Of a stretch of 64,000 bases of DNA, positions 1-64,000 are shown piece after piece. The notes under the pieces were generated by a model. That model saw only the letters and a list, made by a program, of their open reading frames with translations, was not told where the DNA came from and did no database searches. Where the stretch lies: positions 1 through 64,000 of the forward strand of contig CACWHX010000002.1 in the NCBI GenBank assembly GCA_902760845.1, in the 5' to 3' direction. This DNA comes from Oscillospiraceae bacterium. GTDB lineage: Bacteria; Bacillota; Clostridia; Oscillospirales; Oscillospiraceae. The position numbers and the translations under genes are program-made. Numbering within the stretch: the stretch's first letter is position 1; every line of letters begins with the position of its first letter.

Positions 1-19
1 TTATAACATCAATTTTGAC

Positions 20-49
20 TTGTAGCAATACCGGGTGTTGTGGTATACT
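20..49 (+). promoter_or_regulatory. Putative promoter of U32 gene
   Basis: TTGTAG (20-25) and TATACT (44-49) are separated by 18 bases, with a TG one base before the -10 (extended -10). It lies about 55 bases before the ATG at 105. A better -35, TTGACT at 15-20, is too far away (23 bases). Prediction from consensus only. Confidence 0.4.
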
Positions 50-104
50 GTACCATGTATCATTAGGAGTTTGCCGGGACAGGCAGACGGAGCTGAGGAA
101 AACC

Positions 105-2192
105 ATGCTGGAATTGCTCTCTCCCGCGGGAAGCCCCGACGCCGTGATTGCGGCGGTGCAGAATGGGGCGGACGCGGTTTACATGGGCTTCGGCACGCAT
201 AACGCGCGCCGCGGCGCCAACAATTTTACAGAAGAAGAATTCGTAAAGGCCGTGCGCTACTGCCGCATCCGCGGCTGCAAGGTCTACGTCACGCTCAATA
301 CCCTCGTGGGCGACCGCGAGCTGGACGCCGCCGTGGAGCTGGCCCGCCGGGCCTCGGACTACGGGGCGGACGCGGTTTTGGTGCAGGACCTGGGGCTGCT
401 GCGCGTGCTGCGCGAGGCCGTGCCCGATCTGCCGCTGCACGCCAGCACGCAGATGGGCATCCACAATCTCGCGGGCGTGGAAGCCGCGGCGGAGATGGGC
501 TGCACGCGCGCGGTGCTGGCGCGCGAGCTGTCGCTCGACCAGATCCGCGAAATTTCGCGGCGCGCGAGCATCGAGACGGAGGTGTTCGTGCACGGGGCGC
601 TCTGCTTCTGCCACTCCGGGCAGTGCTATATGAGCGCGCTGATCGGCCGGCGCAGCGGCAACCGCGGCGCGTGCGCGCAGCCGTGCCGCATGCAGTACAG
701 CATGGGCGGCCGGCTGGACGAATACCCCCTGAGTCTGAAGGACAACTGCCTGGTGGACCATCTCCGCCAGCTGGAGGACGCGGGCGTCGCCTGCGTCAAG
801 ATCGAGGGGCGCATGAAGCGGCCCGAGTATGTCGCCGTGGTGACGGACGTGTATGCCCGCTGCATCCACGAGGGGCGCGCGCCCACGCCGGCCGAGCGCG
901 AAAAGCTGGAGCAGGCGTTCTCGCGCCAGGGCTTTACGCAGGGCTACCTGCTGGATCAGAAGGGGCCGGACATGCTCGGCAAGCGCGAGGAGAGCGACCG
1001 GCAGGCGGAAAAGCTCTTCGCGGCCGCCCGCCGCGCCTATGGCGAGGGGGAGCGCCGCCGCGTGCCGGTGAAGTTCTATGTTGTGGCGCGGCCGGACGAG
1101 CCGGTGGTCGCCGCCGTCGAGGACGCGGAGCATAACCGCGCCATGCTGCTCGGCCCCGTGCCGGAAAAGGCGCAGCGCGCCGGCATGACGGCGGAGAGCC
1201 TCGCCGACCAGTTTGCCAAGACCGGCGGCACACCCTACTACAGCATCGGGACGGAGGCGCGCGTGGAGCCGGGACTGTTTCTTCCGGCGAGCGCGGTGAA
1301 CGATCTGCGCCGCCGCCTCATTACGGAGTTGAAGGAGGAGCGCGCCAAGCTGCCGGAGCGCCGGGACCGTCCGATGCCGCCGATGCCGGAGGGGCGCAAC
1401 CGCTATGCCGAGCCCGCGCGCATCTATCAGGTGCTCACGGCCGGGCAGCTCACGCCGGAGCTCGCCGCGCTGAAGCCGGATTGGCTGTATGTCCCGGTCG
1501 AGGTGCTGGGCGAGTCGCCGGAGTGCGTCGAGCCGTTTCAAAAGCAGGGCGCGCGCATCGCCGCCGTGCTGCCGCGCGTGGTGACGGACGATCAGAGCGA
1601 GGAGCTGAGACAGCTGCTGCGCGCCGCCGCGGACTGCGGCGTGGAGGACGCGCTCGTGAGCAACATGGGGCACATCCTGCTCGCGCGCCGCGCGGGAATG
1701 CAGGTGCGCGGGGATTTTGGGCTGAACGTGTTCAATTCCCACACCGTGGAGCTGCTGCGCCAGGCGGGGCTGCGCTCGGTCACAGCGTCGTTTGAGCTGC
1801 GCATGGCGCAGATTCGCGATCTCGCCAAGGCGGTGGATACGGAGATGATCGTCTATGGCCGTCTGCCGTGCATGATTACGGAGCAGTGCGTGATCCGCAA
1901 CAGCGCGGGGCGCTGCAGCTGCCATGTGCAGAATCAGCTCACCGACCGGCACGGCTCGGCGTTTCCCGTCGTACGCGCGTTCGGCTGCCGGAACGTCATT
2001 TACAACGCGAATAAGCTCTATCTCGCGGACAAGCGCGAGGACTATGAAACCGCCGGGCTCTGGGGCGCGCGCCTGCTGTTCACGACCGAGACGCCGCGCG
2101 CGTGCGTGGAGGTCGCCAGGAGCTACCTGGGGCTGACCGATTACCGCCCGAACGGATTGACGCGCGGGCTGTATTATCGGGGCGTAGAGTAG
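105..2192 (+). CDS. Peptidase U32 family protein (RlhA/YrrN-like)
   Basis: A 695-residue protein of the U32 family. Characterised relatives (RlhA, TrhP, UbiU/V) act in tRNA or 23S rRNA hydroxylation or ubiquinone synthesis, and the old collagenase label is weakly supported. The N-terminal TIM-barrel part begins MLELLSPAGSPDAVIAAV. The U32 signature, with its cysteines, follows at EVFVHGALCFCHSGQC about residue 165, then GACAQPC. Two more cysteines lie in the C-terminal part (SAGRCSC), fitting the cysteine set that holds an iron-sulfur cluster in relatives. The start at 105 is chosen because the signature N-terminus begins there and a GAGGA box precedes it. The open frame extends upstream to 15 without support. 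Substrate not determinable here. Confidence 0.85.
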   Translation: MLELLSPAGSPDAVIAAVQNGADAVYMGFGTHNARRGANNFTEEEFVKAVRYCRIRGCKVYVTLNTLVGDRELDAAVELARRASDYGADAVLVQDLGLLRVLREAVPDLPLHASTQMGIHNLAGVEAAAEMGCTRAVLARELSLDQIREISRRASIETEVFVHGALCFCHSGQCYMSALIGRRSGNRGACAQPCRMQYSMGGRLDEYPLSLKDNCLVDHLRQLEDAGVACVKIEGRMKRPEYVAVVTDVYARCIHEGRAPTPAEREKLEQAFSRQGFTQGYLLDQKGPDMLGKREESDRQAEKLFAAARRAYGEGERRRVPVKFYVVARPDEPVVAAVEDAEHNRAMLLGPVPEKAQRAGMTAESLADQFAKTGGTPYYSIGTEARVEPGLFLPASAVNDLRRRLITELKEERAKLPERRDRPMPPMPEGRNRYAEPARIYQVLTAGQLTPELAALKPDWLYVPVEVLGESPECVEPFQKQGARIAAVLPRVVTDDQSEELRQLLRAAADCGVEDALVSNMGHILLARRAGMQVRGDFGLNVFNSHTVELLRQAGLRSVTASFELRMAQIRDLAKAVDTEMIVYGRLPCMITEQCVIRNSAGRCSCHVQNQLTDRHGSAFPVVRAFGCRNVIYNANKLYLADKREDYETAGLWGARLLFTTETPRACVEVARSYLGLTDYRPNGLTRGLYYRGVE

Positions 2193-2239
2193 CAAAACGG
2201 AGAAAGATTTTCATCCGTTTTGAAAAGGAGATTGGTTCA

Positions 2240-2812
2240 TTGAAATTCATTCTTGCATCGGCGTCGCCGCGGCGGCGCGAGCTGCTGGAAATGCTGAATA
2301 TCGCGCCGCTGGAGATCGTGCCCGCGCAGGGGGAGGAGCGCCCCGAGGCCGGACGTTCCGGCGCGGAGACGGCGGCGATGCTCTCGCGCGCCAAGGCGCG
2401 GGAGGTCGCGGCGCGGCGGGATGCCGACGATGTGGTCATCGCGGCGGATACCGTCGTGTGGCTGGACGGCAGACTGTTCGGCAAGCCGAAGGATACCGGG
2501 GACGCGGCGCGGATGCTGCGCGCGCTCTCCGGCCGCGCGCACACGGTGTACACCGGCGTCACGGTCATGCGCGGCGGCGAAGCCGTCACGGAGACGGAGG
2601 CGACCGAGGTGCGCTTTCGTGAGCTCGCAGACGCGGAGATCGAAGCGTACATCGCCACCGGCGAGCCGATGGACAAGGCCGGCGCGTACGGCGCGCAGGG
2701 TAAGGGCGCGCTCTTCGTGGAGGGCATTACGGGCGACTTTTTCAATGTGATGGGGCTGCCGCTGTGCAGACTGGGAAAAATGCTGCGGCATATGGGCGTT
2801 TCACTGCTATGA
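2240..2812 (+). CDS. maf: Maf family nucleotide pyrophosphatase
   Basis: This 190-residue Maf/HAM1-fold protein hydrolyses non-canonical or canonical NTPs to NMP and pyrophosphate, and in relatives is linked to septum control. It opens with KFILASASPRRRELL, the diagnostic Maf motif, and retains the catalytic AADTVV and the GKP..DA.RML segment. A TTG start at 2240 is preceded by AAAAGGAG with 9-base spacing; an upstream ATG at 2102 would sit inside the U32 gene. The stop overlaps the mreC start (ATGA), indicating translational coupling with the mre genes, the order common in Firmicutes. Confidence 0.92.
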   Translation: MKFILASASPRRRELLEMLNIAPLEIVPAQGEERPEAGRSGAETAAMLSRAKAREVAARRDADDVVIAADTVVWLDGRLFGKPKDTGDAARMLRALSGRAHTVYTGVTVMRGGEAVTETEATEVRFRELADAEIEAYIATGEPMDKAGAYGAQGKGALFVEGITGDFFNVMGLPLCRLGKMLRHMGVSLL

Positions 2813-3657
2813 ACTGGAAAACATTTTTGAAAACAAAAGGCGTTCGCTTTGTCGCGATTGTGCTGGTCGTGGTGCTCATCGTCGCGGCCGTCGCGGGCGC
2901 GCTGGGCGGCCGGGCCGGATTTCTCACGAATCTGGAAGGGGTGCTGCGCGAGCCGTTTCAGCAGGCGGCCGCCACGGCGGCGAGCTGGCTTGAGGGCGTG
3001 TATGGCTATATCTATCGCTACGACCAGCTCAAGGCCGAGAACGAGGCGCTGAAGGAGCAGCTTGCCGCCGCGCAGGCAGAGGCGCGCGAGGGCCGCGAGG
3101 CGACCGCGGAGAACGCCCGTCTGCGCGAGCTGCTGGAGTTTACCCAGCGGCACTCGGACTTTACGCTGGAGTCGGCCAAGGTCGTGTCCTACAGCGCGTC
3201 GAACTGGTCGTCCACCATGACGATCAGCAAGGGCAGCGAGGCCGGCATCGAGCCGGGCGACAGCGTCATCACCGAGAGCGGCAGTCTCGTCGGGCAGGTC
3301 ATCGAGGTCGGCAGCGGCTGGGCGACGGTGCGCTCCGTGATCGACGTTGATCTCAGCGTGGGCGGCTATGTCTCAAACAGCGGCGCCAACGGCATGGTCG
3401 TGGGCGATTTCACGCTGATGCAGAGCGGCTATGCCAAGCTCGGCTATCTCGCGGAGGGCGTGAGTCTCTTCACGGGCGACACTGTGCTCACCTCCGGAAA
3501 GGGCGGCGCGTTTCCTGCGGGGCTTGTCGTCGGCACGGTGGACGAGGTGCGCACCGAGGCCGGCGGTCAGCAGACCTATGGCGTCATCAAGCCGGCGTGC
3601 GATTTGAACGCGCTGGTGCAGGTGTTTATCATCAAAGATTTTGAGGTCGTGGAGTAA
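2809..3657 (+). CDS. mreC: Rod shape-determining protein MreC
   Basis: A 282-residue bitopic membrane protein of the elongasome, which links cell-wall synthesis to the cytoskeleton. It has a short basic N-terminus, one membrane helix (about residues 13-32), and a coiled coil rich in Glu/Ala/Lys (about 65-105). A double beta-barrel MreC core follows, with the typical SVITESGSLVGQVIEV stretch and a conserved end. The ATG at 2809 overlaps the maf stop. mreD follows after 5 bases. No mreB is found next to it in this window. Confidence 0.92.
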   Translation: MNWKTFLKTKGVRFVAIVLVVVLIVAAVAGALGGRAGFLTNLEGVLREPFQQAAATAASWLEGVYGYIYRYDQLKAENEALKEQLAAAQAEAREGREATAENARLRELLEFTQRHSDFTLESAKVVSYSASNWSSTMTISKGSEAGIEPGDSVITESGSLVGQVIEVGSGWATVRSVIDVDLSVGGYVSNSGANGMVVGDFTLMQSGYAKLGYLAEGVSLFTGDTVLTSGKGGAFPAGLVVGTVDEVRTEAGGQQTYGVIKPACDLNALVQVFIIKDFEVVE

Positions 3658-3662
3658 AAGCG

Positions 3663-4178
3663 ATGTGGCGTGACCTGATCCAAAAAGAAAAACTGCGCCG
3701 TGCCGCGCTGTGCGCGCTCTATCTCGCGGTGACGCTGCTGCTGCAGAACACGGTGTTCGCCCGCGTCCGCGTCTTTGGCGTGCACGCGATGTTCGTGCCG
3801 GCGATGGTCGTCGCTGCGGCGATGTTCCACGGCCCGGTCTGGGGCGGCGTGTTCGGCCTGATTACGGGCTTTTTCTGCGACATGGGCTATCCGGAGACCG
3901 CCGTGCTCTTCACGGCGCTGCTGCCGGTGCTCGGCTTCGCCGCCGGGATGTGCGCGGACTATCTCGTGAACCGGGGGCTGCTGCCGTTTTTGTGCATGTG
4001 CGCCGCGGCGCTGCTGCTCACGGGCTTTTGCCAGATGTTCCGGCTGTGGATCTTCCGCGGCATGGCGTTCTGGCCGCTTTTCGCGACGGCGCTGCTGCAG
4101 ACCGTCGTGTCGCTGCCGCTTGCAATTCCGTATTTCTATATCAGCCGAAGCGCCTATCGGCGCGCTTTGAGCGTATGA
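3663..4178 (+). CDS. mreD: Rod shape-determining protein MreD
   Basis: A 171-residue hydrophobic protein with about five membrane helices, placed between mreC and the PBP2 gene as in most rod-shaped Firmicutes. The sequence has the MreD pattern: an early helix ending LLLQNTVFARVRVFG, a glycine-rich re-entrant FGLITGFFCDMGY, and a basic C-terminus. MreD is known to work with MreC and PBP2 in lateral wall growth. Identification rests on size, topology and context as well as on motif resemblance. Confidence 0.88.
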   Translation: MWRDLIQKEKLRRAALCALYLAVTLLLQNTVFARVRVFGVHAMFVPAMVVAAAMFHGPVWGGVFGLITGFFCDMGYPETAVLFTALLPVLGFAAGMCADYLVNRGLLPFLCMCAAALLLTGFCQMFRLWIFRGMAFWPLFATALLQTVVSLPLAIPYFYISRSAYRRALSV

Positions 4179-4199
4179 CAACGCAAAGGACAAAGAACC

Positions 4200-6263
4200 A
4201 TGGACAGACCCATCAAGCCCGGACGGATCGCCGCGATGGCCACATTGCTGGCCATTCTGCTTGTGATCTTTCTCGTGGCGCTTTATAAACTGCAGATCGT
4301 GGAGGGGCGCGCGTACTATGAGGAGAGTCTCAACAGCGTGTCCACCACGCAGCGCGTGCGCGCGGCGCGCGGCAATCTTCTCGACCGCTACGGCCGGGTG
4401 CTGGTGTCCAACACGAGCTGCAACAGCATCGTCCTGAACGCGGAGGACCTGCTCGCACAGGACGATCCCAACGCCGCCATTCTGCAAATGGTGCAGACGG
4501 TGGAGGACACGGGAGACACCTATACCGACACGCTGCCGGTGACGAGCGCGCCGCCGTTTGAATACACCGAGATGAACAAGCTCCAGCGGACGCTGCTCGA
4601 CGCCTATCTGGACGATGTGGGCCTCCCGGAGGACGCCTCCGCCGTGGAGCTGATGAGCGTGTTCCGCCAGAAGTTCGACATTGACAACAATTACACCGCC
4701 GAGCAGATGCGCATCATCGCCGGCATCCGCTATGAGCTGCGCGTGCGCTATGTCATCCCCACGGCGGACTACGTGTTTGTGGAAAACGCCAGCATGGAGC
4801 TCATCTCCTCGCTGATGGAAAACAACGTCCGCGGCTTTGACGTGGAGGTGTCCTATCAGCGGCAGTACCACACGAATCTCGCGCCGCACATTCTCGGCCA
4901 GACCGGCCTGATGGACCGCGACGAATACGAGATCTACGGCCCGATGGGCTATACGATGGACGCCACCGTCGGAAAATCGGGCGCGGAGTATGCCTTTGAG
5001 CAATATCTCCACGGGACGGACGGCGAGGCCATCGTCACGAAAAACGCCGAGGGCACCGTCACCGGGACGACGTATACGAAGGAGCCGGAGCCGGGCGACA
5101 ATGTGAGTCTCACATTCGACCTCGACCTGCAGGCCTCGGCGGAGACGGCGCTCGGCAGCGGCATCGAGACCATGCGCGCCAACGCGAACGATCCGGAGGG
5201 CGACAGGGTCGCCACCGGCGGCGCGCTCGTCGCCGTGGATGTGCAGACCGGCGAACCGCTCGCCATGGCGAGCTACCCGACGTTTGATCTTTCACGCATG
5301 GTGGCAGACTCCGACTACGCCGAGGAGCTGAACACCGACGATGTCCATACGCCGCTTGTGAACCGCGCGACCAGCGGCCGGTATGAGCCGGGTTCCACCT
5401 TCAAGCCGGTCACCGCCATCGCGGGGCTGACCGAGGGCGTCATCAGCACCGGCACCTACATCACCTGCGAGGGCATGTTCACCAAGTACGCCGACACGGG
5501 CTATTCGCCCCGATGCTGGGTCTATCCCGGCTCGCACGGCACGGACAACGTCGTCGAGGCGATCCGCGATTCGTGCAACGTCTTTTTCTTCACCGTGGGC
5601 GACATGCTGAAGATCGAGACGCTGGCAAAATACGCCGCGGCGTTCGGCCTGGGCGAGCGCACGGGCATCGAGCTGCCGGAGAACACCGGGCAGATGGCTT
5701 CAGAGCAGATCAAGGCGGACATCGAGGGCGAGTCGTGGTTCAAGGGCGACACGCTGCAGGCGGCCATCGGCCAGTCCTACAGCCTGTTCACGCCGCTGCA
5801 GCTGGCGGAATACTGCGCCACCGTCGCCAACGGCGGCACGCGCCACTCCGCCTCCATCCTGAAATCCGTGCGTAGCTACGATTACTCCGAGCAGCTTGCC
5901 GAGGCGCAGCACGAGGTGCTCAGCACCGTGGATTCCCCCGCCTACAACTGGGCCGCCGTGCAGCAGGGCATGTATCTCGTCGCGAACGACCCCAGCGGCT
6001 CGGCCTACAAGACGTTCGGCGATTTTCGCATCCCGGTCGCGGCCAAAACCGGCACGGCCCAGCTTGGCGAAAATCAGGTGAACAACGCCATCTTCATCTG
6101 CTACGCGCCGTATGACGATCCGCAGGTCGCCGTGGCGGTCGTGGTGGAGCACGGCACCGCGGGCTCCAGCATCGCGTCCATCGCGCGGGAGTTTCTGGAC
6201 GACTATTTCACCGTAAAAACCGTCAACTACTCGGTCGAGACCGAGCTTTCTATCCTGCGATAA
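4200..6263 (+). CDS. mrdA: Penicillin-binding protein 2 (class B transpeptidase)
   Basis: A 687-residue class B PBP, the transpeptidase of side-wall peptidoglycan synthesis. It has a short cytoplasmic tail, one membrane helix (about 12-30), a dimerisation domain beginning at RAARGNLLDRYGRVL, and a transpeptidase domain. The active-site serine is in STFK (Ser399-Lys402); SCN is at 458-460 and KTGTAQ at 616. All three penicillin-binding motifs are intact. It ends the maf-mreC-mreD-pbp2 run with only 21 bases after mreD. SpoVD/FtsI is the alternative within class B, but the context favours PBP2. Confidence 0.9.
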   Translation: MDRPIKPGRIAAMATLLAILLVIFLVALYKLQIVEGRAYYEESLNSVSTTQRVRAARGNLLDRYGRVLVSNTSCNSIVLNAEDLLAQDDPNAAILQMVQTVEDTGDTYTDTLPVTSAPPFEYTEMNKLQRTLLDAYLDDVGLPEDASAVELMSVFRQKFDIDNNYTAEQMRIIAGIRYELRVRYVIPTADYVFVENASMELISSLMENNVRGFDVEVSYQRQYHTNLAPHILGQTGLMDRDEYEIYGPMGYTMDATVGKSGAEYAFEQYLHGTDGEAIVTKNAEGTVTGTTYTKEPEPGDNVSLTFDLDLQASAETALGSGIETMRANANDPEGDRVATGGALVAVDVQTGEPLAMASYPTFDLSRMVADSDYAEELNTDDVHTPLVNRATSGRYEPGSTFKPVTAIAGLTEGVISTGTYITCEGMFTKYADTGYSPRCWVYPGSHGTDNVVEAIRDSCNVFFFTVGDMLKIETLAKYAAAFGLGERTGIELPENTGQMASEQIKADIEGESWFKGDTLQAAIGQSYSLFTPLQLAEYCATVANGGTRHSASILKSVRSYDYSEQLAEAQHEVLSTVDSPAYNWAAVQQGMYLVANDPSGSAYKTFGDFRIPVAAKTGTAQLGENQVNNAIFICYAPYDDPQVAVAVVVEHGTAGSSIASIAREFLDDYFTVKTVNYSVETELSILR

Positions 6264-6287
6264 TCCCATTCCAGAGAGGAGAATTTT

Positions 6288-6686
6288 ATGAATATTGCGC
6301 TCATCGCACACGACCGTAAGAAGGAGCTGATGGTTCAGTTCTGCATCGCTTACTGCGGCATTCTGGCAAAGCACGAGCTCTGCGCCACCAGCACCACCGG
6401 CAAGCTCATCAGCGAGGCCACGGGGCTGAACGTCCATACCTATCTGCACTCGGCGCAGGGCTGCCAGCAGATCGACGCCCGCATCGCCTATAACGAGATC
6501 GACCTCGTGCTGTTTTTCTGCGACGCGGACCGCGAGAACGGCTTCGACGAGGTGAACAAGATGGCGCGCCTCTGCGACCAGCGGCAGATTCCGTTTGCCA
6601 GCAACGTGGCGACAGCGGAGATGCTCATCCTCGGACTCAGCCGCGGCGACCTGGACTGGCGCGATATCGTGAATCCGAAAAAGTAA
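6288..6686 (+). CDS. Methylglyoxal synthase-like protein with altered active-site loop
   Basis: A 132-residue MGS-fold protein. MGS converts dihydroxyacetone phosphate to methylglyoxal and phosphate. The N-terminal MNIALIAHDRKKELMVQF, the TSTTGKLISEATGL phosphate loop and the C-terminal SNVATAEMLI are typical. However, the loop that in active enzymes reads GPxGGDQQ, carrying the catalytic aspartate (Asp71 in E. coli), here reads SAQGCQQ. It is one residue shorter and has Cys in place of Asp. The HDPD segment is also changed, to GFDE. Activity is therefore doubtful; a sensor or pseudo-enzyme is possible. AGAGAGGAG before the ATG fixes the start. A weak hairpin follows. Confidence 0.75.
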   Translation: MNIALIAHDRKKELMVQFCIAYCGILAKHELCATSTTGKLISEATGLNVHTYLHSAQGCQQIDARIAYNEIDLVLFFCDADRENGFDEVNKMARLCDQRQIPFASNVATAEMLILGLSRGDLDWRDIVNPKK

Positions 6687-6701
6687 GTTCCGCGAAGGCA
6701 G

Positions 6702-6729
6702 AAAGCTCGCCCCCAAGGGGGCGGACTTT
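6702..6729 (+). terminator. Possible terminator after MGS-like gene
   Basis: An inverted repeat with arms AAAGCTCGCCCCC and GGGGGCGGACTTT has one wobble and one mismatch. It is followed 15 bases later by a short T run (TTTTT near 6743). Imperfect, so either an attenuator or a terminator before hisS. Confidence 0.4.
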
Positions 6730-6764
6730 GTGCTGTTCGCTTTTTGAAAGGACCCATGTGATTT

Positions 6765-8123
6765 ATGGAGAAAATCAGGCCCCGCACCCTGTCCGGCTTC
6801 CTGGAGCTGCCGCCGGAGCAGCAGGTGCTGATGGACAAAATGACGGCCGTACTGCGCGAGACCTACGCGCGCTACGGCTTTACGCCGCTGGACACCCCGG
6901 CCATCGAGGCCAGCGAGGTGCTGCTTGCCAAGGGCGGCGGCGAGACGGAGAAGCAGATCTATCGCTTCCAAAAGGGGGACAGCGATCTCGCGCTGCGGTT
7001 TGATCTCACGGTGCCGCTGGCGAAATACGTCGCGGCGAATTACGGGCAGCTCACATTCCCGTTCCGGCGATATCAGATCGGCAAGGTCTGGCGCGGCGAG
7101 CGCGCCCAGCGCGGCAGATTCCGCGAGTTTTACCAGGCGGACATCGACGTCATCGGCGACGGCGCGCTCGATATCCTGAACGAGGCGGAGATTCCCGCCA
7201 TCATCGACCAGACGTTCACGCGGCTGGGGCTGAAAAAATTCCGCATCCGCGTCAACAACCGCAAGATTCTCAACGGTTTTTTTGCCATGCTCGGTCTTTC
7301 GGACCAGGCGGGCGACGTGCTGCGCACCATCGACAAGCTCGACAAGATCGGGAGCGACCAGGTGCGCGCGCTGCTGCTTGCGGAGTGCGGCGCCGCGCCG
7401 GAGCAGGCGGACGAGATTCTGCGCTTTATCACCGCCGGCGGCACGAGCGGCCAGAAGCTGGACGTTCTCGCGCAGTATCAGGGACGAAACGAGACGTTCG
7501 ATCTCGGCCTTTCGGAGCTGCGCGCCGTGGTGGAGTATCTGCCGGCCTTCGGCGTGCCGGAGGAGCATTTCGAGATTGACCTCACCATCGCCCGCGGGCT
7601 GGACTATTACACCGGCACGGTGTACGAGACCGTTATGACCGAGCATCCGGAGGTCGGGTCCGTCTGCTCCGGCGGGCGGTATGACGACCTGGCGGAATAC
7701 TACACCAATAAAAAGCTCCCCGGTGTGGGCATCTCCATCGGGCTCACTCGGCTGTTTTATGTGCTGCAGGAGCAGAAGATGCTGTCAGACACGCTTTTGA
7801 CCGCGCCCGCCGACGTGCTCGTCCTGCCGATGACGGAGGACCTCTCCGCCGCGATCGCGCTCGCGACGAGACTGCGCGCGGCCGGGCTGCGCGTGCAGCT
7901 ATACGGCGAGAAAAAGAAATTCAAGGCCAAGCTGGCCTATGCCGACAGGCTGGGGATCCCGTTTGTGCTGTTTCTCGGCGAGGACGAGCTGCGCGCGGGC
8001 ATGTGCTCTGTGAAGGACATGGCCACCGGCGCGCAGCAGACGCTCTCCGCCGCCGAGGCCGAGGCGCTGCTCACGGCCGCCGTTGCCGAAAGAAACGCCG
8101 GCAGCGTCATCGAGGATTCATAA
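6765..8123 (+). CDS. hisS: Histidine--tRNA ligase
   Basis: A 452-residue class II aminoacyl-tRNA synthetase that charges tRNA-His. Motif 1 and motif 2 regions are visible (LRFDLTVPLAKYVA, then RYQIGKVWRGERAQRGRFREFYQADIDVIG), and the histidine-A motif LTIARGLDYYTGTVYE about residue 270. The motif 3 region is VGISIGLTRLFYVL, followed by an anticodon-binding domain (about 345-440). The start has a weak GAAAGGA upstream. aspS follows after 21 bases, the paired order hisS-aspS common in Firmicutes. No T-box leader is visible upstream. Confidence 0.93.
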   Translation: MEKIRPRTLSGFLELPPEQQVLMDKMTAVLRETYARYGFTPLDTPAIEASEVLLAKGGGETEKQIYRFQKGDSDLALRFDLTVPLAKYVAANYGQLTFPFRRYQIGKVWRGERAQRGRFREFYQADIDVIGDGALDILNEAEIPAIIDQTFTRLGLKKFRIRVNNRKILNGFFAMLGLSDQAGDVLRTIDKLDKIGSDQVRALLLAECGAAPEQADEILRFITAGGTSGQKLDVLAQYQGRNETFDLGLSELRAVVEYLPAFGVPEEHFEIDLTIARGLDYYTGTVYETVMTEHPEVGSVCSGGRYDDLAEYYTNKKLPGVGISIGLTRLFYVLQEQKMLSDTLLTAPADVLVLPMTEDLSAAIALATRLRAAGLRVQLYGEKKKFKAKLAYADRLGIPFVLFLGEDELRAGMCSVKDMATGAQQTLSAAEAEALLTAAVAERNAGSVIEDS

Positions 8124-8144
8124 GAAAAAAGGAAGGACCGAACC

Positions 8145-9926
8145 ATGACCCAATCCCGTACCCATACCTGCAGCGAGCTGAGACTGGAAAACGCCGGCGA
8201 GCGCGTGCGCATTGCCGGGTGGATGGAAAACGTCCGCGAGGTCGGACAGAATTTCGCGTTCGTCGTCGTCCGCGATTTTTACGGCACGACGCAGGTCGTC
8301 ATCGAGACCGAAGAGATGATGAACATCGTCAAGCCCCTCAACAAGGAATCGACCATCGCCGTGGAAGGCGTGGTGCGCGAGCGCGCGAGCAAAAACCCGA
8401 AGCAGGCGACCGGCGACATCGAGATCGTCCCGGACAAGATCGAGGTGCTCGGCCGCTGCCGGTATAACGAGCTGCCGTTTGAAGTGAACCGCAGCCGCGA
8501 GGCCGACGAGGCGCTGCGGCTGAAATACCGGTATCTCGATCTCCGGAACCCCGCCGTGAAGGAGAACATCCTCCTGCGCTGCAGCGTGGTCGCCGCGCTG
8601 CGGCAGGCCATGATGGACCACGGCTTTCTGGAGATCACGACGCCGATCCTCACGGCCTCCAGCCCGGAGGGGGCGCGGGACTATCTCGTCCCGGCGCGCA
8701 AGCATCCGGGCAGGTTCTACGCGCTGCCGCAGGCGCCGCAGCAGTTCAAGCAGCTGCTGATGACGGCGGGGTTTGACCGCTATTTCCAAATCGCCCCGTG
8801 CTTTCGCGACGAGGACGCGCGCGGCGACCGCAGTCCGGGCGAGTTTTATCAGCTCGACATGGAGATGGCCTTCGCCAATCAGGACGACGTGTTCGCCGTG
8901 CTGGAGGACGTGCTCCCGCCGATCTTCGCGAAATACGGCAGGTATGACATTGCCTCCGAGGCGCCGTTTCGCCGCATCTCGTTCCATGACGCGATGGAAA
9001 CCTACGGCTCGGACAAACCCGATTTGCGCATTGACCTCGTCGTGCAGGACATGACGGCGCTCGTGCAGGGGAGCGAATTTGCCCCCTTTGCCGCGGGCAA
9101 CACCGTCAAGGCCGTCGTTGTGGAAAACTGCGCTCTCGCGCGCAAGGCCATCGACAAGCTCTGCGCCGATGTGGAGGTGCAGACGGGCAGCAAGCCCTAC
9201 TGGTTCCGGGTGGACGAGCAGGGAAGCTTCGTGGGCGGCATCTCGAAATTTCTTGTGGACTGTCACGACGCGATCACCGAAGCGCTCGGCCTGAAGCCGG
9301 GCTGCTTCGTCGGCGTCACGGCGGGAAAGAAGACCGCCGCGCAGAAGGCCGCCGGCGTGCTGCGCAGACTGCTCGGCGCGGCGGCGCCGGGGCACATGGA
9401 CGTCGAGCGCTATGAATTTTGCTGGATCGTCGATTTCCCGATGTATGAGATCGGGGAGGAGTCCGGCGAGCTGGAGTTTTGCCACAATCCGTTTTCCATG
9501 CCGAACGGCGGACTGGAGATTCTCGAGAAGGCCGAGCGCGGCGAGGTCGATCCGCTGGAGATCTACGCATACCAGTACGATCTCGTGTGCAACGGCGTGG
9601 AGCTGAGCTCCGGCGCGGTGCGGAACCACGATCCGGAGATCATGGTCAAGGCGTTCGAGCTGGTGCGGCTCGGCGAGGCGGACGTCAAGGCGAAATTCCC
9701 CGCCATGTACAACGCCTTTTGCTACGGCGCGCCGCCGCACGCGGGCATCGCGCCGGGCGTGGACCGCATGGTCATGCTCCTCGCGGGCGAGGACTCCATC
9801 CGCGAGATCATTCCGTTCCCGATGAATAAGAACGCGCAGGATGTCATGATGGGCGCGCCGGGCGCGGTGGAGCAGCGGCAGCTGGACGAGCTGCACATTG
9901 CCGTTGTCGCGGCGGACGCGGAGTAA
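8145..9926 (+). CDS. aspS: Aspartate--tRNA ligase
   Basis: A 593-residue bacterial-type AspRS. It has an N-terminal OB fold for the anticodon (about 15-105), the class II core beginning RYRYLDLRNP, motif 2 at YFQIAPCFRDEDARGDRSPGEF, and the bacteria-specific GAD insertion domain (about 280-410). Motif 3 is in GIAPGVDRMVMLLAG near the C-terminus. Length and domains are normal. Translated 21 bases after hisS, with an AAGGA box before the ATG. Whether it also charges tRNA-Asn cannot be judged without knowing if the genome has asnS or gatCAB. Confidence 0.94.
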   Translation: MTQSRTHTCSELRLENAGERVRIAGWMENVREVGQNFAFVVVRDFYGTTQVVIETEEMMNIVKPLNKESTIAVEGVVRERASKNPKQATGDIEIVPDKIEVLGRCRYNELPFEVNRSREADEALRLKYRYLDLRNPAVKENILLRCSVVAALRQAMMDHGFLEITTPILTASSPEGARDYLVPARKHPGRFYALPQAPQQFKQLLMTAGFDRYFQIAPCFRDEDARGDRSPGEFYQLDMEMAFANQDDVFAVLEDVLPPIFAKYGRYDIASEAPFRRISFHDAMETYGSDKPDLRIDLVVQDMTALVQGSEFAPFAAGNTVKAVVVENCALARKAIDKLCADVEVQTGSKPYWFRVDEQGSFVGGISKFLVDCHDAITEALGLKPGCFVGVTAGKKTAAQKAAGVLRRLLGAAAPGHMDVERYEFCWIVDFPMYEIGEESGELEFCHNPFSMPNGGLEILEKAERGEVDPLEIYAYQYDLVCNGVELSSGAVRNHDPEIMVKAFELVRLGEADVKAKFPAMYNAFCYGAPPHAGIAPGVDRMVMLLAGEDSIREIIPFPMNKNAQDVMMGAPGAVEQRQLDELHIAVVAADAE

Positions 9927-9937
9927 AACGAGCGCCG

Positions 9938-9958
9938 GGGCGGTCAGATTGACCGCCC
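9938..9958. terminator. Hairpin between aspS and comM
   Basis: A perfect 9-bp stem, GGGCGGTCA and TGACCGCCC, with a 3-base loop. No T run follows on the plus strand, so termination is uncertain. Confidence 0.35.
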
Positions 9959-9986
9959 TGCGCATACAGAGAAGGGGTGAGAGCGG

Positions 9987-11513
9987 ATGCTCTCAAAAAT
10001 CCAATCGCTCGGCTGCCGCGGTATCGGCGGCTACGCGGTGTCCGTGGAGTGCTATGTCTCCAACGGCCTGCCGGGGTTCGACATGGTCGGTCTGCCGGAT
10101 ATGGCCGTCAAGGAGGCGCGCGAGCGCGTGCGCTCCGCCATCAAAAATAACGGCATGAAGTTCCCCGTCAGCCGCATGACGGTGAATCTCGCGCCGGCGG
10201 ATACGCGCAAGGCCGGCACGATCTATGATCTGCCGGTGCTGCTTGGCATCCTCTGCGCCACGGGCGAGCTCAAGCAGCCGCCGGCGACGGCGGCGTTTTT
10301 CGGCGAGCTCAGTCTCGCCGGGGAGGTGCGCGGCGTTCCGGGCGCGCTGCCGATGGCGCTGGCCGCCGTGCGGCTCGGCGTCACGGAGCTTTATGTCCCG
10401 GCGGAGAACGCGGCCGAGGCCGCGTTTGCTGAGGAGCTCACCGTCTATCCCGTGAAGAATGTGGCGCAGCTGATTGCGCACCTGCGCGGGGAGGAGCGCA
10501 TTGCGCCCACCTCCCCGCCGGAGACGGGGCGGCAGGATGTGTTTCCGCTCGATTTCGCGGATGTCAAGGCGCAGGAAAACGTCAAGCGCGCGCTGGAGGT
10601 GGCCGCGGCGGGCGGGCACAATGTGCTGCTCGTCGGCCCGCCGGGCGCGGGCAAGAGCATGCTCGCAAAGCGGCTGCCGTCGATCCTGCCCGCGATGGAC
10701 CGCGGCGAGATGCTCCAGACGACGGAGATTCACTCCGTCATGGGCCTGACCGGCGGCGAGCACCCCGTCGTGACGCAGCGGCCGTTTCGCGCGCCGCATC
10801 ACACGGTGTCCTACGTGGCGATGGCCGGCGGCGGCACAAATCTAAAGCCGGGCGAAATGAGTCTCGCGCACAACGGGATTCTGTTTCTGGACGAGCTGCC
10901 GGAGTTTGCCCGCGAGGTGCTTGAGACGATGCGCCAGCCGCTGGAGGACGGGTGCGTCACGATCTCGCGCGCGGCCGGCTCCGTGACGTATCCGAGCCGG
11001 TTTATGCTCGTGTGCGCCATGAATCCCTGCAAGTGCGGGTGGTATGGTCATCCCTCCGGCCGGTGTCGGTGCTCGGAGGCGGACGTGCGGCGCTATCACG
11101 CGCGCATTTCCGGCCCGCTGCTCGACCGCATGGATCTCATCGTGGAGGTGCCGGCGCTGGAATTTGAGGCGCTGAAGGGAAAGCCCTCCGGGGAGTCGTC
11201 GGCGGCGGTCCGCGCGCGGGTGGATGCGGCGCGCGCCGTGCAGCGCGCGCGCTTCGGCGCGGACGGGCCGGAATCCAATGCGCACATGGGGCCGCGTGAG
11301 CTGACGGAGTGCTGCCGCCTCTCGCCGGCGTGCGAGACGCTGATGCGCGGGGCATTCGACCGCATGGGACTGACCGCGCGCAGCTACGACCGCATCCTGC
11401 GCGTCGCGCGGACCATCGCCGATCTGGAGGGAGCGGCGGAGATCGGCCCCACGCATCTCGCGGAGGCGATCCAGTACCGGACGTATGATTTGAACGCCGG
11501 GCTTGACGGTTGA
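9987..11513 (+). CDS. YifB/ComM family Mg-chelatase-like AAA ATPase
   Basis: A 508-residue protein. The N-terminal Lon-protease-like fold (about 1-165, starting MLSKIQSLGCRGIGGYAVSV) is followed by a Mg-chelatase type AAA+ domain. Walker A is GPPGAGKSM (about residue 217), the Walker B region is ILFLDELPEF, and a cysteine group follows in CAMNPCKCGWYG. ComM of other bacteria is a hexameric branch-migration helicase in natural transformation; many carriers are not known to be competent. A comEA-like gene occurs 7 kb downstream. GAAGGGGTGAGAG precedes the ATG. Confidence 0.9.
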   Translation: MLSKIQSLGCRGIGGYAVSVECYVSNGLPGFDMVGLPDMAVKEARERVRSAIKNNGMKFPVSRMTVNLAPADTRKAGTIYDLPVLLGILCATGELKQPPATAAFFGELSLAGEVRGVPGALPMALAAVRLGVTELYVPAENAAEAAFAEELTVYPVKNVAQLIAHLRGEERIAPTSPPETGRQDVFPLDFADVKAQENVKRALEVAAAGGHNVLLVGPPGAGKSMLAKRLPSILPAMDRGEMLQTTEIHSVMGLTGGEHPVVTQRPFRAPHHTVSYVAMAGGGTNLKPGEMSLAHNGILFLDELPEFAREVLETMRQPLEDGCVTISRAAGSVTYPSRFMLVCAMNPCKCGWYGHPSGRCRCSEADVRRYHARISGPLLDRMDLIVEVPALEFEALKGKPSGESSAAVRARVDAARAVQRARFGADGPESNAHMGPRELTECCRLSPACETLMRGAFDRMGLTARSYDRILRVARTIADLEGAAEIGPTHLAEAIQYRTYDLNAGLDG

Positions 11514-11564
11514 CAGGGCGCGCGGGAAAATGCTATCATCATGCTTCGGAAAGAGGGGGTTGCT

Positions 11565-11912
11565 GTGAATAACAATCAATGGTATTCCGACCGGCCGGGC
11601 GGCGGCCGGCCGCAGGGCGAGCAGCCCGGCAGAAGCGACGCCGTCACGAGCCTGGTTCTCGGTGTCGCGTCGCTGCTGCTCTGGTGCTTTGGCTATACGG
11701 CCATCGGGTCGGTCGTGCTGGGCATCATCGGGCTTGTTTACGCGAGAAAGGCACGCGAGGCGGGATTTGAGGGCAGCCTCCGCACGGCGGGGCACGTCTG
11801 CTCGCTGATCGGGCTGATCGGCGGCTGCTTCGTGCTGCTGATGCTCGTCCTCTTCGGCGCGGCGATCATCGCGCTGCTGTCCGGGATGTTTGGACATTTC
11901 ATGTACTTTTAA
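11565..11912 (+). CDS. Small DUF4190-like membrane protein
   Basis: A 115-residue protein with a Gly/Pro/Asn-rich polar N-terminus and two hydrophobic segments (about 27-55 and 73-110). A short charged YARKAREAGFEGSLRTAG loop joins them. This is the layout of DUF4190-type proteins, whose function is unknown. The GTG at 11565 is preferred over the ATG at 11541 because AAAGAGGGGG lies 6-12 bases before it. It sits alone between comM and thiI, with 16 bases to thiI. Confidence 0.6.
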   Translation: MNNNQWYSDRPGGGRPQGEQPGRSDAVTSLVLGVASLLLWCFGYTAIGSVVLGIIGLVYARKAREAGFEGSLRTAGHVCSLIGLIGGCFVLLMLVLFGAAIIALLSGMFGHFMYF

Positions 11913-11928
11913 TTAAGGAAAATCAGCC

Positions 11929-13110
11929 ATGAACGATATTTTGCTCCTGAAGCCCGGAGAGGTCTTTCTCAAGGGGCTGAACAAGCGTTATTTTGAAGAA
12001 AAGCTCATGAACAACCTCCGCCGGCGGCTGAAGCACGTCGGGCACTTTCAGGTGTCGTGTCGGCAGTCCACGTTCTATGTGGAGCCGACGGACGAGAAGG
12101 CCGAGCTGGACGCGGCGCTGCGCGCGGCGCGGCAGGTGTTCGGCTTTGCCACCGTCACGCGCGCGGCCGCGTGCGAAAAGGATGCCGACGCCATTGCGCG
12201 CCTCGCCATCGACTACCTGCGCGACACGATGCAGTCCGTCAAAACCTTCAAGGTGGAGACGAAGCGGTCGGACAAGCGCTTTCCGATGACCAGCATCGCG
12301 CTGTCGCAGTACGTCGGCGGCCGGCTCGCGGAGGCGTATCCCAACGCGCGGGCGCAGATGCACGACCCGGAGCTGACCGTGCACCTGGAGGTGCGGGAGC
12401 TTGCGGCCTACGTCCACGCGGCGCCGGTGCCCGGCGCGGGCGGGATGCCCGTCGGCTCGAACGGCAGCGCCGTGACGCTTCTCTCCGGCGGGATCGACAG
12501 CCCCGTCTCCTCCTATCTGATCGCCAAGCGCGGCGTGCGCCTGGTGCCGGTGCACTTTTTCTCCTTTCCGTACACATCGGAGCTGGCAAAGCAGAAGGTC
12601 ATCGACCTTGCGAAGCTGCTCGAGCCGTACACGGGACGCATGACGCTGCAGATCGTCCCCTTCACGCACATTCAGGAGGAGATTCGCCGCTGCTGCCCGG
12701 AGGCGTATTTCACGCTGATTATGCGCCGGTTTATGATGCGCATCGCGGCGGACATTGCCGCGCATAATGACTGCAAGGCCATCGTCACGGGAGAAAATCT
12801 CGGCCAGGTGGCGAGCCAGACGATGGAGGCCATGGCCTCCACGCAGGCGGTGCTGGACCAGCTTCCGGTGCTGCAGCCGCTAGTCGGCATGGACAAAACG
12901 GATATCATCGCGCTCGCGCGGAAGATCGGCACGTTTGAGACCTCGATCCTCCCCTATGAGGATTGCTGCACGGTGTTCACGCCGCGCCACCCCAAGACGC
13001 ATCCGACCGTTGCCGAGGTGGCGGAGGCCGAAGCGGTGATGGACATTGACGGCCTGGTGCAGGAGGCCGTCGCGGGAATCGAAAGGATCAGGATCGGATA
13101 TGAATGCTGA
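11929..13110 (+). CDS. thiI: tRNA 4-thiouridine synthase ThiI
   Basis: A 393-residue protein with an N-terminal ferredoxin-like plus THUMP domain (about 1-165) and a PP-loop ATP pyrophosphatase domain with SGGIDSPV (about 186-193). It uses sulfur from a cysteine desulfurase to make s4U8 in tRNA, and in some bacteria feeds thiazole synthesis. There is no C-terminal rhodanese domain, as is usual in Firmicutes. Its last 11 bases overlap cinA, implying coupling. Confidence 0.92.
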   Translation: MNDILLLKPGEVFLKGLNKRYFEEKLMNNLRRRLKHVGHFQVSCRQSTFYVEPTDEKAELDAALRAARQVFGFATVTRAAACEKDADAIARLAIDYLRDTMQSVKTFKVETKRSDKRFPMTSIALSQYVGGRLAEAYPNARAQMHDPELTVHLEVRELAAYVHAAPVPGAGGMPVGSNGSAVTLLSGGIDSPVSSYLIAKRGVRLVPVHFFSFPYTSELAKQKVIDLAKLLEPYTGRMTLQIVPFTHIQEEIRRCCPEAYFTLIMRRFMMRIAADIAAHNDCKAIVTGENLGQVASQTMEAMASTQAVLDQLPVLQPLVGMDKTDIIALARKIGTFETSILPYEDCCTVFTPRHPKTHPTVAEVAEAEAVMDIDGLVQEAVAGIERIRIGYEC

Positions 13111-14359
13111 GATTATTTCGGTCGGCACCGAGCTGCTGCTCGGCGAGACCATCAACACCGACGCCGCCGCCGTGGCGCAGCTGCTGTCGGAATTTGGAAT
13201 CAACGTCTATTGGCAGACCGTCGTGGGCGACAATCGCGCGCGGCTGGAGCACGCCGTGCAGGTGGCGCGCGAGCGGTCGGACATCATCATCACGACCGGC
13301 GGGCTCGGCCCCACGTGCGACGATCTCACAAAGGAGGTCGTGGCCGGCGCGTTTGGGCGGAAGCTCGTGCTGAACAGGGAGGAGGAGGCGCGCCTGCGCG
13401 GCCTGTACGCCGAGCGCAACAGCTATATGACGGAAAATCACCTCCAGCAGGTCTACCTGCCGGAGGGGTGCACCGTGCTCGTGAACGACTGGGGCACCGC
13501 CCCGGGCTGCGCGTTCGAGGCCGACGGCTGCCTGGTCATCCTGCTGCCCGGCCCGCCGATGGAATGCGGCCCGCTGCTGGAGCACCGCGTCCGCCCGCTG
13601 CTGGAGGCGCGCAGCGACAGTCTCATCCTCTCGCACAGCGTGAAGATTTTCGGCATCGGCGAGGGGACGATGGAATATCGCCTGCGCGACCTGATGAACG
13701 AGATGACGAATCCGACGCTCGCGCCCTATGCCAAGGAGGGCGAGTGTCTTGTGCGCATCACGGCCAAGGCGCACACCGTGCAGGAGGCCGAGGATATGAT
13801 CGCCCCGTGGATCGAGCGCGTGCGGCAGGAGGTGGGCGAATTCGCCTACGGCGTGGACACGGAAAACATCCAGACCTGCGCGATGGAGCTGCTGATGCAG
13901 AGCGGCAGGACCATTTCCGTGGCCGAAAGCTGCACGGGCGGGCTCGTGGGCGATTTGATGACGAACGTGCCGGGCGCGTCGAGCGTGTTCCGCGGCGGTG
14001 TCATCGCCTATACCGACGAGATGAAGCGGCAGCTGCTGGGCGTGGACGCCGCCGTGCTCGCGGAGCATGGCGCGGTCAGCCGCGAGACGGCCATTCAGAT
14101 GGCGGAGCGGGCAAGGCGGCTTCTGGATACCGATCTCGCGCTCAGCGTCACGGGCCTCGCCGGGCCGGGAGACGACGGCGTGCACACCGTCGGCACGGTG
14201 TTCGTCGCGCTCGCGGCGCCGGAGGGGACGTACGTCCGCCGGCTGTATAAGGACAAGTGGGGGCGCGAACGCATCAAGCACGCCGCGGCCAACCATGCGT
14301 TTGACATGCTGCGGCGGTATCTCACGGACCTGCCGGTGGAATATGACGAAGTCTGCTGA
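13100..14359 (+). CDS. cinA: CinA family protein (competence/damage-inducible)
   Basis: A 419-residue protein with an N-terminal molybdopterin-binding-like domain (MNAEIISVGTELLLGE, TGGLGPTCDDLT). The C-terminal CinA domain starts about residue 255 (SVAESCTGGLVGDLMTNVPGASSVFRGGVIAY) and resembles NMN deamidase PncC. The C-terminal domain in relatives hydrolyses NMN to nicotinate mononucleotide, the N-terminal one ADP-ribose. The ATG at 13100 lies inside thiI, after AAAGGATCAGGA. Confidence 0.92.
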   Translation: MNAEIISVGTELLLGETINTDAAAVAQLLSEFGINVYWQTVVGDNRARLEHAVQVARERSDIIITTGGLGPTCDDLTKEVVAGAFGRKLVLNREEEARLRGLYAERNSYMTENHLQQVYLPEGCTVLVNDWGTAPGCAFEADGCLVILLPGPPMECGPLLEHRVRPLLEARSDSLILSHSVKIFGIGEGTMEYRLRDLMNEMTNPTLAPYAKEGECLVRITAKAHTVQEAEDMIAPWIERVRQEVGEFAYGVDTENIQTCAMELLMQSGRTISVAESCTGGLVGDLMTNVPGASSVFRGGVIAYTDEMKRQLLGVDAAVLAEHGAVSRETAIQMAERARRLLDTDLALSVTGLAGPGDDGVHTVGTVFVALAAPEGTYVRRLYKDKWGRERIKHAAANHAFDMLRRYLTDLPVEYDEVC

Positions 14360-14398
14360 AGCGGCCAAATCGGATGAAGGAAGAAGGGAGGGACGGCT

Positions 14399-15178
14399 AT
14401 GGAGCGCGGTGCGCTGCCCATTGCGGTGTTTGATTCCGGTCTCGGCGGCATCAGCGTGCTGCGGGAGCTTGTGCGCCTGATGCCGGAGGAGGACTATCTC
14501 TATTTCGGCGACTCGGCCAACGCCCCTTACGGGACGCGACCGGTGGAGCGCGTCCGCGCGCTGACGTTGGAGACGATCAGCCGGCTCTATGACCGCGGGA
14601 TCAAAGCGGCGGTCATCGCCTGCAACACGGCGACGAGCGCGGCCATCACGCAGCTGCGCGCGCGGTTTGCGGACATTCCGGTCATCGGCATGGAGCCCGC
14701 GCTCAAGCCGGCGGTACTGGAGCATCCGGGCGGCTGCGTCCTCGTGCTGGCGACGCCGCTGACGCTGCGGGAGGAGAAATTCTCCCGCCTGCTGGAGCAC
14801 TATGAGACCATGGCGGAGATCGTCCGGCTGCCGTGCCCGGAGCTGGTGGAGTTCGTTGAGGCGGGCGCGCTGGACACGCCGGAGCTGCTGGCGTATCTGC
14901 GCGCGCGGCTGGGGCCATATCGCGGCCGGGCGTCGGCCGTGGTGCTGGGCTGCACGCATTTTCCGTTCCTGCGCGGCGCGATCCGCGCGGTGCTGGGTGA
15001 AGAGGCCGCGCTCTACGACGGCGGCGCGGGCGCCGCGCGCGAAACGCAGCGGCGGCTGGCCGCGCAGGGTCTGCGCACGACCCATACCGGACGCGGGCAC
15101 GTGCAGTTGGAAAACAGCCGGAACAGCTCGGCGGAGCTTGCGCTGTGCGAGCGGCTGCTCGCGCTGCGCGAAACCTGA
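14399..15178 (+). CDS. murI: Glutamate racemase
   Basis: A 259-residue cofactor-independent racemase making D-glutamate for peptidoglycan. It has both catalytic cysteine motifs, ACNTATSAA (about residue 73) and GCTHFPFL (about 184), and the N-terminal IAVFDSGLGGISVLREL. GAAGGGAGGG precedes the ATG. The gap to cinA is 39 bases, and a strong terminator follows, so it ends the housekeeping run. Confidence 0.94.
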   Translation: MERGALPIAVFDSGLGGISVLRELVRLMPEEDYLYFGDSANAPYGTRPVERVRALTLETISRLYDRGIKAAVIACNTATSAAITQLRARFADIPVIGMEPALKPAVLEHPGGCVLVLATPLTLREEKFSRLLEHYETMAEIVRLPCPELVEFVEAGALDTPELLAYLRARLGPYRGRASAVVLGCTHFPFLRGAIRAVLGEEAALYDGGAGAARETQRRLAAQGLRTTHTGRGHVQLENSRNSSAELALCERLLALRET

Positions 15179-15199
15179 TCTATTAGACCCATCCAATTG

Positions 15200-15230
15200 C
15201 CGCCCTGGAGAGGGCGGTAATCGTTTTTCT
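15200..15230 (+). terminator. Rho-independent terminator after murI
   Basis: Stem CCGCCCT and AGGGCGG with a GGAG loop, followed by TAATCGTTTTTCTTT. Confidence 0.75.
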
Positions 15231-15236
15231 TTAAGT

Positions 15237-15258
15237 TTACGTAATATATATTATGTAA
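15237..15258. promoter_or_regulatory. Near-perfect 22-bp AT-rich palindrome
   Basis: TTACGTAATAT is followed directly by ATTATGTAA arms with a single mismatch. It stands in the 265-bp gap before the SLH protein, about 125 bases upstream of its -35. It could be a distal operator or a remnant; no regulator is obvious. Confidence 0.3.
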
Positions 15259-15382
15259 TCCTTTCGAACATAAAACGATCACAAACCCTTGAGCTCCCGG
15301 CACGAGGTTCACAAAAATTCACAAAAAATCCAATGCGTGTTTGTAAAGATTACAAAAAAGAAACAAAATCTTAAAATAAAGG

Positions 15383-15411
15383 TTGTCATAACACGGAAAC
15401 AATGCTATAAT
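15383..15411 (+). promoter_or_regulatory. Strong promoter of the SLH protein gene
   Basis: TTGTCA (15383-15388), 17 bases, TATAAT (15406-15411), with TGC directly before the -10 (extended -10). The ATG is 33 bases beyond the -10. AGAGG precedes the start codon. Confidence 0.8.
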
Positions 15412-15443
15412 GCACAGGTCGATAGGACACCAAGAGGTAAACC

Positions 15444-16697
15444 ATGAAGAAACGTTTTCTCGGATGGATACTGGCCCTGGCGCTGCTTGTGGGGGTCCTC
15501 CCACAGCTGTTCCTCGGGGCGGCCGCTGCGCAGACGCTGCCCGCGGCCCCGAATGCGAGTCTCCGCTATGAGGAGTGCGCCGATGTCAGCGTCGGCACGA
15601 TCCGCTATGTTGCGCAGCTTGGGATCTCCCCATATTTTTATAACAGCTACTGGGGACCCTTTGCCGACAGCGCCGGCCATGAGTGCTTCACCTCCAGCAT
15701 TTCCATGGCGCTTTCCTACATCGGCGTGAACGCCACGCCCGTGGCGCTGGGGAACTACTGGCTGTCTCGCGGCTACACGGGTAACCCCTTTGCCACGACG
15801 CCGCGCGATCTGGAGGCGTTCGGCGTCGTGTTCGCCGAATGTCCGCTCGACGAGGCGATGGCGAACTATCGAAACGGCGGCGGCAAATACAGCCCGCCGA
15901 TCCTTCACCTGAATTCCTACTCCGCCAGCGGACACTACGTGGTGCTTGCGGGGCAGAGCAGCGACGGTACTTACCTTGTGGTCGATCCGGCGGTGGAAAC
16001 CGTCTGGCCGCTCACGGTCTCGGGCAGTGTGGTCAGCTATGAAAAGGACGGCTCCGCGCGCAGCGAGACCATCGGGAACGTGGCCCAGTTTTACAATCCG
16101 AACGCGGCCGCGCGCGCGCTCCATCGGGACGGCTCGATCTGCCCGGCCGGCGCCTTTATCGACATTCCGGACGAAACCGCCTGGTCGCACGCGGGCATTG
16201 ACTACTGCGCGGAAAACGGCCTGATGCTGGGCGTGGACAGTACGCATTTTAATCCGAGCGCGCACATGACCCGCGCCATGCTCGTGACGGTGCTCTACCG
16301 CGTGGCGGGCAGCCCGGACGTCTCTAAGGAAAAGACCCCGTTTCGGGACATTCGGGCCGACTGGTACCGGGATGCGGTCACGTGGGCGTATCAGCTCGGC
16401 GTGACCTCCGGCGTGAGCGGCACGACCTTTGCGCCGGACGCGACCATCACGCGCGAGCAGCTCGTCACGATGCTTTTCCGCTATCACCTGATTTTTGGCG
16501 GCACGGTGGGGACGCTTCCGCCGCTGACGGGATACACCGACGCGGCCAGGGTGTCCGACTGGGCCGAGACGGCGATCCGCTGGGCGGTGAGCGAGGGGAT
16601 CATCAACGGCGTTTCGAGCACGACGCTCCAGCCGGGCGGCAGCGCCAAGCGCGACCAGATCGCAACCATTCTGATGCGCTATCAGACCGGACAGTAA
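15444..16697 (+). CDS. Secreted C39-like peptidase with three SLH domains
   Basis: A 417-residue protein with a signal peptide (MKKRFLGWILALALLVGVLP, cleavage near AAAA-Q about 29). A papain-like C39 domain follows (about 45-225): candidate catalytic Cys in GHECFTSSISMAL (about residue 76), His in SASGHYVVLAGQ (about 157), Asp in LVVDPA. Three S-layer homology repeats fill the C-terminus (about 230-417; FIDIPDETAWSHAGIDYCAENG, FRDIRADWYRDAVTWAYQLG, YTDAARVSDWAETAIRWAVSEG). SLH domains bind pyruvylated wall polymers, so it is likely a cell-surface hydrolase. Its substrate is unknown. It has its own strong promoter and a terminator on each side. Confidence 0.8.
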   Translation: MKKRFLGWILALALLVGVLPQLFLGAAAAQTLPAAPNASLRYEECADVSVGTIRYVAQLGISPYFYNSYWGPFADSAGHECFTSSISMALSYIGVNATPVALGNYWLSRGYTGNPFATTPRDLEAFGVVFAECPLDEAMANYRNGGGKYSPPILHLNSYSASGHYVVLAGQSSDGTYLVVDPAVETVWPLTVSGSVVSYEKDGSARSETIGNVAQFYNPNAAARALHRDGSICPAGAFIDIPDETAWSHAGIDYCAENGLMLGVDSTHFNPSAHMTRAMLVTVLYRVAGSPDVSKEKTPFRDIRADWYRDAVTWAYQLGVTSGVSGTTFAPDATITREQLVTMLFRYHLIFGGTVGTLPPLTGYTDAARVSDWAETAIRWAVSEGIINGVSSTTLQPGGSAKRDQIATILMRYQTGQ

Positions 16698-16714
16698 ATT
16701 ACAGATATGCTTGC

Positions 16715-16751
16715 AGCGCCATATCCGAAGGCTCGGATATGGCGCTGTTTT
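16715..16751. terminator. Bidirectional terminator
   Basis: A perfect 14-bp stem (AGCGCCATATCCGA and its complement) with an AGGC loop and GTTTT on the plus strand. It lies between the converging SLH gene and D,D-carboxypeptidase gene. Confidence 0.8.
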
Positions 16752-16764
16752 ATGGGGGTGCTGG

Positions 16765-18285
16765 TTATTGGTCGGGGCGTCGTCCGGCGGTCGCCTCTTC
16801 CTCGGCGCGAAATTCGTCCAGCACGGCGTTTTGCGCCTGCCGCTCGCGCCGCAGCGCCGCGTTGTGCTGCGCGTTCTGCATGGCGTGTCTGCGCGCCTTT
16901 CGCCGCCTGTTGTATCGCACGAGCAGCACGATGTACGCCGCGATCACGAGCGCGATGACAAGCAGAATCGCGATGACGACCGGGTGCCCGAAGAAGGCGC
17001 GCAGGCCGGACCGGAGAAACGCCCCGTGCGAAAGCTCGACCTCCACCGCGGCGACGAGCGGCGCAGAGCCGTAGACGACGCCGTCCTTTTCCACCGTGAT
17101 CTCGCCGAGAACGTCCCCCGCTGCGACCGGCGCGCGCAGCGCCGTGCCGTCCCGCTCGCTGTAGATGACCACGCTGCGCGTGTAGGCGGCCAGATCGTCG
17201 CTGTTTGGCAGCACGGCGGCGATGCTGTTCTGGGCGCGAACGGTCACGCTGTCGGCGTCGCTGCCAAGCTCGACCGGCACGTCGCAGATCAGCTCCGTAT
17301 CGCTGACGATATCGCGCCGGCTGAAGTTTCCATACAGCCAGTTATAGAGCGCGAGCGTGTCGGTAAAGCTGCAGAATTCCGTTGTGCCGTTGGCGCGGGT
17401 CTTGGCGTCCGACCCAAGCACCACGCACAGGAGGCGGATGCCGTCCTTCTGCGCGGTGGACACCAGGCAGTAGCCCGCCGCGCTGGTGTGCCCGGTTTTG
17501 ACGCCGAAGGCATAGTCGTAGAAATATCCGGGATAGACCGGCGAGTCGGAATTGATGAGACCGTTGGTGTTCTGCAGCTCGCGCGTGTCGTGCTTGTTGG
17601 TCGCGGGAACGGTGCGCGTCACGGTGTTGCAGAGCGTGGCGAACAGCTCGTGCTGCATGGCCTCGGCGGTGATGCGATAGAGATCCATCGCCGTGGTATA
17701 GTGGTTGTCGTCCGGCATCCCGTGCGTGTTGACATAGTGCGTGCCGGTGCAGCCGAGCTGCTCGGCGCGCTCGTTCATCAGCTCCACAAACGCGGAAATG
17801 CTGCCGGAGAGGTACGACCCGATGACGTTGCACGCCTCGTTCGCGGAGGAGACCATCGCGCAGTAGAGATAATTTTCCAGCGTCATGACCTCGCCCGGCA
17901 CGATCGAGGCGGTGCTGGATTCCTCGTCCAGCCCGGCGAGGCAATCGCTCTGCGCCGTGACCTCGTCCTTGAGTGACACGTCGCCGCGCTCGATGGCCTC
18001 CACGGCGAGCAGGACCGTCATGATCTTGGTGAGACTCGCGGGATACGCCGTCTCTTCCGCGTGCCGGGAAAAATAGACGACGTCGGAATCCATATCCACC
18101 AGCAGCGCCGCGTTCGCGGTAAGCGTCGGCGCCTCCACGAGGCCGGCGCCGGCATAGGAATCCTCCGCGACGGCGCTTTCGGTCGGCTCCTCGCCCGGCA
18201 CGGCAAACGCCGCCGGAATGAGCATGGACGCCAGCAGACAAACCAGCAGGAGAAGGGGAAGAATCTTGTTTTTCTTCATATTCAT
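16765..18285 (-). CDS. D-alanyl-D-alanine carboxypeptidase (S11 family, DacF-like)
   Basis: A membrane-anchored penicillin-binding protein of about 506 residues that trims the terminal D-Ala of peptidoglycan pentapeptides. It has a signal peptide (KKNKILPLLLLVCLLASML). The S11 motifs are SLTK (about 84-87), SAN (about 147-149) and KTG (about 263-265). A C-terminal beta domain and a final membrane helix followed by a basic tail (RYNRRRKARR) replace the usual amphipathic anchor. Start codons at 18291 (GTG), 18285 and 18279 (ATG) are all possible; no clear Shine-Dalgarno site decides. Confidence 0.88.
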   Translation of the reverse strand: MNMKKNKILPLLLLVCLLASMLIPAAFAVPGEEPTESAVAEDSYAGAGLVEAPTLTANAALLVDMDSDVVYFSRHAEETAYPASLTKIMTVLLAVEAIERGDVSLKDEVTAQSDCLAGLDEESSTASIVPGEVMTLENYLYCAMVSSANEACNVIGSYLSGSISAFVELMNERAEQLGCTGTHYVNTHGMPDDNHYTTAMDLYRITAEAMQHELFATLCNTVTRTVPATNKHDTRELQNTNGLINSDSPVYPGYFYDYAFGVKTGHTSAAGYCLVSTAQKDGIRLLCVVLGSDAKTRANGTTEFCSFTDTLALYNWLYGNFSRRDIVSDTELICDVPVELGSDADSVTVRAQNSIAAVLPNSDDLAAYTRSVVIYSERDGTALRAPVAAGDVLGEITVEKDGVVYGSAPLVAAVEVELSHGAFLRSGLRAFFGHPVVIAILLVIALVIAAYIVLLVRYNRRRKARRHAMQNAQHNAALRRERQAQNAVLDEFRAEEEATAGRRPDQ

Positions 18286-18463
18286 CGCCACACGATGCGG
18301 GCGCGCACGCGAAATTCGGTGAAAATTTCACATTTTGCGTCCGGTATCGTTCCTTTTTTCTGTTTTTTCACACCATTCTCTGTTAGAATGTGATATAGTA
18401 GTACCATTATAAAATCTCGGTTGTCGAAAAGCAATCGAAAAAATCGAAATTAAGGAATTTATT

Positions 18464-18838
18464 ATGAGGCTGAGAACAAGCGAGTGGGCCGCCCTTGCGC
18501 TGACGGTCGTGTTTTTGCTTGCCGCGGTGCTCGTCACGCACGCGAGTGACCGCGCGATTACGGTGACGGAGGCGCCGCTGGAGCTGCCCGCCGCGACGGC
18601 GCCGGCGGGCGCGGAGACGGGAAGGCTCGATCTGAACGCCGCGTCGGCGGAGGAGCTGGAGGAGCTGCCGGGCATCGGCCCGGAGCTGGCAGCGCGCATC
18701 ATGGAATACCGCGCGGAAAACGGACCATTCACCAACCCGGCGGAGCTGATGAACGTAGAGGGCATCGGAGAGAAGACCTATGCCGGTCTGGCGGAGCGGA
18801 TCTTCGTCGGCGCGGCGCGGCAGGAGGAAGGGCAATGA
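18464..18838 (+). CDS. ComEA-like helix-hairpin-helix protein
   Basis: A 124-residue protein with an N-terminal membrane helix (about 8-27) and a C-terminal HhH domain (LDLNAASAEELEELPGIGPELAARIMEYR, then NVEGIGEKTYAGL). This is the DNA-binding unit of ComEA. ComEA takes up DNA in competent Firmicutes; this form lacks the longer linker and SLBB domain. It may be a competence gene or a general surface DNA-binding protein. TAAGGA lies 10 bases before the ATG. The stop overlaps the response regulator start (ATGA), an unusual pairing. Confidence 0.8.
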   Translation: MRLRTSEWAALALTVVFLLAAVLVTHASDRAITVTEAPLELPAATAPAGAETGRLDLNAASAEELEELPGIGPELAARIMEYRAENGPFTNPAELMNVEGIGEKTYAGLAERIFVGAARQEEGQ

Positions 18839-19521
18839 AAATACTGGTTGTCGATGACGAAAAGCTGCTCGTCAAGGGGATCAAATTCAATCTGGAGAAC
18901 GAGGGCTATACGGTGGACGCCTGCTACGACGGGGAGACCGCCGTGGAGCTCGCGCGCACAGGCGGCTATGCCGTCATCCTGCTCGATCTGATGATGCCGA
19001 AGGTGGACGGGCTGGAGGCGTGCCAGCAGATTCGGCAGTTTTCCACGGTGCCGATCATCATGCTCACGGCGCGCAGCGAGGACGCGGACAAGCTCCTCGG
19101 CTTTGAGTCCGGCGCGGATGACTATATCACGAAGCCGTTCAACATTCTGGAGCTGAAAGCGCGCATCCGGGCGCTCATCCGCCGGTCGAGCATGCCCGTG
19201 AACGGGGGCGCGAAGAGCGGCAAGCTCGTCTGCGGGCAGATCGAGATCGACCCCGAGCGCCGCAGCGCCAAGCGCTATGACGTGCCGGTGGATCTCACGG
19301 TGAAGGAGTTTGATCTCATCGAGCTGCTCATGCGCAACCCCGGCAAGGTATACAGCCGGGAAAACCTGCTCGATCTCGTCTGGGGCTATGACTATCAGGG
19401 CGACATTCGAACGGTGGACGTGCACATCCGCCGCCTGCGTGAAAAGCTGGAGAAGCAGCCGAACGCGCCGGAATATATCATTACAAAATGGGGCGTCGGC
19501 TACTATTTTGCCGAGCAGTAA
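18835..19521 (+). CDS. OmpR/PhoB-family response regulator
   Basis: A 228-residue regulator. The receiver domain (1-115) has DD at 7-8, phospho-acceptor Asp51 in LLDLMMPKVDG, Thr in MLTAR and Lys in ITKPF. A C-terminal winged-helix (about 130-225) ends in RTVDVHIRRLREKLE and ITKWGVGYYF. It resembles WalR/YycF and PhoP types. The start overlaps the comEA-like stop. The kinase gene follows after a 114-base spacer that carries a relic of the repeat family described at 49887. Confidence 0.92.
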   Translation: MKILVVDDEKLLVKGIKFNLENEGYTVDACYDGETAVELARTGGYAVILLDLMMPKVDGLEACQQIRQFSTVPIIMLTARSEDADKLLGFESGADDYITKPFNILELKARIRALIRRSSMPVNGGAKSGKLVCGQIEIDPERRSAKRYDVPVDLTVKEFDLIELLMRNPGKVYSRENLLDLVWGYDYQGDIRTVDVHIRRLREKLEKQPNAPEYIITKWGVGYYFAEQ

Positions 19522-19569
19522 GGCCCGACGCCCGGCTTCGGCGTGGGGCGGGCGGCCTCCGGCGCTTCG

Positions 19570-19632
19570 CCGGGCAGAAAAGGATCGGGGTCCACGCACG
19601 TTTTCGGGCGTGACCTCTGCGAGGATTTCTTT
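19570..19632 (+). repeat. Decayed copy of the structured repeat family
   Basis: TTCGGGCGTGACCTCTGCG and the next six bases match the 3' part of the two full copies (49887 and 58519) at 22 of 25 positions, including CTCTGCGAGG (19615-19624). Upstream, GGGCAGAAAAGGATCGG resembles GGGCAAAAATGATTTGG of the copies. The GAGGA of this relic now sits 10 bases before the kinase ATG and probably serves as its ribosome binding site. Relationship is inferred from similarity by eye. Confidence 0.5.
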
Positions 19633-19635
19633 TGC

Positions 19636-21084
19636 ATGGAAATGAAAACCAGACGAAAACTGACCGACAGCGTGCAGATGCAGTTCGCCGCGTATTTCGC
19701 GGCGCTGACCGTCGTGTTGCTCGTGCTGCTGAACACCTACCCGCTACGCTCGTCGCGCGACGTGGTCTTCTCGGAAAAGGAGAGCGCGCTCGTGAGCCGC
19801 GCGGCGGTGGTGTCGTCGTCGCTGTCGCTGCTCGAATCGCTGACGCCGGACAATACGCAGCAGGTCATGGGCCTGCTGGACGTGAACGATCTCGCGCGCA
19901 TCCTGGTGACGAACGAGACCGGGCTGGTGCTCTACGACACGGCGGCGGAGGACGAAAACGCCGCCGGAACGCAGACGGACGTTGCCGAGATCCTGCGCGC
20001 GCTCGGCGGAGAGACGGTGTTTTATTCCAAATTTGATATGACGGCCTTTTCCAGCTGCGCGGCGATGCCGGTCCGCAGCGAGGGCAGGACGATGGGCGCG
20101 GTGTATCTCGCGGAGTACGACGCCGAGCAGGCGACGCTCATCGTCGGCATCCAGCGCCGCCTCGGCACGATCACGCTCGTGGTCGGCGGCGTCGCGCTCG
20201 TGCTCATTTTTTTCTCCGTGCGCATCATGACGCGGCGCATCACGCGCCTCGCCGACGGCGTGCGCATCGTGCAGTCCGGGGATTATTCCTTCCGGCTGGA
20301 GCCGAAGGGGCACGACGAGCTGACAGAGCTTGGCAACGAGCTCAACAATCTCACCGAGCGGCTCCAGACGACGGAGGCGCAGCGACGCCAGTTCGTGTCG
20401 GACGCCTCGCACGAGCTGAAAACGCCGCTCGCGTCGATCCGCCTGCTGTCGGACAGCATCGTGCAGAGCGCGGATATGGACGCCGCCACCATGCGCGAAT
20501 TCGTCACCGACATCGGCACCGAGGCCGAGCGCCTGCAGCGCACGACGGAGAAGCTGCTGAATCTCTCCCGCCGGGACGACGGCGCGGAGGGCGAGCTGGC
20601 GGACGTGGACCTGCGCGCCGCCGTGGAGGGGACGCTCCGGCTGCTGCGGCCGCTCGCGGAGGAAAGCCGCGTTGCGATTGCGTGCGAGCTGGCGGAGGGC
20701 TGCCTCGTGCGCGCGACGGAGGACGATATCTATCACATCGTGTTCAACCTCGTGGAAAACGCCATCAAATATAACCTCGCCTGCGGCAGCGTGTCCGTGC
20801 GGGTCTATGCCGAGGGCGGGCAATGCGTGCTCTCCGTGGAGGACACCGGCATCGGCATCCCGGAGGCGGACCGGCCGAATATCTTCGGGCGCTTTTATCG
20901 CGTGGACAAGGCGCGCTCGCGCGAGCACGGCGGCAGCGGCCTGGGCCTGTCCATCGTGCACGACGCGGTGACGCTCTACGGCGGGACGGTGGAGGTCAGC
21001 GGCGTGGAGCCGCACGGCAGCCGCTTTGTCGTAAGGTTTCCGCAGGTGGGCGGCGCTGATTCGACGCCTGAATCGGAGCCGTAA
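19636..21084 (+). CDS. Sensor histidine kinase
   Basis: A 482-residue membrane kinase, the partner of the response regulator just upstream. It has two membrane helices (about 14-33 and 177-195) flanking an extracytoplasmic sensor region of about 140 residues. HAMP follows (about 195-250), then the H-box SDASHELKTPLASIR with His259, N-box NLVENAIKYN, G1 VEDTGIGIPEADRPNIFGRFYR and G2 HGGSGLGLSI. All catalytic boxes are intact. ATG at 19636 is preferred (GAGGA 10 bases before); ATG at 19642 is also possible. The longer frame from 19543 lacks support. Confidence 0.9.
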   Translation: MEMKTRRKLTDSVQMQFAAYFAALTVVLLVLLNTYPLRSSRDVVFSEKESALVSRAAVVSSSLSLLESLTPDNTQQVMGLLDVNDLARILVTNETGLVLYDTAAEDENAAGTQTDVAEILRALGGETVFYSKFDMTAFSSCAAMPVRSEGRTMGAVYLAEYDAEQATLIVGIQRRLGTITLVVGGVALVLIFFSVRIMTRRITRLADGVRIVQSGDYSFRLEPKGHDELTELGNELNNLTERLQTTEAQRRQFVSDASHELKTPLASIRLLSDSIVQSADMDAATMREFVTDIGTEAERLQRTTEKLLNLSRRDDGAEGELADVDLRAAVEGTLRLLRPLAEESRVAIACELAEGCLVRATEDDIYHIVFNLVENAIKYNLACGSVSVRVYAEGGQCVLSVEDTGIGIPEADRPNIFGRFYRVDKARSREHGGSGLGLSIVHDAVTLYGGTVEVSGVEPHGSRFVVRFPQVGGADSTPESEP

Positions 21085-21114
21085 AGAAATCAGACGAAAA
21101 GGAGAACTCTCGCA

Positions 21115-22185
21115 ATGAACAATCTCAAACGGATCCAGGATGCAATCTGCGCCGCGGGGCTGGACGCCCTGCTGCTCATCGACCCGCGCAACCGCTATTA
21201 TGCCGCGGGCTTCCCGTCCTCGGACGGGGCGGTCGTCGTGACGCGCACGCGCGGCTACTATATCACCGACTCCCGCTACATTGAGGCGGCGCAGGCCGCC
21301 GTGGGCGACACGGTGGAGGTGCTGCTCTGCGACCGGGAAAACCCCATGCGCGCGCGGCTGAAGGCGATCCTCTCCGACTGCGGCGTCGAGAAGCTCGGCG
21401 CGGAGGACGGCAGTCTCACCTATGACGAATATCTCGCCTACGAGCGCAGCTTCGGCATGAAGCTGATCCCATCGCAGAAGCTCATCCTTGGTCTGCGGCA
21501 GTGCAAGCAGCCGGAGGAGCTCGTGTTCCTGCGCGCAGCGCAGGACATCACCGACCGGGCATTCGCCGAGGTGCTGCCGCTGATCCGCCCGGGCGTGACA
21601 GAACAGGAGCTTGCGGCGGAGCTGGTCTACCGCATGCTGCGCCTCGGCGCGGAGGGGACAAGCTTTGACCCCATCGTCGTCACCGGGAAAAAATCCAGCA
21701 TGCCGCACGGCGTCCCCGGCGACGTGAAGATTCAGGCGGGAGATTTTGTTACGATGGATTTCGGCTGCCTCAAGGGCGGATACTGCTCAGACATGACGCG
21801 CACCGTCGCCGTCGGCAGCGCGACGGAGGAGATGCGAAAGGTCTATGACACCGTGCTGGAGGCGCAGCTTGCGGGCATCGCGGCGGCGCGCGCGGGCGTC
21901 ACAGGCGCGGAGATCGACGGCGCGGCGCGCGACGTGATCACCCGCGCGGGATACGGCGAATATTTTGGCCACAGCTTCGGTCATAGCCTGGGGCTGTACA
22001 TCCACGAGTCGCCGAACGCCGCGCCGAACAATCACGAGCCGATGCCGGAGCACACCGTCTGCTCGGCCGAGCCGGGCATCTATCTCCCCGGGCGCTTCGG
22101 CGTGCGCATCGAAGACGTCATGCACCTCACGCGCGCGGGCGCCGAGGTGCTCACACAGTCGCCGAAGGATCTGATTGTCGTGTAA
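21115..22185 (+). CDS. M24B aminopeptidase P-like protein (Xaa-Pro peptidase)
   Basis: A 356-residue creatinase/prolidase-fold metallopeptidase. An N-terminal domain (about 1-120) is followed by a pita-bread catalytic domain with the metal ligands in VTMDFGCLKGGYCSDMTRTV (two Asp), GHSFGHSLGLYIHE (His) and SAEPGIYLPG and RIEDVM (two Glu). It is predicted to remove N-terminal residues before proline or split Xaa-Pro dipeptides in the cytoplasm. It sits just before efp, the common Firmicutes order. AAAAGGAGAAC precedes the ATG. Confidence 0.9.
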   Translation: MNNLKRIQDAICAAGLDALLLIDPRNRYYAAGFPSSDGAVVVTRTRGYYITDSRYIEAAQAAVGDTVEVLLCDRENPMRARLKAILSDCGVEKLGAEDGSLTYDEYLAYERSFGMKLIPSQKLILGLRQCKQPEELVFLRAAQDITDRAFAEVLPLIRPGVTEQELAAELVYRMLRLGAEGTSFDPIVVTGKKSSMPHGVPGDVKIQAGDFVTMDFGCLKGGYCSDMTRTVAVGSATEEMRKVYDTVLEAQLAGIAAARAGVTGAEIDGAARDVITRAGYGEYFGHSFGHSLGLYIHESPNAAPNNHEPMPEHTVCSAEPGIYLPGRFGVRIEDVMHLTRAGAEVLTQSPKDLIVV

Positions 22186-22219
22186 TTTTTCAAGTTTGGC
22201 CGAAAATTGTGAAAACGGC

Positions 22220-22248
22220 TTGCCAAACAGGCGGGAATCGTGTAAAAT
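22220..22248 (+). promoter_or_regulatory. Promoter of efp
   Basis: TTGCCA (22220-22225), 17 bases, TAAAAT (22243-22248), 43 bases before the efp start; TTTAGGAGG serves as ribosome binding site. Confidence 0.6.
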
Positions 22249-22291
22249 ATCTACGGCTATTTTTAGAACTATTCTTTAGGAGGACCCATAT

Positions 22292-22855
22292 ATGATTACA
22301 GCAGGCGATTTCAGAAACGGCGTGACCTTTGAGATGGACGGCAACGTCATGCAGGTCGTCGAGTTTCAGCACGTCAAGCCCGGCAAGGGCGCGGCCTTCG
22401 TCCGCACCAAGATGAAGAATGTCATCACCGGCGCCGTGACGGAGACCTCGTTCAACCCCACCGCGAAATTTGAAGAGGCCACGGTCGAGCGCAAGACCAT
22501 GGAGTACAGCTATAACGACGGCAATCTCTATTACTTCATGGACCCCGAGACCTATGAGCTGGTTCCCATCGACGAGAGCGTTTTGTCGGACAACTTCAAG
22601 TTCGTGAAGGAGAATATGGCCTGCACGATCAGCTCCTATAAGGAGAAGCCGTTCCTCGTCGAGCCGCCCACGTTCGTCGAGCTGGAGGTCACCGACACCG
22701 ACCCCGGCTTTGCCGGCAACACCGCCACGAACGCGACCAAGCCCGCCACGCTGGAAACCGGCGCGGAGATCAAGGTGCCGCTGTTCATCAACCCCGGCGA
22801 CCGCATCCGCGTGGACACCCGCGTGGGCGAATATCTGGAGCGCGCGAAGGGCTGA
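22292..22855 (+). CDS. efp: Elongation factor P
   Basis: A 187-residue, full-length three-domain EF-P that relieves ribosome stalling at proline runs. The KOW-like domain I carries the tip KPGKGAAF with Lys32 at the position modified in other bacteria. Two OB domains follow, ending [22 protein letters not shown], the family end signature. The tip is lysine rather than arginine, so EpmA- or hydroxylase/YmfI-type modification is possible, not EarP. No modification enzyme is seen in this window. Confidence 0.96.
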
Positions 22856-22877
22856 GACCCGCATTGCGAAAAAAATA

Positions 22878-22915
22878 CCGCGCCCGGTTTGCCAACCCCG
22901 GCAAATCGGGCGCGG
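22878..22915 (-). terminator. Terminator of the EIIC-like gene (minus strand)
   Basis: A 16-bp stem (CCGCGCCCGGTTTGCC side, one wobble) with a 6-base loop is followed on the minus strand by TATTTTTTT. It terminates transcription coming from the gene at 22986. Confidence 0.75.
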
Positions 22916-22938
22916 ATGCTGTTTGGAGGACAAAGCAG

Positions 22939-22972
22939 AGACCGTCGCCTGATCGAGCGGCGGTCTTTGTTT
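22939..22972 (+). terminator. Terminator of efp (plus strand)
   Basis: AGACCGTCGC pairs with GCGGCGGTCT (one G-T wobble) around an 8-base loop, followed by TTTGTTT. Confidence 0.65.
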
Positions 22973-22985
22973 CGTTACGGCGGGT

Positions 22986-24104
22986 TCAATCGAGCTTCAG
23001 GTCGCCCGGTCTGATCCAGCCGAGCTTCCGGGCAAGCTCGCCCAGCAGCCAGCAGATGATCGCGGGCAGCACGATGCTCACGAGCAGCAGACCCAGCCAG
23101 TCCATGAGGCCCGGCGTGATGGCCGCAGCGCCGTTTGCAAGCGCGGCCTCGCTGGGGGAAACCCAGCCCGTCCAGACGCCGATGGGACCGCAGAGCCCGC
23201 AGGTGCCCATGCCGGAGTTCACGGCCGCGCCGTTCATCTCCAGCCTGAAGATGCAGGTGGAGACCGGGCCGGTGATGGCGGAGGTGACGATGGCCGGGAT
23301 CCAGATTTTTGGGTTTCGCACAATGTTGCCCATCTGCAGCATCGAGGTGCCGAGGCCCTGACTCACGAGTCCGCCCCAGCCGTTTTCCCGGAAGCTCATG
23401 ACGGCGAAGCCGACCATGTTCGCGCAGCAGCCCGCCAGGGCCGCGCCGCCGGCGAGACCTGTGAGCGAGAGCGCCGCGCAGATGGCCGCCGACGAGATCG
23501 GAAGGGTGAGCGCGATGCCGACGACGACGGAGATGATGATGCCCATGATGAACGGCTGCTGCCGCGTCGCCCACATGATGATGCCGCCGATCCAGCTGGC
23601 CGCCCTGCCGATGGGCGCGGCCACGAGCACCGCCAGCCCCACGCCGACAAGGATCGTGACGATGGGCGTGACGAGAATGTCCACCTTCGTCTCCTTGGAG
23701 ACGGCCTTGCCAAACTCCGCCGCGACGACCGCTGTGACGAGCACGGCCAGCGGGCCGCCCGCGCCGCCCATGGCGTTCGTGGCAAACCCGACCGGCACAA
23801 GCGAAAACAGCACCATCGCCGGCGCGTGCAGCGCGTAGCCGATGGCGACCGCCATCGCGGGACCGACCATCAGCGAGGCGCAGCCGCCGATGGTGTAGCC
23901 GACCTTGTTCGGGTCGCTGCCGAGCTGGAAGATGACCTGATTCAAAAATCCAATGTGAAACTGCTGCCCCAGCGTGTTCAGGATTGTGCCGATCAGCAGC
24001 GAGCAGAACAGGCCCTGCGCCATGGCGCTGAGTGCGTCGATGCCGTAGCGCCGCAGGGAGATTTCAATGTCCTTGCGCTTGAGAAATGCTTTAAACTTGC
24101 TCAT
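22986..24104 (-). CDS. Stand-alone EIIC-like membrane protein, candidate niacin transporter
   Basis: A 372-residue polytopic protein with about eight to ten membrane segments and glycine-rich loops (GGCASLMVGPAMAVAIGYAL, NAMGGAGGPLAVL). It resembles the PTS_EIIC_2 family (PF13303). No EIIA/EIIB domain or HPr gene is present, so PTS phosphorylation is not supported. A TTGACA/TATATT promoter overlaps a 40-bp perfect palindrome whose centre matches the NiaR operator type. The next genes upstream are niaR and pncB. This suggests uptake of nicotinate, nicotinamide or a precursor; the role is inference. The ATG at 24104 follows CGGAGGGG; an extension to 24182 would translate the operator. Confidence 0.7.
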   Translation of the reverse strand: MSKFKAFLKRKDIEISLRRYGIDALSAMAQGLFCSLLIGTILNTLGQQFHIGFLNQVIFQLGSDPNKVGYTIGGCASLMVGPAMAVAIGYALHAPAMVLFSLVPVGFATNAMGGAGGPLAVLVTAVVAAEFGKAVSKETKVDILVTPIVTILVGVGLAVLVAAPIGRAASWIGGIIMWATRQQPFIMGIIISVVVGIALTLPISSAAICAALSLTGLAGGAALAGCCANMVGFAVMSFRENGWGGLVSQGLGTSMLQMGNIVRNPKIWIPAIVTSAITGPVSTCIFRLEMNGAAVNSGMGTCGLCGPIGVWTGWVSPSEAALANGAAAITPGLMDWLGLLLVSIVLPAIICWLLGELARKLGWIRPGDLKLD

Positions 24105-24124
24105 GCAAACCCCTCCGAAACAGA

Positions 24125-24164
24125 ATTGGGCTTTACAGGTGTCATGACACCTGTAAAGCCCAAT
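24125..24164. promoter_or_regulatory. 40-bp perfect palindrome, NiaR-type operator
   Basis: The two 20-base halves (starting ATTGGGCTTTACAGGTGTCA) are exact reverse complements. The core, 24135-24154, is ACAGGTGTCATGACACCTGT, which resembles the NiaR (YrxA) operator described for Firmicutes. It covers the end of the -10 and the expected transcription start, so a bound repressor would block the EIIC-like gene. The niaR gene is adjacent. Confidence 0.8.
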
Positions 24165-24189
24165 ATAGCAGCTTCCTGCCATTTGTCAA
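24162..24189 (-). promoter_or_regulatory. Promoter of the EIIC-like gene
   Basis: On the minus strand TTGACA (24184-24189), 16 bases, TATATT (24162-24167). The -10 overlaps the NiaR-like palindrome. Confidence 0.75.
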
Positions 24190-24222
24190 TGATAATTTAA
24201 GTTTTGTCAGATTCCGCGCCGC

Positions 24223-24732
24223 TTATTCGAGCAAAAACCCCGCCGCGCGCAGCGCGGCGCGGGCGCGCCGGAACGCGGTCTCGTCCGGGCAGCGAAGCGT
24301 GTGGAGGTGGATGCCTCCGGTGAGCGTGCTGAGCGGCTTTGCGTTTTCCTTTGCCAGCCGCTCCATGAACTGCGCGACGTCGTAGCGGCTCGTGATGTGA
24401 AGCTGGCCGGTGAGCTGACCGTAGACCGCGTGCTCCACGATCACGTCCAGGACGGTGCAGCCGTTGTCCACCAGGAGCAGCAGCTCGCGCTCGGTGCCGT
24501 CGGGCGTGTGCCGACAGGCGACGGTGCGCACGAGACCGCTCTCCGCGCGGGAGAGCACGTAGCCGCGCGGCGTGGCGGCAACGTCCGCCCCGGCGGCGCG
24601 CAGCAGCGCCACGTCGCCCACGATGATCTGGCGGCTGACGGAAAAGCGCGCGGCAAGCGCGGACGCGCTCACAGGCGCGTCCGCCTGCTCCAGCTGCTCC
24701 AGAATCGCTTTCCGGCGTTGCGGTGCGTCCAT
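24223..24732 (-). CDS. niaR: NiaR family niacin-responsive repressor (HTH + 3H domain)
   Basis: A 169-residue regulator. The N-terminal HTH_11 domain (about 4-58; ILEQLEQADAPVSASALAARFSVSRQIIVGDVALLRAAG) is followed by the 3H domain (about 73-165). Its three conserved histidines are seen in VEHAVYGQL, LHITSRY and GGIHLHTL. NiaR represses niacin uptake and salvage genes when nicotinate is bound. It follows pncB by 12 bases with GGAGG before the ATG. The palindrome upstream of the neighbouring EIIC-like gene is its probable target. The pncB-niaR promoter itself shows no such site. Confidence 0.9.
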   Translation of the reverse strand: MDAPQRRKAILEQLEQADAPVSASALAARFSVSRQIIVGDVALLRAAGADVAATPRGYVLSRAESGLVRTVACRHTPDGTERELLLLVDNGCTVLDVIVEHAVYGQLTGQLHITSRYDVAQFMERLAKENAKPLSTLTGGIHLHTLRCPDETAFRRARAALRAAGFLLE

Positions 24733-24744
24733 AACAGTCCTCCG

Positions 24745-26196
24745 TTACTGCCGCGCGGCGTTGAGCAGGTCCATCTTGATCTGCAGCAGCCGGTCGGAGA
24801 GGTCCACGTAGTAGTTGTGCGGATTGTCAAAGCGCAGCACCTCCGGCCAGAGCGTTTCGATCTGCGCCGCGCAGTAGGCCCGGATCTCGTCGAGCGTCGG
24901 CTTTTGATACACCAGCTCGCCCGCGCGGAAAATGGGGACCTGCAGCTCCTTCGCGACGAAATTGGTCATGGTCTTCTTCTTCCACGTCGCGTCCGGGTCG
25001 CGGATCACCAGCGGCTGCGTGTCGTCCACGACCTCGTCATAGACGCAGATATAGTCCGCCTCGGCCATGCCGCGGTCGCGATTGTAGAAGCGATAGGTTT
25101 TTTTGAAGTGCGGCGTTGTGATCTTGCCGACGTTCTCGCTGATCTTGATCTTCGGGATGATGTTGCCCTGATCGTCCTCGACGGCGGCGAGCTTGTACAC
25201 CCCGCCGAACACCGGATCGCTCTTGGCGGTGATGAGTCGCTCGCCCACGCCGAAGGCGTCGATTTCGGCGCCCTGCCGCAGAAGGACCAGGATGAGCCGC
25301 TCATCCAGCGAGTTGGATACGGTGATCTTGCAGTCGGTCCAGCCGGCATCGTCGAGCATTTTGCGTGCCTGCTTCGTCAGATAGGCAATGTCGCCGGAGT
25401 CGAAGCGAATGCCGCAGCGTGTGATGCCGAGCGGGCGCAGCACCTCGTCGAAGGCGCGGATGGCGTTCGGCACGCCGGACTGCAGGCTGTTATAGGTGTC
25501 CACCAGAAGCGTGGCGTTGGTGGGGTAGGTCCTGCAATAGGCGCGGAAAGCGTCCAGCTCGGAATCGAACATCTGCACCCACGAGTGCGCCATTGTGCCG
25601 CCGGCGGACACGCCGTAAACCTGGTCGGAGATCGTGCAGGCCGTGCCGGCGCAGCCGCCGATGTAGGCCGCGCGCGCGCCGACAATCGCCCCGTCCGCGC
25701 CCTGGGCGCGGCGCGAGCCGAATTCCAGCACGGTCCGCCCGCCGGCGGCGCGGCAGACGCGGTTGGCCTTGGTGGCAATCAGACTCTGGTGGTTGAGCTG
25801 CAGCAGCACATACGTCTCGATGAGCTGCGCCTCAATCGCCGGGGCGCGCACCGTCATCAGCGGCTCGCGCGGGAACACCGGCGTCCCCTCCGGCACGGCC
25901 CAGATATCGCCCGAAAAGCGAAAGTGGCGCAGATACTCCAGAAACGCCTCTGAAAACAGCTTCCGGCCGCGGAGATAGGCGATGTCCTCCTCTGTGAAAT
26001 GGAGATTCTGAATATAGTCGATGACCTGCTCCAGACCGGCCGCAATGGCGACGCCGCCGCCGTCCGGCACCTGCCGGAAGAACACATCAAAATAGGTGAT
26101 GCGGTCCTTGAGACCATTCTCAAAATAGCCGTTGCCCATGGTGAGCTCGTAAAAATCGCAGAGCATCGTCATGTTCAGCGGAGCCTGGATATCCAT
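24745..26196 (-). CDS. pncB: Nicotinate phosphoribosyltransferase
   Basis: A 483-residue enzyme that converts nicotinate, PRPP and ATP to nicotinate mononucleotide, the first salvage step to NAD. Family features include the N-terminal LCDFYELTMGNGYF, the PRPP-binding HSWVQMFDSELDAF region (conserved His about residue 220), and IRFDSGDIAYL. A Cys-rich tail is absent. Length fits the Firmicutes type. GGGAGGCATAAACT precedes the ATG. It leads the pncB-niaR operon. Confidence 0.93.
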   Translation of the reverse strand: MDIQAPLNMTMLCDFYELTMGNGYFENGLKDRITYFDVFFRQVPDGGGVAIAAGLEQVIDYIQNLHFTEEDIAYLRGRKLFSEAFLEYLRHFRFSGDIWAVPEGTPVFPREPLMTVRAPAIEAQLIETYVLLQLNHQSLIATKANRVCRAAGGRTVLEFGSRRAQGADGAIVGARAAYIGGCAGTACTISDQVYGVSAGGTMAHSWVQMFDSELDAFRAYCRTYPTNATLLVDTYNSLQSGVPNAIRAFDEVLRPLGITRCGIRFDSGDIAYLTKQARKMLDDAGWTDCKITVSNSLDERLILVLLRQGAEIDAFGVGERLITAKSDPVFGGVYKLAAVEDDQGNIIPKIKISENVGKITTPHFKKTYRFYNRDRGMAEADYICVYDEVVDDTQPLVIRDPDATWKKKTMTNFVAKELQVPIFRAGELVYQKPTLDEIRAYCAAQIETLWPEVLRFDNPHNYYVDLSDRLLQIKMDLLNAARQ

Positions 26197-26219
26197 AGTT
26201 TATGCCTCCCTGTTGTCAG

Positions 26220-26241
26220 ACCGGACCCAAGGGGGTCCGGT
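26220..26241. other. Leader hairpin upstream of pncB
   Basis: ACCGGACCC and GGGTCCGGT form a perfect 9-bp stem around AAGG in the untranslated leader between the pncB promoter and its start. No T run follows on the minus strand, so it is a leader structure or operator rather than a terminator. Confidence 0.4.
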
Positions 26242-26272
26242 CCGGACGGTTTGTAAAACCATAACTAAAAAT

Positions 26273-26300
26273 ATTATAACACGCATACCTTATAAAGCAA
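26273..26300 (-). promoter_or_regulatory. Promoter of pncB-niaR
   Basis: On the minus strand TTGCTT (26295-26300), 16 bases, TATAAT (26273-26278), with TGT before the -10 (extended -10). Confidence 0.65.
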
Positions 26301-26335
26301 CCATTATTAATTTAACAATACGGGCGCGGCGCGGC

Positions 26336-26365
26336 TTGACAAACTGCGCCCGGACACGCTATAGT
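26336..26365 (+). promoter_or_regulatory. Promoter of the TetR gene
   Basis: TTGACA (26336-26341), 18 bases, TATAGT (26360-26365), about 70 bases before the ATG at 26436. Confidence 0.7.
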
Positions 26366-26435
26366 GAGAGAAATCCGGATCGGCGCGGCGGGCGATTTCA
26401 GGAAGGCCCGGCAGATCGGCACAAGGAGAACGAGC

Positions 26436-27053
26436 ATGAAACAGAAAGATGAGCGGGAATACAATATCAACCGCGTAATCAAGGTCGCGCGGGAGCTGTT
26501 TATTAACGAAGGGGTCAACAACACCTCCATCAATCGCATCGCGCAGGAGGCCGATCTCTCCTCGATGTCCATCTATCGCTACTTCAACAACAAGGACACG
26601 CTCGTCTACCTGGTCTGGCAGGATGCGCTCTCGACCTTTTATAAGCGGTATATGCAGAGCTATAACGCCGCCGTCTCCGAGGGGATGACGGGCTACGAGC
26701 GCTATGTCGTCGCGATGGACATTTATTTTAAGCTCTATAAGGAATTTCCGGAGTGGTTCACCTATACGCAGGAGATGTTCGCCTACACCTCCTCCGGCGG
26801 GGACGAGCGGGGGAACGTCTTCTGGAATTACTACGACAAGGAGATCCCGATCCCGGCGCTCAAGGCGCTGCAGGACGGGCTGGAGGACGGCTCCATCCGC
26901 AGCGATATCAACATCTACACTGTCTACCAGTGCCTGCTGAACGCTTACACCGGCATGGCCATCTATGAGAACGTATCCTTCGGCGTTTCGCCGGTGGATA
27001 TCATCAAATTTACCGGCGATCTTATCGCAAATTATATAAAAAATCAGGATTGA
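26436..27053 (+). CDS. TetR family transcriptional regulator
   Basis: A 205-residue regulator with an N-terminal TetR HTH (about 8-58; ARELFINEGVNNTSINRIAQEADLSSMSIYRYFNNKDTLVYLV). A ligand-binding helical region, rich in aromatics (KEFPEWFTYTQEMFAY), follows; it suits a hydrophobic or acyl ligand. AAGGAG lies 7 bases before the ATG. It stands upstream of a Crp/Fnr gene and oleate hydratase in the same direction. A fatty-acid-related role is plausible but only from neighbourhood. Confidence 0.85.
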   Translation: MKQKDEREYNINRVIKVARELFINEGVNNTSINRIAQEADLSSMSIYRYFNNKDTLVYLVWQDALSTFYKRYMQSYNAAVSEGMTGYERYVVAMDIYFKLYKEFPEWFTYTQEMFAYTSSGGDERGNVFWNYYDKEIPIPALKALQDGLEDGSIRSDINIYTVYQCLLNAYTGMAIYENVSFGVSPVDIIKFTGDLIANYIKNQD

Positions 27054-27082
27054 TTTTGTGCAGATAGGGAAAATTGACATTC

Positions 27083-27177
27083 AGGCGTTGTTGTGTACCA
27101 TTTCGCACAGAAAAGAAGCTTTCTGTTGCGCTATATTGATGTTAGTTTAACAAACACATAACAACGCCTCTTTTTTT
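27083..27177 (+). terminator. Long structured element ending in a terminator
   Basis: AGGCGTTGTT (27083-27092) pairs with AACAACGCCT (27160-27169) and is followed by CTTTTTTT. Inside lies a second hairpin, CGCACAGAAA with TTTCTGTTGCG (one bulge). The outer loop is unusually large for a plain terminator. It may be the TetR gene terminator or a regulated leader for the Crp/Fnr gene; TTGACA at 27074-27079 could start a short transcript here. Confidence 0.5.
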
Positions 27178-27207
27178 ACGCTGTGATGTTAGTGGCAATA
27201 ACAACAG

Positions 27208-27225
27208 TTGTGAATACTAACACAA
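27208..27225. promoter_or_regulatory. Crp/Fnr-like operator
   Basis: TTGTG, 8 bases, CACAA forms an 18-bp dyad of the Crp/Fnr type, 38 bases before the start of a Crp/Fnr-family gene. This suggests autoregulation. Inverted GTTAGT and ACTAAC arms overlap the same place. Confidence 0.45.
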
Positions 27226-27262
27226 ATGCTGCAATCTGTAACCATCAGGGCGGGAGGAGCGC

Positions 27263-27970
27263 ATGGAGAGACGGAAGGGACCATCACGCCGGCTGGAGCC
27301 GGATCGCTGCATCCCGTGCTGGGATGCGCTGGACGCGCGGACGCGCGCGGCAATCGCCGCCTGCCCGCGGAAGGCCTATGCCGACCGGGAGCGGCTGTGC
27401 CTCGCCCCGGCGGAGCGCACGGGCTTCCTGCTTGTGCTGGAGGGCCGGCTTCGCATTTATCTCTGCTCCACGGGCGGGAAGGAATTTACGCTCTATCACA
27501 CGGAGGCGGGCGCGTGCTGCACGCTGATGCCGATGGAGGGGCGGGGGACCCCCATCATCGAGTCCATCGGGGAGAGCGTCGTGATCCACCTGGGCGTGGA
27601 CCTGCTGCTGAAGATGGTACATACGGCGCCGGAGGCGTTTCACTTTCTTCTGCAGACCATGGGACAAAATACGCAGGCGGTGCTGGGCAACATCGAGCGC
27701 ACCTGCTTCGGCACGATGCGCAGCAGCATTGCCGGGGTGATTCTGGAGCACCTTCCGCCCGACGGCGACACCGCGATTTTGACGCATGAGCAAATCGCCA
27801 ATCACATCGGGACGACGCGCGAGGTCGTCAGCCGGGAGCTGGAGCTGCTCCGGGACCGGGGCGTGATCGCCACCGGCCGCGGCAGGATCCGGATCCTTGA
27901 CCGGGGCGGCCTGCGGGCAATCGCCGAAAACAACATGGCAGACAATGCAGCACGGCGCTGCAAAAAATAA
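27263..27970 (+). CDS. Crp/Fnr family transcriptional regulator
   Basis: A 235-residue regulator. The N-terminal cyclic-nucleotide-binding-like barrel (about 25-125) lacks the cAMP-binding RxS pattern. A long dimer helix (about 125-155) leads into a Crp-type HTH (about 170-215; LTHEQIANHIGTTREVVSRELELLRDRGVI). The N-terminal CIPC, plus further cysteines (ACCTL, CFG), could hold an iron-sulfur cluster or sense redox; this is inference. Its stop is 24 bases before the oleate hydratase start, so they are probably co-transcribed. GGGAGGAGC precedes the ATG. Confidence 0.88.
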   Translation: MERRKGPSRRLEPDRCIPCWDALDARTRAAIAACPRKAYADRERLCLAPAERTGFLLVLEGRLRIYLCSTGGKEFTLYHTEAGACCTLMPMEGRGTPIIESIGESVVIHLGVDLLLKMVHTAPEAFHFLLQTMGQNTQAVLGNIERTCFGTMRSSIAGVILEHLPPDGDTAILTHEQIANHIGTTREVVSRELELLRDRGVIATGRGRIRILDRGGLRAIAENNMADNAARRCKK

Positions 27971-27994
27971 AAATAGTTTCAGGAGGTATCAGCA

Positions 27995-29770
27995 ATGTAT
28001 TACAGCAGCGGTAACTATGAGGCGTTTGCCACGCCGAAAAAGCCGGAGGGCATCGAGAAAAAATCGGCCTACATCGTGGGTTCCGGTCTTGCGGGCCTTG
28101 CCGCGGCGTGCTTCCTCGTAAGAGACGCGCAGATGCCGGGCGACCACATCACCGTGTTTGAGCATCTGCCCATCGCGGGCGGCTCCTGCGACGGCATCTA
28201 CGACGCCACCAAGGGCTTCATCATGCGCGGCGGCCGCGAGATGGATAACCACTTCGAGTGCATGTGGGATCTGTTCCGCTCCATCCCGTCGATCGTGAAT
28301 CCCGGCCAGACGATCTTTGAGGAGTACTATTGGCTGAACAAGGAGGACCCGAACTTCTCCCTGTGCCGCGTGACGGAAAAGCAGGGCCAGGACGCGCACA
28401 CCGACAAGAAATACGGTCTCACGCCCGGCGCCGGCATGCAGCTGCTGAAGCTGTTCATGGCGACGAACAAGGATCTGGAAGACAAGACCATCGACGACGT
28501 GTTTGACGATGAGTTCTACAACACGAACTTCTGGATCTACTGGCAGACGATGTTTGCCTTCGAGAAGTGGCACTCCGCTCTGGAGATGAAGCTCTATCTG
28601 CAGCGTTACATCCACCACATCGACGGCCTGCCCGACCTGTCCGCGCTGCGTTTCACGCGCTACAATCAGTATGAGTCCATGATTCTCCCGATGTGCAAAT
28701 ACCTCACGGACCGCGGCGTGAAGGTGGAGTTCGACACCACCGTCACGAACGTTGTCTGCGACTGCACGCCGGAGAAGAAGGTTGCCAAGAAGATCGAGTA
28801 CACCCAGGGCGGCGCCGCCAAGACGATCAACCTCACCGAGGACGATCTCGTCATCATCACCAACGGCTGCCAGGGCGACTGCTCGGCCTACGGCGATCAG
28901 AACACCGCTCCGGTGGTCACCGTCAAGAACGGCGAGAGCCCAAGCTGCGAGATGTGGACAAAAATCGCCGCGCAGGATCCGGCGTTCGGCCGTCCCGAGA
29001 AGTTCTTCAAGGACATCAAGGAAACGAGCTGGGAGTCCTGGACGGTCGATACCGCCAATAAGCAGATTCTCGATGCGATTCAGAAGATCTGCAAGCGCGA
29101 CCCGCTCTCCGGCAAGGTCGTCACCGGCGGCATCGTCACCTGCCGCGACTCGAGCTGGCTCATCAGCTGGACGATCAACCGCCAGGGGCAGTTTGTGGAG
29201 CAGCCGAAGGATCACTGCCTGATCTGGGTCTACGGCCTGAACTGCTACGATGTCGAGGGCGACTATGTCAAGAAGCCGATGAACGTCGCCACCGGCGCCG
29301 AGCTCTGCAAAGAGTGGCTGTACCACATCGGCATCCCCGTCGATCAGATCGACGAGCTCGCCGAGAAGGAGTGCAACACCACGCCCTGCATGATGCCTTA
29401 CGTCACCACGTTCTTCGAGCCGCGCGCCGAGGGCGACCGCCCGAAGGTCGTGCCGGACGGCAGCGTGAATATCGCGTTCGTCGGCCAGTTTGCCGACACC
29501 CCGCGCGACACGGTGTTTACCACGGAGTATTCCATCCGCACCGGTATGGAAGCGGTCTACACGCTCTGCAACATTGACCGCGGCGTGCCGGAGGTCTGGG
29601 GCAGCGTCTATGACGTGCGCGACCTGCTGTACGCAACCAGCAAGCTGCTCGACGGCCAGAAGCCGATCGAGTTCCTCAAGCCGGCGATTGCGCCGTTCCT
29701 CGGCATCGGTCTTGACCTGCTCAAGCAGAATGTCGTGTATGAGCTGCTGGAGAAATACAACATCGTTTGA
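27995..29770 (+). CDS. ohyA: Oleate hydratase
   Basis: A 591-residue FAD-dependent enzyme that hydrates the cis-9 double bond of oleate or linoleate to 10-hydroxy fatty acids (EC 4.2.1.53). Family landmarks are YYSSGNYEAFATPKKPEG, the FAD-binding YIVGSGLAGLAAACFL, the catalytic-region GGREMDNHFECMWDLF, and DTPRDTVFTTEYSIR. The C-terminal helical lid is present. In gut bacteria it detoxifies host or diet unsaturated fatty acids. AGGAGG precedes the ATG, and the Crp/Fnr gene is immediately upstream. A strong terminator follows. Confidence 0.93.
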   Translation: MYYSSGNYEAFATPKKPEGIEKKSAYIVGSGLAGLAAACFLVRDAQMPGDHITVFEHLPIAGGSCDGIYDATKGFIMRGGREMDNHFECMWDLFRSIPSIVNPGQTIFEEYYWLNKEDPNFSLCRVTEKQGQDAHTDKKYGLTPGAGMQLLKLFMATNKDLEDKTIDDVFDDEFYNTNFWIYWQTMFAFEKWHSALEMKLYLQRYIHHIDGLPDLSALRFTRYNQYESMILPMCKYLTDRGVKVEFDTTVTNVVCDCTPEKKVAKKIEYTQGGAAKTINLTEDDLVIITNGCQGDCSAYGDQNTAPVVTVKNGESPSCEMWTKIAAQDPAFGRPEKFFKDIKETSWESWTVDTANKQILDAIQKICKRDPLSGKVVTGGIVTCRDSSWLISWTINRQGQFVEQPKDHCLIWVYGLNCYDVEGDYVKKPMNVATGAELCKEWLYHIGIPVDQIDELAEKECNTTPCMMPYVTTFFEPRAEGDRPKVVPDGSVNIAFVGQFADTPRDTVFTTEYSIRTGMEAVYTLCNIDRGVPEVWGSVYDVRDLLYATSKLLDGQKPIEFLKPAIAPFLGIGLDLLKQNVVYELLEKYNIV

Positions 29771-29846
29771 TCCTCCATGCCCCCCTCTTTTTCAACGGCG
29801 TCTGTCGAGTACCTGCGCTTGATGATGCCAGCGTGCACCTAGCAGG

Positions 29847-29883
29847 AACCGCCCGCAAGCAAAACGCTTGCGGGCGGTTTTTG
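29847..29883 (+). terminator. Terminator of oleate hydratase
   Basis: A perfect 14-bp stem, AACCGCCCGCAAGC and its complement, with an AAAAC loop and TTTTTG. Confidence 0.85.
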
Positions 29884-29945
29884 TCAGATAAAACACAGGG
29901 TTCCAACGGGATCGGAGCGGAAAGGCGCCCTTGCCTTTTCCTGGT

Positions 29946-30045
29946 CTGATCTTTGTCGGCCTCGGTGCTCAGCCGCGCCTCGACGCCGAGCAGGCGCAGC
30001 TGCGTCTCATACCACGCGATGAGCGCACGATTTGAAATGGGGAGA
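29946..30045 (-). pseudogene. Fragment resembling an old-yellow-enzyme/dienoyl-CoA reductase
   Basis: Read on the minus strand, this stretch encodes NRALIAWYETQLRLLGVEAR and then LSTEAD. That resembles the NAD(P)-binding junction of FadH/2-enoate-reductase type flavoproteins, where the polypeptide begins the dinucleotide domain. It has no start, and both sides are unrelated in frame. The region 29884-30107 otherwise shows no gene. Identification of so short a piece is tentative. Confidence 0.35.
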
Positions 30046-30107
30046 GGAGCGATTTGTGGTTTTCCTGCATGTGCCGATCCCTCCTGTCTGTGATTCCCGA
30101 TATGCGC

Positions 30108-30613
30108 TTACCGATCCGCCGCCGTGTAGATTTCAGGATTGCAGTACATGGCGGCAAGCTTCACATACCAGTCCTTTGTGCCATCCCATATTTGAATATC
30201 CCCGCTGGTCAACGCGCGCAGCGCTTTCGCCGGCATCCCGCCGACGATGACCCGCGCAGGCACGATTTGCTTTTGTATCACAACGGCGCCCTCCGCGACG
30301 ACGGCGTATTCGCCGATCTCGGCATTGAGACTGATGATCGCGCCCATGCCGATACAGGCCGCGTCCGCAATGGTGCGGGAGTGGACGATTGCCCCGTGCC
30401 CAATCGTCACGCGGCGGCCAATGACGCTCTCCGTGCAGCCGCCGCCACCGGCGTGAATGATGACGCCCTCCTCTACGGCGGTCTCCGCTCCGATACAGAT
30501 CCGCGCGGCGTCGGCGCGGATGATGGCGTTTGGGCCGATGAAGCAGCGCGGCCCGACCTCCACGTCGCCGATGAGTATTGCCTGTTCGCTCACGAAGGCC
30601 GACTCGTCTAGGC
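30108..30613 (-). pseudogene. 5'-truncated gamma-carbonic-anhydrase-like hexapeptide protein
   Basis: From about DESAFVSEQAILIGDVEVG to the stop, the minus strand encodes a left-handed beta-helix protein of the gamma-CA/YrdA type. It has repeated hexapeptides and metal-ligand histidines (EEGVIIHAGGGG, RVTIGHGAIVHS). The normal N-terminus and start codon are missing. Upstream of about 30613 the frame continues into the antisense of an unrelated DUF4357 fragment, giving nonsense residues. The join looks like a deletion or recombination scar. An in-frame GTG or ATG further up might still give a product, but without a native start. Confidence 0.6.
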
Positions 30614-31005
30614 TTTTTGAACCGGTGAGTAAGCCAATTTCAAAATCACGGGATGCACAAAATGGTACACCTGAACAGGATGCGGTCGCACTCCATCTGG
30701 AGAGGACAATTAAGACTGTTGGAAAGGTTGAGGCCAACGGACTACAGACGACAGAAGGATTTGTAGTCTTACAAGGCAGTCGTCTGTCTCCAGTCGATGA
30801 CGATACGATTCCTGCTGTTATAAAAGAGCGTAGGAAAAATGCAAAAGTAGATGACAACCATATCCTTCAGGAAGACTTGTTATTCACCAGCCCTTCTTAT
30901 GCTGCGATGTTTGTTATTGGCAAGAGCGCTAATGGGCTTACCAGCTGGAAAACCAATGATGGGAAATCACTTAAGTCGTTAGAGGCTGACCAGTCTGCGG
31001 AATAA
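30612..31005 (+). pseudogene. C-terminal fragment of a DUF4357 (GIY-YIG-type) protein
   Basis: The plus strand encodes LFEPV, a linker, then TTEGFVVLQGSRLSPVDDD, FTSPSYAAMFVIGKSANG and LTSWKTNDGKSLKSLE. This is the full DUF4357 domain, usually the C-terminus of GIY-YIG nuclease-like or restriction-associated proteins. The N-terminal nuclease part is absent. The upstream frame is the antisense of the gamma-CA fragment. The base composition here is clearly lower in GC than in neighbouring genes, which fits acquired DNA. Confidence 0.6.
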
Positions 31006-31128
31006 ACCTTTTAACGTTTCTATACTTTTTAACGATTGCAGAAAGGGGTGTCACTTTGGGTACATCAACTGCCACGGCCTATAAGTACAGCGTCGCAGGA
31101 CACCTTTCTTTCGTTGCGCCAAAATGCG

Positions 31129-31160
31129 AAAAAGCCCAGAAATCAAGCGGTTTCTGGGCT
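31129..31160 (-). terminator. Minus-strand terminator hairpin
   Basis: AGCCCAGAAA and TTTCTGGGCT form a perfect 10-bp stem with an 8-base loop. On the minus strand it is followed by TTTTTCGC. No minus-strand gene remains to its right, so it probably belongs to a lost gene. Confidence 0.6.
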
Positions 31161-31267
31161 AATCGTACATAGGGGCTTTGTATCAAAGATAACGTCTTGA
31201 TAGAAGTGTGTTGGGAAACGGCGGGAATACTTTCGTATGCAATGACCTGTCCTGTCATAGCCGTCAT

Positions 31268-31276
31268 TGTTATAAT
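31268..31276 (+). promoter_or_regulatory. Extended -10 promoter of flavoprotein gene
   Basis: TGTTATAAT gives a perfect -10 with the TGn extension, 64 bases before the ATG at 31340. The -35 (near TGTCCT) is poor. Confidence 0.5.
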
Positions 31277-31339
31277 AAAAACGGAATACAAGCCGCGCAC
31301 CTGCGGTGCGGCGGAAAAATATTTTTAGGAGGAATCGAC

Positions 31340-32455
31340 ATGATCGAAACCAGACTGACAAAGCTTGTCGGCATTCAGTATCCCATCATACAGGCGGGCA
31401 TGGGACCTTATCCGGTCACCAGCCTCTGCATCGCGGCGGCAAATGCCGGCTGCCTCGGCCTGTGCAGCACGTTTGCAACCACGTCCCGTGAGACGAACCC
31501 CATCGTATTTGAGGATTTCTGCAAGCAGGCACACGCGGAGACCACGGATGACGATGTGACCATCTTCAAGAAAATGTTTACCCGCGTGTTCGAGGAGACG
31601 AAAGAATCCGACGGCATTTTCGGCGCGAATGTCATGGTTTCCGCCGAGGTGAAGGAGAACGCCATGAAGGTCATGCAGGCCATCCGGGAGCTGCGTGAGG
31701 CGGATCCGGAAATGAAGCGCCGCTTTCGCGTGCTCGTGACCACCGCTGGCGACCCAATGCCGTGGGCAGGCTTTGTCAAGGAGCAGGAGATGATCTGGAT
31801 GCACGTGTTTCCGGGCGTCCGCACGGCGAAGCGCTGTAAAAAGGCGGGCGTGCAGGTGCTGATCGCCTCCGGACACGAGGGCGGCATGCACACCGCATGG
31901 CAGCCGGTGCACAGCATGACGCTGCTGCCGGACATCATCGAGAAATTTTCCGATGAAAACACCCTCGTCTGCGGTACGGGCGGCTTCTGCGACGGCAAGT
32001 CGATCGCGGCCGCGTTCGCCATGGGCGCCGACGGCGTGCAGATGGGAACGCGCTTCCTTGCGACCGAGGAGAGCGATTTCTGTGAGCTGTGGAAGAAGAT
32101 GGTCGTCGATTGCCAGGACGGCGGCACCATCATCGCGCGCGGCTTTGTCGGCCCGGCCCGCTGGCTGCGCTCCGATGTCTCTCTCCAGCATGCGTACAAC
32201 ACCGCGAAGGACGCGCCGGGCTCCTATGTCGGCGTGCCGGATGATTTCTCGCAGATCCCGATGGATCTGCTGACCTTTGAGCGGCATGGCGTCGCCGCAA
32301 CTTACAAGGGCGATGTGGAGCACGCCATGGCCGGCGCCGGCGAGTGCGCGCAGCGCATCACCGATCTTCCGAAAACTGCCGATATGGTGCAAAAAGTCAT
32401 GTCCGACACGGAGGAGATCCTCCGAAATCTTGCGGCGAAATACGTTGCGGATTAA
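31340..32455 (+). CDS. Nitronate monooxygenase/FabK-like flavoprotein (1)
   Basis: A 371-residue FMN TIM-barrel protein of the 2-nitropropane dioxygenase family. It starts TRLTKLVGIQYPIIQAGMG and has GHEGGMH (the conserved His region), GTGGFCDGKSIAAAFAMGADGVQMGTRFLAT (phosphate-binding). Members oxidise nitronates or, as FabK, reduce enoyl-ACP; the sequence alone does not decide. Neighbouring CoA-transferase and thioesterase genes hint at an acyl-thioester substrate. AGGAGG lies 7 bases before the ATG; the frame upstream to 31208 covers the promoter and is not translated. Confidence 0.8.
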   Translation: MIETRLTKLVGIQYPIIQAGMGPYPVTSLCIAAANAGCLGLCSTFATTSRETNPIVFEDFCKQAHAETTDDDVTIFKKMFTRVFEETKESDGIFGANVMVSAEVKENAMKVMQAIRELREADPEMKRRFRVLVTTAGDPMPWAGFVKEQEMIWMHVFPGVRTAKRCKKAGVQVLIASGHEGGMHTAWQPVHSMTLLPDIIEKFSDENTLVCGTGGFCDGKSIAAAFAMGADGVQMGTRFLATEESDFCELWKKMVVDCQDGGTIIARGFVGPARWLRSDVSLQHAYNTAKDAPGSYVGVPDDFSQIPMDLLTFERHGVAATYKGDVEHAMAGAGECAQRITDLPKTADMVQKVMSDTEEILRNLAAKYVAD

Positions 32456-32547
32456 TCGCCGCGCCAGGCCCTCGAACGGAGTTCGGGCCTGCGCGCGGGC
32501 CGAAGGCTGGTTTGTGTTTCTTTTTTCCTTTCTCTTTCCCTATCGTG

Positions 32548-32583
32548 TTGCGGTCATGGCCGGGACAACGGCCATGACCGCAA
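32548..32583. repeat. Perfect 15-bp inverted repeat
   Basis: TTGCGGTCATGGCCG and its exact complement surround GGACAA, in the 173-base gap before the thioesterase gene. No T run follows on either strand closely, so it may be an operator or an RNA processing or stability structure. An imperfect hairpin (AGGCC...GGCCT, near 32468-32492) precedes it. Confidence 0.5.
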
Positions 32584-32628
32584 TGAGAAAAGAGCATCCC
32601 GATTTTTGAAACAAAGGAGCATTGCTGT

Positions 32629-33093
32629 ATGACGGATTTCTCTCCTGAATTTTTTGAAGGTGTAAAACAGTCCATCACAAATGGCAAGATTGCGTATTTG
32701 AATCAGGCGGGCCTCCAGGTTGAACGGATGGAGCGCCGCCACGTTGTGAACCGCCTCCCGGTGGAGCCGAGCCATATGAACCATGTCGGCATCGTGTACG
32801 CGGGCAGCTATTTTATGCTGGCGGAGGCCACAGGCGCGAGTCTCATCAAATGCACCTACGGCTCAAAATACGTGGCCATCATCAAAAATGCCGCGCTGGA
32901 TTATCTCCGCCCGGCGAAAACGGATCTGGTCGTCGATATCGCCATGACGGAGGAGGAAGCAAAGCTGCGCATTGCCTATGTCGAAGAGCACGGGAAGGGC
33001 CAGTATCCGCTGGATATCCCCGTCAGGGACGCCGACGGCGCGCTGTGCGCCAATGTCCACATCACCTATTATTTGATGCCGAGCAAGGCGTGA
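32629..33093 (+). CDS. Hotdog-fold thioesterase (PaaI/DUF4442-like)
   Basis: A 154-residue protein with the hotdog core: LPVEPSHMNHVGIVYAGSYFMLAEATGASL, whose central helix segment carries the usual Asn/Gly and Glu positions, then KTDLVVDIAMTEEEA and NVHITYYLM strands. Family members hydrolyse acyl-CoA or act as non-catalytic acyl-CoA binders. AAAGGAG precedes the ATG. Located between a flavoprotein and a class III CoA-transferase, so an acyl-CoA role is likely. Confidence 0.7.
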   Translation: MTDFSPEFFEGVKQSITNGKIAYLNQAGLQVERMERRHVVNRLPVEPSHMNHVGIVYAGSYFMLAEATGASLIKCTYGSKYVAIIKNAALDYLRPAKTDLVVDIAMTEEEAKLRIAYVEEHGKGQYPLDIPVRDADGALCANVHITYYLMPSKA

Positions 33094-33160
33094 CGGCGCA
33101 GAAGACGCAAGTCCCTGCGGTGCGAAGGGGACCTGTGCGCTGAAAAAGGAGGAATCTATA

Positions 33161-34351
33161 TTGAAAAAGCCACTGGAAGGGCTGCTCGTAGTGGAAATGA
33201 CAAGCTACTGGGCGGCGACCACGACTGCGCGCTTCCTGAGCGATATGGGCGCGCGCGTCATCCGCGTGGAGACGCCGCCGATCGGTGATTTCTGCCGCTA
33301 TTACGGCCGATCAATGGGAATGCCCACTACGGCAGAGGAAAATCCGATCCACGACATTTTTAACGGCGGCAAGGAGTGCGTTGCGCTCAATCTGAAGGAG
33401 GAAAAGGATCAGGCGCTCATGCACCGGATGCTCGCCAGGGCGGATGTGTTCATCACCAGCACCCGCACCGCGGGACTGAAAAAGCTGGGGCTGGACTGGG
33501 AAACGCTGCACGCGCGGTATCCGAAGCTCGTCATGGGGCAGGTCACCGGCTACGGCATCAACGGCCCGCTCGTCAATCGGCCCGGCATCGACGCCATTGC
33601 CTACTTCGGTGCAAATGGCGTGGTGCTGGACACCCGCACTGACCCCAACAGTCCGCCGATCTACCCGCCGGCCGGCATGGGCGATACTACAACGGGCATC
33701 ACGCTGCTCGGCGGCGTGCTGGCTGCGCTGCTGGCGCGGGAGAGAAGCGGCAAAGGGGATTATGTTATGACCTCGCTCTACGGCACGGGCAACTTCGTCA
33801 CGGCCGGCTTCGCCACGAACTGCAACTATGGCTATGAATGGCCGCGTGAGGCGCACACCATGAGTCCGATGGGACAGGGTTATCTTTGCAAGGACGGAAA
33901 GTATATCTACACATTTGTGAACGACTATACCAAGGCGTGGCTGGCGTTCGTGCATGCGTTCCGCTTGCCGGACGCGGTGCGGGAGGACCCGCGCTTTTCT
34001 ACCAAGGAGGCAGCGACGATCATCGCCAACCGCTCCGCGCTGGTCGATATCATCCGGGAGCACGCGCTTCAGCGCACCGCGCAGGAGATTCTGGACGATC
34101 TTGTGGAAGGCGACGTACCGAGCTGCATCCTCAATCAGTACAAGGATCGCTTCCAAGGCGAGTGGCTGGAGCAGTCGATTGCCAACGGCTATCTCGCGGA
34201 GCACACCTATGCGTCCGGCAACAAGGTCTATCTGGCGCAGATGCCGATTTACTTTGACAGCATGGGCGTGCAGGATTACTATGCGTGCCACAGAAAGCTT
34301 GGCGAAGACAACGAGGCGATTTTTGCGGAGTTCGGCGCGGACGAAGCATAG
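33161..34351 (+). CDS. Class III CoA-transferase (CaiB/BaiF family)
   Basis: A 396-residue family III CoA-transferase that moves CoA between carboxylic acids via an aspartyl intermediate. The fold begins PLEGLLVVEMTSYWAATTTARFLSDMGARVIRVE. The candidate catalytic Asp175 lies in PPAGMGDTTTGITLL. The Gly-rich RSGKGDYVMTSLYGTG follows. The TTG start at 33161 is set by AAAGGAGG 7 bases upstream. Relatives act on carnitine, bile acids, oxalate, phenyllactate and isocaproate; the substrate here is unknown. A hydroxy fatty acid is a possibility because of the nearby oleate hydratase. Confidence 0.85.
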   Translation: MKKPLEGLLVVEMTSYWAATTTARFLSDMGARVIRVETPPIGDFCRYYGRSMGMPTTAEENPIHDIFNGGKECVALNLKEEKDQALMHRMLARADVFITSTRTAGLKKLGLDWETLHARYPKLVMGQVTGYGINGPLVNRPGIDAIAYFGANGVVLDTRTDPNSPPIYPPAGMGDTTTGITLLGGVLAALLARERSGKGDYVMTSLYGTGNFVTAGFATNCNYGYEWPREAHTMSPMGQGYLCKDGKYIYTFVNDYTKAWLAFVHAFRLPDAVREDPRFSTKEAATIIANRSALVDIIREHALQRTAQEILDDLVEGDVPSCILNQYKDRFQGEWLEQSIANGYLAEHTYASGNKVYLAQMPIYFDSMGVQDYYACHRKLGEDNEAIFAEFGADEA

Positions 34352-34408
34352 CATCCCGATCCGGTGATTGATACTCGCCGATACAGCGAAAGGAGAAAAG
34401 AGCAACAG

Positions 34409-35389
34409 ATGACAAAAACGATCAAAACCGCGGTCACAGAGCGGCTCGGAATTGAATATCCGATTATCCAGGGCTGCATGCAATGGATCGCGCGCGCACC
34501 GCTGGTTGCCGCTGTCTCAGAGGCGGGCGGTCTCGGCATGATCTCGTCGTCTACATTCCAGACGGCGGATGACCTACAAAACGAGATCCGCATGGTCAAG
34601 TCTCTGACCGATAAGCCCTTTGCGGTGAACCTGACATTGATGCCGTCGCTGGTCGTGCCGGATTACGCGGGATATATCCGCGTGTGCCGGGAGGAGGGCG
34701 TGAAGGTCATGGAGACCGCCGGCCGCCCCCCGAAGGACGACATGGTCAAAGCCATCAAGGACGCGGGCATGACGCTGATCCACAAGTGCACCACCGTCAA
34801 GCACGCGCTCAAAGCGCAGGCCATCGGCGCAGACATGGTTGTGGCTGACGGCTGCGAGTGTGCCGGCCACCCCGGAGAGAATGACATCACGACCATGGCG
34901 CTGACGCCTGCGTGCGTCGAGGCGCTGGACATCCCGGTCATCACAGCCGGCGGCGTCGGCACCGGGCGGCAAATGGCGGCGGCGCTGATGCTCGGCGGCG
35001 AGGCAGTCTATCTCGGCACGCGCTTTTTGCTTTCAAAGGAGTGTCCCGTGCTGCCTCAGGTCAAGGACTATCTGGCGGAGAATGCCACAGAGATGGATAC
35101 AATTATCCTCCTGCGCTCGTTCACGAACTCCACGCGCATGTATAAAAGCGAGGTTGCCAAGCGCATCTATGCCAGGGAACAGGAGCACTGCGAGTTCAAG
35201 GACGTGCAGCAGGACATCGCCGGCGCGACGGCCTGCAGGATGTTCTTTGAAAACGGCGATGTGCAGGGCACCGGCACGATCTGCATCGGCCAGACGGCCG
35301 GTGTGATCCACGACGTGCTGACCTGCAGGGAGATTATCGACGGCCTGATGCAGGAGTGCGTTGCCACACTCGGAAAATTTGACGTGTAA
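34409..35389 (+). CDS. Nitronate monooxygenase/FabK-like flavoprotein (2)
   Basis: A 326-residue second member of the 2-nitropropane dioxygenase family, shorter than the one at 31340 and only distantly similar. It has VTERLGIEYPIIQGCMQWIA, DGCECAGHPGENDITT (conserved His) and ITAGGVGTGRQMAAALMLGGEAVYLGTRFLL. Nearest in style to FabK/NMO enoyl reductases. AAAGGAG lies 11-17 bases before the ATG at 34409. Two such enzymes in one cluster, with CoA-transferase and thioesterase, suggest successive reductions or a paralogous pair with different acyl substrates. Confidence 0.8.
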   Translation: MTKTIKTAVTERLGIEYPIIQGCMQWIARAPLVAAVSEAGGLGMISSSTFQTADDLQNEIRMVKSLTDKPFAVNLTLMPSLVVPDYAGYIRVCREEGVKVMETAGRPPKDDMVKAIKDAGMTLIHKCTTVKHALKAQAIGADMVVADGCECAGHPGENDITTMALTPACVEALDIPVITAGGVGTGRQMAAALMLGGEAVYLGTRFLLSKECPVLPQVKDYLAENATEMDTIILLRSFTNSTRMYKSEVAKRIYAREQEHCEFKDVQQDIAGATACRMFFENGDVQGTGTICIGQTAGVIHDVLTCREIIDGLMQECVATLGKFDV

Positions 35390-35406
35390 CACGGAAGATG
35401 AAAAAC

Positions 35407-35449
35407 AGACTGAGGCGGAGCTGATTGCATCAGCTCCGCCTCAGTCTTT
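35407..35449. terminator. Bidirectional terminator
   Basis: An 18-bp perfect stem (AGACTGAGGCGGAGCTGA side) with a TTGCA loop, followed by TTTC; ends the CoA-transferase cluster. Confidence 0.75.
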
Positions 35450-35453
35450 CAAA

Positions 35454-35490
35454 CCCGATGGCCGTATGGCCCGGATCGGGCGGTTTTTTT
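35454..35490 (+). terminator. Second terminator hairpin
   Basis: CCCGAT and ATCGGG enclose an inner GGCC/GGCC hairpin, followed by CGGTTTTTTT. A tandem back-up terminator to the one at 35407. Confidence 0.6.
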
Positions 35491-35502
35491 GTTGCGAATG
35501 GC

Positions 35503-36018
35503 TCAGCCCTTCATTTCCTCCGGCCAGTAGGCGTGCGGGTCGGGGCTTTCCTCCCGATAGCCGGTGGCGATGTCAAACTGCTTCAGAAGCTGCGTCACGC
35601 CAAACTTGGTGGTCATCAGCTCCTCGTACGCGGCGTCGCGGGTGTTGCCGTTTTCCCGGCACTCCTCGATGGCCTCGATCAGGTCCGCCTCCTCCACGGC
35701 GCACTGCTCGTAGAGATCCTCCAGCTTGCCGAGCGCGGTGACGGTGTCGTCGGGGTTGTTTTCCGTCGGGCAGGCGGCCTCAAAGCGGCGGCCGATGCGG
35801 ACGATGGAGTTGTACGCCGACATGAGCATCGCAAAGGACAAAACCCCCTCGGGGCCGGCGTTCATCGCCTCTTTCATGCCCTCCTCCATGTCGCCGATCT
35901 GCGTTTTCCACGTCTGATGCACGCCCTTGAGCTGCTCCAGGCGCTCGGAGAGCGCCTCCTCCGGGTGGCGGTTGGCGGAATATCCGCCCTTTTTCAGTTT
36001 TTTCGTCAAGCGATCCAT
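35503..36018 (-). CDS. Conserved-looking hypothetical protein
   Basis: A 171-residue acidic, largely helical soluble protein with no signal peptide or membrane helix. The N-terminus is basic (DRLTKKLKKGGYSANRHPEE); the rest is rich in Glu, Ala and Met, with heptad-like stretches (LSERLEQLKGVHQTWKTQIGDMEEGMKEAM and EDLYEQCAVEEADLIEAIEE), suggesting helical hairpins. I do not recognise the family. Codon use matches the neighbours and an AGGCACC leader precedes the ATG. It follows the MFS gene on the same strand by 25 bases and may be co-transcribed. Confidence 0.6.
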   Translation of the reverse strand: MDRLTKKLKKGGYSANRHPEEALSERLEQLKGVHQTWKTQIGDMEEGMKEAMNAGPEGVLSFAMLMSAYNSIVRIGRRFEAACPTENNPDDTVTALGKLEDLYEQCAVEEADLIEAIEECRENGNTRDAAYEELMTTKFGVTQLLKQFDIATGYREESPDPHAYWPEEMKG

Positions 36019-36043
36019 ATGGGTGCCTCCAATTCGTTTTTTA

Positions 36044-37594
36044 TCAGTCGTCTACGTCCAGCGCTTCCAGTCCCCTGGCCGCGACGGGGCGGCTGTCGCC
36101 ATGCCGGACGAACAGCATCGTCACGAACGCGAGCGCCACGAAAACCGTCGCGTACGGGAAGAGCACCGTCATGCCGAGCCGGTCCATCAAATAGCCGGAG
36201 AACATCGGCGTCACGACCTGCGCGGCCATGCTCGCGGTGTAGTAAAACCCGGTGTATTTGCCCACATCGCCGCCGGAGCAGAGCTCCACGACCATCGGAA
36301 AGGAGTTGACGTTGATCGTCGCCCAGCCGATGCCGGCAAGCGCGAACATGCAGTTCATCAGCAGCGTCGGACTGTTGGCGCGCAGGAAGGACGCGACACC
36401 GAACGCGACGCCCAGCATCACAACGCCCGCGAGGATGGTCTTCTTGCGGCCGACCTTGGAGGCGACCATGCCCACCGGCAGGTAGGCGAGAATCGCCGCC
36501 GCCTGCGCGAGAATGAGCGTGAGATTATAGTCCTTGTGCAGGATGTTGCTGGCGTAGACGGAATATTTCGACGTGACGGCGTTATACCCCATGAACCACA
36601 GCACGATCGAGAGCAGGATGAAGATCAGCGAGCGCTTTTCCGGGCCGGAGAGCCTGCGCGCCTCGCCGGCCGCCTCCGCCGCGTCCTCCTCGATGCCGAA
36701 GCGCTTGCTGTCCGCGTGCATCTGCTGCACGAGCTTCGGTTCGTTCACGGTCAGCCGGAAGATCAGCAGAGCCAGAAGCATGATGCCCGCGATGACGCTG
36801 AAATAGACGGTATAGGTCATCATGGAGTTTTTCACCGCGCTCGTGGCGAACACCATGCCGAGAACGAGCACGAGGATGCCGCCCGCGCTGCCCATCAGGT
36901 TGATGACGGCATTCGCCTTGCTGCGCAGCGGTTTTATGGTAACATCCGGCATAAGCGCCACGGCCGGAGACCGGAACGTGGACATGGCGAGCAGCGTGAT
37001 GAGCAGCAGCGCGATGAACAAAATGAGCGTGCCGGGGCTGCTCCTTGTGATGGCGTGCGCGCACGCCTGCCGCGCGGGCGTGACATAGTTTGTGTAGTCG
37101 GGATTCGTGTAGAGCGCCTCGTCCCCCTGGAGCTGGCTCTGGATGGCGGTAAACTCCTCCTCGGTGAAGAGCTCGTCGAGCACAAAGCTCTCGCCGTCCG
37201 GCGTCTGAAGCGTGGCGTCGTGCTCGCGCGCATAGATTACCTGCAGCGCCGCCGGGTCGTCGATGGCGGAAATCTCGTCGAGCTGCTTCAGCTGCTGCGC
37301 GTCCACGAACGCGAGCGCGATGAACGCGACGGCCGCGATGATCGTGCCCCGGACGATGAACGGCGTGCGCCGCCCGCGGGGATTCCTGCTCCTGTCCGAA
37401 ATCGCGCCGAACAGCGGCAGCAGGAACAGCGCCAGAATATTGTCCAGCGCCATGATGACGCCGGACCACGCCTGAGACATGCCGAACTTGTTCGTCAAGA
37501 TCAGGGGAATGGTATTGTCATAGGCCTGCCAGAATGCGCAGATGAGGAAAAAGGCGAGGCCGACGAGGACGGTACGCTTATAATTGAGCTTCAC
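36044..37594 (-). CDS. MFS transporter (GPH/SLC45-like)
   Basis: A 516-residue transporter with about 12 membrane helices. The N-half motif LFGAISDRSRNPRGRRTPFIV resembles the loop 2-3 motif of glycoside-pentoside-hexuronide and SLC45-type sugar transporters, as does a later VGRKKTIL. An unusual hydrophilic insertion of about 85 residues lies between helices 3 and 4 (about 103-185; DAQQLKQLDEISAIDDPAAL), probably extracytoplasmic. The substrate is likely a sugar or glycoside, not proven. The GTG at 37594 follows GGAGG by 6 bases; an ATG at 37693 would lie upstream of the promoter. Confidence 0.78.
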   Translation of the reverse strand: MKLNYKRTVLVGLAFFLICAFWQAYDNTIPLILTNKFGMSQAWSGVIMALDNILALFLLPLFGAISDRSRNPRGRRTPFIVRGTIIAAVAFIALAFVDAQQLKQLDEISAIDDPAALQVIYAREHDATLQTPDGESFVLDELFTEEEFTAIQSQLQGDEALYTNPDYTNYVTPARQACAHAITRSSPGTLILFIALLLITLLAMSTFRSPAVALMPDVTIKPLRSKANAVINLMGSAGGILVLVLGMVFATSAVKNSMMTYTVYFSVIAGIMLLALLIFRLTVNEPKLVQQMHADSKRFGIEEDAAEAAGEARRLSGPEKRSLIFILLSIVLWFMGYNAVTSKYSVYASNILHKDYNLTLILAQAAAILAYLPVGMVASKVGRKKTILAGVVMLGVAFGVASFLRANSPTLLMNCMFALAGIGWATINVNSFPMVVELCSGGDVGKYTGFYYTASMAAQVVTPMFSGYLMDRLGMTVLFPYATVFVALAFVTMLFVRHGDSRPVAARGLEALDVDD

Positions 37595-37622
37595 GCGGCA
37601 CCTCCGAGAAAATATTGTCCAT

Positions 37623-37651
37623 ATTGTACAATAATCGCGCACATATTGCAA
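37623..37651 (-). promoter_or_regulatory. Promoter of MFS gene
   Basis: On the minus strand TTGCAA (37646-37651), 17 bases, TACAAT (37623-37628). It stands back to back with the GDPD promoter. Confidence 0.65.
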
Positions 37652-37658
37652 CGGGGAA

Positions 37659-37687
37659 TTGACGCGGGAACAAAAATGTTGTTTAAT
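37659..37687 (+). promoter_or_regulatory. Promoter of GDPD gene
   Basis: TTGACG (37659-37664), 17 bases, TTTAAT (37682-37687), 38 bases before the GTG start. Confidence 0.55.
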
Positions 37688-37724
37688 AATCACAGAGGAT
37701 CAAAAGGAAAGGGAGGCGCTTTTC

Positions 37725-38552
37725 GTGAAGCCAAAGCTGGTAAGAGGAGTGGCGGCGCCCGCGCTGGCCGTGGCGGGGGCGGCGTTTCTGGTCGCGCCGG
37801 GCCATGCGACCAGCGCGCAGAGGGCGCCGTTTGCGGATCGGAACTTCGCCCATCGCGGCCTGCACCGCAGAGACCACAGCGTGCCGGAAAACTCGATCCC
37901 GGCGTTTCAGGCGGCGGTGAAGGCGGGCTACGGCGTGGAAATGGACGTCCATCTCACGGCGGACGACGCGCTCGTCGTGTTTCATGACGACACGCTGCTG
38001 CGCGTCTGCGGCGTGGAGGGGAACATTGAGGACAAAACGCTTGCGGAACTGCGCGAGCTGCGGCTGTATGACACGGACTGCACCATCCCCACGCTGGAGG
38101 AGGCCCTTCGCGTGCTGGCGGGCCGCGTGCCGCTGATTCTGGAGATCAAGCGCGGCGGGCGCAACGATCTGCTCTGTGAGAAGACGTATGCGGCCCTGCG
38201 CGGCTATCGCGGCCCGGTCTGCGTCGAGAGCTTTGACCCGTTCATCGTGCGCTGGTTCAGGCGCAACGCGCCGGAGCTGATGCGCGGCCAGCTCAGCCAG
38301 CCGCCGAAGGCGTATGCCGGCGAGACGTCAAAGCTGGCGGCGTTTCTTGCGGGAAATCTGCTCACGAACGTGCTCTGCCGCCCGCAGTTTGTCGCGTACA
38401 GGATCGGGAAAAAGTCCGTCACGGTGCGCCTTTGTGAGCGCATGGGCGCGATGCGCGCCGCGTGGACAAGCCGCGAATGGGAGCATGAGGACGGCAACGA
38501 CATGGTCATTTTTGAGCACTATAAGCCCGGCGTGTGGCTGAAGAGCAAATAG
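37725..38552 (+). CDS. Glycerophosphodiester phosphodiesterase
   Basis: A 275-residue GDPD-fold enzyme that splits glycerophosphodiesters to glycerol 3-phosphate and an alcohol. The catalytic motif FAHRGLHRRDHSVPENSIPAF (two His flanking), the metal ligands in VEMDVHLTADD, and VVFHDD are present. An N-terminal hydrophobic stretch (ALAVAGAAFLVAPG) suggests a membrane anchor or signal. GTG at 37725 is set by GGGAGG 8 bases upstream. The gene stands alone between divergent MFS and convergent serine dehydratase genes. Confidence 0.85.
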   Translation: MKPKLVRGVAAPALAVAGAAFLVAPGHATSAQRAPFADRNFAHRGLHRRDHSVPENSIPAFQAAVKAGYGVEMDVHLTADDALVVFHDDTLLRVCGVEGNIEDKTLAELRELRLYDTDCTIPTLEEALRVLAGRVPLILEIKRGGRNDLLCEKTYAALRGYRGPVCVESFDPFIVRWFRRNAPELMRGQLSQPPKAYAGETSKLAAFLAGNLLTNVLCRPQFVAYRIGKKSVTVRLCERMGAMRAAWTSREWEHEDGNDMVIFEHYKPGVWLKSK

Positions 38553-38564
38553 AGCGTTTTAAAG

Positions 38565-38607
38565 ACGCAGAGAGACCCGGCGACCGCCGGGTCTCTCTGC
38601 GTTGATT
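38565..38607. terminator. Bidirectional terminator
   Basis: A stem of about 17 bp (ACGCAGAGAGACCCGGC side) with a tight loop, TTGATTTTC to the right. It separates the converging GDPD and sdaAA genes. Confidence 0.8.
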
Positions 38608-38619
38608 TTCTGTTTGCCT

Positions 38620-39486
38620 TTACATGGACATCTTTTGCCTGACGCGCGCGCCGGTCGGCGTTGCGGCGAGGCCGCCCAGGCCCGTTTCCCGGATGCTTGC
38701 GCTCATGGCCCTGCCGACGGCGCGCATGGCGTCGATCACCTCGTCCGGCGGCACGCGGCTCTCAATGCCGGCCAGCGCCATATCCGCGGCCGTGACCGCG
38801 TTCACGGCGCCGATCACGTTTCGCTTGACGCACGGCACCTCCACGAGACCGGCGACGGGGTCGCACGCGAGACCCAGCAGATTCTTCAGCGCCAGCGCCG
38901 CGGCATTGGCAATCTCCGCCGCGCCGCCGCCGAGCAGAAACACCAGCCCGCCTGCCGCCATGGCGGACGCCGAGCCGATCTCGGCCTGGCAGCCGCCCTC
39001 GGCTCCGGAAAGCGAGGCGCGGCAGGCAATCACGCCGCCGATGCCCGCGCTGATATACAGCGCTTTAACCATGACCGCGTCGTCAAGCTCCAACTCGCGC
39101 TGCGTGCTCAGAAGCACCGCGGGGAGCACGCCGCAGGAGCCCGCCGTGGGCGCGGCGACGACGCGCTTCATGCAGGCGTTGGATTCGCTGATCTTGAGCG
39201 CGCTTTCCATCACAAGCCCCAAAAAGCCGCCGGAGAGCAGCCTGCCGGATTCCCGCCGGCGCTGCATCTTCTCGCCCGCGCCGCCGACCAGACCGCTCGC
39301 GGAGCGGAGCTTGCCGTCATACTGCGCGAGCGTGTCGCGCATGGCGTCATACATGCCGCGCATCTCGGCGAACGAGGCCTCCGGCGTGATGTTCTGCTCG
39401 CGGCAGTCGTCGGCCTGTACCAGCTGCCAGACCGGCGTGCCGGTGCTTTGCGCGCGTGTCATGAGCGCTTCCAGAGAATCATACAT
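38620..39486 (-). CDS. sdaAA: L-serine dehydratase, alpha subunit
   Basis: A 288-residue subunit of the iron-sulfur (not PLP) L-serine dehydratase that converts L-serine to pyruvate and ammonia. Cysteines for the 4Fe-4S cluster are seen in GSCGVLPAVLL, then LACDPVAGLVEVPCVKRN, with GAEGGCQAEIGSASAMAA between. Its start lies within the last bases of sdaAB (8-base overlap). The separate alpha/beta arrangement is the clostridial type. Confidence 0.93.
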   Translation of the reverse strand: MYDSLEALMTRAQSTGTPVWQLVQADDCREQNITPEASFAEMRGMYDAMRDTLAQYDGKLRSASGLVGGAGEKMQRRRESGRLLSGGFLGLVMESALKISESNACMKRVVAAPTAGSCGVLPAVLLSTQRELELDDAVMVKALYISAGIGGVIACRASLSGAEGGCQAEIGSASAMAAGGLVFLLGGGAAEIANAAALALKNLLGLACDPVAGLVEVPCVKRNVIGAVNAVTAADMALAGIESRVPPDEVIDAMRAVGRAMSASIRETGLGGLAATPTGARVRQKMSM

Positions 39487-40159
39487 CGTCTGTATCCTCC
39501 ATGAGACTCAGATAGGTGACCTTCCGGATGCCTTCCAGGTGCTCCAGCCATTGCAGCGACGAGCGCGGAACCTCCTGGTCGCATTCCAGGATCATGACAG
39601 CGTCCTGGCCGCGGCCGGAGCGGTAGAGCTGCATGTTGGCGATGTTGACGGATTTGTGCTGCAGCATGGACGTCACCTCGGCGACGTGGCCGGGCTGGTC
39701 GAGATTGTGCACGATCAGCGTCGGATAGTCGCCGCTGAAGTTGGCGGAGAGTCCGTCGAGCTGCTCGATGCGCACGCGCCCGCCGCCGATGGAGGCCGCG
39801 ACCACCTCCAGCCGCTTTCCATGGCTGCCGGTCAGGTTGAGCCGCACGGAGTTCGGGTGCGCGTCGTCGCCGAGATCGACGCTGCCGAACGAGACGGTCA
39901 GTCCCGCCGCCTCCGCCAGCCGAAGACTGTCCGGAATGCGGGGATCGTCCACCACCAGGCCGAGCAGCCCCGCGACGAGCGCCCTGTCCGTGCCGTGCCC
40001 CTTCCCGGTCGTGAGAAAGGAGCCGTGCAGCAGAATCTCGGCCCGGGCCGGCGGCTCGCCCAGCAGCTTCCGGCAGATGTTTCCGATCTTTACGGCTCCC
40101 GCGGTGTGGGAGCTGGACGGCCCGACCATGACGGGGCCGATGATATCCGTCAGTTTCAA
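39479..40159 (-). CDS. sdaAB: L-serine dehydratase, beta subunit
   Basis: A 226-residue partner of SdaAA. The catalytic-domain beginning MKLTDIIGPVMVGPSSSHTAGAVKIG carries the conserved SSHT. A C-terminal ACT domain (about 148-220; LIVHNLDQPGHVAEVTSML) probably binds serine as a regulator. The TTG start follows GAGGAGG by 9 bases and overlaps the HAD stop (TTGA). Confidence 0.93.
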   Translation of the reverse strand: MKLTDIIGPVMVGPSSSHTAGAVKIGNICRKLLGEPPARAEILLHGSFLTTGKGHGTDRALVAGLLGLVVDDPRIPDSLRLAEAAGLTVSFGSVDLGDDAHPNSVRLNLTGSHGKRLEVVAASIGGGRVRIEQLDGLSANFSGDYPTLIVHNLDQPGHVAEVTSMLQHKSVNIANMQLYRSGRGQDAVMILECDQEVPRSSLQWLEHLEGIRKVTYLSLMEDTDDV

Positions 40160-40971
40160 GCGCGCGCCTCCTCTTTTGCTCTCAAAATTTCCGCAAGCGC
40201 CGCTACATCCCGGAACACATAGTCGGGCCTGACGTCAGAATGTTGGATGTCCGCCTCGCTGCTCTCACCGGAGAGGACGCACACGGCCACGGCCCCGGCG
40301 TTTTTCGCCACGGCAATGTCGGTGTAAAGCCGGTCGCCCACGCAGGCGATCTGCGCGTTGGGAACGCCCGTCTGCGCGGAGATGACGTCCACCATGCTGC
40401 GGTTGGGCTTGCCGATATAGGTCGGCTCCGCGCCGGACGCCGCCGTCAGCAGCGCGCAGATGCTGCCGCAGTCCGGCAGCACCTCCCCCGCGGGCATGGG
40501 ACAGACCCAGTCGGGATTCGCCGCGAGAAATTTCGCGCCGCGCCGCAGAAAATGCACGGCCCTGTTCAGCTTTTCATACACAAGCTCCGTGTCGAAGCCG
40601 ACGACGACGATCTCCGCGTCCTCCTCCGTGAGCGGAACTCCGTAGCGCTCCAGCTCGCCGCGAAACGCGCGCGTGCCGACGAGATACACCGGCTTGCCCG
40701 GATCGTGCTGGTTCAGATACAGCGCCGTCGCCATGCCGGAGGTGAAGACATTTTCCGCCTCGCACGGGAAGCCCAGCCGCCGCAGGCGGGGGATATAGTC
40801 CGCCCCCGCGCGGGAGGAATTGTTGGTGAGATAAATATATTGCCGCCCGGTTTGCCGGAGCGTGCGGATGAATTCCACCGCGCCGGGGAACACCTCGTCC
40901 CCCAGATAGAGCGTGCCGTCCATGTCCAGCAGGAACAGGCGGCAATCCAGCAGGCGTTTGAGATCGGTCAA
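40156..40971 (-). CDS. HAD-IIA family phosphatase (NagD/PGP-like)
   Basis: A 271-residue HAD hydrolase of the p-nitrophenyl-phosphatase/NagD type. Motif I is LLDMDGTLYLG (two catalytic Asp), motif II TNNSSR, motif III Lys in IGKPNRSM, motif IV CVGDRLYTDIA; the large C2 cap lies between. Substrates of relatives are UMP, glycerol phosphate, phosphoglycolate and other sugar phosphates. A TTG at 40971 is chosen (GGAGG 8 bases upstream); the GTG at 40980 is too close to it. It leads the operon with sdaAB-sdaAA, where a link to serine metabolism is possible. Confidence 0.85.
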   Translation of the reverse strand: MTDLKRLLDCRLFLLDMDGTLYLGDEVFPGAVEFIRTLRQTGRQYIYLTNNSSRAGADYIPRLRRLGFPCEAENVFTSGMATALYLNQHDPGKPVYLVGTRAFRGELERYGVPLTEEDAEIVVVGFDTELVYEKLNRAVHFLRRGAKFLAANPDWVCPMPAGEVLPDCGSICALLTAASGAEPTYIGKPNRSMVDVISAQTGVPNAQIACVGDRLYTDIAVAKNAGAVAVCVLSGESSEADIQHSDVRPDYVFRDVAALAEILRAKEEARA

Positions 40972-41026
40972 GAAAAGCACCTCCGCAAATCGGCGGTTGT
41001 TTCACAGCGCAACCGCGCACGCGGCT

Positions 41027-41055
41027 ATTATATCTGAAAATTTAAAGGGTGACAA
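41027..41055 (-). promoter_or_regulatory. Promoter of HAD-sdaAB-sdaAA operon
   Basis: On the minus strand TTGTCA (41050-41055), 17 bases, TATAAT (41027-41032), 56 bases before the TTG start. Confidence 0.75.
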
Positions 41056-41079
41056 TAGGAGAATGTTGCATTTGACCGG

Positions 41080-41109
41080 TTGAAAAAGGGCAGTCATATG
41101 GTGTATAAT
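41080..41109 (+). promoter_or_regulatory. Promoter of htpG
   Basis: TTGAAA (41080-41085), 18 bases, TATAAT (41104-41109). A normal vegetative sigma type. No CIRCE inverted repeat is seen nearby. Confidence 0.65.
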
Positions 41110-41155
41110 ATTCTGACACATTATTTGTAATTTCATTTTGGAGGCAAATATACGT

Positions 41156-43075
41156 ATGGCAAAGAAACAGTTCAAGGCAGAATCCAAGAGAATGCTGGAC
41201 ATGATGATTAACTCCATCTACACGCACAAGGAAATTTTTCTGCGTGAGATCATCTCCAACGCATCGGACGCGATCGACAAGCTCTGCTACCTGTCGCTGA
41301 CGGATGAAAACGTCGGCATGGAGCGCGGCGATTTCAGGATTCGCATCGCGGTCGATAAGGACGAGCGGCGCATCACCGTGTCCGACAACGGCATCGGCAT
41401 GACGAAGGAGGAGCTGGAGAAGAATCTCGGCGTCATCGCGCACAGCGGCTCGTTGAAGTTCAAGGACGATCTCGGCGAGGACGCGCAGGAGGACGCCGCC
41501 ATCGACATCATCGGCCAGTTCGGCGTAGGCTTTTATTCCGCGTTCATGGTGTCGGACAAGGTCACGGTCATCAGCCGGGCCTACGGCTCGGAGCAGGCGT
41601 ATCAGTGGGAGTCCTCCGGGGCGGACGGCTATACGATCACCGAGGCGGAAAAGGAGACCGTCGGCACCGACGTAATCATGCACGTCAAGCCCGACGACAG
41701 CGCGGGCGAAAAGTACAGCACCTATCTTGAAACCTGGAAGATCATGATGCTCGTGCGCAAGTACTCCGACTATATCCGCTGGCCGATCGTCATGGATGTG
41801 GAGAAAAACGACTGGGTCGAGACCGGCGAGAAGGATGAAAACGGCGAGCCGAAGATGCAGATGGTCAATACCGTCGAGGAGCAGACCGTCAACAGCATGA
41901 TCCCCATCTGGCAGCGCAGCCGCCAGGAAGCGACAGATGAAGAATGCATTGCGTTCTATAAAGAGAAATATCATGATAACGACGACCCGCTGGCCGTCAT
42001 CCGCGTAAACGCCGAGGGGCTTATCTCGTACCGCGCGCTGCTGTTCATCCCGTCCAAGACGCCGGAGAATTTCTACACCCGCGAGAGCGAGCCGGGTCTG
42101 GAGCTGTACAGCTCCGGCGTGATGATTATGGACAAATGCGCCGACCTGCTGCCGGACTGCTATGCGTTCGCGCGCGGCGTGGTCGATTCGCCCGATCTGT
42201 CGCTGAACATCTCCCGCGAGATGCTGCAGCACGACCGGCAGCTCAAGCTCATCGCCTCCAATCTCAGCAAGAAGATGAAGGCGGAGCTGACGAGGCTCCT
42301 CAAAAACGACCGCGAGAAGTACGAGACGTTCTACCGCAGCTTCGGCATGGTGCTGCGTGCCGGCGTCATCTCCGAGTATGGCGATAAGCTCGACGAGATC
42401 AAGGACCTGCTGCTCTACAACGTGGACGAGACGAAGCTCGTCACGCTCCGGGAATATGTGGACGCGATGCCCGTCGAGCAGGAGAAAATTTACTATGCCT
42501 GCGGCGACAATATCCGCCGCCTGCTCAGCCTGCCGCAGGCGGAGCAGCTGCACGCGCGCGGCTATGAGATTCTCTGCATGACCTCGCAGCTGGACGAATA
42601 TTTTGTCGATACGATGAAGTCCTACGACGAGAAGCCCTTCTGCAACATCGCCGCCGAGGATCTCGGTCTGGAGAGCGAGGAGGAGAAGAAGGAGACCGAG
42701 CAGAAGGAGGCCGAAGCCAAGGAACTGCTCGATTTCGTGAAGGAGACGCTGGGCGAGGCGGTGAGCTCCGTGAAGCTGTCGCACAAGCTCGTGAGCGGCG
42801 CGGTCTGTCTCAGCACGGAGGGCGGCGTCACGCTGGAGATGGAGCGGTATTTCCGCAGCATGCCCGGCGCGCCGGACCATATCAAGGCCATCCGTGTGCT
42901 GGAGTTCAACGGCGGCCACCATGCGTTTCAGGAGATGCGGGAGGCATTCGACGCCGGCGACCGCGAGAAGGCCGCGAAGCTCGCGAAGATTCTGCACGCG
43001 CAGGCGCTGCTCATCGCGGGCGAGCCGCTGGACGATCCCGCGGCGTATTCAGAGCTCGTCTGCGAGCTGATTTGA
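41156..43075 (+). CDS. htpG: Chaperone HtpG (Hsp90)
   Basis: A 639-residue Hsp90. The N-terminal ATPase (KQFKAESKRMLDMMINSIYTHKEIFLREIISNASDAIDKL; DNGIGMTKEE; GQFGVGFYSAFMV) is intact. The middle domain and the dimerisation domain follow, without the C-terminal MEEVD of eukaryotes. There is a Glu/Lys-rich segment before the C-terminal domain (EEEKKETEQKEAEAKELLD). GGAGG is 11 bases before the ATG at 41156; a TTG at 41138 overlaps that site and is not used. Confidence 0.94.
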   Translation: MAKKQFKAESKRMLDMMINSIYTHKEIFLREIISNASDAIDKLCYLSLTDENVGMERGDFRIRIAVDKDERRITVSDNGIGMTKEELEKNLGVIAHSGSLKFKDDLGEDAQEDAAIDIIGQFGVGFYSAFMVSDKVTVISRAYGSEQAYQWESSGADGYTITEAEKETVGTDVIMHVKPDDSAGEKYSTYLETWKIMMLVRKYSDYIRWPIVMDVEKNDWVETGEKDENGEPKMQMVNTVEEQTVNSMIPIWQRSRQEATDEECIAFYKEKYHDNDDPLAVIRVNAEGLISYRALLFIPSKTPENFYTRESEPGLELYSSGVMIMDKCADLLPDCYAFARGVVDSPDLSLNISREMLQHDRQLKLIASNLSKKMKAELTRLLKNDREKYETFYRSFGMVLRAGVISEYGDKLDEIKDLLLYNVDETKLVTLREYVDAMPVEQEKIYYACGDNIRRLLSLPQAEQLHARGYEILCMTSQLDEYFVDTMKSYDEKPFCNIAAEDLGLESEEEKKETEQKEAEAKELLDFVKETLGEAVSSVKLSHKLVSGAVCLSTEGGVTLEMERYFRSMPGAPDHIKAIRVLEFNGGHHAFQEMREAFDAGDREKAAKLAKILHAQALLIAGEPLDDPAAYSELVCELI

Positions 43076-43162
43076 CGGACGCCCCGCACCCCCGCGGCGG
43101 ACGGCCGGACGCTGCACGCCGCGGGGCCGCGCGGGACGCTTTGAGAAAGGAGCGAGGACGCC

Positions 43163-44449
43163 ATGGACGCACGGCTTGGGCTATATCTTCATATTCCGTT
43201 CTGCGCGAGCAAGTGCGGCTATTGCGACTTTTACTCCAGGGCCGGCTGCGAGGGCGACATGCCGCGCTATCAGCAGGCGCTGCTGACGCACATCCGCGAG
43301 GCCGCGCCGCGCATTGCGCCGGCGTACATCGACACGGTGTACTTCGGCGGCGGCACGCCGAGCTATTACGGCGCGAAGCGCCTGTGCGAGCTGCTGGACG
43401 AGATCAAGGCCACGGGCCGGCTGCTCAAAAGCGCGGAAATCACCGTGGAGGCGAATCCCGACAGCATGAAGCGCGCCGACCTGCGCCAGCTGCGCAAGGC
43501 GGGCGTGAACCGGCTCTCGATCGGGATGCAGTCGGCCAACAACGACATTTTGAAAATGATCGGCCGGCGGCACAACTTCAAGCAGGTTGAGCTGGCGATG
43601 CGCGATGCCCGCGCGGCGGGCTTTGACAACATCAGTCTCGATCTGATCTATGGCCTGCCGAGCCAGACCCGGGACGAATGGGCCGACACGCTGGCGCGCG
43701 CCATTGCGCTGCACCCGGAGCACATCTCCGGCTACGGGCTGAAGCTGGAGCCCGGCACTCCGATGTATGAATATGCCGACTCGCCGCTGCTCCCGGGCGA
43801 TGACGAGCAGGCGGATATGTATCTGTCCATGGTCGATACGCTGGAGCGATACGGCTATGCGCAGTATGAAATATCAAATTTCTGCATCCGGGGCTACGAA
43901 TCGAGACATAATCTGAAGTATTGGCGGCTGGAGGACTACATGGGCTTCGGCCCCGGCGCGCACTCGTGCATGGGCCGGCTGCGATACAGCTACGTCCGCG
44001 ACCTGGACGGGTATATCGACGGCGTTCTCGGCAGCGGCAATATGATGGATGAATATGAGCAGATCGACGATTTTGAGCGCGGCGCGGAGTATCTGATGCT
44101 GGGCATGCGCACGGTGCGGGGTATCGCGCGCGCGGAGTACGCCGCCATCTACTGCAGCAGCTTCGACGAGATCGAGCAGCAGCTGCGGGAATTTGAAAAA
44201 CGCGGCTGGGCGCTGGAGGAGAAGGGGCGCTGGCACTTTACGCCGGAGGGTTTTTTGCTCTCCAACACGCTGATCGGAAAGCTGCTCGAGGCGCAGACCG
44301 ACCGCAGGGCGGAGCGCAATCCGTGGATGAAATCACAGATAGAGAAAGAAGAAAGGCAGGCGCTGCCGATCAGTGCGGAAGAGGCGCTTGCAGATACATA
44401 TCGCAGGAGTGTGCTCCTGCAAAGTGGGGACAGGGATGAAAGCGTATGA
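43163..44449 (+). CDS. hemW: Radical SAM heme chaperone HemW
   Basis: A 428-residue protein. The radical SAM cluster motif CxxxCxxC (Cys14, Cys18, Cys21 in IPFCASKCGYCDF) is followed by the family VYFGGGTPSYYGAKRLCELL and EANPDSM. The C-terminal HemN-like domain is present. HemW inserts heme into target proteins; older notes call it oxygen-independent coproporphyrinogen oxidase, which lacks support because the HemN-specific N-terminus is missing. AAAGGAGCGAGG precedes the ATG; the stop overlaps vanW (ATGA). Confidence 0.92.
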   Translation: MDARLGLYLHIPFCASKCGYCDFYSRAGCEGDMPRYQQALLTHIREAAPRIAPAYIDTVYFGGGTPSYYGAKRLCELLDEIKATGRLLKSAEITVEANPDSMKRADLRQLRKAGVNRLSIGMQSANNDILKMIGRRHNFKQVELAMRDARAAGFDNISLDLIYGLPSQTRDEWADTLARAIALHPEHISGYGLKLEPGTPMYEYADSPLLPGDDEQADMYLSMVDTLERYGYAQYEISNFCIRGYESRHNLKYWRLEDYMGFGPGAHSCMGRLRYSYVRDLDGYIDGVLGSGNMMDEYEQIDDFERGAEYLMLGMRTVRGIARAEYAAIYCSSFDEIEQQLREFEKRGWALEEKGRWHFTPEGFLLSNTLIGKLLEAQTDRRAERNPWMKSQIEKEERQALPISAEEALADTYRRSVLLQSGDRDESV

Positions 44450-46251
44450 ACAATGAAACCAAACAGAAGCTGGAACAGTCTGCGCGGCAGGAGGCCGCGG
44501 ATTTCGCGCGGGCGGAACGGGAGGCGCGCCGCGGCGCGGATCGCGCCGCCGGCAAGGCCGCGCCGGCAAAGCCGCGCGCGGCGGAGCAGTCCAGACAGCG
44601 GGCGGCCGCGGCAAAGGCACAGCCGCCGCGAAATCCGCATGCGAAAAAGCGGTCTGGCGGGCGCAGGGCGGCCCTGATTGCGGGCGTCGTCGTCGCGGTG
44701 CTGTGCGTCGCGCTGCTTGTCGGCGCGCTCATCACGGCGCAGCGGGACACGATTTTTCCGAATGTGACGTTCAACGGCACGGACCTGGCCGGCATGACGC
44801 AGGCGGAAGCGGAGGAGACCATCCGCGAGACCGGCTTCGCGGACGCGGACGCCACCGTGCTCACCGTCACGCTGCCCGGCAGCGTCACGCTGGATGTCAC
44901 CGCCGGCGACACCGGCTTTACTGCCACCGCGGAGGAGACCGCGCAGGCGGCGTGGAATTACGGCCGGGACGGCAATCTGATTACGAATTTCTTTACCTAT
45001 CTGCGCGCCGCGTTCTCCGGCAGGGAGCTTGCCGACGAGCTGAGCGACGGCGTGGACGAGGCGGCGCTTCGCAGCAAGGTGGAGGCGGCGGCCGCCGCGT
45101 CCAACGACGCAATCTCCGAGGCCAACATGGGCGTGGATGAGGAAGCGTCCGAGCTGCGGCTGATTAAGGGCGCGGCCCGCCTAGCCGTGGACGCCGACAC
45201 GCTTTATGCGCTGGTGACGGACAGCCTGCGCGCACACACGCGGGAGGCGGCATACGACATCGGCGCGGAGGACGACACGGAGATCGACATGCAGGAGCTG
45301 CACGACTCCGTGTGCGGCGATCCCGTGAACGCGCGCTACGACTCCGAGACCAAGCAGATCGTGGAAGGCAAGCCCGGCGTGGAGTTTGACGTGGATGAGG
45401 CGCAGCGGCTCTGGGACAGGGCCGAGCTCGGCGAGCTGGTGCGCATCCCCGTGACGCTGACGCAGCCGGATTTCCTGGCGGCGGATGTCACAGAGCTGTT
45501 TCACGACAAGCTTTCGGGCAAGACGACCTCGCTCTCCGGCAGCTCCGGCAACCGCATCACGAACGTCACGCTCGCGGCGCAGCATATCGACGGCGTGATC
45601 CTGGAGCCGGGCGACACGTTCTCCTATAACCAGACGGTCGGCCAGCGCACCACGGCCAACGGCTTCAAAGAGGCTGGCGCCTACGCCAACGGAAAGGTCG
45701 TGCAGGAGGTCGGCGGCGGCATCTGCCAGGTGTCCTCCACGCTGTATTACTGCACGCTGGTCGCGAATCTGAAGATCGTGTCCCGCACGAATCACTATTT
45801 CACCGTCGGCTATATTGAGCCGGGCATGGACGCCACAGTGAGCTGGGGCGCGCCGGATTTTCAGTTCCAGAACGACCGCACGTTCCCGATCAAAATCCAC
45901 GCCTATGTCAGCGGCGGTTCGCTCACGGTGGAGATCTGGGGCACGGACGTGGACGGCAGCTACGTGAAAATGGACTATACCGTGAGCGGCCTCACCGCCA
46001 CGACCTACCGCGGCGTTTACGCGGCGGACGGCACGTGCATCAGCCGCACGCAGGAGGCCACGAGCGTCTATCACTCGCACGATACGACCCCGTCGCCGAC
46101 CTCTACGCCGACGCCGGTCTCCACACCGACAGCCGAGACGCCAACGCCGGAAACGCCCACACCCGAGACCCCGACGCCCGAGACGCCGGCCGAACCGGCG
46201 ACGCCGGAGGCGCCCGCGCCGGATGGAACCGGGGAAACCGGCACAGAATAA
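44446..46251 (+). CDS. VanW family cell-surface protein
   Basis: A 601-residue bitopic protein. A charged cytoplasmic region (1-65, Ala/Arg-rich) precedes one membrane helix (about 77-98). Putative peptidoglycan-binding (PG_binding_4-like) segments (about 110-340) and a VanW domain follow (about 370-515; FSYNQTVGQRTTANGF, VQEVGGGICQVSSTLYYCTLVAN). The tail is a Thr-Pro-Glu repeat region (about 545-601; repeats of ETPTP), probably spanning the wall. VanW occurs in some vancomycin-resistance clusters, but its role is unknown; nothing here implies resistance. Translationally coupled to hemW. Confidence 0.85.
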   Translation: MNNETKQKLEQSARQEAADFARAEREARRGADRAAGKAAPAKPRAAEQSRQRAAAAKAQPPRNPHAKKRSGGRRAALIAGVVVAVLCVALLVGALITAQRDTIFPNVTFNGTDLAGMTQAEAEETIRETGFADADATVLTVTLPGSVTLDVTAGDTGFTATAEETAQAAWNYGRDGNLITNFFTYLRAAFSGRELADELSDGVDEAALRSKVEAAAAASNDAISEANMGVDEEASELRLIKGAARLAVDADTLYALVTDSLRAHTREAAYDIGAEDDTEIDMQELHDSVCGDPVNARYDSETKQIVEGKPGVEFDVDEAQRLWDRAELGELVRIPVTLTQPDFLAADVTELFHDKLSGKTTSLSGSSGNRITNVTLAAQHIDGVILEPGDTFSYNQTVGQRTTANGFKEAGAYANGKVVQEVGGGICQVSSTLYYCTLVANLKIVSRTNHYFTVGYIEPGMDATVSWGAPDFQFQNDRTFPIKIHAYVSGGSLTVEIWGTDVDGSYVKMDYTVSGLTATTYRGVYAADGTCISRTQEATSVYHSHDTTPSPTSTPTPVSTPTAETPTPETPTPETPTPETPAEPATPEAPAPDGTGETGTE

Positions 46252-46290
46252 GTTTTATACCAAAGACTGAATATAGAGGAGACGAGAAAC

Positions 46291-48243
46291 ATGGCAAAAG
46301 AGAAGTTTTTCATCACGACCCCGATCTATTATCCATCGGATAAGCTCCATATCGGCCATACCTACTGCACGGTCGCGACGGACTCCATCGCGCGCTATAA
46401 GCGGCTGCGCGGCTATGACGTGCTGTTTCTCACGGGCACCGACGAGCATGGCCAGAAGATCGAGGAAAAGGCCAGGGAGGCCGGCGTGACGCCGAAGCAG
46501 TTTGTGGATCAGATCGTGGAAGGGCCGGGCGGCATTCTGGACCTGTGGAAGCTGATGAACATCTCCAACGACCGGTTCATCCGCACCACGGACGACTATC
46601 ATGTCGTGGCCATCCAGCGCATCTTCCGCAAGATGTATGACAACGGCGACATTTACAAGGGCAAGTATTCCGGCATGTACTGCACGCCGTGCGAGAGCTT
46701 CTGGACCGAGAGCCAGCTCGTGAACGGCAAATGCCCGGACTGCGGCCGCGATGTGAAGTACGCCGAGGAGGAGGCCTATTTCTTCCGGCTCTCCAAGTAT
46801 GCCAAGCCCGTGCGCGACCTGCTGGAGACCGGCACGTTCCTGGAGCCGGCCTCCCGCGTGAACGAGATGATTAAAAACTTCATCGAGCCGGGGCTGGAGG
46901 ACCTCTGCGTCTCCCGCACGAGCTTCTCCTGGGGCATCCCCGTCGATTTCGATCCGGGCCACGTCGTCTATGTGTGGATCGACGCGCTTGCGAACTATAT
47001 CACCGCGCTCGGCTATGAAAACGACCGGTATCACGACTATGCGGACTACTGGCCCGGTGTAAACATCGTCGGCAAGGAGATCGTGCGCTTCCATTCCATC
47101 ATCTGGCCGGCCATGCTGATGAGCCTCGGCGAGCCGGTGCCGAAGAAGGTGTTCGGCCACGGCTGGCTGCTGATCGACGGCGGCAAGATGTCCAAATCCA
47201 AGGGCAACGTGGCGGACCCCTATCTGCTGGCGGAGCGCTACGGCGTGGACGCGCTGCGCTTTTTCCTGCTGCGCACGTTCCCCTTCGGCTCGGACGGCAA
47301 CTTCTCCAACGAGCTGCTCATCTCCTGCATCAACGCCGACCTTGCAAACGATCTCGGCAACCTTGTCTCCCGCACGACGGCGATGGTGCAGAAGTATTTC
47401 GGCGGGCGACTCCCGGCGGAGCAGGAGGCCGACGACGCGATGGACGCGGAGCTCGTGTCCATGGTGTCCGCCCTGCATGCGCGCTACGGCGGGGAGATGG
47501 ACCGCTTTGCGCCGCAGAACGCGCTTGCGGAGGTCTTTAAGGTTCTCTCCCGCGCCAACAAGTATATCGACGAAAATACGCCGTGGATCCTCGTCAGGGA
47601 CGAGGCGAAAAAGCCGCGTCTCGCCCGCGTGCTGTATAACCTGCTGGAAACCATCCGCATCTGCGCGGGACTGCTGACTCCGTTTATGCCGGATACCGCC
47701 GCCGAGATCGAGCGGCGCATCCACGTCGAGCCGGCGACATGGGAGTCGCTCGGCCAGTTCGGTCTGCTGCCTGCGGACGCGGCCGTGACGCCCGGCGAGG
47801 CGCTCTTCCCGCGTATCGACATGGACAAGGAGCTGGAAGCGCTGGAGGCGCTCAGCGCCGCGCAGAAGGAGAAGGCCGCGCAGCCGGCAAAGACAGGCGT
47901 GCCCCCGGTGCTGCCGGAGGTGAGCATTGACGATTTTGCCAAATGCGATTTTCGCGTGTGCAGGATCCTTGCCTGCGAGAAGGTCGCAAACTCGGACAAG
48001 CTGCTCCGGTTCACGCTGGACGACGGCAGCGGCGCCGAGCGGCAGATCCTCTCCGGAATGGCGCCATATTATCCGGAACCGCAGGCGCTCGTCGGAAAAA
48101 AGGTCGTCGCGATTTTGAATCTGCCCGCCCGCAAGATGGCCGGTCTGGAGTCGAACGGCATGCTCCTCTCCGCCGAGCGGGACGGGAAGGTCTACCTGAC
48201 CATTCTGGACGACGCGGTCCCCGCGGGCGCCCAGATCAGCTGA
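46291..48243 (+). CDS. metG: Methionine--tRNA ligase
   Basis: A 650-residue class I synthetase. The HIGH motif is in YPSDKLHIGHTYCTVA, the zinc-binding four-cysteine knuckle in CTPCESFWTESQLVNGKCPDC, KMSKS in GKMSKSKGNV. An anticodon-binding helical domain (about 370-530) and a C-terminal EMAP/Trbp111 tRNA-binding OB domain (about 545-650) complete it. AGGAGACG precedes the ATG. It follows vanW by 39 bases. Confidence 0.95.
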   Translation: MAKEKFFITTPIYYPSDKLHIGHTYCTVATDSIARYKRLRGYDVLFLTGTDEHGQKIEEKAREAGVTPKQFVDQIVEGPGGILDLWKLMNISNDRFIRTTDDYHVVAIQRIFRKMYDNGDIYKGKYSGMYCTPCESFWTESQLVNGKCPDCGRDVKYAEEEAYFFRLSKYAKPVRDLLETGTFLEPASRVNEMIKNFIEPGLEDLCVSRTSFSWGIPVDFDPGHVVYVWIDALANYITALGYENDRYHDYADYWPGVNIVGKEIVRFHSIIWPAMLMSLGEPVPKKVFGHGWLLIDGGKMSKSKGNVADPYLLAERYGVDALRFFLLRTFPFGSDGNFSNELLISCINADLANDLGNLVSRTTAMVQKYFGGRLPAEQEADDAMDAELVSMVSALHARYGGEMDRFAPQNALAEVFKVLSRANKYIDENTPWILVRDEAKKPRLARVLYNLLETIRICAGLLTPFMPDTAAEIERRIHVEPATWESLGQFGLLPADAAVTPGEALFPRIDMDKELEALEALSAAQKEKAAQPAKTGVPPVLPEVSIDDFAKCDFRVCRILACEKVANSDKLLRFTLDDGSGAERQILSGMAPYYPEPQALVGKKVVAILNLPARKMAGLESNGMLLSAERDGKVYLTILDDAVPAGAQIS

Positions 48244-48309
48244 GCGGAACCTTTCTGACGGCATGCACGTCCTACCGTGCAGAAACCTTTGAAGGAGCGT
48301 AATGCGCCA

Positions 48310-49788
48310 TTGAAACTCTTTAGTTCGAAACCATTGTTGCCTACGGGGCCGGCCGCGGCGGCCCCCGAAAGGGAAGCTCAGCCGTCGCCGCGGCGGGAGA
48401 CGGCAAAGCGTCCGGAGCCGGAGGTCGATCCGAATCCGGAGTCCGCGCCGGACGCGGCGCCTGCGCCGCTGCCGGGGTTTGCCCCGGAGGCGGACAGGCC
48501 GGCGGCGCACGACGCCGTACATACGGCGGACGACGATGCGCCCCCCAAACGGCGCAGACGCCGCCGCAAAAAGAAAAAACGGAGCATATTCCAGCGGCTG
48601 GCGCGGCTGATCGTGGTGCTGGCGATTCTGTTCGGCATGTACCTGACGGCGGTGTTTTCCGACATCCCCTTCATCGTGAAGTGGCGCACGGCCTATATCG
48701 AGACCGCGATGGCGACGCTCAACCACAAATGGCTTGCAACGGCGTTTATCCCGCAAAGCGTCATCGACGAGGTGATGGATCGGCTGGAGGCCTCCCGCCA
48801 GGAGCAGGTCGGAAAGAACAGCCAGTGGACCAGACCGGTCACAACGCCGAGAGTCGAAGTGGTGCACCGAAACAGCACGCTCACCGATACGACGGGCATG
48901 TCGGACGAGGAGATCGCGTTTTTTGATGATTTCTGGGAAGTCGATGTCCCGTCCATGCTGGAATATGTGCGGCAATACCCGTCGGTGCTGCGTAACGGCT
49001 GGGCGCGCATCAACATCAATGAGGCGGGGCTGGACGACAGCGGCACCACGATTCAGACCGTGATGGGGGAGCAGGTGCTCGCCATCAACGCGGAGGAGCG
49101 CATCCTGATCGTGCGCGAATCCGGCACCGGCTACCGCGGGCTGCTCGTCGTGGCGAAGGACCCGGCCCGCCTGAGCCTGCAGGCGTCGGCGACGATTGGC
49201 ACCGAGGGACAGCGCGCGGGGGAAATTGCCGCGGCGCACAACGGCATCATCGGCATGACCGGCTCCGGCTTCTATGACGAGGGCGGCGTCGGCAACGGCG
49301 GGTCCATCGCCGGGTACTGTATGTGCGACGGCAAGGAGTACGGCTATCACATGGGCTCCGGCTGGAAGCGTCTGGAGCTGCACAAGGATGACCTGTTCTA
49401 CGTGCGCGACGCGGGCGACCCCGTCTCGCCAGACGTGACCGACGCGGTGGAGTTTTCCCCCGCCATGATTATCGACGGCGAAGTGCTGATCGACGGCAGC
49501 GGCTGGGGCTGGACGGATCTGCAGCCGCGCGCGTGCATCGGACAGTCGCAGTATGGCGAGATCATCATGTTGCTGATCGAGGGGCGCCGCCCCGGCATCT
49601 CCATCGGGCTCGGCGTGCCGGAGTGCGCCCAGCTCATGGCGCAGCACGAGTGCGTGCAGGCGATGAATCTCGACGGCGGCACCAGCGCCATGATTTGGTA
49701 CGACGGGGAGTATATCATGGAGAGCTCCAACCCCGTCATGACAAAAGGACGGCTGCTGCCGAACGCCTTTGTCTACGCGAGAAAATAA
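48310..49788 (+). CDS. Phosphodiester glycosidase (NAGPA-like) membrane protein
   Basis: A roughly 492-residue bitopic protein. A long Pro/Ala/Glu-rich cytoplasmic part ends in a highly basic run (RRRRRKKKKR), one membrane helix follows (about 95-120). The outer NAGPA domain (about 290-492) has GSWGWTDLQPR-like and MNLDGGTSAMIWYDGEYI motifs. NAGPA domains cleave GlcNAc-phosphodiester bonds; bacterial members are thought to act on wall or exopolysaccharide. The start is unsure: TTG at 48310 lies 12 bases after AAGGAG; a GTG at 48277 has no ribosome site. Confidence 0.8.
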   Translation: MKLFSSKPLLPTGPAAAAPEREAQPSPRRETAKRPEPEVDPNPESAPDAAPAPLPGFAPEADRPAAHDAVHTADDDAPPKRRRRRRKKKKRSIFQRLARLIVVLAILFGMYLTAVFSDIPFIVKWRTAYIETAMATLNHKWLATAFIPQSVIDEVMDRLEASRQEQVGKNSQWTRPVTTPRVEVVHRNSTLTDTTGMSDEEIAFFDDFWEVDVPSMLEYVRQYPSVLRNGWARININEAGLDDSGTTIQTVMGEQVLAINAEERILIVRESGTGYRGLLVVAKDPARLSLQASATIGTEGQRAGEIAAAHNGIIGMTGSGFYDEGGVGNGGSIAGYCMCDGKEYGYHMGSGWKRLELHKDDLFYVRDAGDPVSPDVTDAVEFSPAMIIDGEVLIDGSGWGWTDLQPRACIGQSQYGEIIMLLIEGRRPGISIGLGVPECAQLMAQHECVQAMNLDGGTSAMIWYDGEYIMESSNPVMTKGRLLPNAFVYARK

Positions 49789-49807
49789 TCGATTCAAACG
49801 ACAAACA

Positions 49808-49843
49808 ACGTCCCATGCGTCGAAAAAACGGCGCATGGGACGT
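49808..49843. terminator. Hairpin after the NAGPA gene
   Basis: ACGTCCCATGCG and its exact complement form a 12-bp stem with a 12-base loop, 20 bases after the stop. No T run on the plus strand; TTGTTTG on the minus. Probably the terminator of the upstream gene, followed at once by the repeat element. Confidence 0.45.
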
Positions 49844-49857
49844 AATCTATGTCTTGC

Positions 49858-49886
49858 AGGCGTGGATGCTCAGAACATCCACGCCT
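49858..49886. repeat. Left copy of the 29-bp hairpin flanking the repeat element
   Basis: AGGCGTGGATG and CATCCACGCCT form an 11-bp stem around CTCAGAA. The whole 29 bp recur without change at 50086-50114, on the other side of the element. This copy has no T run. Confidence 0.85.
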
Positions 49887-50085
49887 GAGCCTGTCGAAAA
49901 ACTTTTTTCGACAGGAGGAGATTGCGCTCCATGGATTGCCCTCGTTTGTGAATGCGATTCACAATAGGAGGGCAATCCATTCCGCGAGAAGTATTTTTGC
50001 CCCACGGCAAAGCCGCGGGGCAAAAATGATTTGGTTCTATTCGCGCCTTCGGGCGCGAACTCTGCGAGGCTTTTTTGATAAGCTG
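49887..50085. repeat. Structured repeat element, copy 1 (199 bp)
   Basis: Four hairpins in a row: hp1 49890-49915 (CCTGTCGAAAAA and TTTTTCGACAGG), hp2 49931-49980 (13-bp outer stem with ATGGATTGCCCTC, inner TTGTGAAT/ATTCACAA), hp3 49994-50026 (TTTTTGCCCC/GGGGCAAAAA plus CGGC/GCCG), hp4 50040-50059 (TTCGCGCC/GGCGCGAA with a TTCG loop). CTCTGCGAGG and a T run follow. The ends, GAGCCTGTCGAAAAA and (inverted) CAGCTTATCAAAAAA, are weak terminal inverted repeats. It is closely matched by 58519-58722 with compensatory changes. No protein is encoded. Either a non-autonomous mobile element or a structured RNA. Confidence 0.8.
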
Positions 50086-50122
50086 AGGCGTGGATGCTCA
50101 GAACATCCACGCCTCTTTTTTT
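50086..50122 (+). terminator. Right copy of the 29-bp hairpin, functional terminator
   Basis: Identical to 49858-49886 but followed by CTTTTTTTT, so this copy is a complete rho-independent terminator. Confidence 0.8.
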
Positions 50123-50184
50123 GCGGGTGGAAAGCGTGACGCGGCGCGGCGGCCGACCGCCGCACGGGAGCGGATGGCGCCGGC

Positions 50185-50820
50185 TCAGTCCGCGGACGGT
50201 TCGGATTTGCGAATCTCGTCCAGATACGAGTACAGCGTGAATTTGGAAAAATCGAAAAATTCACACAGGCGGACGCTGGCCTTGGCCATGTGCAGCACGC
50301 CCTTTTCCTCCAGATAGCTGAGCGCCTCCAGCTTCTCCTTTTTCGTCATGTCGCGGGCCGCCTTGCCGCAGCGGCGCTCCACCTCCCGGAGGTGATACTC
50401 CATCAGATCGTCCAGCGAGGCGACGAACAGCTCCCGCTTTTTGGGCGCGGTGTCCTCGCCCAGAAAGGCCATCAGCTCCCGCTTGCCGCGCGCGGCGCTG
50501 GTGACATCCATGTTCACGCACACCGCGCCCACGACCTTGCCGTTTTCGCGGATGAAGGTGGTGGAGGACTTATACATCTTCCCATCCGGCATTTCCGTGA
50601 AATAAAAGGGGAGATCCGCAATGTCGCCGGTGGTCATATCAAAATTTTCAAAAAAGAGATTGGTGGGAGCGTCTCCCACCGCGCGCCCGGTGAGACTGTT
50701 GTAAATACGCACGATCGTGTGCTCGAACCCGTTGGTAAAATCATGGATCACGATCTCGCAGTTTTTTCCCATCATCTGAGAAAGATTTTCACAAAATCGC
50801 TCCAGCAAAGACCATTCCAT
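50185..50820 (-). CDS. YheO-type PAS/HTH transcriptional regulator
   Basis: A 211-residue regulator. The N-terminal YheO-like PAS domain (about 1-115; ENLSQMMGKNCEIVIHDF, then GKMYKSSTTFIRENGKVVGAVCVNMDVT) is followed by a C-terminal HTH_22 domain (about 150-205; ALSYLEEKGVLHMAKASVRLCEFFDFSKFTLYSYLDEI). Members regulate amino-acid or pyridoxal-related catabolic operons (for example DauR of D-amino acid use). It is transcribed away from the RidA-to-dehydratase operon and probably controls it through the inverted repeats in the shared intergenic region. Confidence 0.85.
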   Translation of the reverse strand: MEWSLLERFCENLSQMMGKNCEIVIHDFTNGFEHTIVRIYNSLTGRAVGDAPTNLFFENFDMTTGDIADLPFYFTEMPDGKMYKSSTTFIRENGKVVGAVCVNMDVTSAARGKRELMAFLGEDTAPKKRELFVASLDDLMEYHLREVERRCGKAARDMTKKEKLEALSYLEEKGVLHMAKASVRLCEFFDFSKFTLYSYLDEIRKSEPSAD

Positions 50821-50850
50821 ACGTGCCCCTCCCCGTTTTGATCTGCATCA

Positions 50851-50879
50851 ATCTTACCATTTGTCAGATTCGCGGTCAA
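50851..50879 (-). promoter_or_regulatory. Promoter of YheO-type regulator
   Basis: On the minus strand TTGACC (50874-50879), 17 bases, TAAGAT (50851-50856), about 30 bases before the ATG. Confidence 0.6.
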
Positions 50880-50915
50880 GAGAAAACAGAATATTTCTTT
50901 TGACAATCTGACAAA
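50860..50915. promoter_or_regulatory. Inverted operator-like repeat TTTGTCAGATT
   Basis: TTTGTCAGATT (50860-50870) recurs inverted as AATCTGACAAA (50905-50915), 34 bases apart. One arm lies within the spacer of the regulator promoter, so autoregulation is likely. A related TTTGTCG occurs further on. Confidence 0.5.
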
Positions 50916-50960
50916 ATTTTAGATTTATTTTGATATACTTACGACAAAATTGCATTTTTT

Positions 50961-51006
50961 CTAACAAAAAGTATGATTTAATATTGACAACATGACTTTT
51001 TGTTAG
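50961..51006. promoter_or_regulatory. 12-bp inverted repeat operator of the RidA operon
   Basis: CTAACAAAAAGT (50961-50972) and ACTTTTTGTTAG (50995-51006) are perfect complements 22 bases apart. The right arm fills the -35/-10 spacer and the left lies just upstream of the -35. Two helical turns separate the arms, fitting a dimer or tetramer regulator. Confidence 0.65.
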
Positions 51007-51012
51007 TACAAT
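50984..51012 (+). promoter_or_regulatory. Promoter of ridA-transporter-M20-dehydratase operon
   Basis: TTGACA (50984-50989), 17 bases, TACAAT (51007-51012), a near-consensus site 38 bases before the ATG. Confidence 0.8.
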
Positions 51013-51050
51013 CCAATCAAAATCTAAAAATTTGTTAGGAGGCAATGCAC

Positions 51051-51512
51051 ATGAAAATCGAACAGAGGCTTCAGGCGCTGGGCATCGCGCTGCCGGAGGC
51101 GGCAAAGCCGCTGGCAATGTATGTCCCGGTGAAACAGACGGGGAAGATTCTGTACATCTCCGGGCAGATTCCCGCCGTGGATGGAAAGCCCGCGTTTCTC
51201 GGAAAAGTGGGCGAGGACGTGACGCTGGAGCAGGCGCAGGAGGCGGCGAGACTCTGCATCGTCAACATGCTCTCGGTGGTAAAGGGCCACATCGGCGACC
51301 TGGACAGGGTCCGGCAGGTGGTGAGCATTCAGGCCATCGTGGCGAGCAGGACCGGCTTTGACCAGCAGCATGTGGTGGCGAATGCCGCGTCGCAGCTCTT
51401 GTGGGACGTGTTTGGCGAGGCCGGGCGCCACGCCCGCACCGCCGTGGGCACCAACCAGCTCCCTTTGAACGTCCCCATTGAAATCATGGGCGCCTTTGAA
51501 ATCGAAGCGTAA
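51051..51512 (+). CDS. RidA family protein
   Basis: A 153-residue member of the YjgF/YER057c/UK114 family. Relatives hydrolyse reactive enamine/imine intermediates such as 2-aminoacrylate, formed by PLP serine/threonine dehydratases. Such a dehydratase is encoded in the same operon. The core shows KQTGKILYISGQIPAVDGKPAF and the terminal NQLPLNVPIEIMGAFEI. The catalytic Arg of canonical RidA (near position 105) is not clearly present (the aligned part reads ARTAVGTNQLP, with Arg before Thr), so an IVKFVDHP-unlike RidA subfamily is possible. ATG at 51051 is 8 bases after AGGAGG. Confidence 0.85.
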   Translation: MKIEQRLQALGIALPEAAKPLAMYVPVKQTGKILYISGQIPAVDGKPAFLGKVGEDVTLEQAQEAARLCIVNMLSVVKGHIGDLDRVRQVVSIQAIVASRTGFDQQHVVANAASQLLWDVFGEAGRHARTAVGTNQLPLNVPIEIMGAFEIEA

Positions 51513-51564
51513 TCGGGAAGCGAAAACAGAGCGCTTCCATTCATGACATAAAGGAGAATTGAAG

Positions 51565-52746
51565 ATGACAGTTGTTCTTGCTTTTACAGCGCTGGCCGCG
51601 ATGCTGGCCGTGGGCGACGTTGCCGCCATCAAGACCAAGGCGGTCCTGGGGCAGATGTTTGTGTTTGCGGTTTTGCTGCTGGCGGCGTTCTGGTGCGGAA
51701 TGCCCACGAATTTCATCGAGCTCACCGGCGCGACGACGATCGGCGGCCTCTGCGCCGCGCTGATGCTGGTGAGCCAGGGCAGCGCCCTGACGCTGCGGCA
51801 GTTTGCGAGGGAGTGGAAGACCGTGGCGATCGGGTTCATCCAGGTGGCGCTGGTCTGCGTGTTCTGCATCCTGTTCGGCGGCTTCATTCTGGACAGGATC
51901 ATGGCCTACGCGGGCGCGCCGATCGTGTCCGGCGCGCTGGTGGCCTACCTGGTGATGTCTGAGCCGCTGACGGAGGCCGGCATGTACGACGTGGCTGCCT
52001 TCTGCATGATGATTATGATCCTGCAGAACTTCGTGGGCATTCCCATCGCGGGCGCGCTCATGCGCCGCGACGCCAGGAAGCTGATTGCCAGCGGCGAGAT
52101 CGAAAACTATCGCGGCCTCGCGGCCGACTCCTCCGCCGGCAGAGAGAAAAAGAAGCCGATCCCCGCGCTGCCGGAGAAATTCCGGAAGCCCACGGTTCTC
52201 ATTTTCAAAGGGGCGCTGATTGCGCTGCTGAGCTTCTGGGTATCGGGCCTGACCAACGGCACGGTGAATGCGCTGCTGCTGTGCATGATCTTCGGCGTGG
52301 TGTTCTCTGCCCTCGGCTTCCTTGAGAACAACTATCTGGAACAGGCCAATGCGCAGGGCATCGTGCTGATGTTCGTGGTGTTCTATATCTTTGCGTCATG
52401 GTCCAACACCACCCCGGAAATGGTTCTGAACAATCTTTTCCCGGTGGTGAAAATTCTGGCGCTGGGCGTGGTGGCGATCCTGTTCGGCGGCTTTGTCTGC
52501 TCCAGGCTCTTCAAGGTCAGCTTTGGCATGGCCACGGCCATCGGTCTCACGGGGCTGTTCGGCTTTCCAACGACGTATTACATTGCCAAGACGGTCTCGG
52601 AGACCGTGGGGGAGAACGACGCGGATCGTCAGGCCATTGAGAACTACATGCTGCCGAAAATGCTGGTAGCCGGCTTTGCCACCGTGACCATCGGGTCTGT
52701 CGTCGCGGCGTCTCTGATGCTGCCGCTGCTGAAATCTCTGCTGTAA
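51565..52746 (+). CDS. Polytopic membrane protein, probable transporter
   Basis: A 393-residue protein with about ten or eleven hydrophobic segments and a short charged loop in the middle (about 175-212; LMRRDARKLIASGEIENYRG, REKKKPIPALPEKFRKP). The two-halves layout and GLTGLFGFPTTYYIAKT late in the sequence recall GltS-like or DUF3100-type carriers, but I cannot assign the family. The operon context (M20 hydrolase, dehydratase) suggests uptake of an N-acyl amino acid or dipeptide-like substrate. The ATG at 51565 lies 8 bases after AAGGAG. Confidence 0.75.
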   Translation: MTVVLAFTALAAMLAVGDVAAIKTKAVLGQMFVFAVLLLAAFWCGMPTNFIELTGATTIGGLCAALMLVSQGSALTLRQFAREWKTVAIGFIQVALVCVFCILFGGFILDRIMAYAGAPIVSGALVAYLVMSEPLTEAGMYDVAAFCMMIMILQNFVGIPIAGALMRRDARKLIASGEIENYRGLAADSSAGREKKKPIPALPEKFRKPTVLIFKGALIALLSFWVSGLTNGTVNALLLCMIFGVVFSALGFLENNYLEQANAQGIVLMFVVFYIFASWSNTTPEMVLNNLFPVVKILALGVVAILFGGFVCSRLFKVSFGMATAIGLTGLFGFPTTYYIAKTVSETVGENDADRQAIENYMLPKMLVAGFATVTIGSVVAASLMLPLLKSLL

Positions 52747-52769
52747 AAAACAGATCGGGAGGTATGGAA

Positions 52770-54092
52770 ATGACGGTTGAGGAACTCAAAAAAACTGCCT
52801 GCGACGCCATTGACGCGCACAGAGAGGACATCATCGCCCTGGGCGAGCGCATCGCCGCGGAGCCGGAGCTGGGCTTCAAGGAGGTTCGGACGGCCGCCAA
52901 GATTCAGGCCGTGCTGGACAGCCTGAATCTCCCGCACGAGGACCAGGTGGCGATCACCGGCATCGTCGCCCCGCTGAAGGGGCGGCGCAGCAAGCTGAAC
53001 GTTGCCATCCTGGGCGAGCTGGACGCCGTGGTGGTTCCCGGTCACCCCAAGGCCGATCCTGTGACCGGCGCTGCGCACTGCTGCGGGCACCATGCGCAGT
53101 CCGCCGCGGTGGCGGGCGTGGCCTACGCGCTGGCAACCACGGACCTCATGCGGCATCTGGACGGCGATATCACGCTCATGTTTGTCCCTGCGGAGGAGGG
53201 TGTGGAGCTGGAATACCGCAGGGGACTCATCGACGCGGGAAAGCTCTCCATGCTGGGCGGCAAGCCGGAATTTATTGTGCGCGGCGTGTTTGACGACGTG
53301 GACATGATGCTCATGCAGCACACCGACTGCACGGAAAACGGCGACCGCGCCTGCAAGGCCACCGGAGGAGGCACCAGAGGTGCGCTGGGCGTCATCGCGA
53401 AGACCGTGCGCTATATTGGGAAGGAGGCCCACGGCGCGAGACCGTATGAGGGCATCAACGCGCTGAACGCCGCCGAGCTGGGGCTCATGGGCATCCATGC
53501 CCAGCGGGAGACCTTCCGGGACGAGGACAACATCCGCATTCATCCCATCATCACCAAGGGCGGCGACCTGGTGAACGTCGTCCCGGCGGACGTCCGGATC
53601 GAGACCTACGTGCGCGGCAGCAGCAACGAGGCCATTGCCGACGCCTCGGAAAAGGTGAATCGCGCCCTCCGCGCGGGGGCCATGGCGGTGGGCGCGCGGT
53701 GTGAGATCACGGAGATGCCCATCTGCATGTCTCTGGTGGAGAGCGAGGAGCTGAAGGACGTGGCCTACGACAATCTCCGCTATGTGTTCGGCGAGGAGCG
53801 CTGCGCCCGAAACGGCGAGGGCGTCTGCTCCGAAACGAGCGATGTCTCCAATCTGATGCCCACCATCCAGATGATGATCGGCGGCGCCAGCGGCAAGCTG
53901 CACGGCGACGACTTTCGGATTGCCGACCCGGACCTGGCATATATCGGCGCGGCGAAGGCCCTGGTCTGCACCGCCATTGACCTACTTGCAAACGGCGCGG
54001 AAAAGGGGCAAAATGTAAAAGACCGGTTCCATGCGCCGCTCACCAGGGAAGCGTACCTGAGAGATTGGTGCAAGCTCCCGGAGCGGGTGTAG
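52770..54092 (+). CDS. M20 family amidohydrolase (AbgA/AbgB-like)
   Basis: A 440-residue metal-dependent amidohydrolase of the M20D type. Metal-site motifs are GELDAVVVPGHPKADP, AAHCCGHHAQSAAV, PAEEGVELE and, late, DVSNLMP with HGDDF. A lid or dimerisation domain (about 200-320) begins TVRYIGKEAHGARPYEGINALNA. Relatives cleave p-aminobenzoyl-glutamate, N-acyl amino acids, or indole-acetyl amino acids. The ATG at 52770 is 7 bases after GGGAGG (52764 is too close). The downstream dehydratase suggests that the released amino acid is serine- or threonine-like. Confidence 0.85.
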   Translation: MTVEELKKTACDAIDAHREDIIALGERIAAEPELGFKEVRTAAKIQAVLDSLNLPHEDQVAITGIVAPLKGRRSKLNVAILGELDAVVVPGHPKADPVTGAAHCCGHHAQSAAVAGVAYALATTDLMRHLDGDITLMFVPAEEGVELEYRRGLIDAGKLSMLGGKPEFIVRGVFDDVDMMLMQHTDCTENGDRACKATGGGTRGALGVIAKTVRYIGKEAHGARPYEGINALNAAELGLMGIHAQRETFRDEDNIRIHPIITKGGDLVNVVPADVRIETYVRGSSNEAIADASEKVNRALRAGAMAVGARCEITEMPICMSLVESEELKDVAYDNLRYVFGEERCARNGEGVCSETSDVSNLMPTIQMMIGGASGKLHGDDFRIADPDLAYIGAAKALVCTAIDLLANGAEKGQNVKDRFHAPLTREAYLRDWCKLPERV

Positions 54093-54164
54093 CTGTCATG
54101 GTGCGGGGCACTGCGCCGCACCACAGGAAAAATAAGATTGCGGAAACAGGAGGCTGTCAAAAAG

Positions 54165-55100
54165 ATGAGCGAACATCTCTATGCGAACACGGCGCTGTGG
54201 GAGGTCCCCGCGCTGTCCATTCCCGGAAAAACCGTGCGCTTCAAGATGGAGGCGTTCCAGCCCTGCGGCTCGTTCAAGCTGCGTGGTATGGAGTGCGCCT
54301 GTCGGGACGCGTTGGCAAACGGCGCGACACGGTTTCTCTCCTCCTCCGGCGGCAACGCCGGCCTTGCCGTGGCGTATGTTGGAAACGCGCTGCACGTCCC
54401 GGTCACCGTTGTGCTGCCGAAGACGACGGCCGACGCCACGGTGGAGAAGCTGCGCGGCCTGAACGCCGAGGTCGTCATCCACGGCGACGCATGGGACGAG
54501 GCGCACGCCTACTGTCTGGCGCACAGCGGAAGCGACGCCGCGGTTGCCTACATTCCGCCGTTTGACCATCCAAAGCTCTGGGAGGGGCACGCCACCATCG
54601 TGGATGAGCTGGCGGAGCAGTGCGCCGGAGAGCCGGATCTCATCATTGTCTCCGTGGGCGGCGGGGGGCTCCTGTGCGGCATCATGGAGGGCTTGAAGCG
54701 CAATCACTGGGAGCACACCCACGTGCTGGCGGTGGAAACGGTGGGCGCGGACTCTCTGAACTGCGCCTGCGAGGCGGGCCATCTCGTCACGCTGGACGGC
54801 ATCCGCTCCGTGGCGAAAAGCCTCGGCGCGAAGCGCGTGTCGGAAACGGCGCTGGCCTATGCCCGGACAGAGCGGGTCACGCCCCTGCGCGTGGAGGACG
54901 CGCGCGCGGTCGCCGCGTGCCTGCGCTTTGCGGATGAGGCGCGCGTTGTCGTGGAGCCCGCCTGCGGCGCGACGCTGGCGGCCGTGCTGGACCAGATGGA
55001 GGCGCTGGCGCCGTATGAAACCATCGTCGCCGTGGTGTGCGGCGGGGCGAACGTGGATTTGCGCACGCTGAACCAGTGGAAGGAGACCTTCGGGCTGTAA
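54165..55100 (+). CDS. PLP-dependent serine/threonine dehydratase family protein
   Basis: A 311-residue fold-type II PLP enzyme. The PLP lysine is Lys38 in QPCGSFKLRG, the substrate/phosphate loop SSGGNAGLAVAY, and the cofactor phosphate loop SVGGGGLL. The size without an ACT domain is like catabolic L-serine dehydratase or serine/threonine deaminase. Products would be pyruvate or 2-oxobutyrate plus ammonia via 2-aminoacrylate type enamines. ATG at 54165 has CAGGAGG 11 bases upstream. It is last in the operon; a hairpin follows. Confidence 0.88.
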   Translation: MSEHLYANTALWEVPALSIPGKTVRFKMEAFQPCGSFKLRGMECACRDALANGATRFLSSSGGNAGLAVAYVGNALHVPVTVVLPKTTADATVEKLRGLNAEVVIHGDAWDEAHAYCLAHSGSDAAVAYIPPFDHPKLWEGHATIVDELAEQCAGEPDLIIVSVGGGGLLCGIMEGLKRNHWEHTHVLAVETVGADSLNCACEAGHLVTLDGIRSVAKSLGAKRVSETALAYARTERVTPLRVEDARAVAACLRFADEARVVVEPACGATLAAVLDQMEALAPYETIVAVVCGGANVDLRTLNQWKETFGL

Positions 55101-55152
55101 CGGCCAGGCGGACGCGCCCGCGCGAAGCGATTTTGCTGGTTCATTTGACAGA

Positions 55153-55182
55153 CAAACGGGCCGCCTCCGGGCGGCTCGTTTG
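55153..55182. terminator. Hairpin after the dehydratase operon
   Basis: A 13-bp stem with one wobble, CAAACGGGCCGCC and GGCGGCTCGTTTG, loop TCCG. Only a weak T content follows, so it is a probable rather than sure terminator. Confidence 0.5.
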
Positions 55183-55211
55183 CACATTGCGCACAAAATG
55201 AAAAATAGGGC

Positions 55212-55240
55212 TTGCAATTTGTGCGATACCGTGTTAAAGT
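55212..55240 (+). promoter_or_regulatory. Promoter of the T-box/trpXYZ operon
   Basis: TTGCAA (55212-55217), 17 bases, TAAAGT (55235-55240), with TGT before the -10. Confidence 0.65.
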
Positions 55241-55246
55241 ATGGGC

Positions 55247-55520
55247 ATCCGAAAAACCGATGACCGAGAAGAGTAGCCATGGCGGAAGCTTTTAGCGAGC
55301 GGCAGACGGTGGAAGTGCCGCAGGGGAAGCATGGTGAATGGACTTGCGAGGGCAAACCGATTGCGTTGCATGAGGGGCGACGGCGGACCGCGGCCGTTAT
55401 CCGGCGGAGCGTATGATGGTACGCAGCGAGAGGGCGCCGCGAGGCGTCAATGTGGGTGGCACCGCAGGATGTTCAGTCTTGTCCCATGAAGCGAAGGCTT
55501 CGTGGAGCAGGGCTTTTTTG
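55247..55520 (+). ncRNA. T-box riboswitch, tryptophan specificity
   Basis: A leader of about 270 bases. It contains AGTA in the lower stem I (GAGAAGAGTAGCC), the specifier loop GAATGGAC with TGG (Trp codon, 55339-55341) followed by a purine, and the T-box sequence GTGGGTGGCACCGCAGG (55452-55468). A terminator stem (AGTCTTG...CAGGGCT with an inner TGAAGC/GCTTCG hairpin, 55475-55514) ends in TTTTTT. Uncharged tRNA-Trp would pair with the specifier and the T-box bulge and favour antitermination. It precedes an ABC transporter of the TrpX type, which agrees with the specifier. Confidence 0.9.
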
Positions 55521-55571
55521 TTTGTGCAAAAAGCATCAAGATCCGTCAAAAATGAGAAAAGGAGAATCGCA

Positions 55572-56642
55572 ATGAATACGAGCATTCGGAAAATCCTCTG
55601 TTTGGTCCTTGCGCTGGCCTGCGTTTTCGCGCTGGCGGCCTGCGGCCAGAAGACCACGAGCACCGAGCCGGAGGGCTCCGCCGCCGCGCCGTCCGAGGCC
55701 GGCGCGGTCTATACCGTCGGCATCGTCAAGTTTGTCGATCACCCGTCCCTGAATCAGATCGTTGACAACATCCAGAAGCAGCTGGACGCGCTGAGCGCCG
55801 AGCTGGGCGTGACGTTTGACTACAGCGTCTACGACGGGCAGGCCGACGCCACCACGCTGAACCAGATCGGCGCGGAGCTGGTCGATCAGGGCGTGGATAT
55901 CATCGTTCCCGTGGCCACCCCCGCCGCGCAGGTCATGAAGTCCGTCACCGAGGGCACGGATATCCCCGTGGTGTTCGCCGCCGTCTCCGATCCCGTCTCC
56001 GCCGGCCTTGTGGATAGCATGGACGCGCCCGGCGACGCCATCACCGGCACCTCCGACAGTCTGAACACGCAGGCGATTCTGGACCTGATGTTCGCGGCCG
56101 ATCCCGAGCTTGACTATGTGGGCCTGCTCTACTCCAAGAGCGAGGACGCCTCCGCGCAGCCCATTGCCGACGCCATCGCCTATCTGGAGGCGAAGAACGT
56201 GCGGTATATCGAAAAGACCGGCACGAGCACGGACGAGATCATGTCCGCGGCTGACGCGCTGGTGGCCGAGGGCGTAGGCGCGGTGTTCACCCCCACGGAC
56301 AACACTGTCCAGTCCGCGGAGCTCGCCATCTATGAGAAATTCCTCGACGCCAACATCCCGCACTACGGCGGCGCGGACTCCTTTGCGCTCAACGGCGCGT
56401 TTGCGGGCTACGGCGTGGACTATGCCGTGCTGGGCGCCGCCACGGCCGATATGGTGGCCGACATTCTGGTGAACGGCGCCGACCCCGCGTCCATGGCGGT
56501 TCAGACGTTTGACAACGGCATCGCCACGATCAACACCGACACCTGCGCGGCCATCGGCTTCGATCTCGACACGATCCGGGAGGCGTTCAAGGATCTCTGC
56601 ACGCAGCTCGTCGAGACTACCACGGCGGAGGAGTTTGAATAA
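55572..56642 (+). CDS. trpX: TrpX-type ABC transporter substrate-binding lipoprotein
   Basis: A 356-residue lipoprotein of the ABC_sub_bind family (PF04392). The signal peptide ends in the lipobox LAAC (Cys24). The mature part starts with a low-complexity linker, then YTVGIVKFVDHPSLNQIV and the two-lobed fold (VDIIVPVATPAAQVMKS, PVVFAAVSDPVSAGLVDS). In Firmicutes such proteins are linked to tryptophan uptake by T-box control, as here. The ATG at 55572 follows AAAAGGAGAA; the frame further up runs through the T-box terminator. trpY and trpZ follow. Confidence 0.9.
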   Translation: MNTSIRKILCLVLALACVFALAACGQKTTSTEPEGSAAAPSEAGAVYTVGIVKFVDHPSLNQIVDNIQKQLDALSAELGVTFDYSVYDGQADATTLNQIGAELVDQGVDIIVPVATPAAQVMKSVTEGTDIPVVFAAVSDPVSAGLVDSMDAPGDAITGTSDSLNTQAILDLMFAADPELDYVGLLYSKSEDASAQPIADAIAYLEAKNVRYIEKTGTSTDEIMSAADALVAEGVGAVFTPTDNTVQSAELAIYEKFLDANIPHYGGADSFALNGAFAGYGVDYAVLGAATADMVADILVNGADPASMAVQTFDNGIATINTDTCAAIGFDLDTIREAFKDLCTQLVETTTAEEFE

Positions 56643-56655
56643 TTCCGTCATTCGC

Positions 56656-56686
56656 ACACCGGGCGCCCGTACCGGACGCCCGGTGT
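56656..56686. other. Intercistronic hairpin trpX-trpY
   Basis: ACACCGGGCG and CGCCCGGTGT form a perfect 10-bp stem, 11-base loop, followed by TTTAT. It may protect the trpX message or reduce read-through so that the binding protein is made in excess. Confidence 0.5.
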
Positions 56687-56713
56687 TTATCCCATGAAGG
56701 AGGGAAATCTGTC

Positions 56714-57661
56714 ATGGCAGGCTTCTTTTCCCTGAACGTTTTGCAGACGGCGCTGGAGGTCGGCCTGATCTATGGGCTGGTCGCCCTGGCGCTGTTCATC
56801 AGCTTTTCCATTCTGAATATCGCCGACCTTTCCACCGACGGCTGCTTCACGCTGGGCTGCGCCGTCGGCGCAATGCTGACCATCGCGGGACACCCCATCC
56901 TCGCGCTCTTCGCGGCGATGGCGGCGGGCGTCCTCTCCGGCTACGTCACGGCCTTTCTGCAGACGCGGCTGGGCGTGGAGAGCATCCTCGCGGGCATCAT
57001 TGTGAACACCGCGCTCTATACGATTAATCTTGCCGTGATGGGCTTTTCCTCCAATGTATCCATCTTTGGACGCGACACGGTCTTTACGCTCACGCGCGGC
57101 CTGCTGGGGGACAGCCCGACGAGCCGCATCCTGGTGCTCGCGGCGCTGCTGGCGGTCGTCTGCATCCTGCTGATCCGCTTTTTCGGCACGACGCTGGGCC
57201 TTTCCATCCGCGCCACGGGCGACAGTCCGGATATGGTGAGCGCCTCGTCCATCAACCCGAAGCTCACCATCACGGTCGGCCTCTGTCTCTCCAACTCCCT
57301 CACGGCGCTCTCCGGGTGCCTGATCGGGCAGTATAACAAGACCTGCGACATCAATCTCGGCACCGGCATGGTCACCATCGCGCTTGCCAGTCTCATCATC
57401 GGCGAGGTGTTCGCCGGGAAGAAGGGCGGCGTTGCGCGCCGCGTCTTCTGCGTGGTGCTCGGCAGCATCGTTTACCGGTTCATCATTGCGATCGCGCTGC
57501 GCCTGAATATCTCCACGGAGTATTTCAAGCTCGTCTCCGCCGTCATTGTGGCCGTGGCCATCGCGACGCCGCGCGTCCGCGAGCGCGCGAAGCTGGAGCG
57601 CATCAAATCCATGTCGCGCCGGATGCGCGCGGAGCGGAAGGAGGGCGCCGCCGATGCTTGA
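56714..57661 (+). CDS. trpY: TrpY-type ABC transporter permease
   Basis: A 315-residue permease of the branched-chain amino acid/ribose type (BPD_transp_2). It has about eight membrane helices, with GLIYGLVALALFISFSILNIADLSTDGCFTLG at the start and the coupling-loop region IRATGDSPDMVSASSINPKLT. The C-terminal tail is basic. GAAGGAGGG precedes the ATG. Its last 8 bases overlap trpZ. Confidence 0.9.
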   Translation: MAGFFSLNVLQTALEVGLIYGLVALALFISFSILNIADLSTDGCFTLGCAVGAMLTIAGHPILALFAAMAAGVLSGYVTAFLQTRLGVESILAGIIVNTALYTINLAVMGFSSNVSIFGRDTVFTLTRGLLGDSPTSRILVLAALLAVVCILLIRFFGTTLGLSIRATGDSPDMVSASSINPKLTITVGLCLSNSLTALSGCLIGQYNKTCDINLGTGMVTIALASLIIGEVFAGKKGGVARRVFCVVLGSIVYRFIIAIALRLNISTEYFKLVSAVIVAVAIATPRVRERAKLERIKSMSRRMRAERKEGAADA

Positions 57662-58469
57662 AGTGCAGCGGATCTCCAAGACCTTCAATGCCGGGACGGT
57701 CAACGAAAAGAAGGCCATTCAGAACCTGAGTCTCACGCTGCGGGACGGGGAATTTGCCACCATCGTCGGCTCCAACGGCGCGGGAAAGTCCACGCTCTTC
57801 AACGCCATTGCCGGCACGTTCTACGTGGACCAGGGCTCCGTGACGCTGAACGGCGCGGACATCACCTTTCTGCCGGAGCATAAGCGGAGCAGCAGCATCG
57901 GGCATCTGTTTCAGGACCCGCTTAAGGGCACGGCGCCGCATATGACGATTGAGGAAAATCTCGCCGTGGCGTATTTGCGCACGGCGCGGCGGGGATCCCT
58001 GTTCAGCCGCGTCACGAAGAAGGACCGGGAGCTGTTTCGCGAGAAGCTGCGGGAGCTGGATATGGGGCTGGAGGACCGGATGAAAACGCCTGTCGGCCTG
58101 CTCTCCGGCGGGCAACGGCAGGCGCTCACGCTGCTGATGGCCACGATGGTCACGCCGGAGCTGCTGCTGCTCGACGAGCACACCGCCGCGCTCGACCCGG
58201 TCACGGCGGAAAAGGTGCTGGAGCTGACCAAGCGCGTGGTCTCGGAGGGGAAGCTCTCCTGTCTCATGATTACGCACAATATGCAGCAGGCGCTCTCCCT
58301 CGGCACGCGCACCATCATGATGGACGGCGGGCGCATCGTGCTCGACCTTTCCGGCGACGCGCGCAAGGGGATGACGGTGCCGGACCTGCTGGAGCAGTTT
58401 GCCGCCAAGTCCGGACAGAAATTCGACAACGACCGGATCCTGCTTTCCACGATCGAGGAGCAGGAATAA
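57654..58469 (+). CDS. trpZ: TrpZ-type ABC transporter ATP-binding protein
   Basis: A 271-residue ABC ATPase. Walker A GSNGAGKST (about 40-48), Q-loop region LFQDPLKGT, signature LSGGQRQAL (about 149), Walker B LLLLDEHTAALD, H-loop MITHNMQQAL. All elements are intact. The ATG at 57654 overlaps trpY; the upstream frame from 57546 is inside trpY. It completes the trpXYZ uptake system under the tryptophan T-box. The second repeat element follows 11 bases after the stop. Confidence 0.92.
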   Translation: MLEVQRISKTFNAGTVNEKKAIQNLSLTLRDGEFATIVGSNGAGKSTLFNAIAGTFYVDQGSVTLNGADITFLPEHKRSSSIGHLFQDPLKGTAPHMTIEENLAVAYLRTARRGSLFSRVTKKDRELFREKLRELDMGLEDRMKTPVGLLSGGQRQALTLLMATMVTPELLLLDEHTAALDPVTAEKVLELTKRVVSEGKLSCLMITHNMQQALSLGTRTIMMDGGRIVLDLSGDARKGMTVPDLLEQFAAKSGQKFDNDRILLSTIEEQE

Positions 58470-58480
58470 ACAACAGCGAA

Positions 58481-58518
58481 AACCCGCCCCTGCGGCCAAG
58501 CGGCCGCAGGGGCGGGTT
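58481..58518. repeat. Left copy of the 38-bp hairpin flanking repeat element 2
   Basis: AACCCGCCCCTGCGGCC and its exact complement form a 17-bp stem around AAGC. It recurs at 58723-58760 with a single change. This copy lacks a T run. Confidence 0.85.
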
Positions 58519-58722
58519 GCGCCGGTCGAAAAACGAGTTTTTCGACCGGAAGGGCTTGCGCTGCATTCCTTGCCCTCGTTTGCGAATGCGATTCGCAATA
58601 TGAGGGCAATCCATTCCGCGAGAAGTATTTTTGCCCCCGCGGCGAAGCCGCGGGGGCAAAAATGATTTGACCTGATTCGCGCCTCCGGGCGCGAACTCTG
58701 CGAGGCCTTTTTCGACAGACTC
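58519..58722. repeat. Structured repeat element, copy 2 (204 bp)
   Basis: Same plan as 49887-50085: hp1 58522-58549 (CCGGTCGAAAAA/TTTTTCGACCGG), hp2 (TTGCCCTC/GAGGGCAA with inner TTGCGAAT/ATTCGCAA), hp3 58628-58652 (TTTTTGCCCCCGCGGC side, fully paired), hp4 58676-58695 (TTCGCGCC/GGCGCGAA), then CTCTGCGAGG (58696-58705) and a T run. Stem changes relative to copy 1 are compensatory (T-A to G-C in hp1; T-A to C-G in inner hp2). The right end TTTTTCGACAGACTC is the inverse of the copy 1 left end at 14 of 15 positions. Confidence 0.8.
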
Positions 58723-58770
58723 AACCCACCCCTGCGGCCAAGCGGCCGCAGGGGCGGGTTTTGCATTTTT
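58723..58770 (+). terminator. Right copy of the 38-bp hairpin, functional terminator
   Basis: Same hairpin as 58481-58518 (one G to A change in the left arm), followed by TTGCATTTTTTC. It probably was the original trpZ terminator. Confidence 0.75.
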
Positions 58771-58775
58771 TCAGA

Positions 58776-60230
58776 TCAGCTCTGATGCAGCAGCGCGGCG
58801 GCGGCGGTGCCGGTCAGCGTCGCCTGCTCCACGCCCTTGCACACGCTGTAGACCCCCATCTCCTGCAGCGCAAAATCGCGCATCGCGTCGGCAATGGAGT
58901 CGTGCATCAGGAGGCTGTTGTTGTACAGCGAACCGTCCACGCATATAATCAGCGGCTTGTAGCGTTCGACCGGTTTTCCGACGAGCAGCACCAGCGCGAC
59001 GACGTTCGCCGTGACGGCGCGTGCAGCGCGGCGGAACAATGCCGTGATGATCTCGCGGGCGATGGCGCGGTCCTGCTCGGAGGTGCCGGCCAGCGCTTCG
59101 ATCGCGCCGCACGCGGGATCGGCGGCAAAGCGGTCGGCCGTTTCGGAGCTGAGCGTCTCCAGCGCGCGCAGCTTCTCCGCGGCGTCGGAGGAGAACAGCC
59201 CCTCCTCCGCGGCGGCGGCAAGCGCGAGACGGCAGAGCTCGCCGAGATAGCGGCCGCTGATCATTTTTTCGAAGAGATACGCGCCGGGGTTCTCCGACGC
59301 GGCGTCGAGCGCCCGGTCAAAGTCGCCCTGCGGCACGTCGGTAAAGGAGCCGGACTCCAGATTGACGAGCATGCGCGCGCCCGCCTCGCTCTGTCCCAGC
59401 TTGGGGATGCGCTCCGCCGGCAGCACACAGCAGGTGTTCATCCCGGTGCCCATGACCATGCCGGCAAAGCCGCTGGCATAGCGCGGCGGGATGGTGGTCT
59501 TGCCCAGGAGAAGCGCCGCGGCGGTGTCGTTCAGCGCGGTAAAGGTGAAGCCGGTCCGGCCGCGCCGCTTCAGCTCGGCCGCAAGGGAGGCGCACACGAG
59601 CTGCCCTTCGCAGCCGCTGATCCGCACCTCTTTTGTCATAGTCTGCACGCGGAGATCATGCTCCGGCGTGGCCTCGGCGGGATAGCAGAAGCAGACGCCG
59701 ATATGCCGGACCTCATCCAGCCGCGGCTCCAGAAGATCGACCGAGGCGGCGATGAAATCCTCCCACGAAACCGGCGCCTTGCTGCCGGGCAGCGGCAGCG
59801 TTTCACTCTGCGTCACGAGCGTGCTGCCGTTGTGGGTGGAAACGACGGCGGCGCGCAGGTGCGTCCCGCCCGCGTCCAGCACGGCGACGGGCGTCTCGCC
59901 GGGCAGCGTCCCCGCGTCGGAGAGATAGGTCGGCATCATGGGCAGACCGCCCTCGCCGCGCAGCCCGGCCTCCATTGCGGACCGGAACGACGCCGTCAGC
60001 GCCGCCATGTCCAGCTGCTCCGGCGCCTGTCCGTGGCGCTGCAGAAAGGCCGTGACCTCGGGGGAAATGGGAAGCGCCGGCTCGTCCAGCTCCGTCTTCA
60101 GCCGCGCCTGCGTGTAGATTTCCTCCCTGGTGCGCACGTGCGAGGATACGCCCTTTGGAATGATCTGCTGCTTTGTCATGGGAATTGCGGAGGGCTCTGC
60201 GGGCTTCTTCTTTAAAAAGGGTAATTTCAT
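58776..60230 (-). CDS. Eukaryotic-type hexokinase
   Basis: A 484-residue protein of the hexokinase family (PF00349/PF03727 type), not ROK or GlcK. It has VLDAGGTHLRAAVVS (phosphate 1), GVCFCYPAEATPEHDLRVQTMTKE (sugar binding), LNDTAAALL (catalytic Asp), GTGMNTCCV, VNLESGSF, GRYLGELCRLA and VDGSLYNNS. About 50 kDa, the size of one eukaryotic half-unit. It probably phosphorylates glucose or related hexoses with ATP. This family is scarce in bacteria but does occur in gut Clostridia. AGGATCAACCT leader gives a weak ribosome site; a terminator from the next operon lies just upstream. Confidence 0.85.
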   Translation of the reverse strand: MKLPFLKKKPAEPSAIPMTKQQIIPKGVSSHVRTREEIYTQARLKTELDEPALPISPEVTAFLQRHGQAPEQLDMAALTASFRSAMEAGLRGEGGLPMMPTYLSDAGTLPGETPVAVLDAGGTHLRAAVVSTHNGSTLVTQSETLPLPGSKAPVSWEDFIAASVDLLEPRLDEVRHIGVCFCYPAEATPEHDLRVQTMTKEVRISGCEGQLVCASLAAELKRRGRTGFTFTALNDTAAALLLGKTTIPPRYASGFAGMVMGTGMNTCCVLPAERIPKLGQSEAGARMLVNLESGSFTDVPQGDFDRALDAASENPGAYLFEKMISGRYLGELCRLALAAAAEEGLFSSDAAEKLRALETLSSETADRFAADPACGAIEALAGTSEQDRAIAREIITALFRRAARAVTANVVALVLLVGKPVERYKPLIICVDGSLYNNSLLMHDSIADAMRDFALQEMGVYSVCKGVEQATLTGTAAAALLHQS

Positions 60231-60249
60231 AGGTTGATCCTCCCGAAAA

Positions 60250-60279
60250 TTACCGGGCCGGAAGGTTCCGGCCCGGTAA
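60250..60279 (-). terminator. Terminator of the NfeD-SPFH operon
   Basis: TTACCGGGCCGGAA and TTCCGGCCCGGTAA are perfect complements; on the minus strand TTTTCGGG follows. Confidence 0.75.
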
Positions 60280-60297
60280 GTGTTTGCCGGATTGGGA

Positions 60298-61203
60298 TTA
60301 CTCCGCCGTACCGGCGCCGTCGGTCTTTACGCTTTCAACCAGTCCGGCGGCGAGTCCCGCAATGCCCTGAATCTCGGACGGGATGATGACCTTGTTTGCC
60401 TTGCCGTCGGCCGCGGCGGTGAACGCCTCCAGGCTCTTGAGCTTGAGCACGGCGTCGGTCGGCGCGGCCTCGTTGATGAGGCGGATGCCCTCGGCGGTCG
60501 CGCGCTGCACGGCGAGAATCGCTTCCGCCTCGCCCTCGGCCTCGAGGATCTTCTGCTGCTTTCTCGCGTCCGCGCGCAGGATGGCGGATTCCTTTTCGCC
60601 CTCGGCGGTGAGAATCGCGGAGCGCTTTTCGCCCTCGGCGCGCAAAATCGCCTCGCGGCGCTCGCGCTCGGCCTTCATCTGCTTTTCCATCGCCTGCTGG
60701 ATTTCGCGCGGCGGCAGGATGTTCTTCAACTCCACGCGGTTGACCTTGATGCCCCAGGGGTCCGTTGCCTCGTCGAGGATCTGGCGCATCTGGGAGTTGA
60801 TGATGTCGCGGCTGGTCAGGCACTGGTCCAGCTCCAGGTCGCCGATCAGGTTTCGCAGCGTCGTGGCGGAGAGATTCTCGATGGCGAGGATCGGCCGCTC
60901 GATGCCGTAGGTGTAGAGCTTCGGATCGGTGATCTGATAGTAGACGACGGTGTCGATCTGCATGGTGACGTTATCCTTTGTGATAACGGGCTGGGGCGGA
61001 AAGTCCGCGACCTGCTCCTTGAGGGAGACGCGCTTGGCCACCGCCTCGATGAACGGCACCTTCAGATGCAGGCCGACGCCCCATGTGGTCTTGTATGCGC
61101 CGAGGCGCGTGATGACATAGGCCTGCGCCTGCGGAACGATGCGGATGTTGCGCACAAGGATGATGAGCGCAAGCACGATGATAATAATCAGTGCATATGG
61201 CAT
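60298..61203 (-). CDS. SPFH/Band 7 domain protein (QmcA-like)
   Basis: A 301-residue membrane-anchored SPFH protein. One N-terminal helix (LIIIIVLALIILVRNI), then the band 7 domain (about 20-180; QAQAYVITRLGAYKTTWGVGLH, ATTLRNLIGDLELDQCLTSR) and a coiled coil rich in Ala/Glu/Arg (about 185-250; AEGEKRSAILTAEGEKESAIL). Such proteins form flotillin-like membrane microdomains and often regulate membrane proteases. Paired with an NfeD-type gene 21 bases upstream, the usual partner. Confidence 0.9.
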   Translation of the reverse strand: MPYALIIIIVLALIILVRNIRIVPQAQAYVITRLGAYKTTWGVGLHLKVPFIEAVAKRVSLKEQVADFPPQPVITKDNVTMQIDTVVYYQITDPKLYTYGIERPILAIENLSATTLRNLIGDLELDQCLTSRDIINSQMRQILDEATDPWGIKVNRVELKNILPPREIQQAMEKQMKAERERREAILRAEGEKRSAILTAEGEKESAILRADARKQQKILEAEGEAEAILAVQRATAEGIRLINEAAPTDAVLKLKSLEAFTAAADGKANKVIIPSEIQGIAGLAAGLVESVKTDGAGTAE

Positions 61204-61224
61204 TTGGATTCTCCTCCTGTATTT

Positions 61225-61704
61225 TTATGCTTCTGCATCCACGGGCTCGTGGATGGGGTCTACAATGAGCTTCACGCCCTCGATCCGCTGCACTGTGGCG
61301 CGCGAGCCCTCCGGCAGTGTCGCGCCGGTCAGGCTGCGGGCGGTCCACACCTTGCCGCCGACGGAAACGGCGCCGCGGCCCTCCAGATTGTCGATGGTCT
61401 CGGTGACGACGCATTCCCTGCCGAGATACATGTCGGCGTTCGTGGGCTGCGTTTTGCTGTTGACGTATTTTTTTGCGAGCGGCCGGGTCAGGGCGAAGGC
61501 GGCGATTGAGACGACGAAAAACCACACGATCTGCAGCCAGACCGGCGCATGGAACATGGCGGCGATGAGCGCGGCAAGCGCGCCGACGGCAAACCAGATC
61601 GTCACAAGGCCGGCGGTGATGCCTTCCAATATGAGAAATACAATAATGGCGATGACCCACAGTCCGACCATGGACAGGGAATATCCGCCGAAAAACACAG
61701 TCAT
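61225..61704 (-). CDS. NfeD family membrane protein
   Basis: A 159-residue protein with three membrane helices (about 8-30, 32-50, 53-75; LILEGITAGLVTIWFAVGALAALIAAMF) and a C-terminal NfeD OB-fold domain (about 95-155; LGRECVVTETIDNLEGRGAVSVGGKVW). It is the short form without the ClpP-like protease domain. ATG at 61704 is 8 bases after AGGAGG; a TTG at 61728 is less likely. Co-transcribed with the SPFH gene. Confidence 0.88.
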   Translation of the reverse strand: MTVFFGGYSLSMVGLWVIAIIVFLILEGITAGLVTIWFAVGALAALIAAMFHAPVWLQIVWFFVVSIAAFALTRPLAKKYVNSKTQPTNADMYLGRECVVTETIDNLEGRGAVSVGGKVWTARSLTGATLPEGSRATVQRIEGVKLIVDPIHEPVDAEA

Positions 61705-61759
61705 ACGCGCTTCCTCCTGACGCTCCAATCCGACAAGCTGTACGAATTCTTTTGTTCAT

Positions 61760-61788
61760 ATATTAACGTATCTGACGCGCAATTGCAA
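61760..61788 (-). promoter_or_regulatory. Promoter of NfeD-SPFH operon
   Basis: On the minus strand TTGCAA (61783-61788), 17 bases, TAATAT (61760-61765). Confidence 0.55.
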
Positions 61789-61870
61789 GTGGTTACCTGT
61801 GAAAATACAGCAAAAATAAGATTTTCCAGAGCGGCGCAAAAAATGAAATCAACGCGCGATGGTTTTGGTG

Positions 61871-61899
61871 TTTACTTTTCCTCGATTGTCGTGTAAAAT
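61871..61899 (+). promoter_or_regulatory. Promoter of the TrpR-like gene
   Basis: TTTACT (61871-61876), 17 bases, TAAAAT (61894-61899), 88 bases before the ATG; the leader carries a GGAGGAC/GCGCC-rich stretch of unknown meaning. Confidence 0.5.
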
Positions 61900-61987
61900 G
61901 ACAGTGGGTTAAAGCGATAAACCGGCGCGCCGGACGCGGGGAGGACCTCTGGCGTCCCGCGCCGGAAATGCGGGATAAGGAGAAGCT

Positions 61988-62290
61988 ATGTATAAACGCA
62001 ATAAGGGGATGCGCTGCGAGGAGCTGTATGACGCGATCCTGACGCTGCAAACACCGGAGGAGTGCAAGAAGTTTTTTGAGGACCTCTGCACGGTGAGCGA
62101 GCTGCAGGCCATGGAGCAGCGCTATCAGGTCGCGTCCTATCTGGACAGCGGGATGATTTACAATGACATTCTGGAGCGCACCGGCGCTTCCAGCGCGACG
62201 ATCAGCCGCGTGAACCGCAGCCTGCAGTACGGCGCGGGCGGCTATGCCATCGCGTTTGAGCGGCTGGGGCACGCGGGCGGTGGGAAGTGA
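61988..62290 (+). CDS. TrpR-like protein YerC/YecD
   Basis: A 100-residue helix-turn-helix protein of the TrpR-superfamily YerC/YecD type. It shows LYDAILTLQTPEECKKFFEDLCTVSELQAMEQRYQVA and the HTH GMIYNDILERTGASSATISRVNRSLQYG. Its regulatory target is unknown in most species. It is not clearly a tryptophan repressor despite the name. Stop overlaps the methyltransferase GTG (GTGA). AAGGAGAAGCT precedes the ATG. Confidence 0.9.
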   Translation: MYKRNKGMRCEELYDAILTLQTPEECKKFFEDLCTVSELQAMEQRYQVASYLDSGMIYNDILERTGASSATISRVNRSLQYGAGGYAIAFERLGHAGGGK

Positions 62291-63021
62291 GCGCATACGG
62301 GGCGCTCGCGGCGTGGTATGACGCGCTGACGCGCGATGTGGACTACGCCGCGTTCGCGGATTTTTATGAGCGGTGCTTTCGCGCCGCGCCGGGGGAGACG
62401 CACACGCTGCTGGATCTCTGCTGCGGCACGGGAACGCTGACGTGCCTGCTTGCCGCGCGCGGCTATGAGATGATCGCGGCGGACGTGTCTCCGGAGATGC
62501 TCGCACAGGCGCAGATGAAGGCGGCGGCGCTCCCGGACGGGAGCGTTCCGCCGCTGCTGCTGTGTCAGGCCGCGGCGGAGCTTGATCTTTACGGCACGGT
62601 GGACGCGGCGGTCTGCTCGCTCGACGGGATGGATTACATCCCGCCGCAGGAGCTGCCGGAGGTGCTGCGCCGGCTGCATCTGTTCATTCGCCCCGGCGGG
62701 CTGCTGATTTTCGACGTTCGCACGCCGGAGTCGTTCCGCGCGCTGGACGGCGGCGTGTTCGTCGATGAGACGGAGGATGTGCTCTGCCTCTGGCGGGCGG
62801 ATTTTGACGCGGCGCGGGGCGTCATGCGCTATGGGATGGACCTGTTTGAGCGGCGCGGCGCGCTCTGGGCGCGGTCGGCGGAAGAGCATGTGGAATACGC
62901 GTACACGCCCGAGTGGCTGACGCGGCGGCTGGATGAGAGCGGCTTTGCGGAGATCCGCACGTATACGGACGGGCCGCAGTGCGCCGCCGGCCGGCTCTTT
63001 TTCACGGCGATTCGGAATTGA
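62287..63021 (+). CDS. Class I SAM-dependent methyltransferase
   Basis: A 244-residue Rossmann-fold methyltransferase. Motif I is LLDLCCGTGTLTCLLAARGYEMIAADVSPEML. The acidic motif and motif IV region follow (DAAVCSLDGMDYIP). The substrate is unknown; the family is often next to YerC-type or Hsp33 genes in Clostridia. The start is a GTG overlapping the upstream stop, so translation is coupled. Hsp33 follows 13 bases later. Confidence 0.85.
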   Translation: MSAYGALAAWYDALTRDVDYAAFADFYERCFRAAPGETHTLLDLCCGTGTLTCLLAARGYEMIAADVSPEMLAQAQMKAAALPDGSVPPLLLCQAAAELDLYGTVDAAVCSLDGMDYIPPQELPEVLRRLHLFIRPGGLLIFDVRTPESFRALDGGVFVDETEDVLCLWRADFDAARGVMRYGMDLFERRGALWARSAEEHVEYAYTPEWLTRRLDESGFAEIRTYTDGPQCAAGRLFFTAIRN

Positions 63022-63034
63022 AGGGGTAGAAACT

Positions 63035-63913
63035 ATGGACGAGATCATTCGCGCCGTCTCCGCAGACGGCTTTGTCAAACTGTCGGTCATCACCGCGCGG
63101 GACACGGTGCAGCGCGCGAACGCCATTCATCGCTGCAGCCCGACGGCGGCCGCCGCGCTTGGGCGGGCGCTCTGCGCCGCCTCGCTCATGGGCGACCAGC
63201 TCAAGGAGGAGACCGGCACGCTCACCATCCGCATCAACGGCGGCGGCGGGCTGGGCAGCGTCATCGCCGTGTCAGACAGCGGCGGCAACGTGCGCGGCAT
63301 GGTGGGCGATCCGAGCTTTGATCTGCCGCCGCGCGCCGACGGAAAGCTCGACGTCGGCGGCGCGGTCGGCAAGGCGGGGATGCTCACCGTCAGCCGGGAC
63401 ATTGGCCTGCGTCAGCCGTACGTCGGCAGCACGGAGCTGGTCAGCGGCGAGATCGCGGAAGACCTCGCGGCCTATCTTGTGGAAAGTGAGCAGATTGCCG
63501 CGGCCTGCGGGCTGGGCGTGCTGGTGGACACCGACCGCACGATCCGCGCGGCGGGCGGCTTCATCGTGCAGCTCATGCCCGGCGCGCCGGAGGCGCGCAT
63601 CACCGCGCTGGAGGACAACATCTTTTATATGGACCAGCTCACCACCATCCTGGACGAGGACGGCCCGGAGGAGGTCGTCGCGCAGGTCATGAAGGGCCTG
63701 CAGCCGGAGATCGCAGAGCGGCATCCGGTGGAATATCGCTGCTACTGCAGCCGGGAGCGCGTGCGCGCGGCGCTGCTGGGCTGCGGCGCGGACGCGCTGC
63801 GCGAGATGATCGACGCCGGAGAGACCATTGCCGTCTCGTGCCAGTTCTGCGACGCGGACTATTCGTTTCAGCCGGCGGAACTGCTGGAGCTGCTGCCCGA
63901 AGCGGAGGCATAA
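63035..63913 (+). CDS. hslO: Redox-regulated chaperone Hsp33
   Basis: A 292-residue holdase that is activated by oxidation. The N-terminal fold is intact (FVKLSVITARDTVQRANAIHRCSPTAAAALGRAL, GNVRGMVGDP). The C-terminal zinc switch has the CxC and CxxC pairs at Cys236/Cys238 and Cys269/Cys272. ATG at 63035 follows AAGGGG; the longer frame from 62933 overlaps the methyltransferase and is not needed. Confidence 0.93.
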   Translation: MDEIIRAVSADGFVKLSVITARDTVQRANAIHRCSPTAAAALGRALCAASLMGDQLKEETGTLTIRINGGGGLGSVIAVSDSGGNVRGMVGDPSFDLPPRADGKLDVGGAVGKAGMLTVSRDIGLRQPYVGSTELVSGEIAEDLAAYLVESEQIAAACGLGVLVDTDRTIRAAGGFIVQLMPGAPEARITALEDNIFYMDQLTTILDEDGPEEVVAQVMKGLQPEIAERHPVEYRCYCSRERVRAALLGCGADALREMIDAGETIAVSCQFCDADYSFQPAELLELLPEAEA

Positions 63914-63922
63914 GAGCGGGAG

Positions 63923-63953
63923 CCGGCGGCCGCCGGATCGGGCGCGCCGCCGG
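63923..63953. terminator. Hairpin after hslO
   Basis: CCGGCGGC and GCCGCCGG enclose a 15-base GC-rich loop. No T run follows on the plus strand, so it is only a possible terminator. Confidence 0.35.
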
Positions 63954-63974
63954 TAAAAAATTCAGGAAAATGTA

Positions 63975-64000
63975 TTGACAATTCCGAGTGAGTCTTGTAT
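63975..64000 (+). promoter_or_regulatory. Promoter cut by the window end
   Basis: TTGACA (63975-63980) and, 17 bases on, TAT (63998-64000), the first three bases of a likely -10. The gene lies beyond the window. Confidence 0.5.

Follow-up and report, generated by a model that had tools for sequence, protein, structure and literature searches.

A probable IS1182-type MITE lying between duplicated terminator hairpins in an Oscillospiraceae genome

Introduction

Some members of the IS1182 family choose their targets by shape. In Staphylococcus, IS1272 and TnSha1/TnSha2 rely on an IS1182-family transposase to enter stem-loops, often terminators, at the base of the stem or within it and without any sequence consensus (PMC4923244, PMC5678879). 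IS1272 enters terminator hairpins in such a way that the stem-loop is deleted and no duplication is left (PMC4923244, PMC5678879), and a cruciform has been proposed as its target, with the corollary that, if the joins were made at the 5' feet, the stem-loop would be duplicated in full (Wan et al. 2017, PMC5678879). This outcome, pathway b of Fig. 13 in that paper, in which both stem-loops of the cruciform are joined at their 5' feet, is a drawn possibility that was unobserved for IS1272. As noted in PMC5678879, Siguier et al. 2015 attribute palindromic targets to some IS1182 members, without detailed data. Short non-autonomous derivatives of an IS1182 element are represented by the ISMac2 MITEs of Methanosarcina acetivorans (160-169 bp), which have direct repeats of 4 bp or none and for which hairpin duplication is unreported in their description (PMC3852290). 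Unusually long target duplications (16-28 bp) are, on the other hand, a feature of the IS1202 group, for whose long-duplication members no conserved target was found and whose inverted repeats differ from those considered here (PMC10132070).

The locus described below shares the stem-loop target with IS1272 and TnSha1/TnSha2 and the short, protein-less form with the ISMac2 MITEs, but its stem-loop is kept and duplicated rather than removed. It lies in a window of 64,000 nucleotides, the whole stretch of DNA analysed, from an Oscillospiraceae bacterium.

Results

The element and its second copy in the window

The features of the locus and of a second copy further along the window are as follows.

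49,858-49,886, no strand: 29-bp target hairpin on the left of the element (target duplication); 100% identity with the one on the right
49,887-50,085, plus strand: 199-bp protein-less element, very probably a non-autonomous IS1182-type element (MITE); about 40 places in the host genome, ends matching IS1182-family elements
49,887-49,901, plus strand: 5' terminal inverted repeat GAGCCTGTCGAAAAA; host genome count of the end motif AGNYTGTCRAAAAA 51, of a control 1
49,890-49,915, plus strand: hairpin 1, including the 5' inverted repeat; perfect arms of 12 bp
49,931-49,980, plus strand: hairpin 2; perfect arms of 13 bp
49,993-50,027, plus strand: hairpin 3 of the conserved core; covariation over 50 relatives
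50,040-50,059, plus strand: hairpin 4 of the conserved core, from the core alignment
50,060-50,069, plus strand: CTCTGCGAGG box, invariant in the aligned cores, the relatives having been partly collected by the same motif
50,071-50,085, minus strand: 3' terminal inverted repeat, CAGCTTATCAAAAAA when read on the minus strand, from sequence and motif count
50,086-50,114, no strand: 29-bp target hairpin on the right of the element; 100% identity with the one on the left
50,115-50,122, plus strand: C plus T run completing the original terminator as read from the sequence, outside the stem and unduplicated
58,481-58,518, no strand: left 38-bp hairpin of the second copy, from sequence
58,519-58,722 (about), plus strand: second copy of the element, 86% identity over 192 bp
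58,723-58,760, no strand: 38-bp hairpin on the right of the second copy, differing from the left one by one mismatch

A first-pass annotation of the window had described a 199-bp element between two identical 29-bp hairpins, and both the coordinates and the identity were recovered. The four hairpins, the CTCTGCGAGG box and the weak terminal inverted repeats that it listed were all located within 49,887-50,085, the inverted repeats being imperfect; the T run (50,116-50,122) was seen after the right hairpin copy only, and the different hairpin reported around the second copy was found in the same arrangement. Open frames in the element simply traverse its hairpins and include no transposase gene.

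Copies and flanking hairpins in the host genome and in relatives

In the host genome (2.09 Mb in 118 contigs) the element is present at about 40 sites, its full-length copies there being mostly 86-91% identical to the 199-bp element. When the flanks of 31 host copies were aligned, 18 carried the same hairpin on the left and on the right (score 19 or more), and the duplicated hairpin differed from locus to locus nearly without exception. Since the mean score was 20.9 for flanks of the same locus against 8.5 for mispaired flanks, with 18 of the 31 copies at 19 or more, matching by chance is excluded; the 99th percentile of the mispaired flanks, 25.7, is probably inflated by six loci within one shared repeat family. 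Stem pairing within the duplicated stretches had a median of 14, whereas random segments reached 8 at their 99th percentile. Tabulating the flanks in this way, as the first-pass annotation had advised, thus upheld the duplicated hairpin at most of the copies aligned, with no clear duplication in the other 13 of the 31. Some copies have irregular 3' ends (L006, L010, L027), and copies truncated at the 5' end (L029, L030, L043) or at the 3' end also occur. In other genera of the family, the element likewise lies between duplicated hairpins (L039, L040, L164, L183, L195).

Several further features of the host copies are of note. The second hairpin copy has an altered or inverted loop at L002, L022 and L011, and at C105/C47 (L225, L283), L022 and L002 the loop of one hairpin copy is inverted with respect to that of the other, which suggests that palindrome loops flip or mutate after insertion. 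Very short elements of about 40-70 bp, consisting of little beyond the two inverted repeats (L227, L061, L072), two of them immediately after hairpins, hint at a minimal mobile unit. A host repeat family, 'B' (L090-L109; about 18 copies), made up of a hairpin followed by ACGCACGCTCCATCGCCC... / ACGCACGCTCCATCGCCCTCGGCTTCGCCTCGGTTGGTCGGCGTGCGGGC, is often the target of the element.

Empty sites

Element-free counterparts of the insertions were sought within the genus, and two of the seven loci tried had clear syntenic empty sites. At L018, beside a gene that we take from its sequence to be SecG-like and that is followed by another gene, the sister species G006, G009 and G007 share the flanking genes, lack the element and have a single hairpin. 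At L019, beside a HypA-like gene, G007 has the same flanking genes, again without the element and with one hairpin. These cross-species (orthologous) comparisons are complemented by paralogous ones from family B, whose hairpins have been entered several times by the element and many of whose element-free copies have one hairpin at the junction. The hairpin number at orthologous empty sites, which the first-pass annotation had named as decisive, is therefore one and not two, and its proposal that the element enters a hairpin and duplicates it whole is borne out by many loci together with these single-hairpin sites.

Geometry of the duplication

Duplication length ranged from 22 to 40 bp in 23 curated duplications (22 around transposase-less elements and one around the insertion sequence at L256), the boundaries being hand-curated where the element end and the target share a few bases. 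In these 23 cases, length correlated with that of the stem-loop (r = 0.60, p = 0.002), and the mean distance of both duplication edges from the stem feet was 0 nt (spread about 2 nt). The clear cases showed no preferred orientation relative to the T run (9 against 11), in keeping with a target that has dyad symmetry, for instance a cruciform.

Shared ends with autonomous IS1182-family elements

Relatives were searched for IS1182-family transposases with the NCBIfam model NF033551, which gave loci with the same ends abutting hairpins. Intact IS1182-family insertion sequences of the same bacterial order carry the inverted repeat CAGNCTGTCGAAAAAG and stand flush between duplicated hairpins. For example, the insertion sequence at L256 (1503 bp, 469 aa) lies between exact copies of a 34-bp hairpin, the left of which adjoins a run of N, and that at L254 (492 aa) has an exact copy of a 30-bp hairpin on each side; both transposases score above the NCBIfam cut-off. 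With the L254 transposase as query, GTDB genomes yielded 80 loci. Long direct repeats (score 18 or more) surrounded the insertion sequence in 22 of the 45 loci with enough flank, whereas no mispaired control exceeded 15; these repeats are hairpins, mostly flush with ends of the CAGNCTGTCGAAAAAG type or a diverged form of it, and several of the loci come from the complete genome of Oscillibacter valericigenes. In 24 curated cases, a few strings of which were hand-trimmed, the duplication measured 23-36 bp and correlated with stem-loop length (r = 0.78), with edge offsets of about 0 +/- 1.5 nt from the stem feet.

The ends of the 199-bp element, GAGCCTGTCGAAAAAC and CAGTTTGTCAAAAAAG, match the CAGNCTGTCGAAAAAG found at IS1182 copies, giving it an inverted repeat of the IS1182 type. 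The resemblance is confined to the ends, the inside being unlike that of the insertion sequences, and the protein-less and the autonomous elements have the same target behavior, that is, hairpin duplication flush with both ends. Most full-length copies have a stem-loop on both sides, unlike the outcome typical of IS1272, in which the stem-loop is lost.

Possible helpers in the host genome

The expectation that the element needs a helper agrees with its lack of any protein of its own, and the class of helper indicated is the IS1182-family transposase. The host assembly, a draft, yielded no intact IS1182 transposase that has these ends. The host does contain internally deleted IS1182 copies, broken over contig ends and located beside hairpins; one of them starts with GAGCCTGTCAAAGAAC, and one (C105 end / C47 start) seems to lie between two copies of one hairpin with opposite loop orientation. 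Two other candidates for the helper were set aside: an IS1182-like host gene, C10, with unrelated ends (GGCAACACCGCACAA), and the IS1202/ISNCY transposases, whose matches in the relatives lack the inverted repeat.

Discussion

Because the 199-bp element shares both its inverted repeat and the hairpin duplication with intact IS1182-family elements, it is very probably an IS1182-type MITE, mobilized in trans by an IS1182-family DDE transposase that would read the folded hairpin and join at its 5' feet. Judged from these comparisons, hairpin duplication is a property of this group of IS1182 transposases, since intact insertion sequences with the same ends also lie between duplicated hairpins. That an IS1182 transposase moved these particular copies, that the target was folded when attacked and that the chemistry takes place at the 5' feet are steps that we infer.

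In the proposed mechanism, the palindrome would be recognized not as a sequence but as a folded hairpin or cruciform, the fold attacked being either a cruciform or a hairpin in single-stranded DNA. Each 3' end of the element would be joined by a DDE transposase to one strand of the target, and whatever lies between the two points of joining would end up duplicated. In an extruded palindrome, the 5' feet of the stem-loops would face each other across the junction, so that closely spaced active sites could join at these feet on opposite strands while the whole stem-loop still lies between the joins, and gap repair would then place a copy of the entire hairpin on either side. Duplication length would thus equal hairpin length, and the T run, being outside the stem, would stay on one side. 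Joining at the 5' feet would in this way explain why the length varies, why the edges coincide with the stem feet, why no orientation is preferred and why there is a single T run. Hairpin recognition was one of two mechanisms raised by the first-pass annotation, and it is strongly supported at the level of sequence, by a duplication length that tracks stem length and by autonomous IS1182-family elements with the same ends that behave likewise.

The main alternative is that the transposase cuts double-stranded DNA with a long stagger whose length is more or less constant, like that of the IS1202 group (16-28 bp), and only prefers terminators, without recognizing their fold. Long duplications are known in that group (PMC10132070), and L045 suggests one duplication-like match outside any hairpin, but the lengths observed span 22 to 40 bp, track the stem-loop and have their edges at the stem feet. 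In addition, the IS1202-type (ISNCY_2) matches in relatives come without this inverted repeat, and the relatives searched yielded no IS1202-group member (ISNCY_2-type transposase) that has these ends, making this explanation very unlikely. We give still less credence to spread by copying through RNA, in which reverse transcription with target-primed synthesis would produce the hairpin duplication. The structured and conserved core and the 5'-truncated copies (L029, L030, L043) could be read in its favor, but 3'-truncated copies also exist, no RNA family matches at threshold, and the element has inverted repeats at its two ends that match those of a DNA transposon family whose target behavior is the same, so that this second mechanism of the first-pass annotation is not needed and finds no support. 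That both hairpins pre-existed, or that local duplication or gene conversion produced them independently of insertion, has a negligible chance of being right given the single hairpin at orthologous empty sites and the matching hairpins at many loci, around insertion sequences too, even though two different hairpins flank the element at a few loci (L016, L021).

With an IS1182-type MITE as the preferred reading, a target chosen by its fold and a duplication whose length is set by that fold would depart from the usual short, fixed-length duplications of transposases. The loci would provide dozens of natural examples of the stem-loop duplication drawn by Wan et al. 2017 as an untested branch, and the matched autonomous and non-autonomous elements offer material for studying how a DDE transposase reads a cruciform. 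What is new here is the MITE family and the natural cases of hairpin duplication by IS1182-type transposition, stem-loop targeting by the IS1182 family being already known; we found no published account of such hairpin duplication in a partial coverage of the literature. The ISfinder tables give direct repeats of 0-60 bp for IS1182, and duplications of this kind may therefore have been noticed by the curators. On the preferred reading, terminators duplicated on either side of small repeats in Oscillospirales would be transposition footprints, and such elements can enter gene ends with a hairpin remaining on each side.

The conserved inner core

Conservation of the element's 3' half extends beyond a single family of the order. 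Its inner core (A1 alignment; L031-L059, L150-L219) combines a strongly covarying fold with an invariant box, occurs in at least two families of the order and is absent from Rfam, with no match at the gathering score of any family in Rfam 15, group II introns and HEARO included. Pairing is kept in 86.5% of alignment cells, against 52% or less when the alignment is slid, and 154 cells have changed on both sides, against 48 in shuffles. The CTCTGC box is able to pair with an upstream GAG segment. G-U and A-C pairs were compared to judge whether the core behaves as RNA. Among directly found stems, G-U pairs numbered 17 against 46 A-C, a ratio probably biased by one constitutive A-C mismatch; in the alignment the figures were 55 and 32, with 41 of the 55 at two column pairs. 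The core could be an RNA, or else a fold of the DNA that mutation keeps palindromic. A functional role for hairpins 3 and 4 with the CTCTGCGAGG box, as an RNA or a single-stranded DNA structure that, for instance, guides or regulates hairpin-directed transposition or acts on neighboring transcripts, is a tentative and rather unlikely reading; if true, it would amount to a mobile structured-RNA family spread by a structure-directed transposase.

Cores were also met in other settings. A diverged relic at 19,545-19,635 of the window, with CTCTGCGAGG at 19,615-19,624, sits between a stop codon and the following start and is probably a third, old copy of the core. In two species, the core lies between genes that read as dnaK and dnaJ (L036, L037), and at L043, between apparent atpG and atpD genes, a 5'-truncated core at the end of the atpG-like gene supplies its stop codon.
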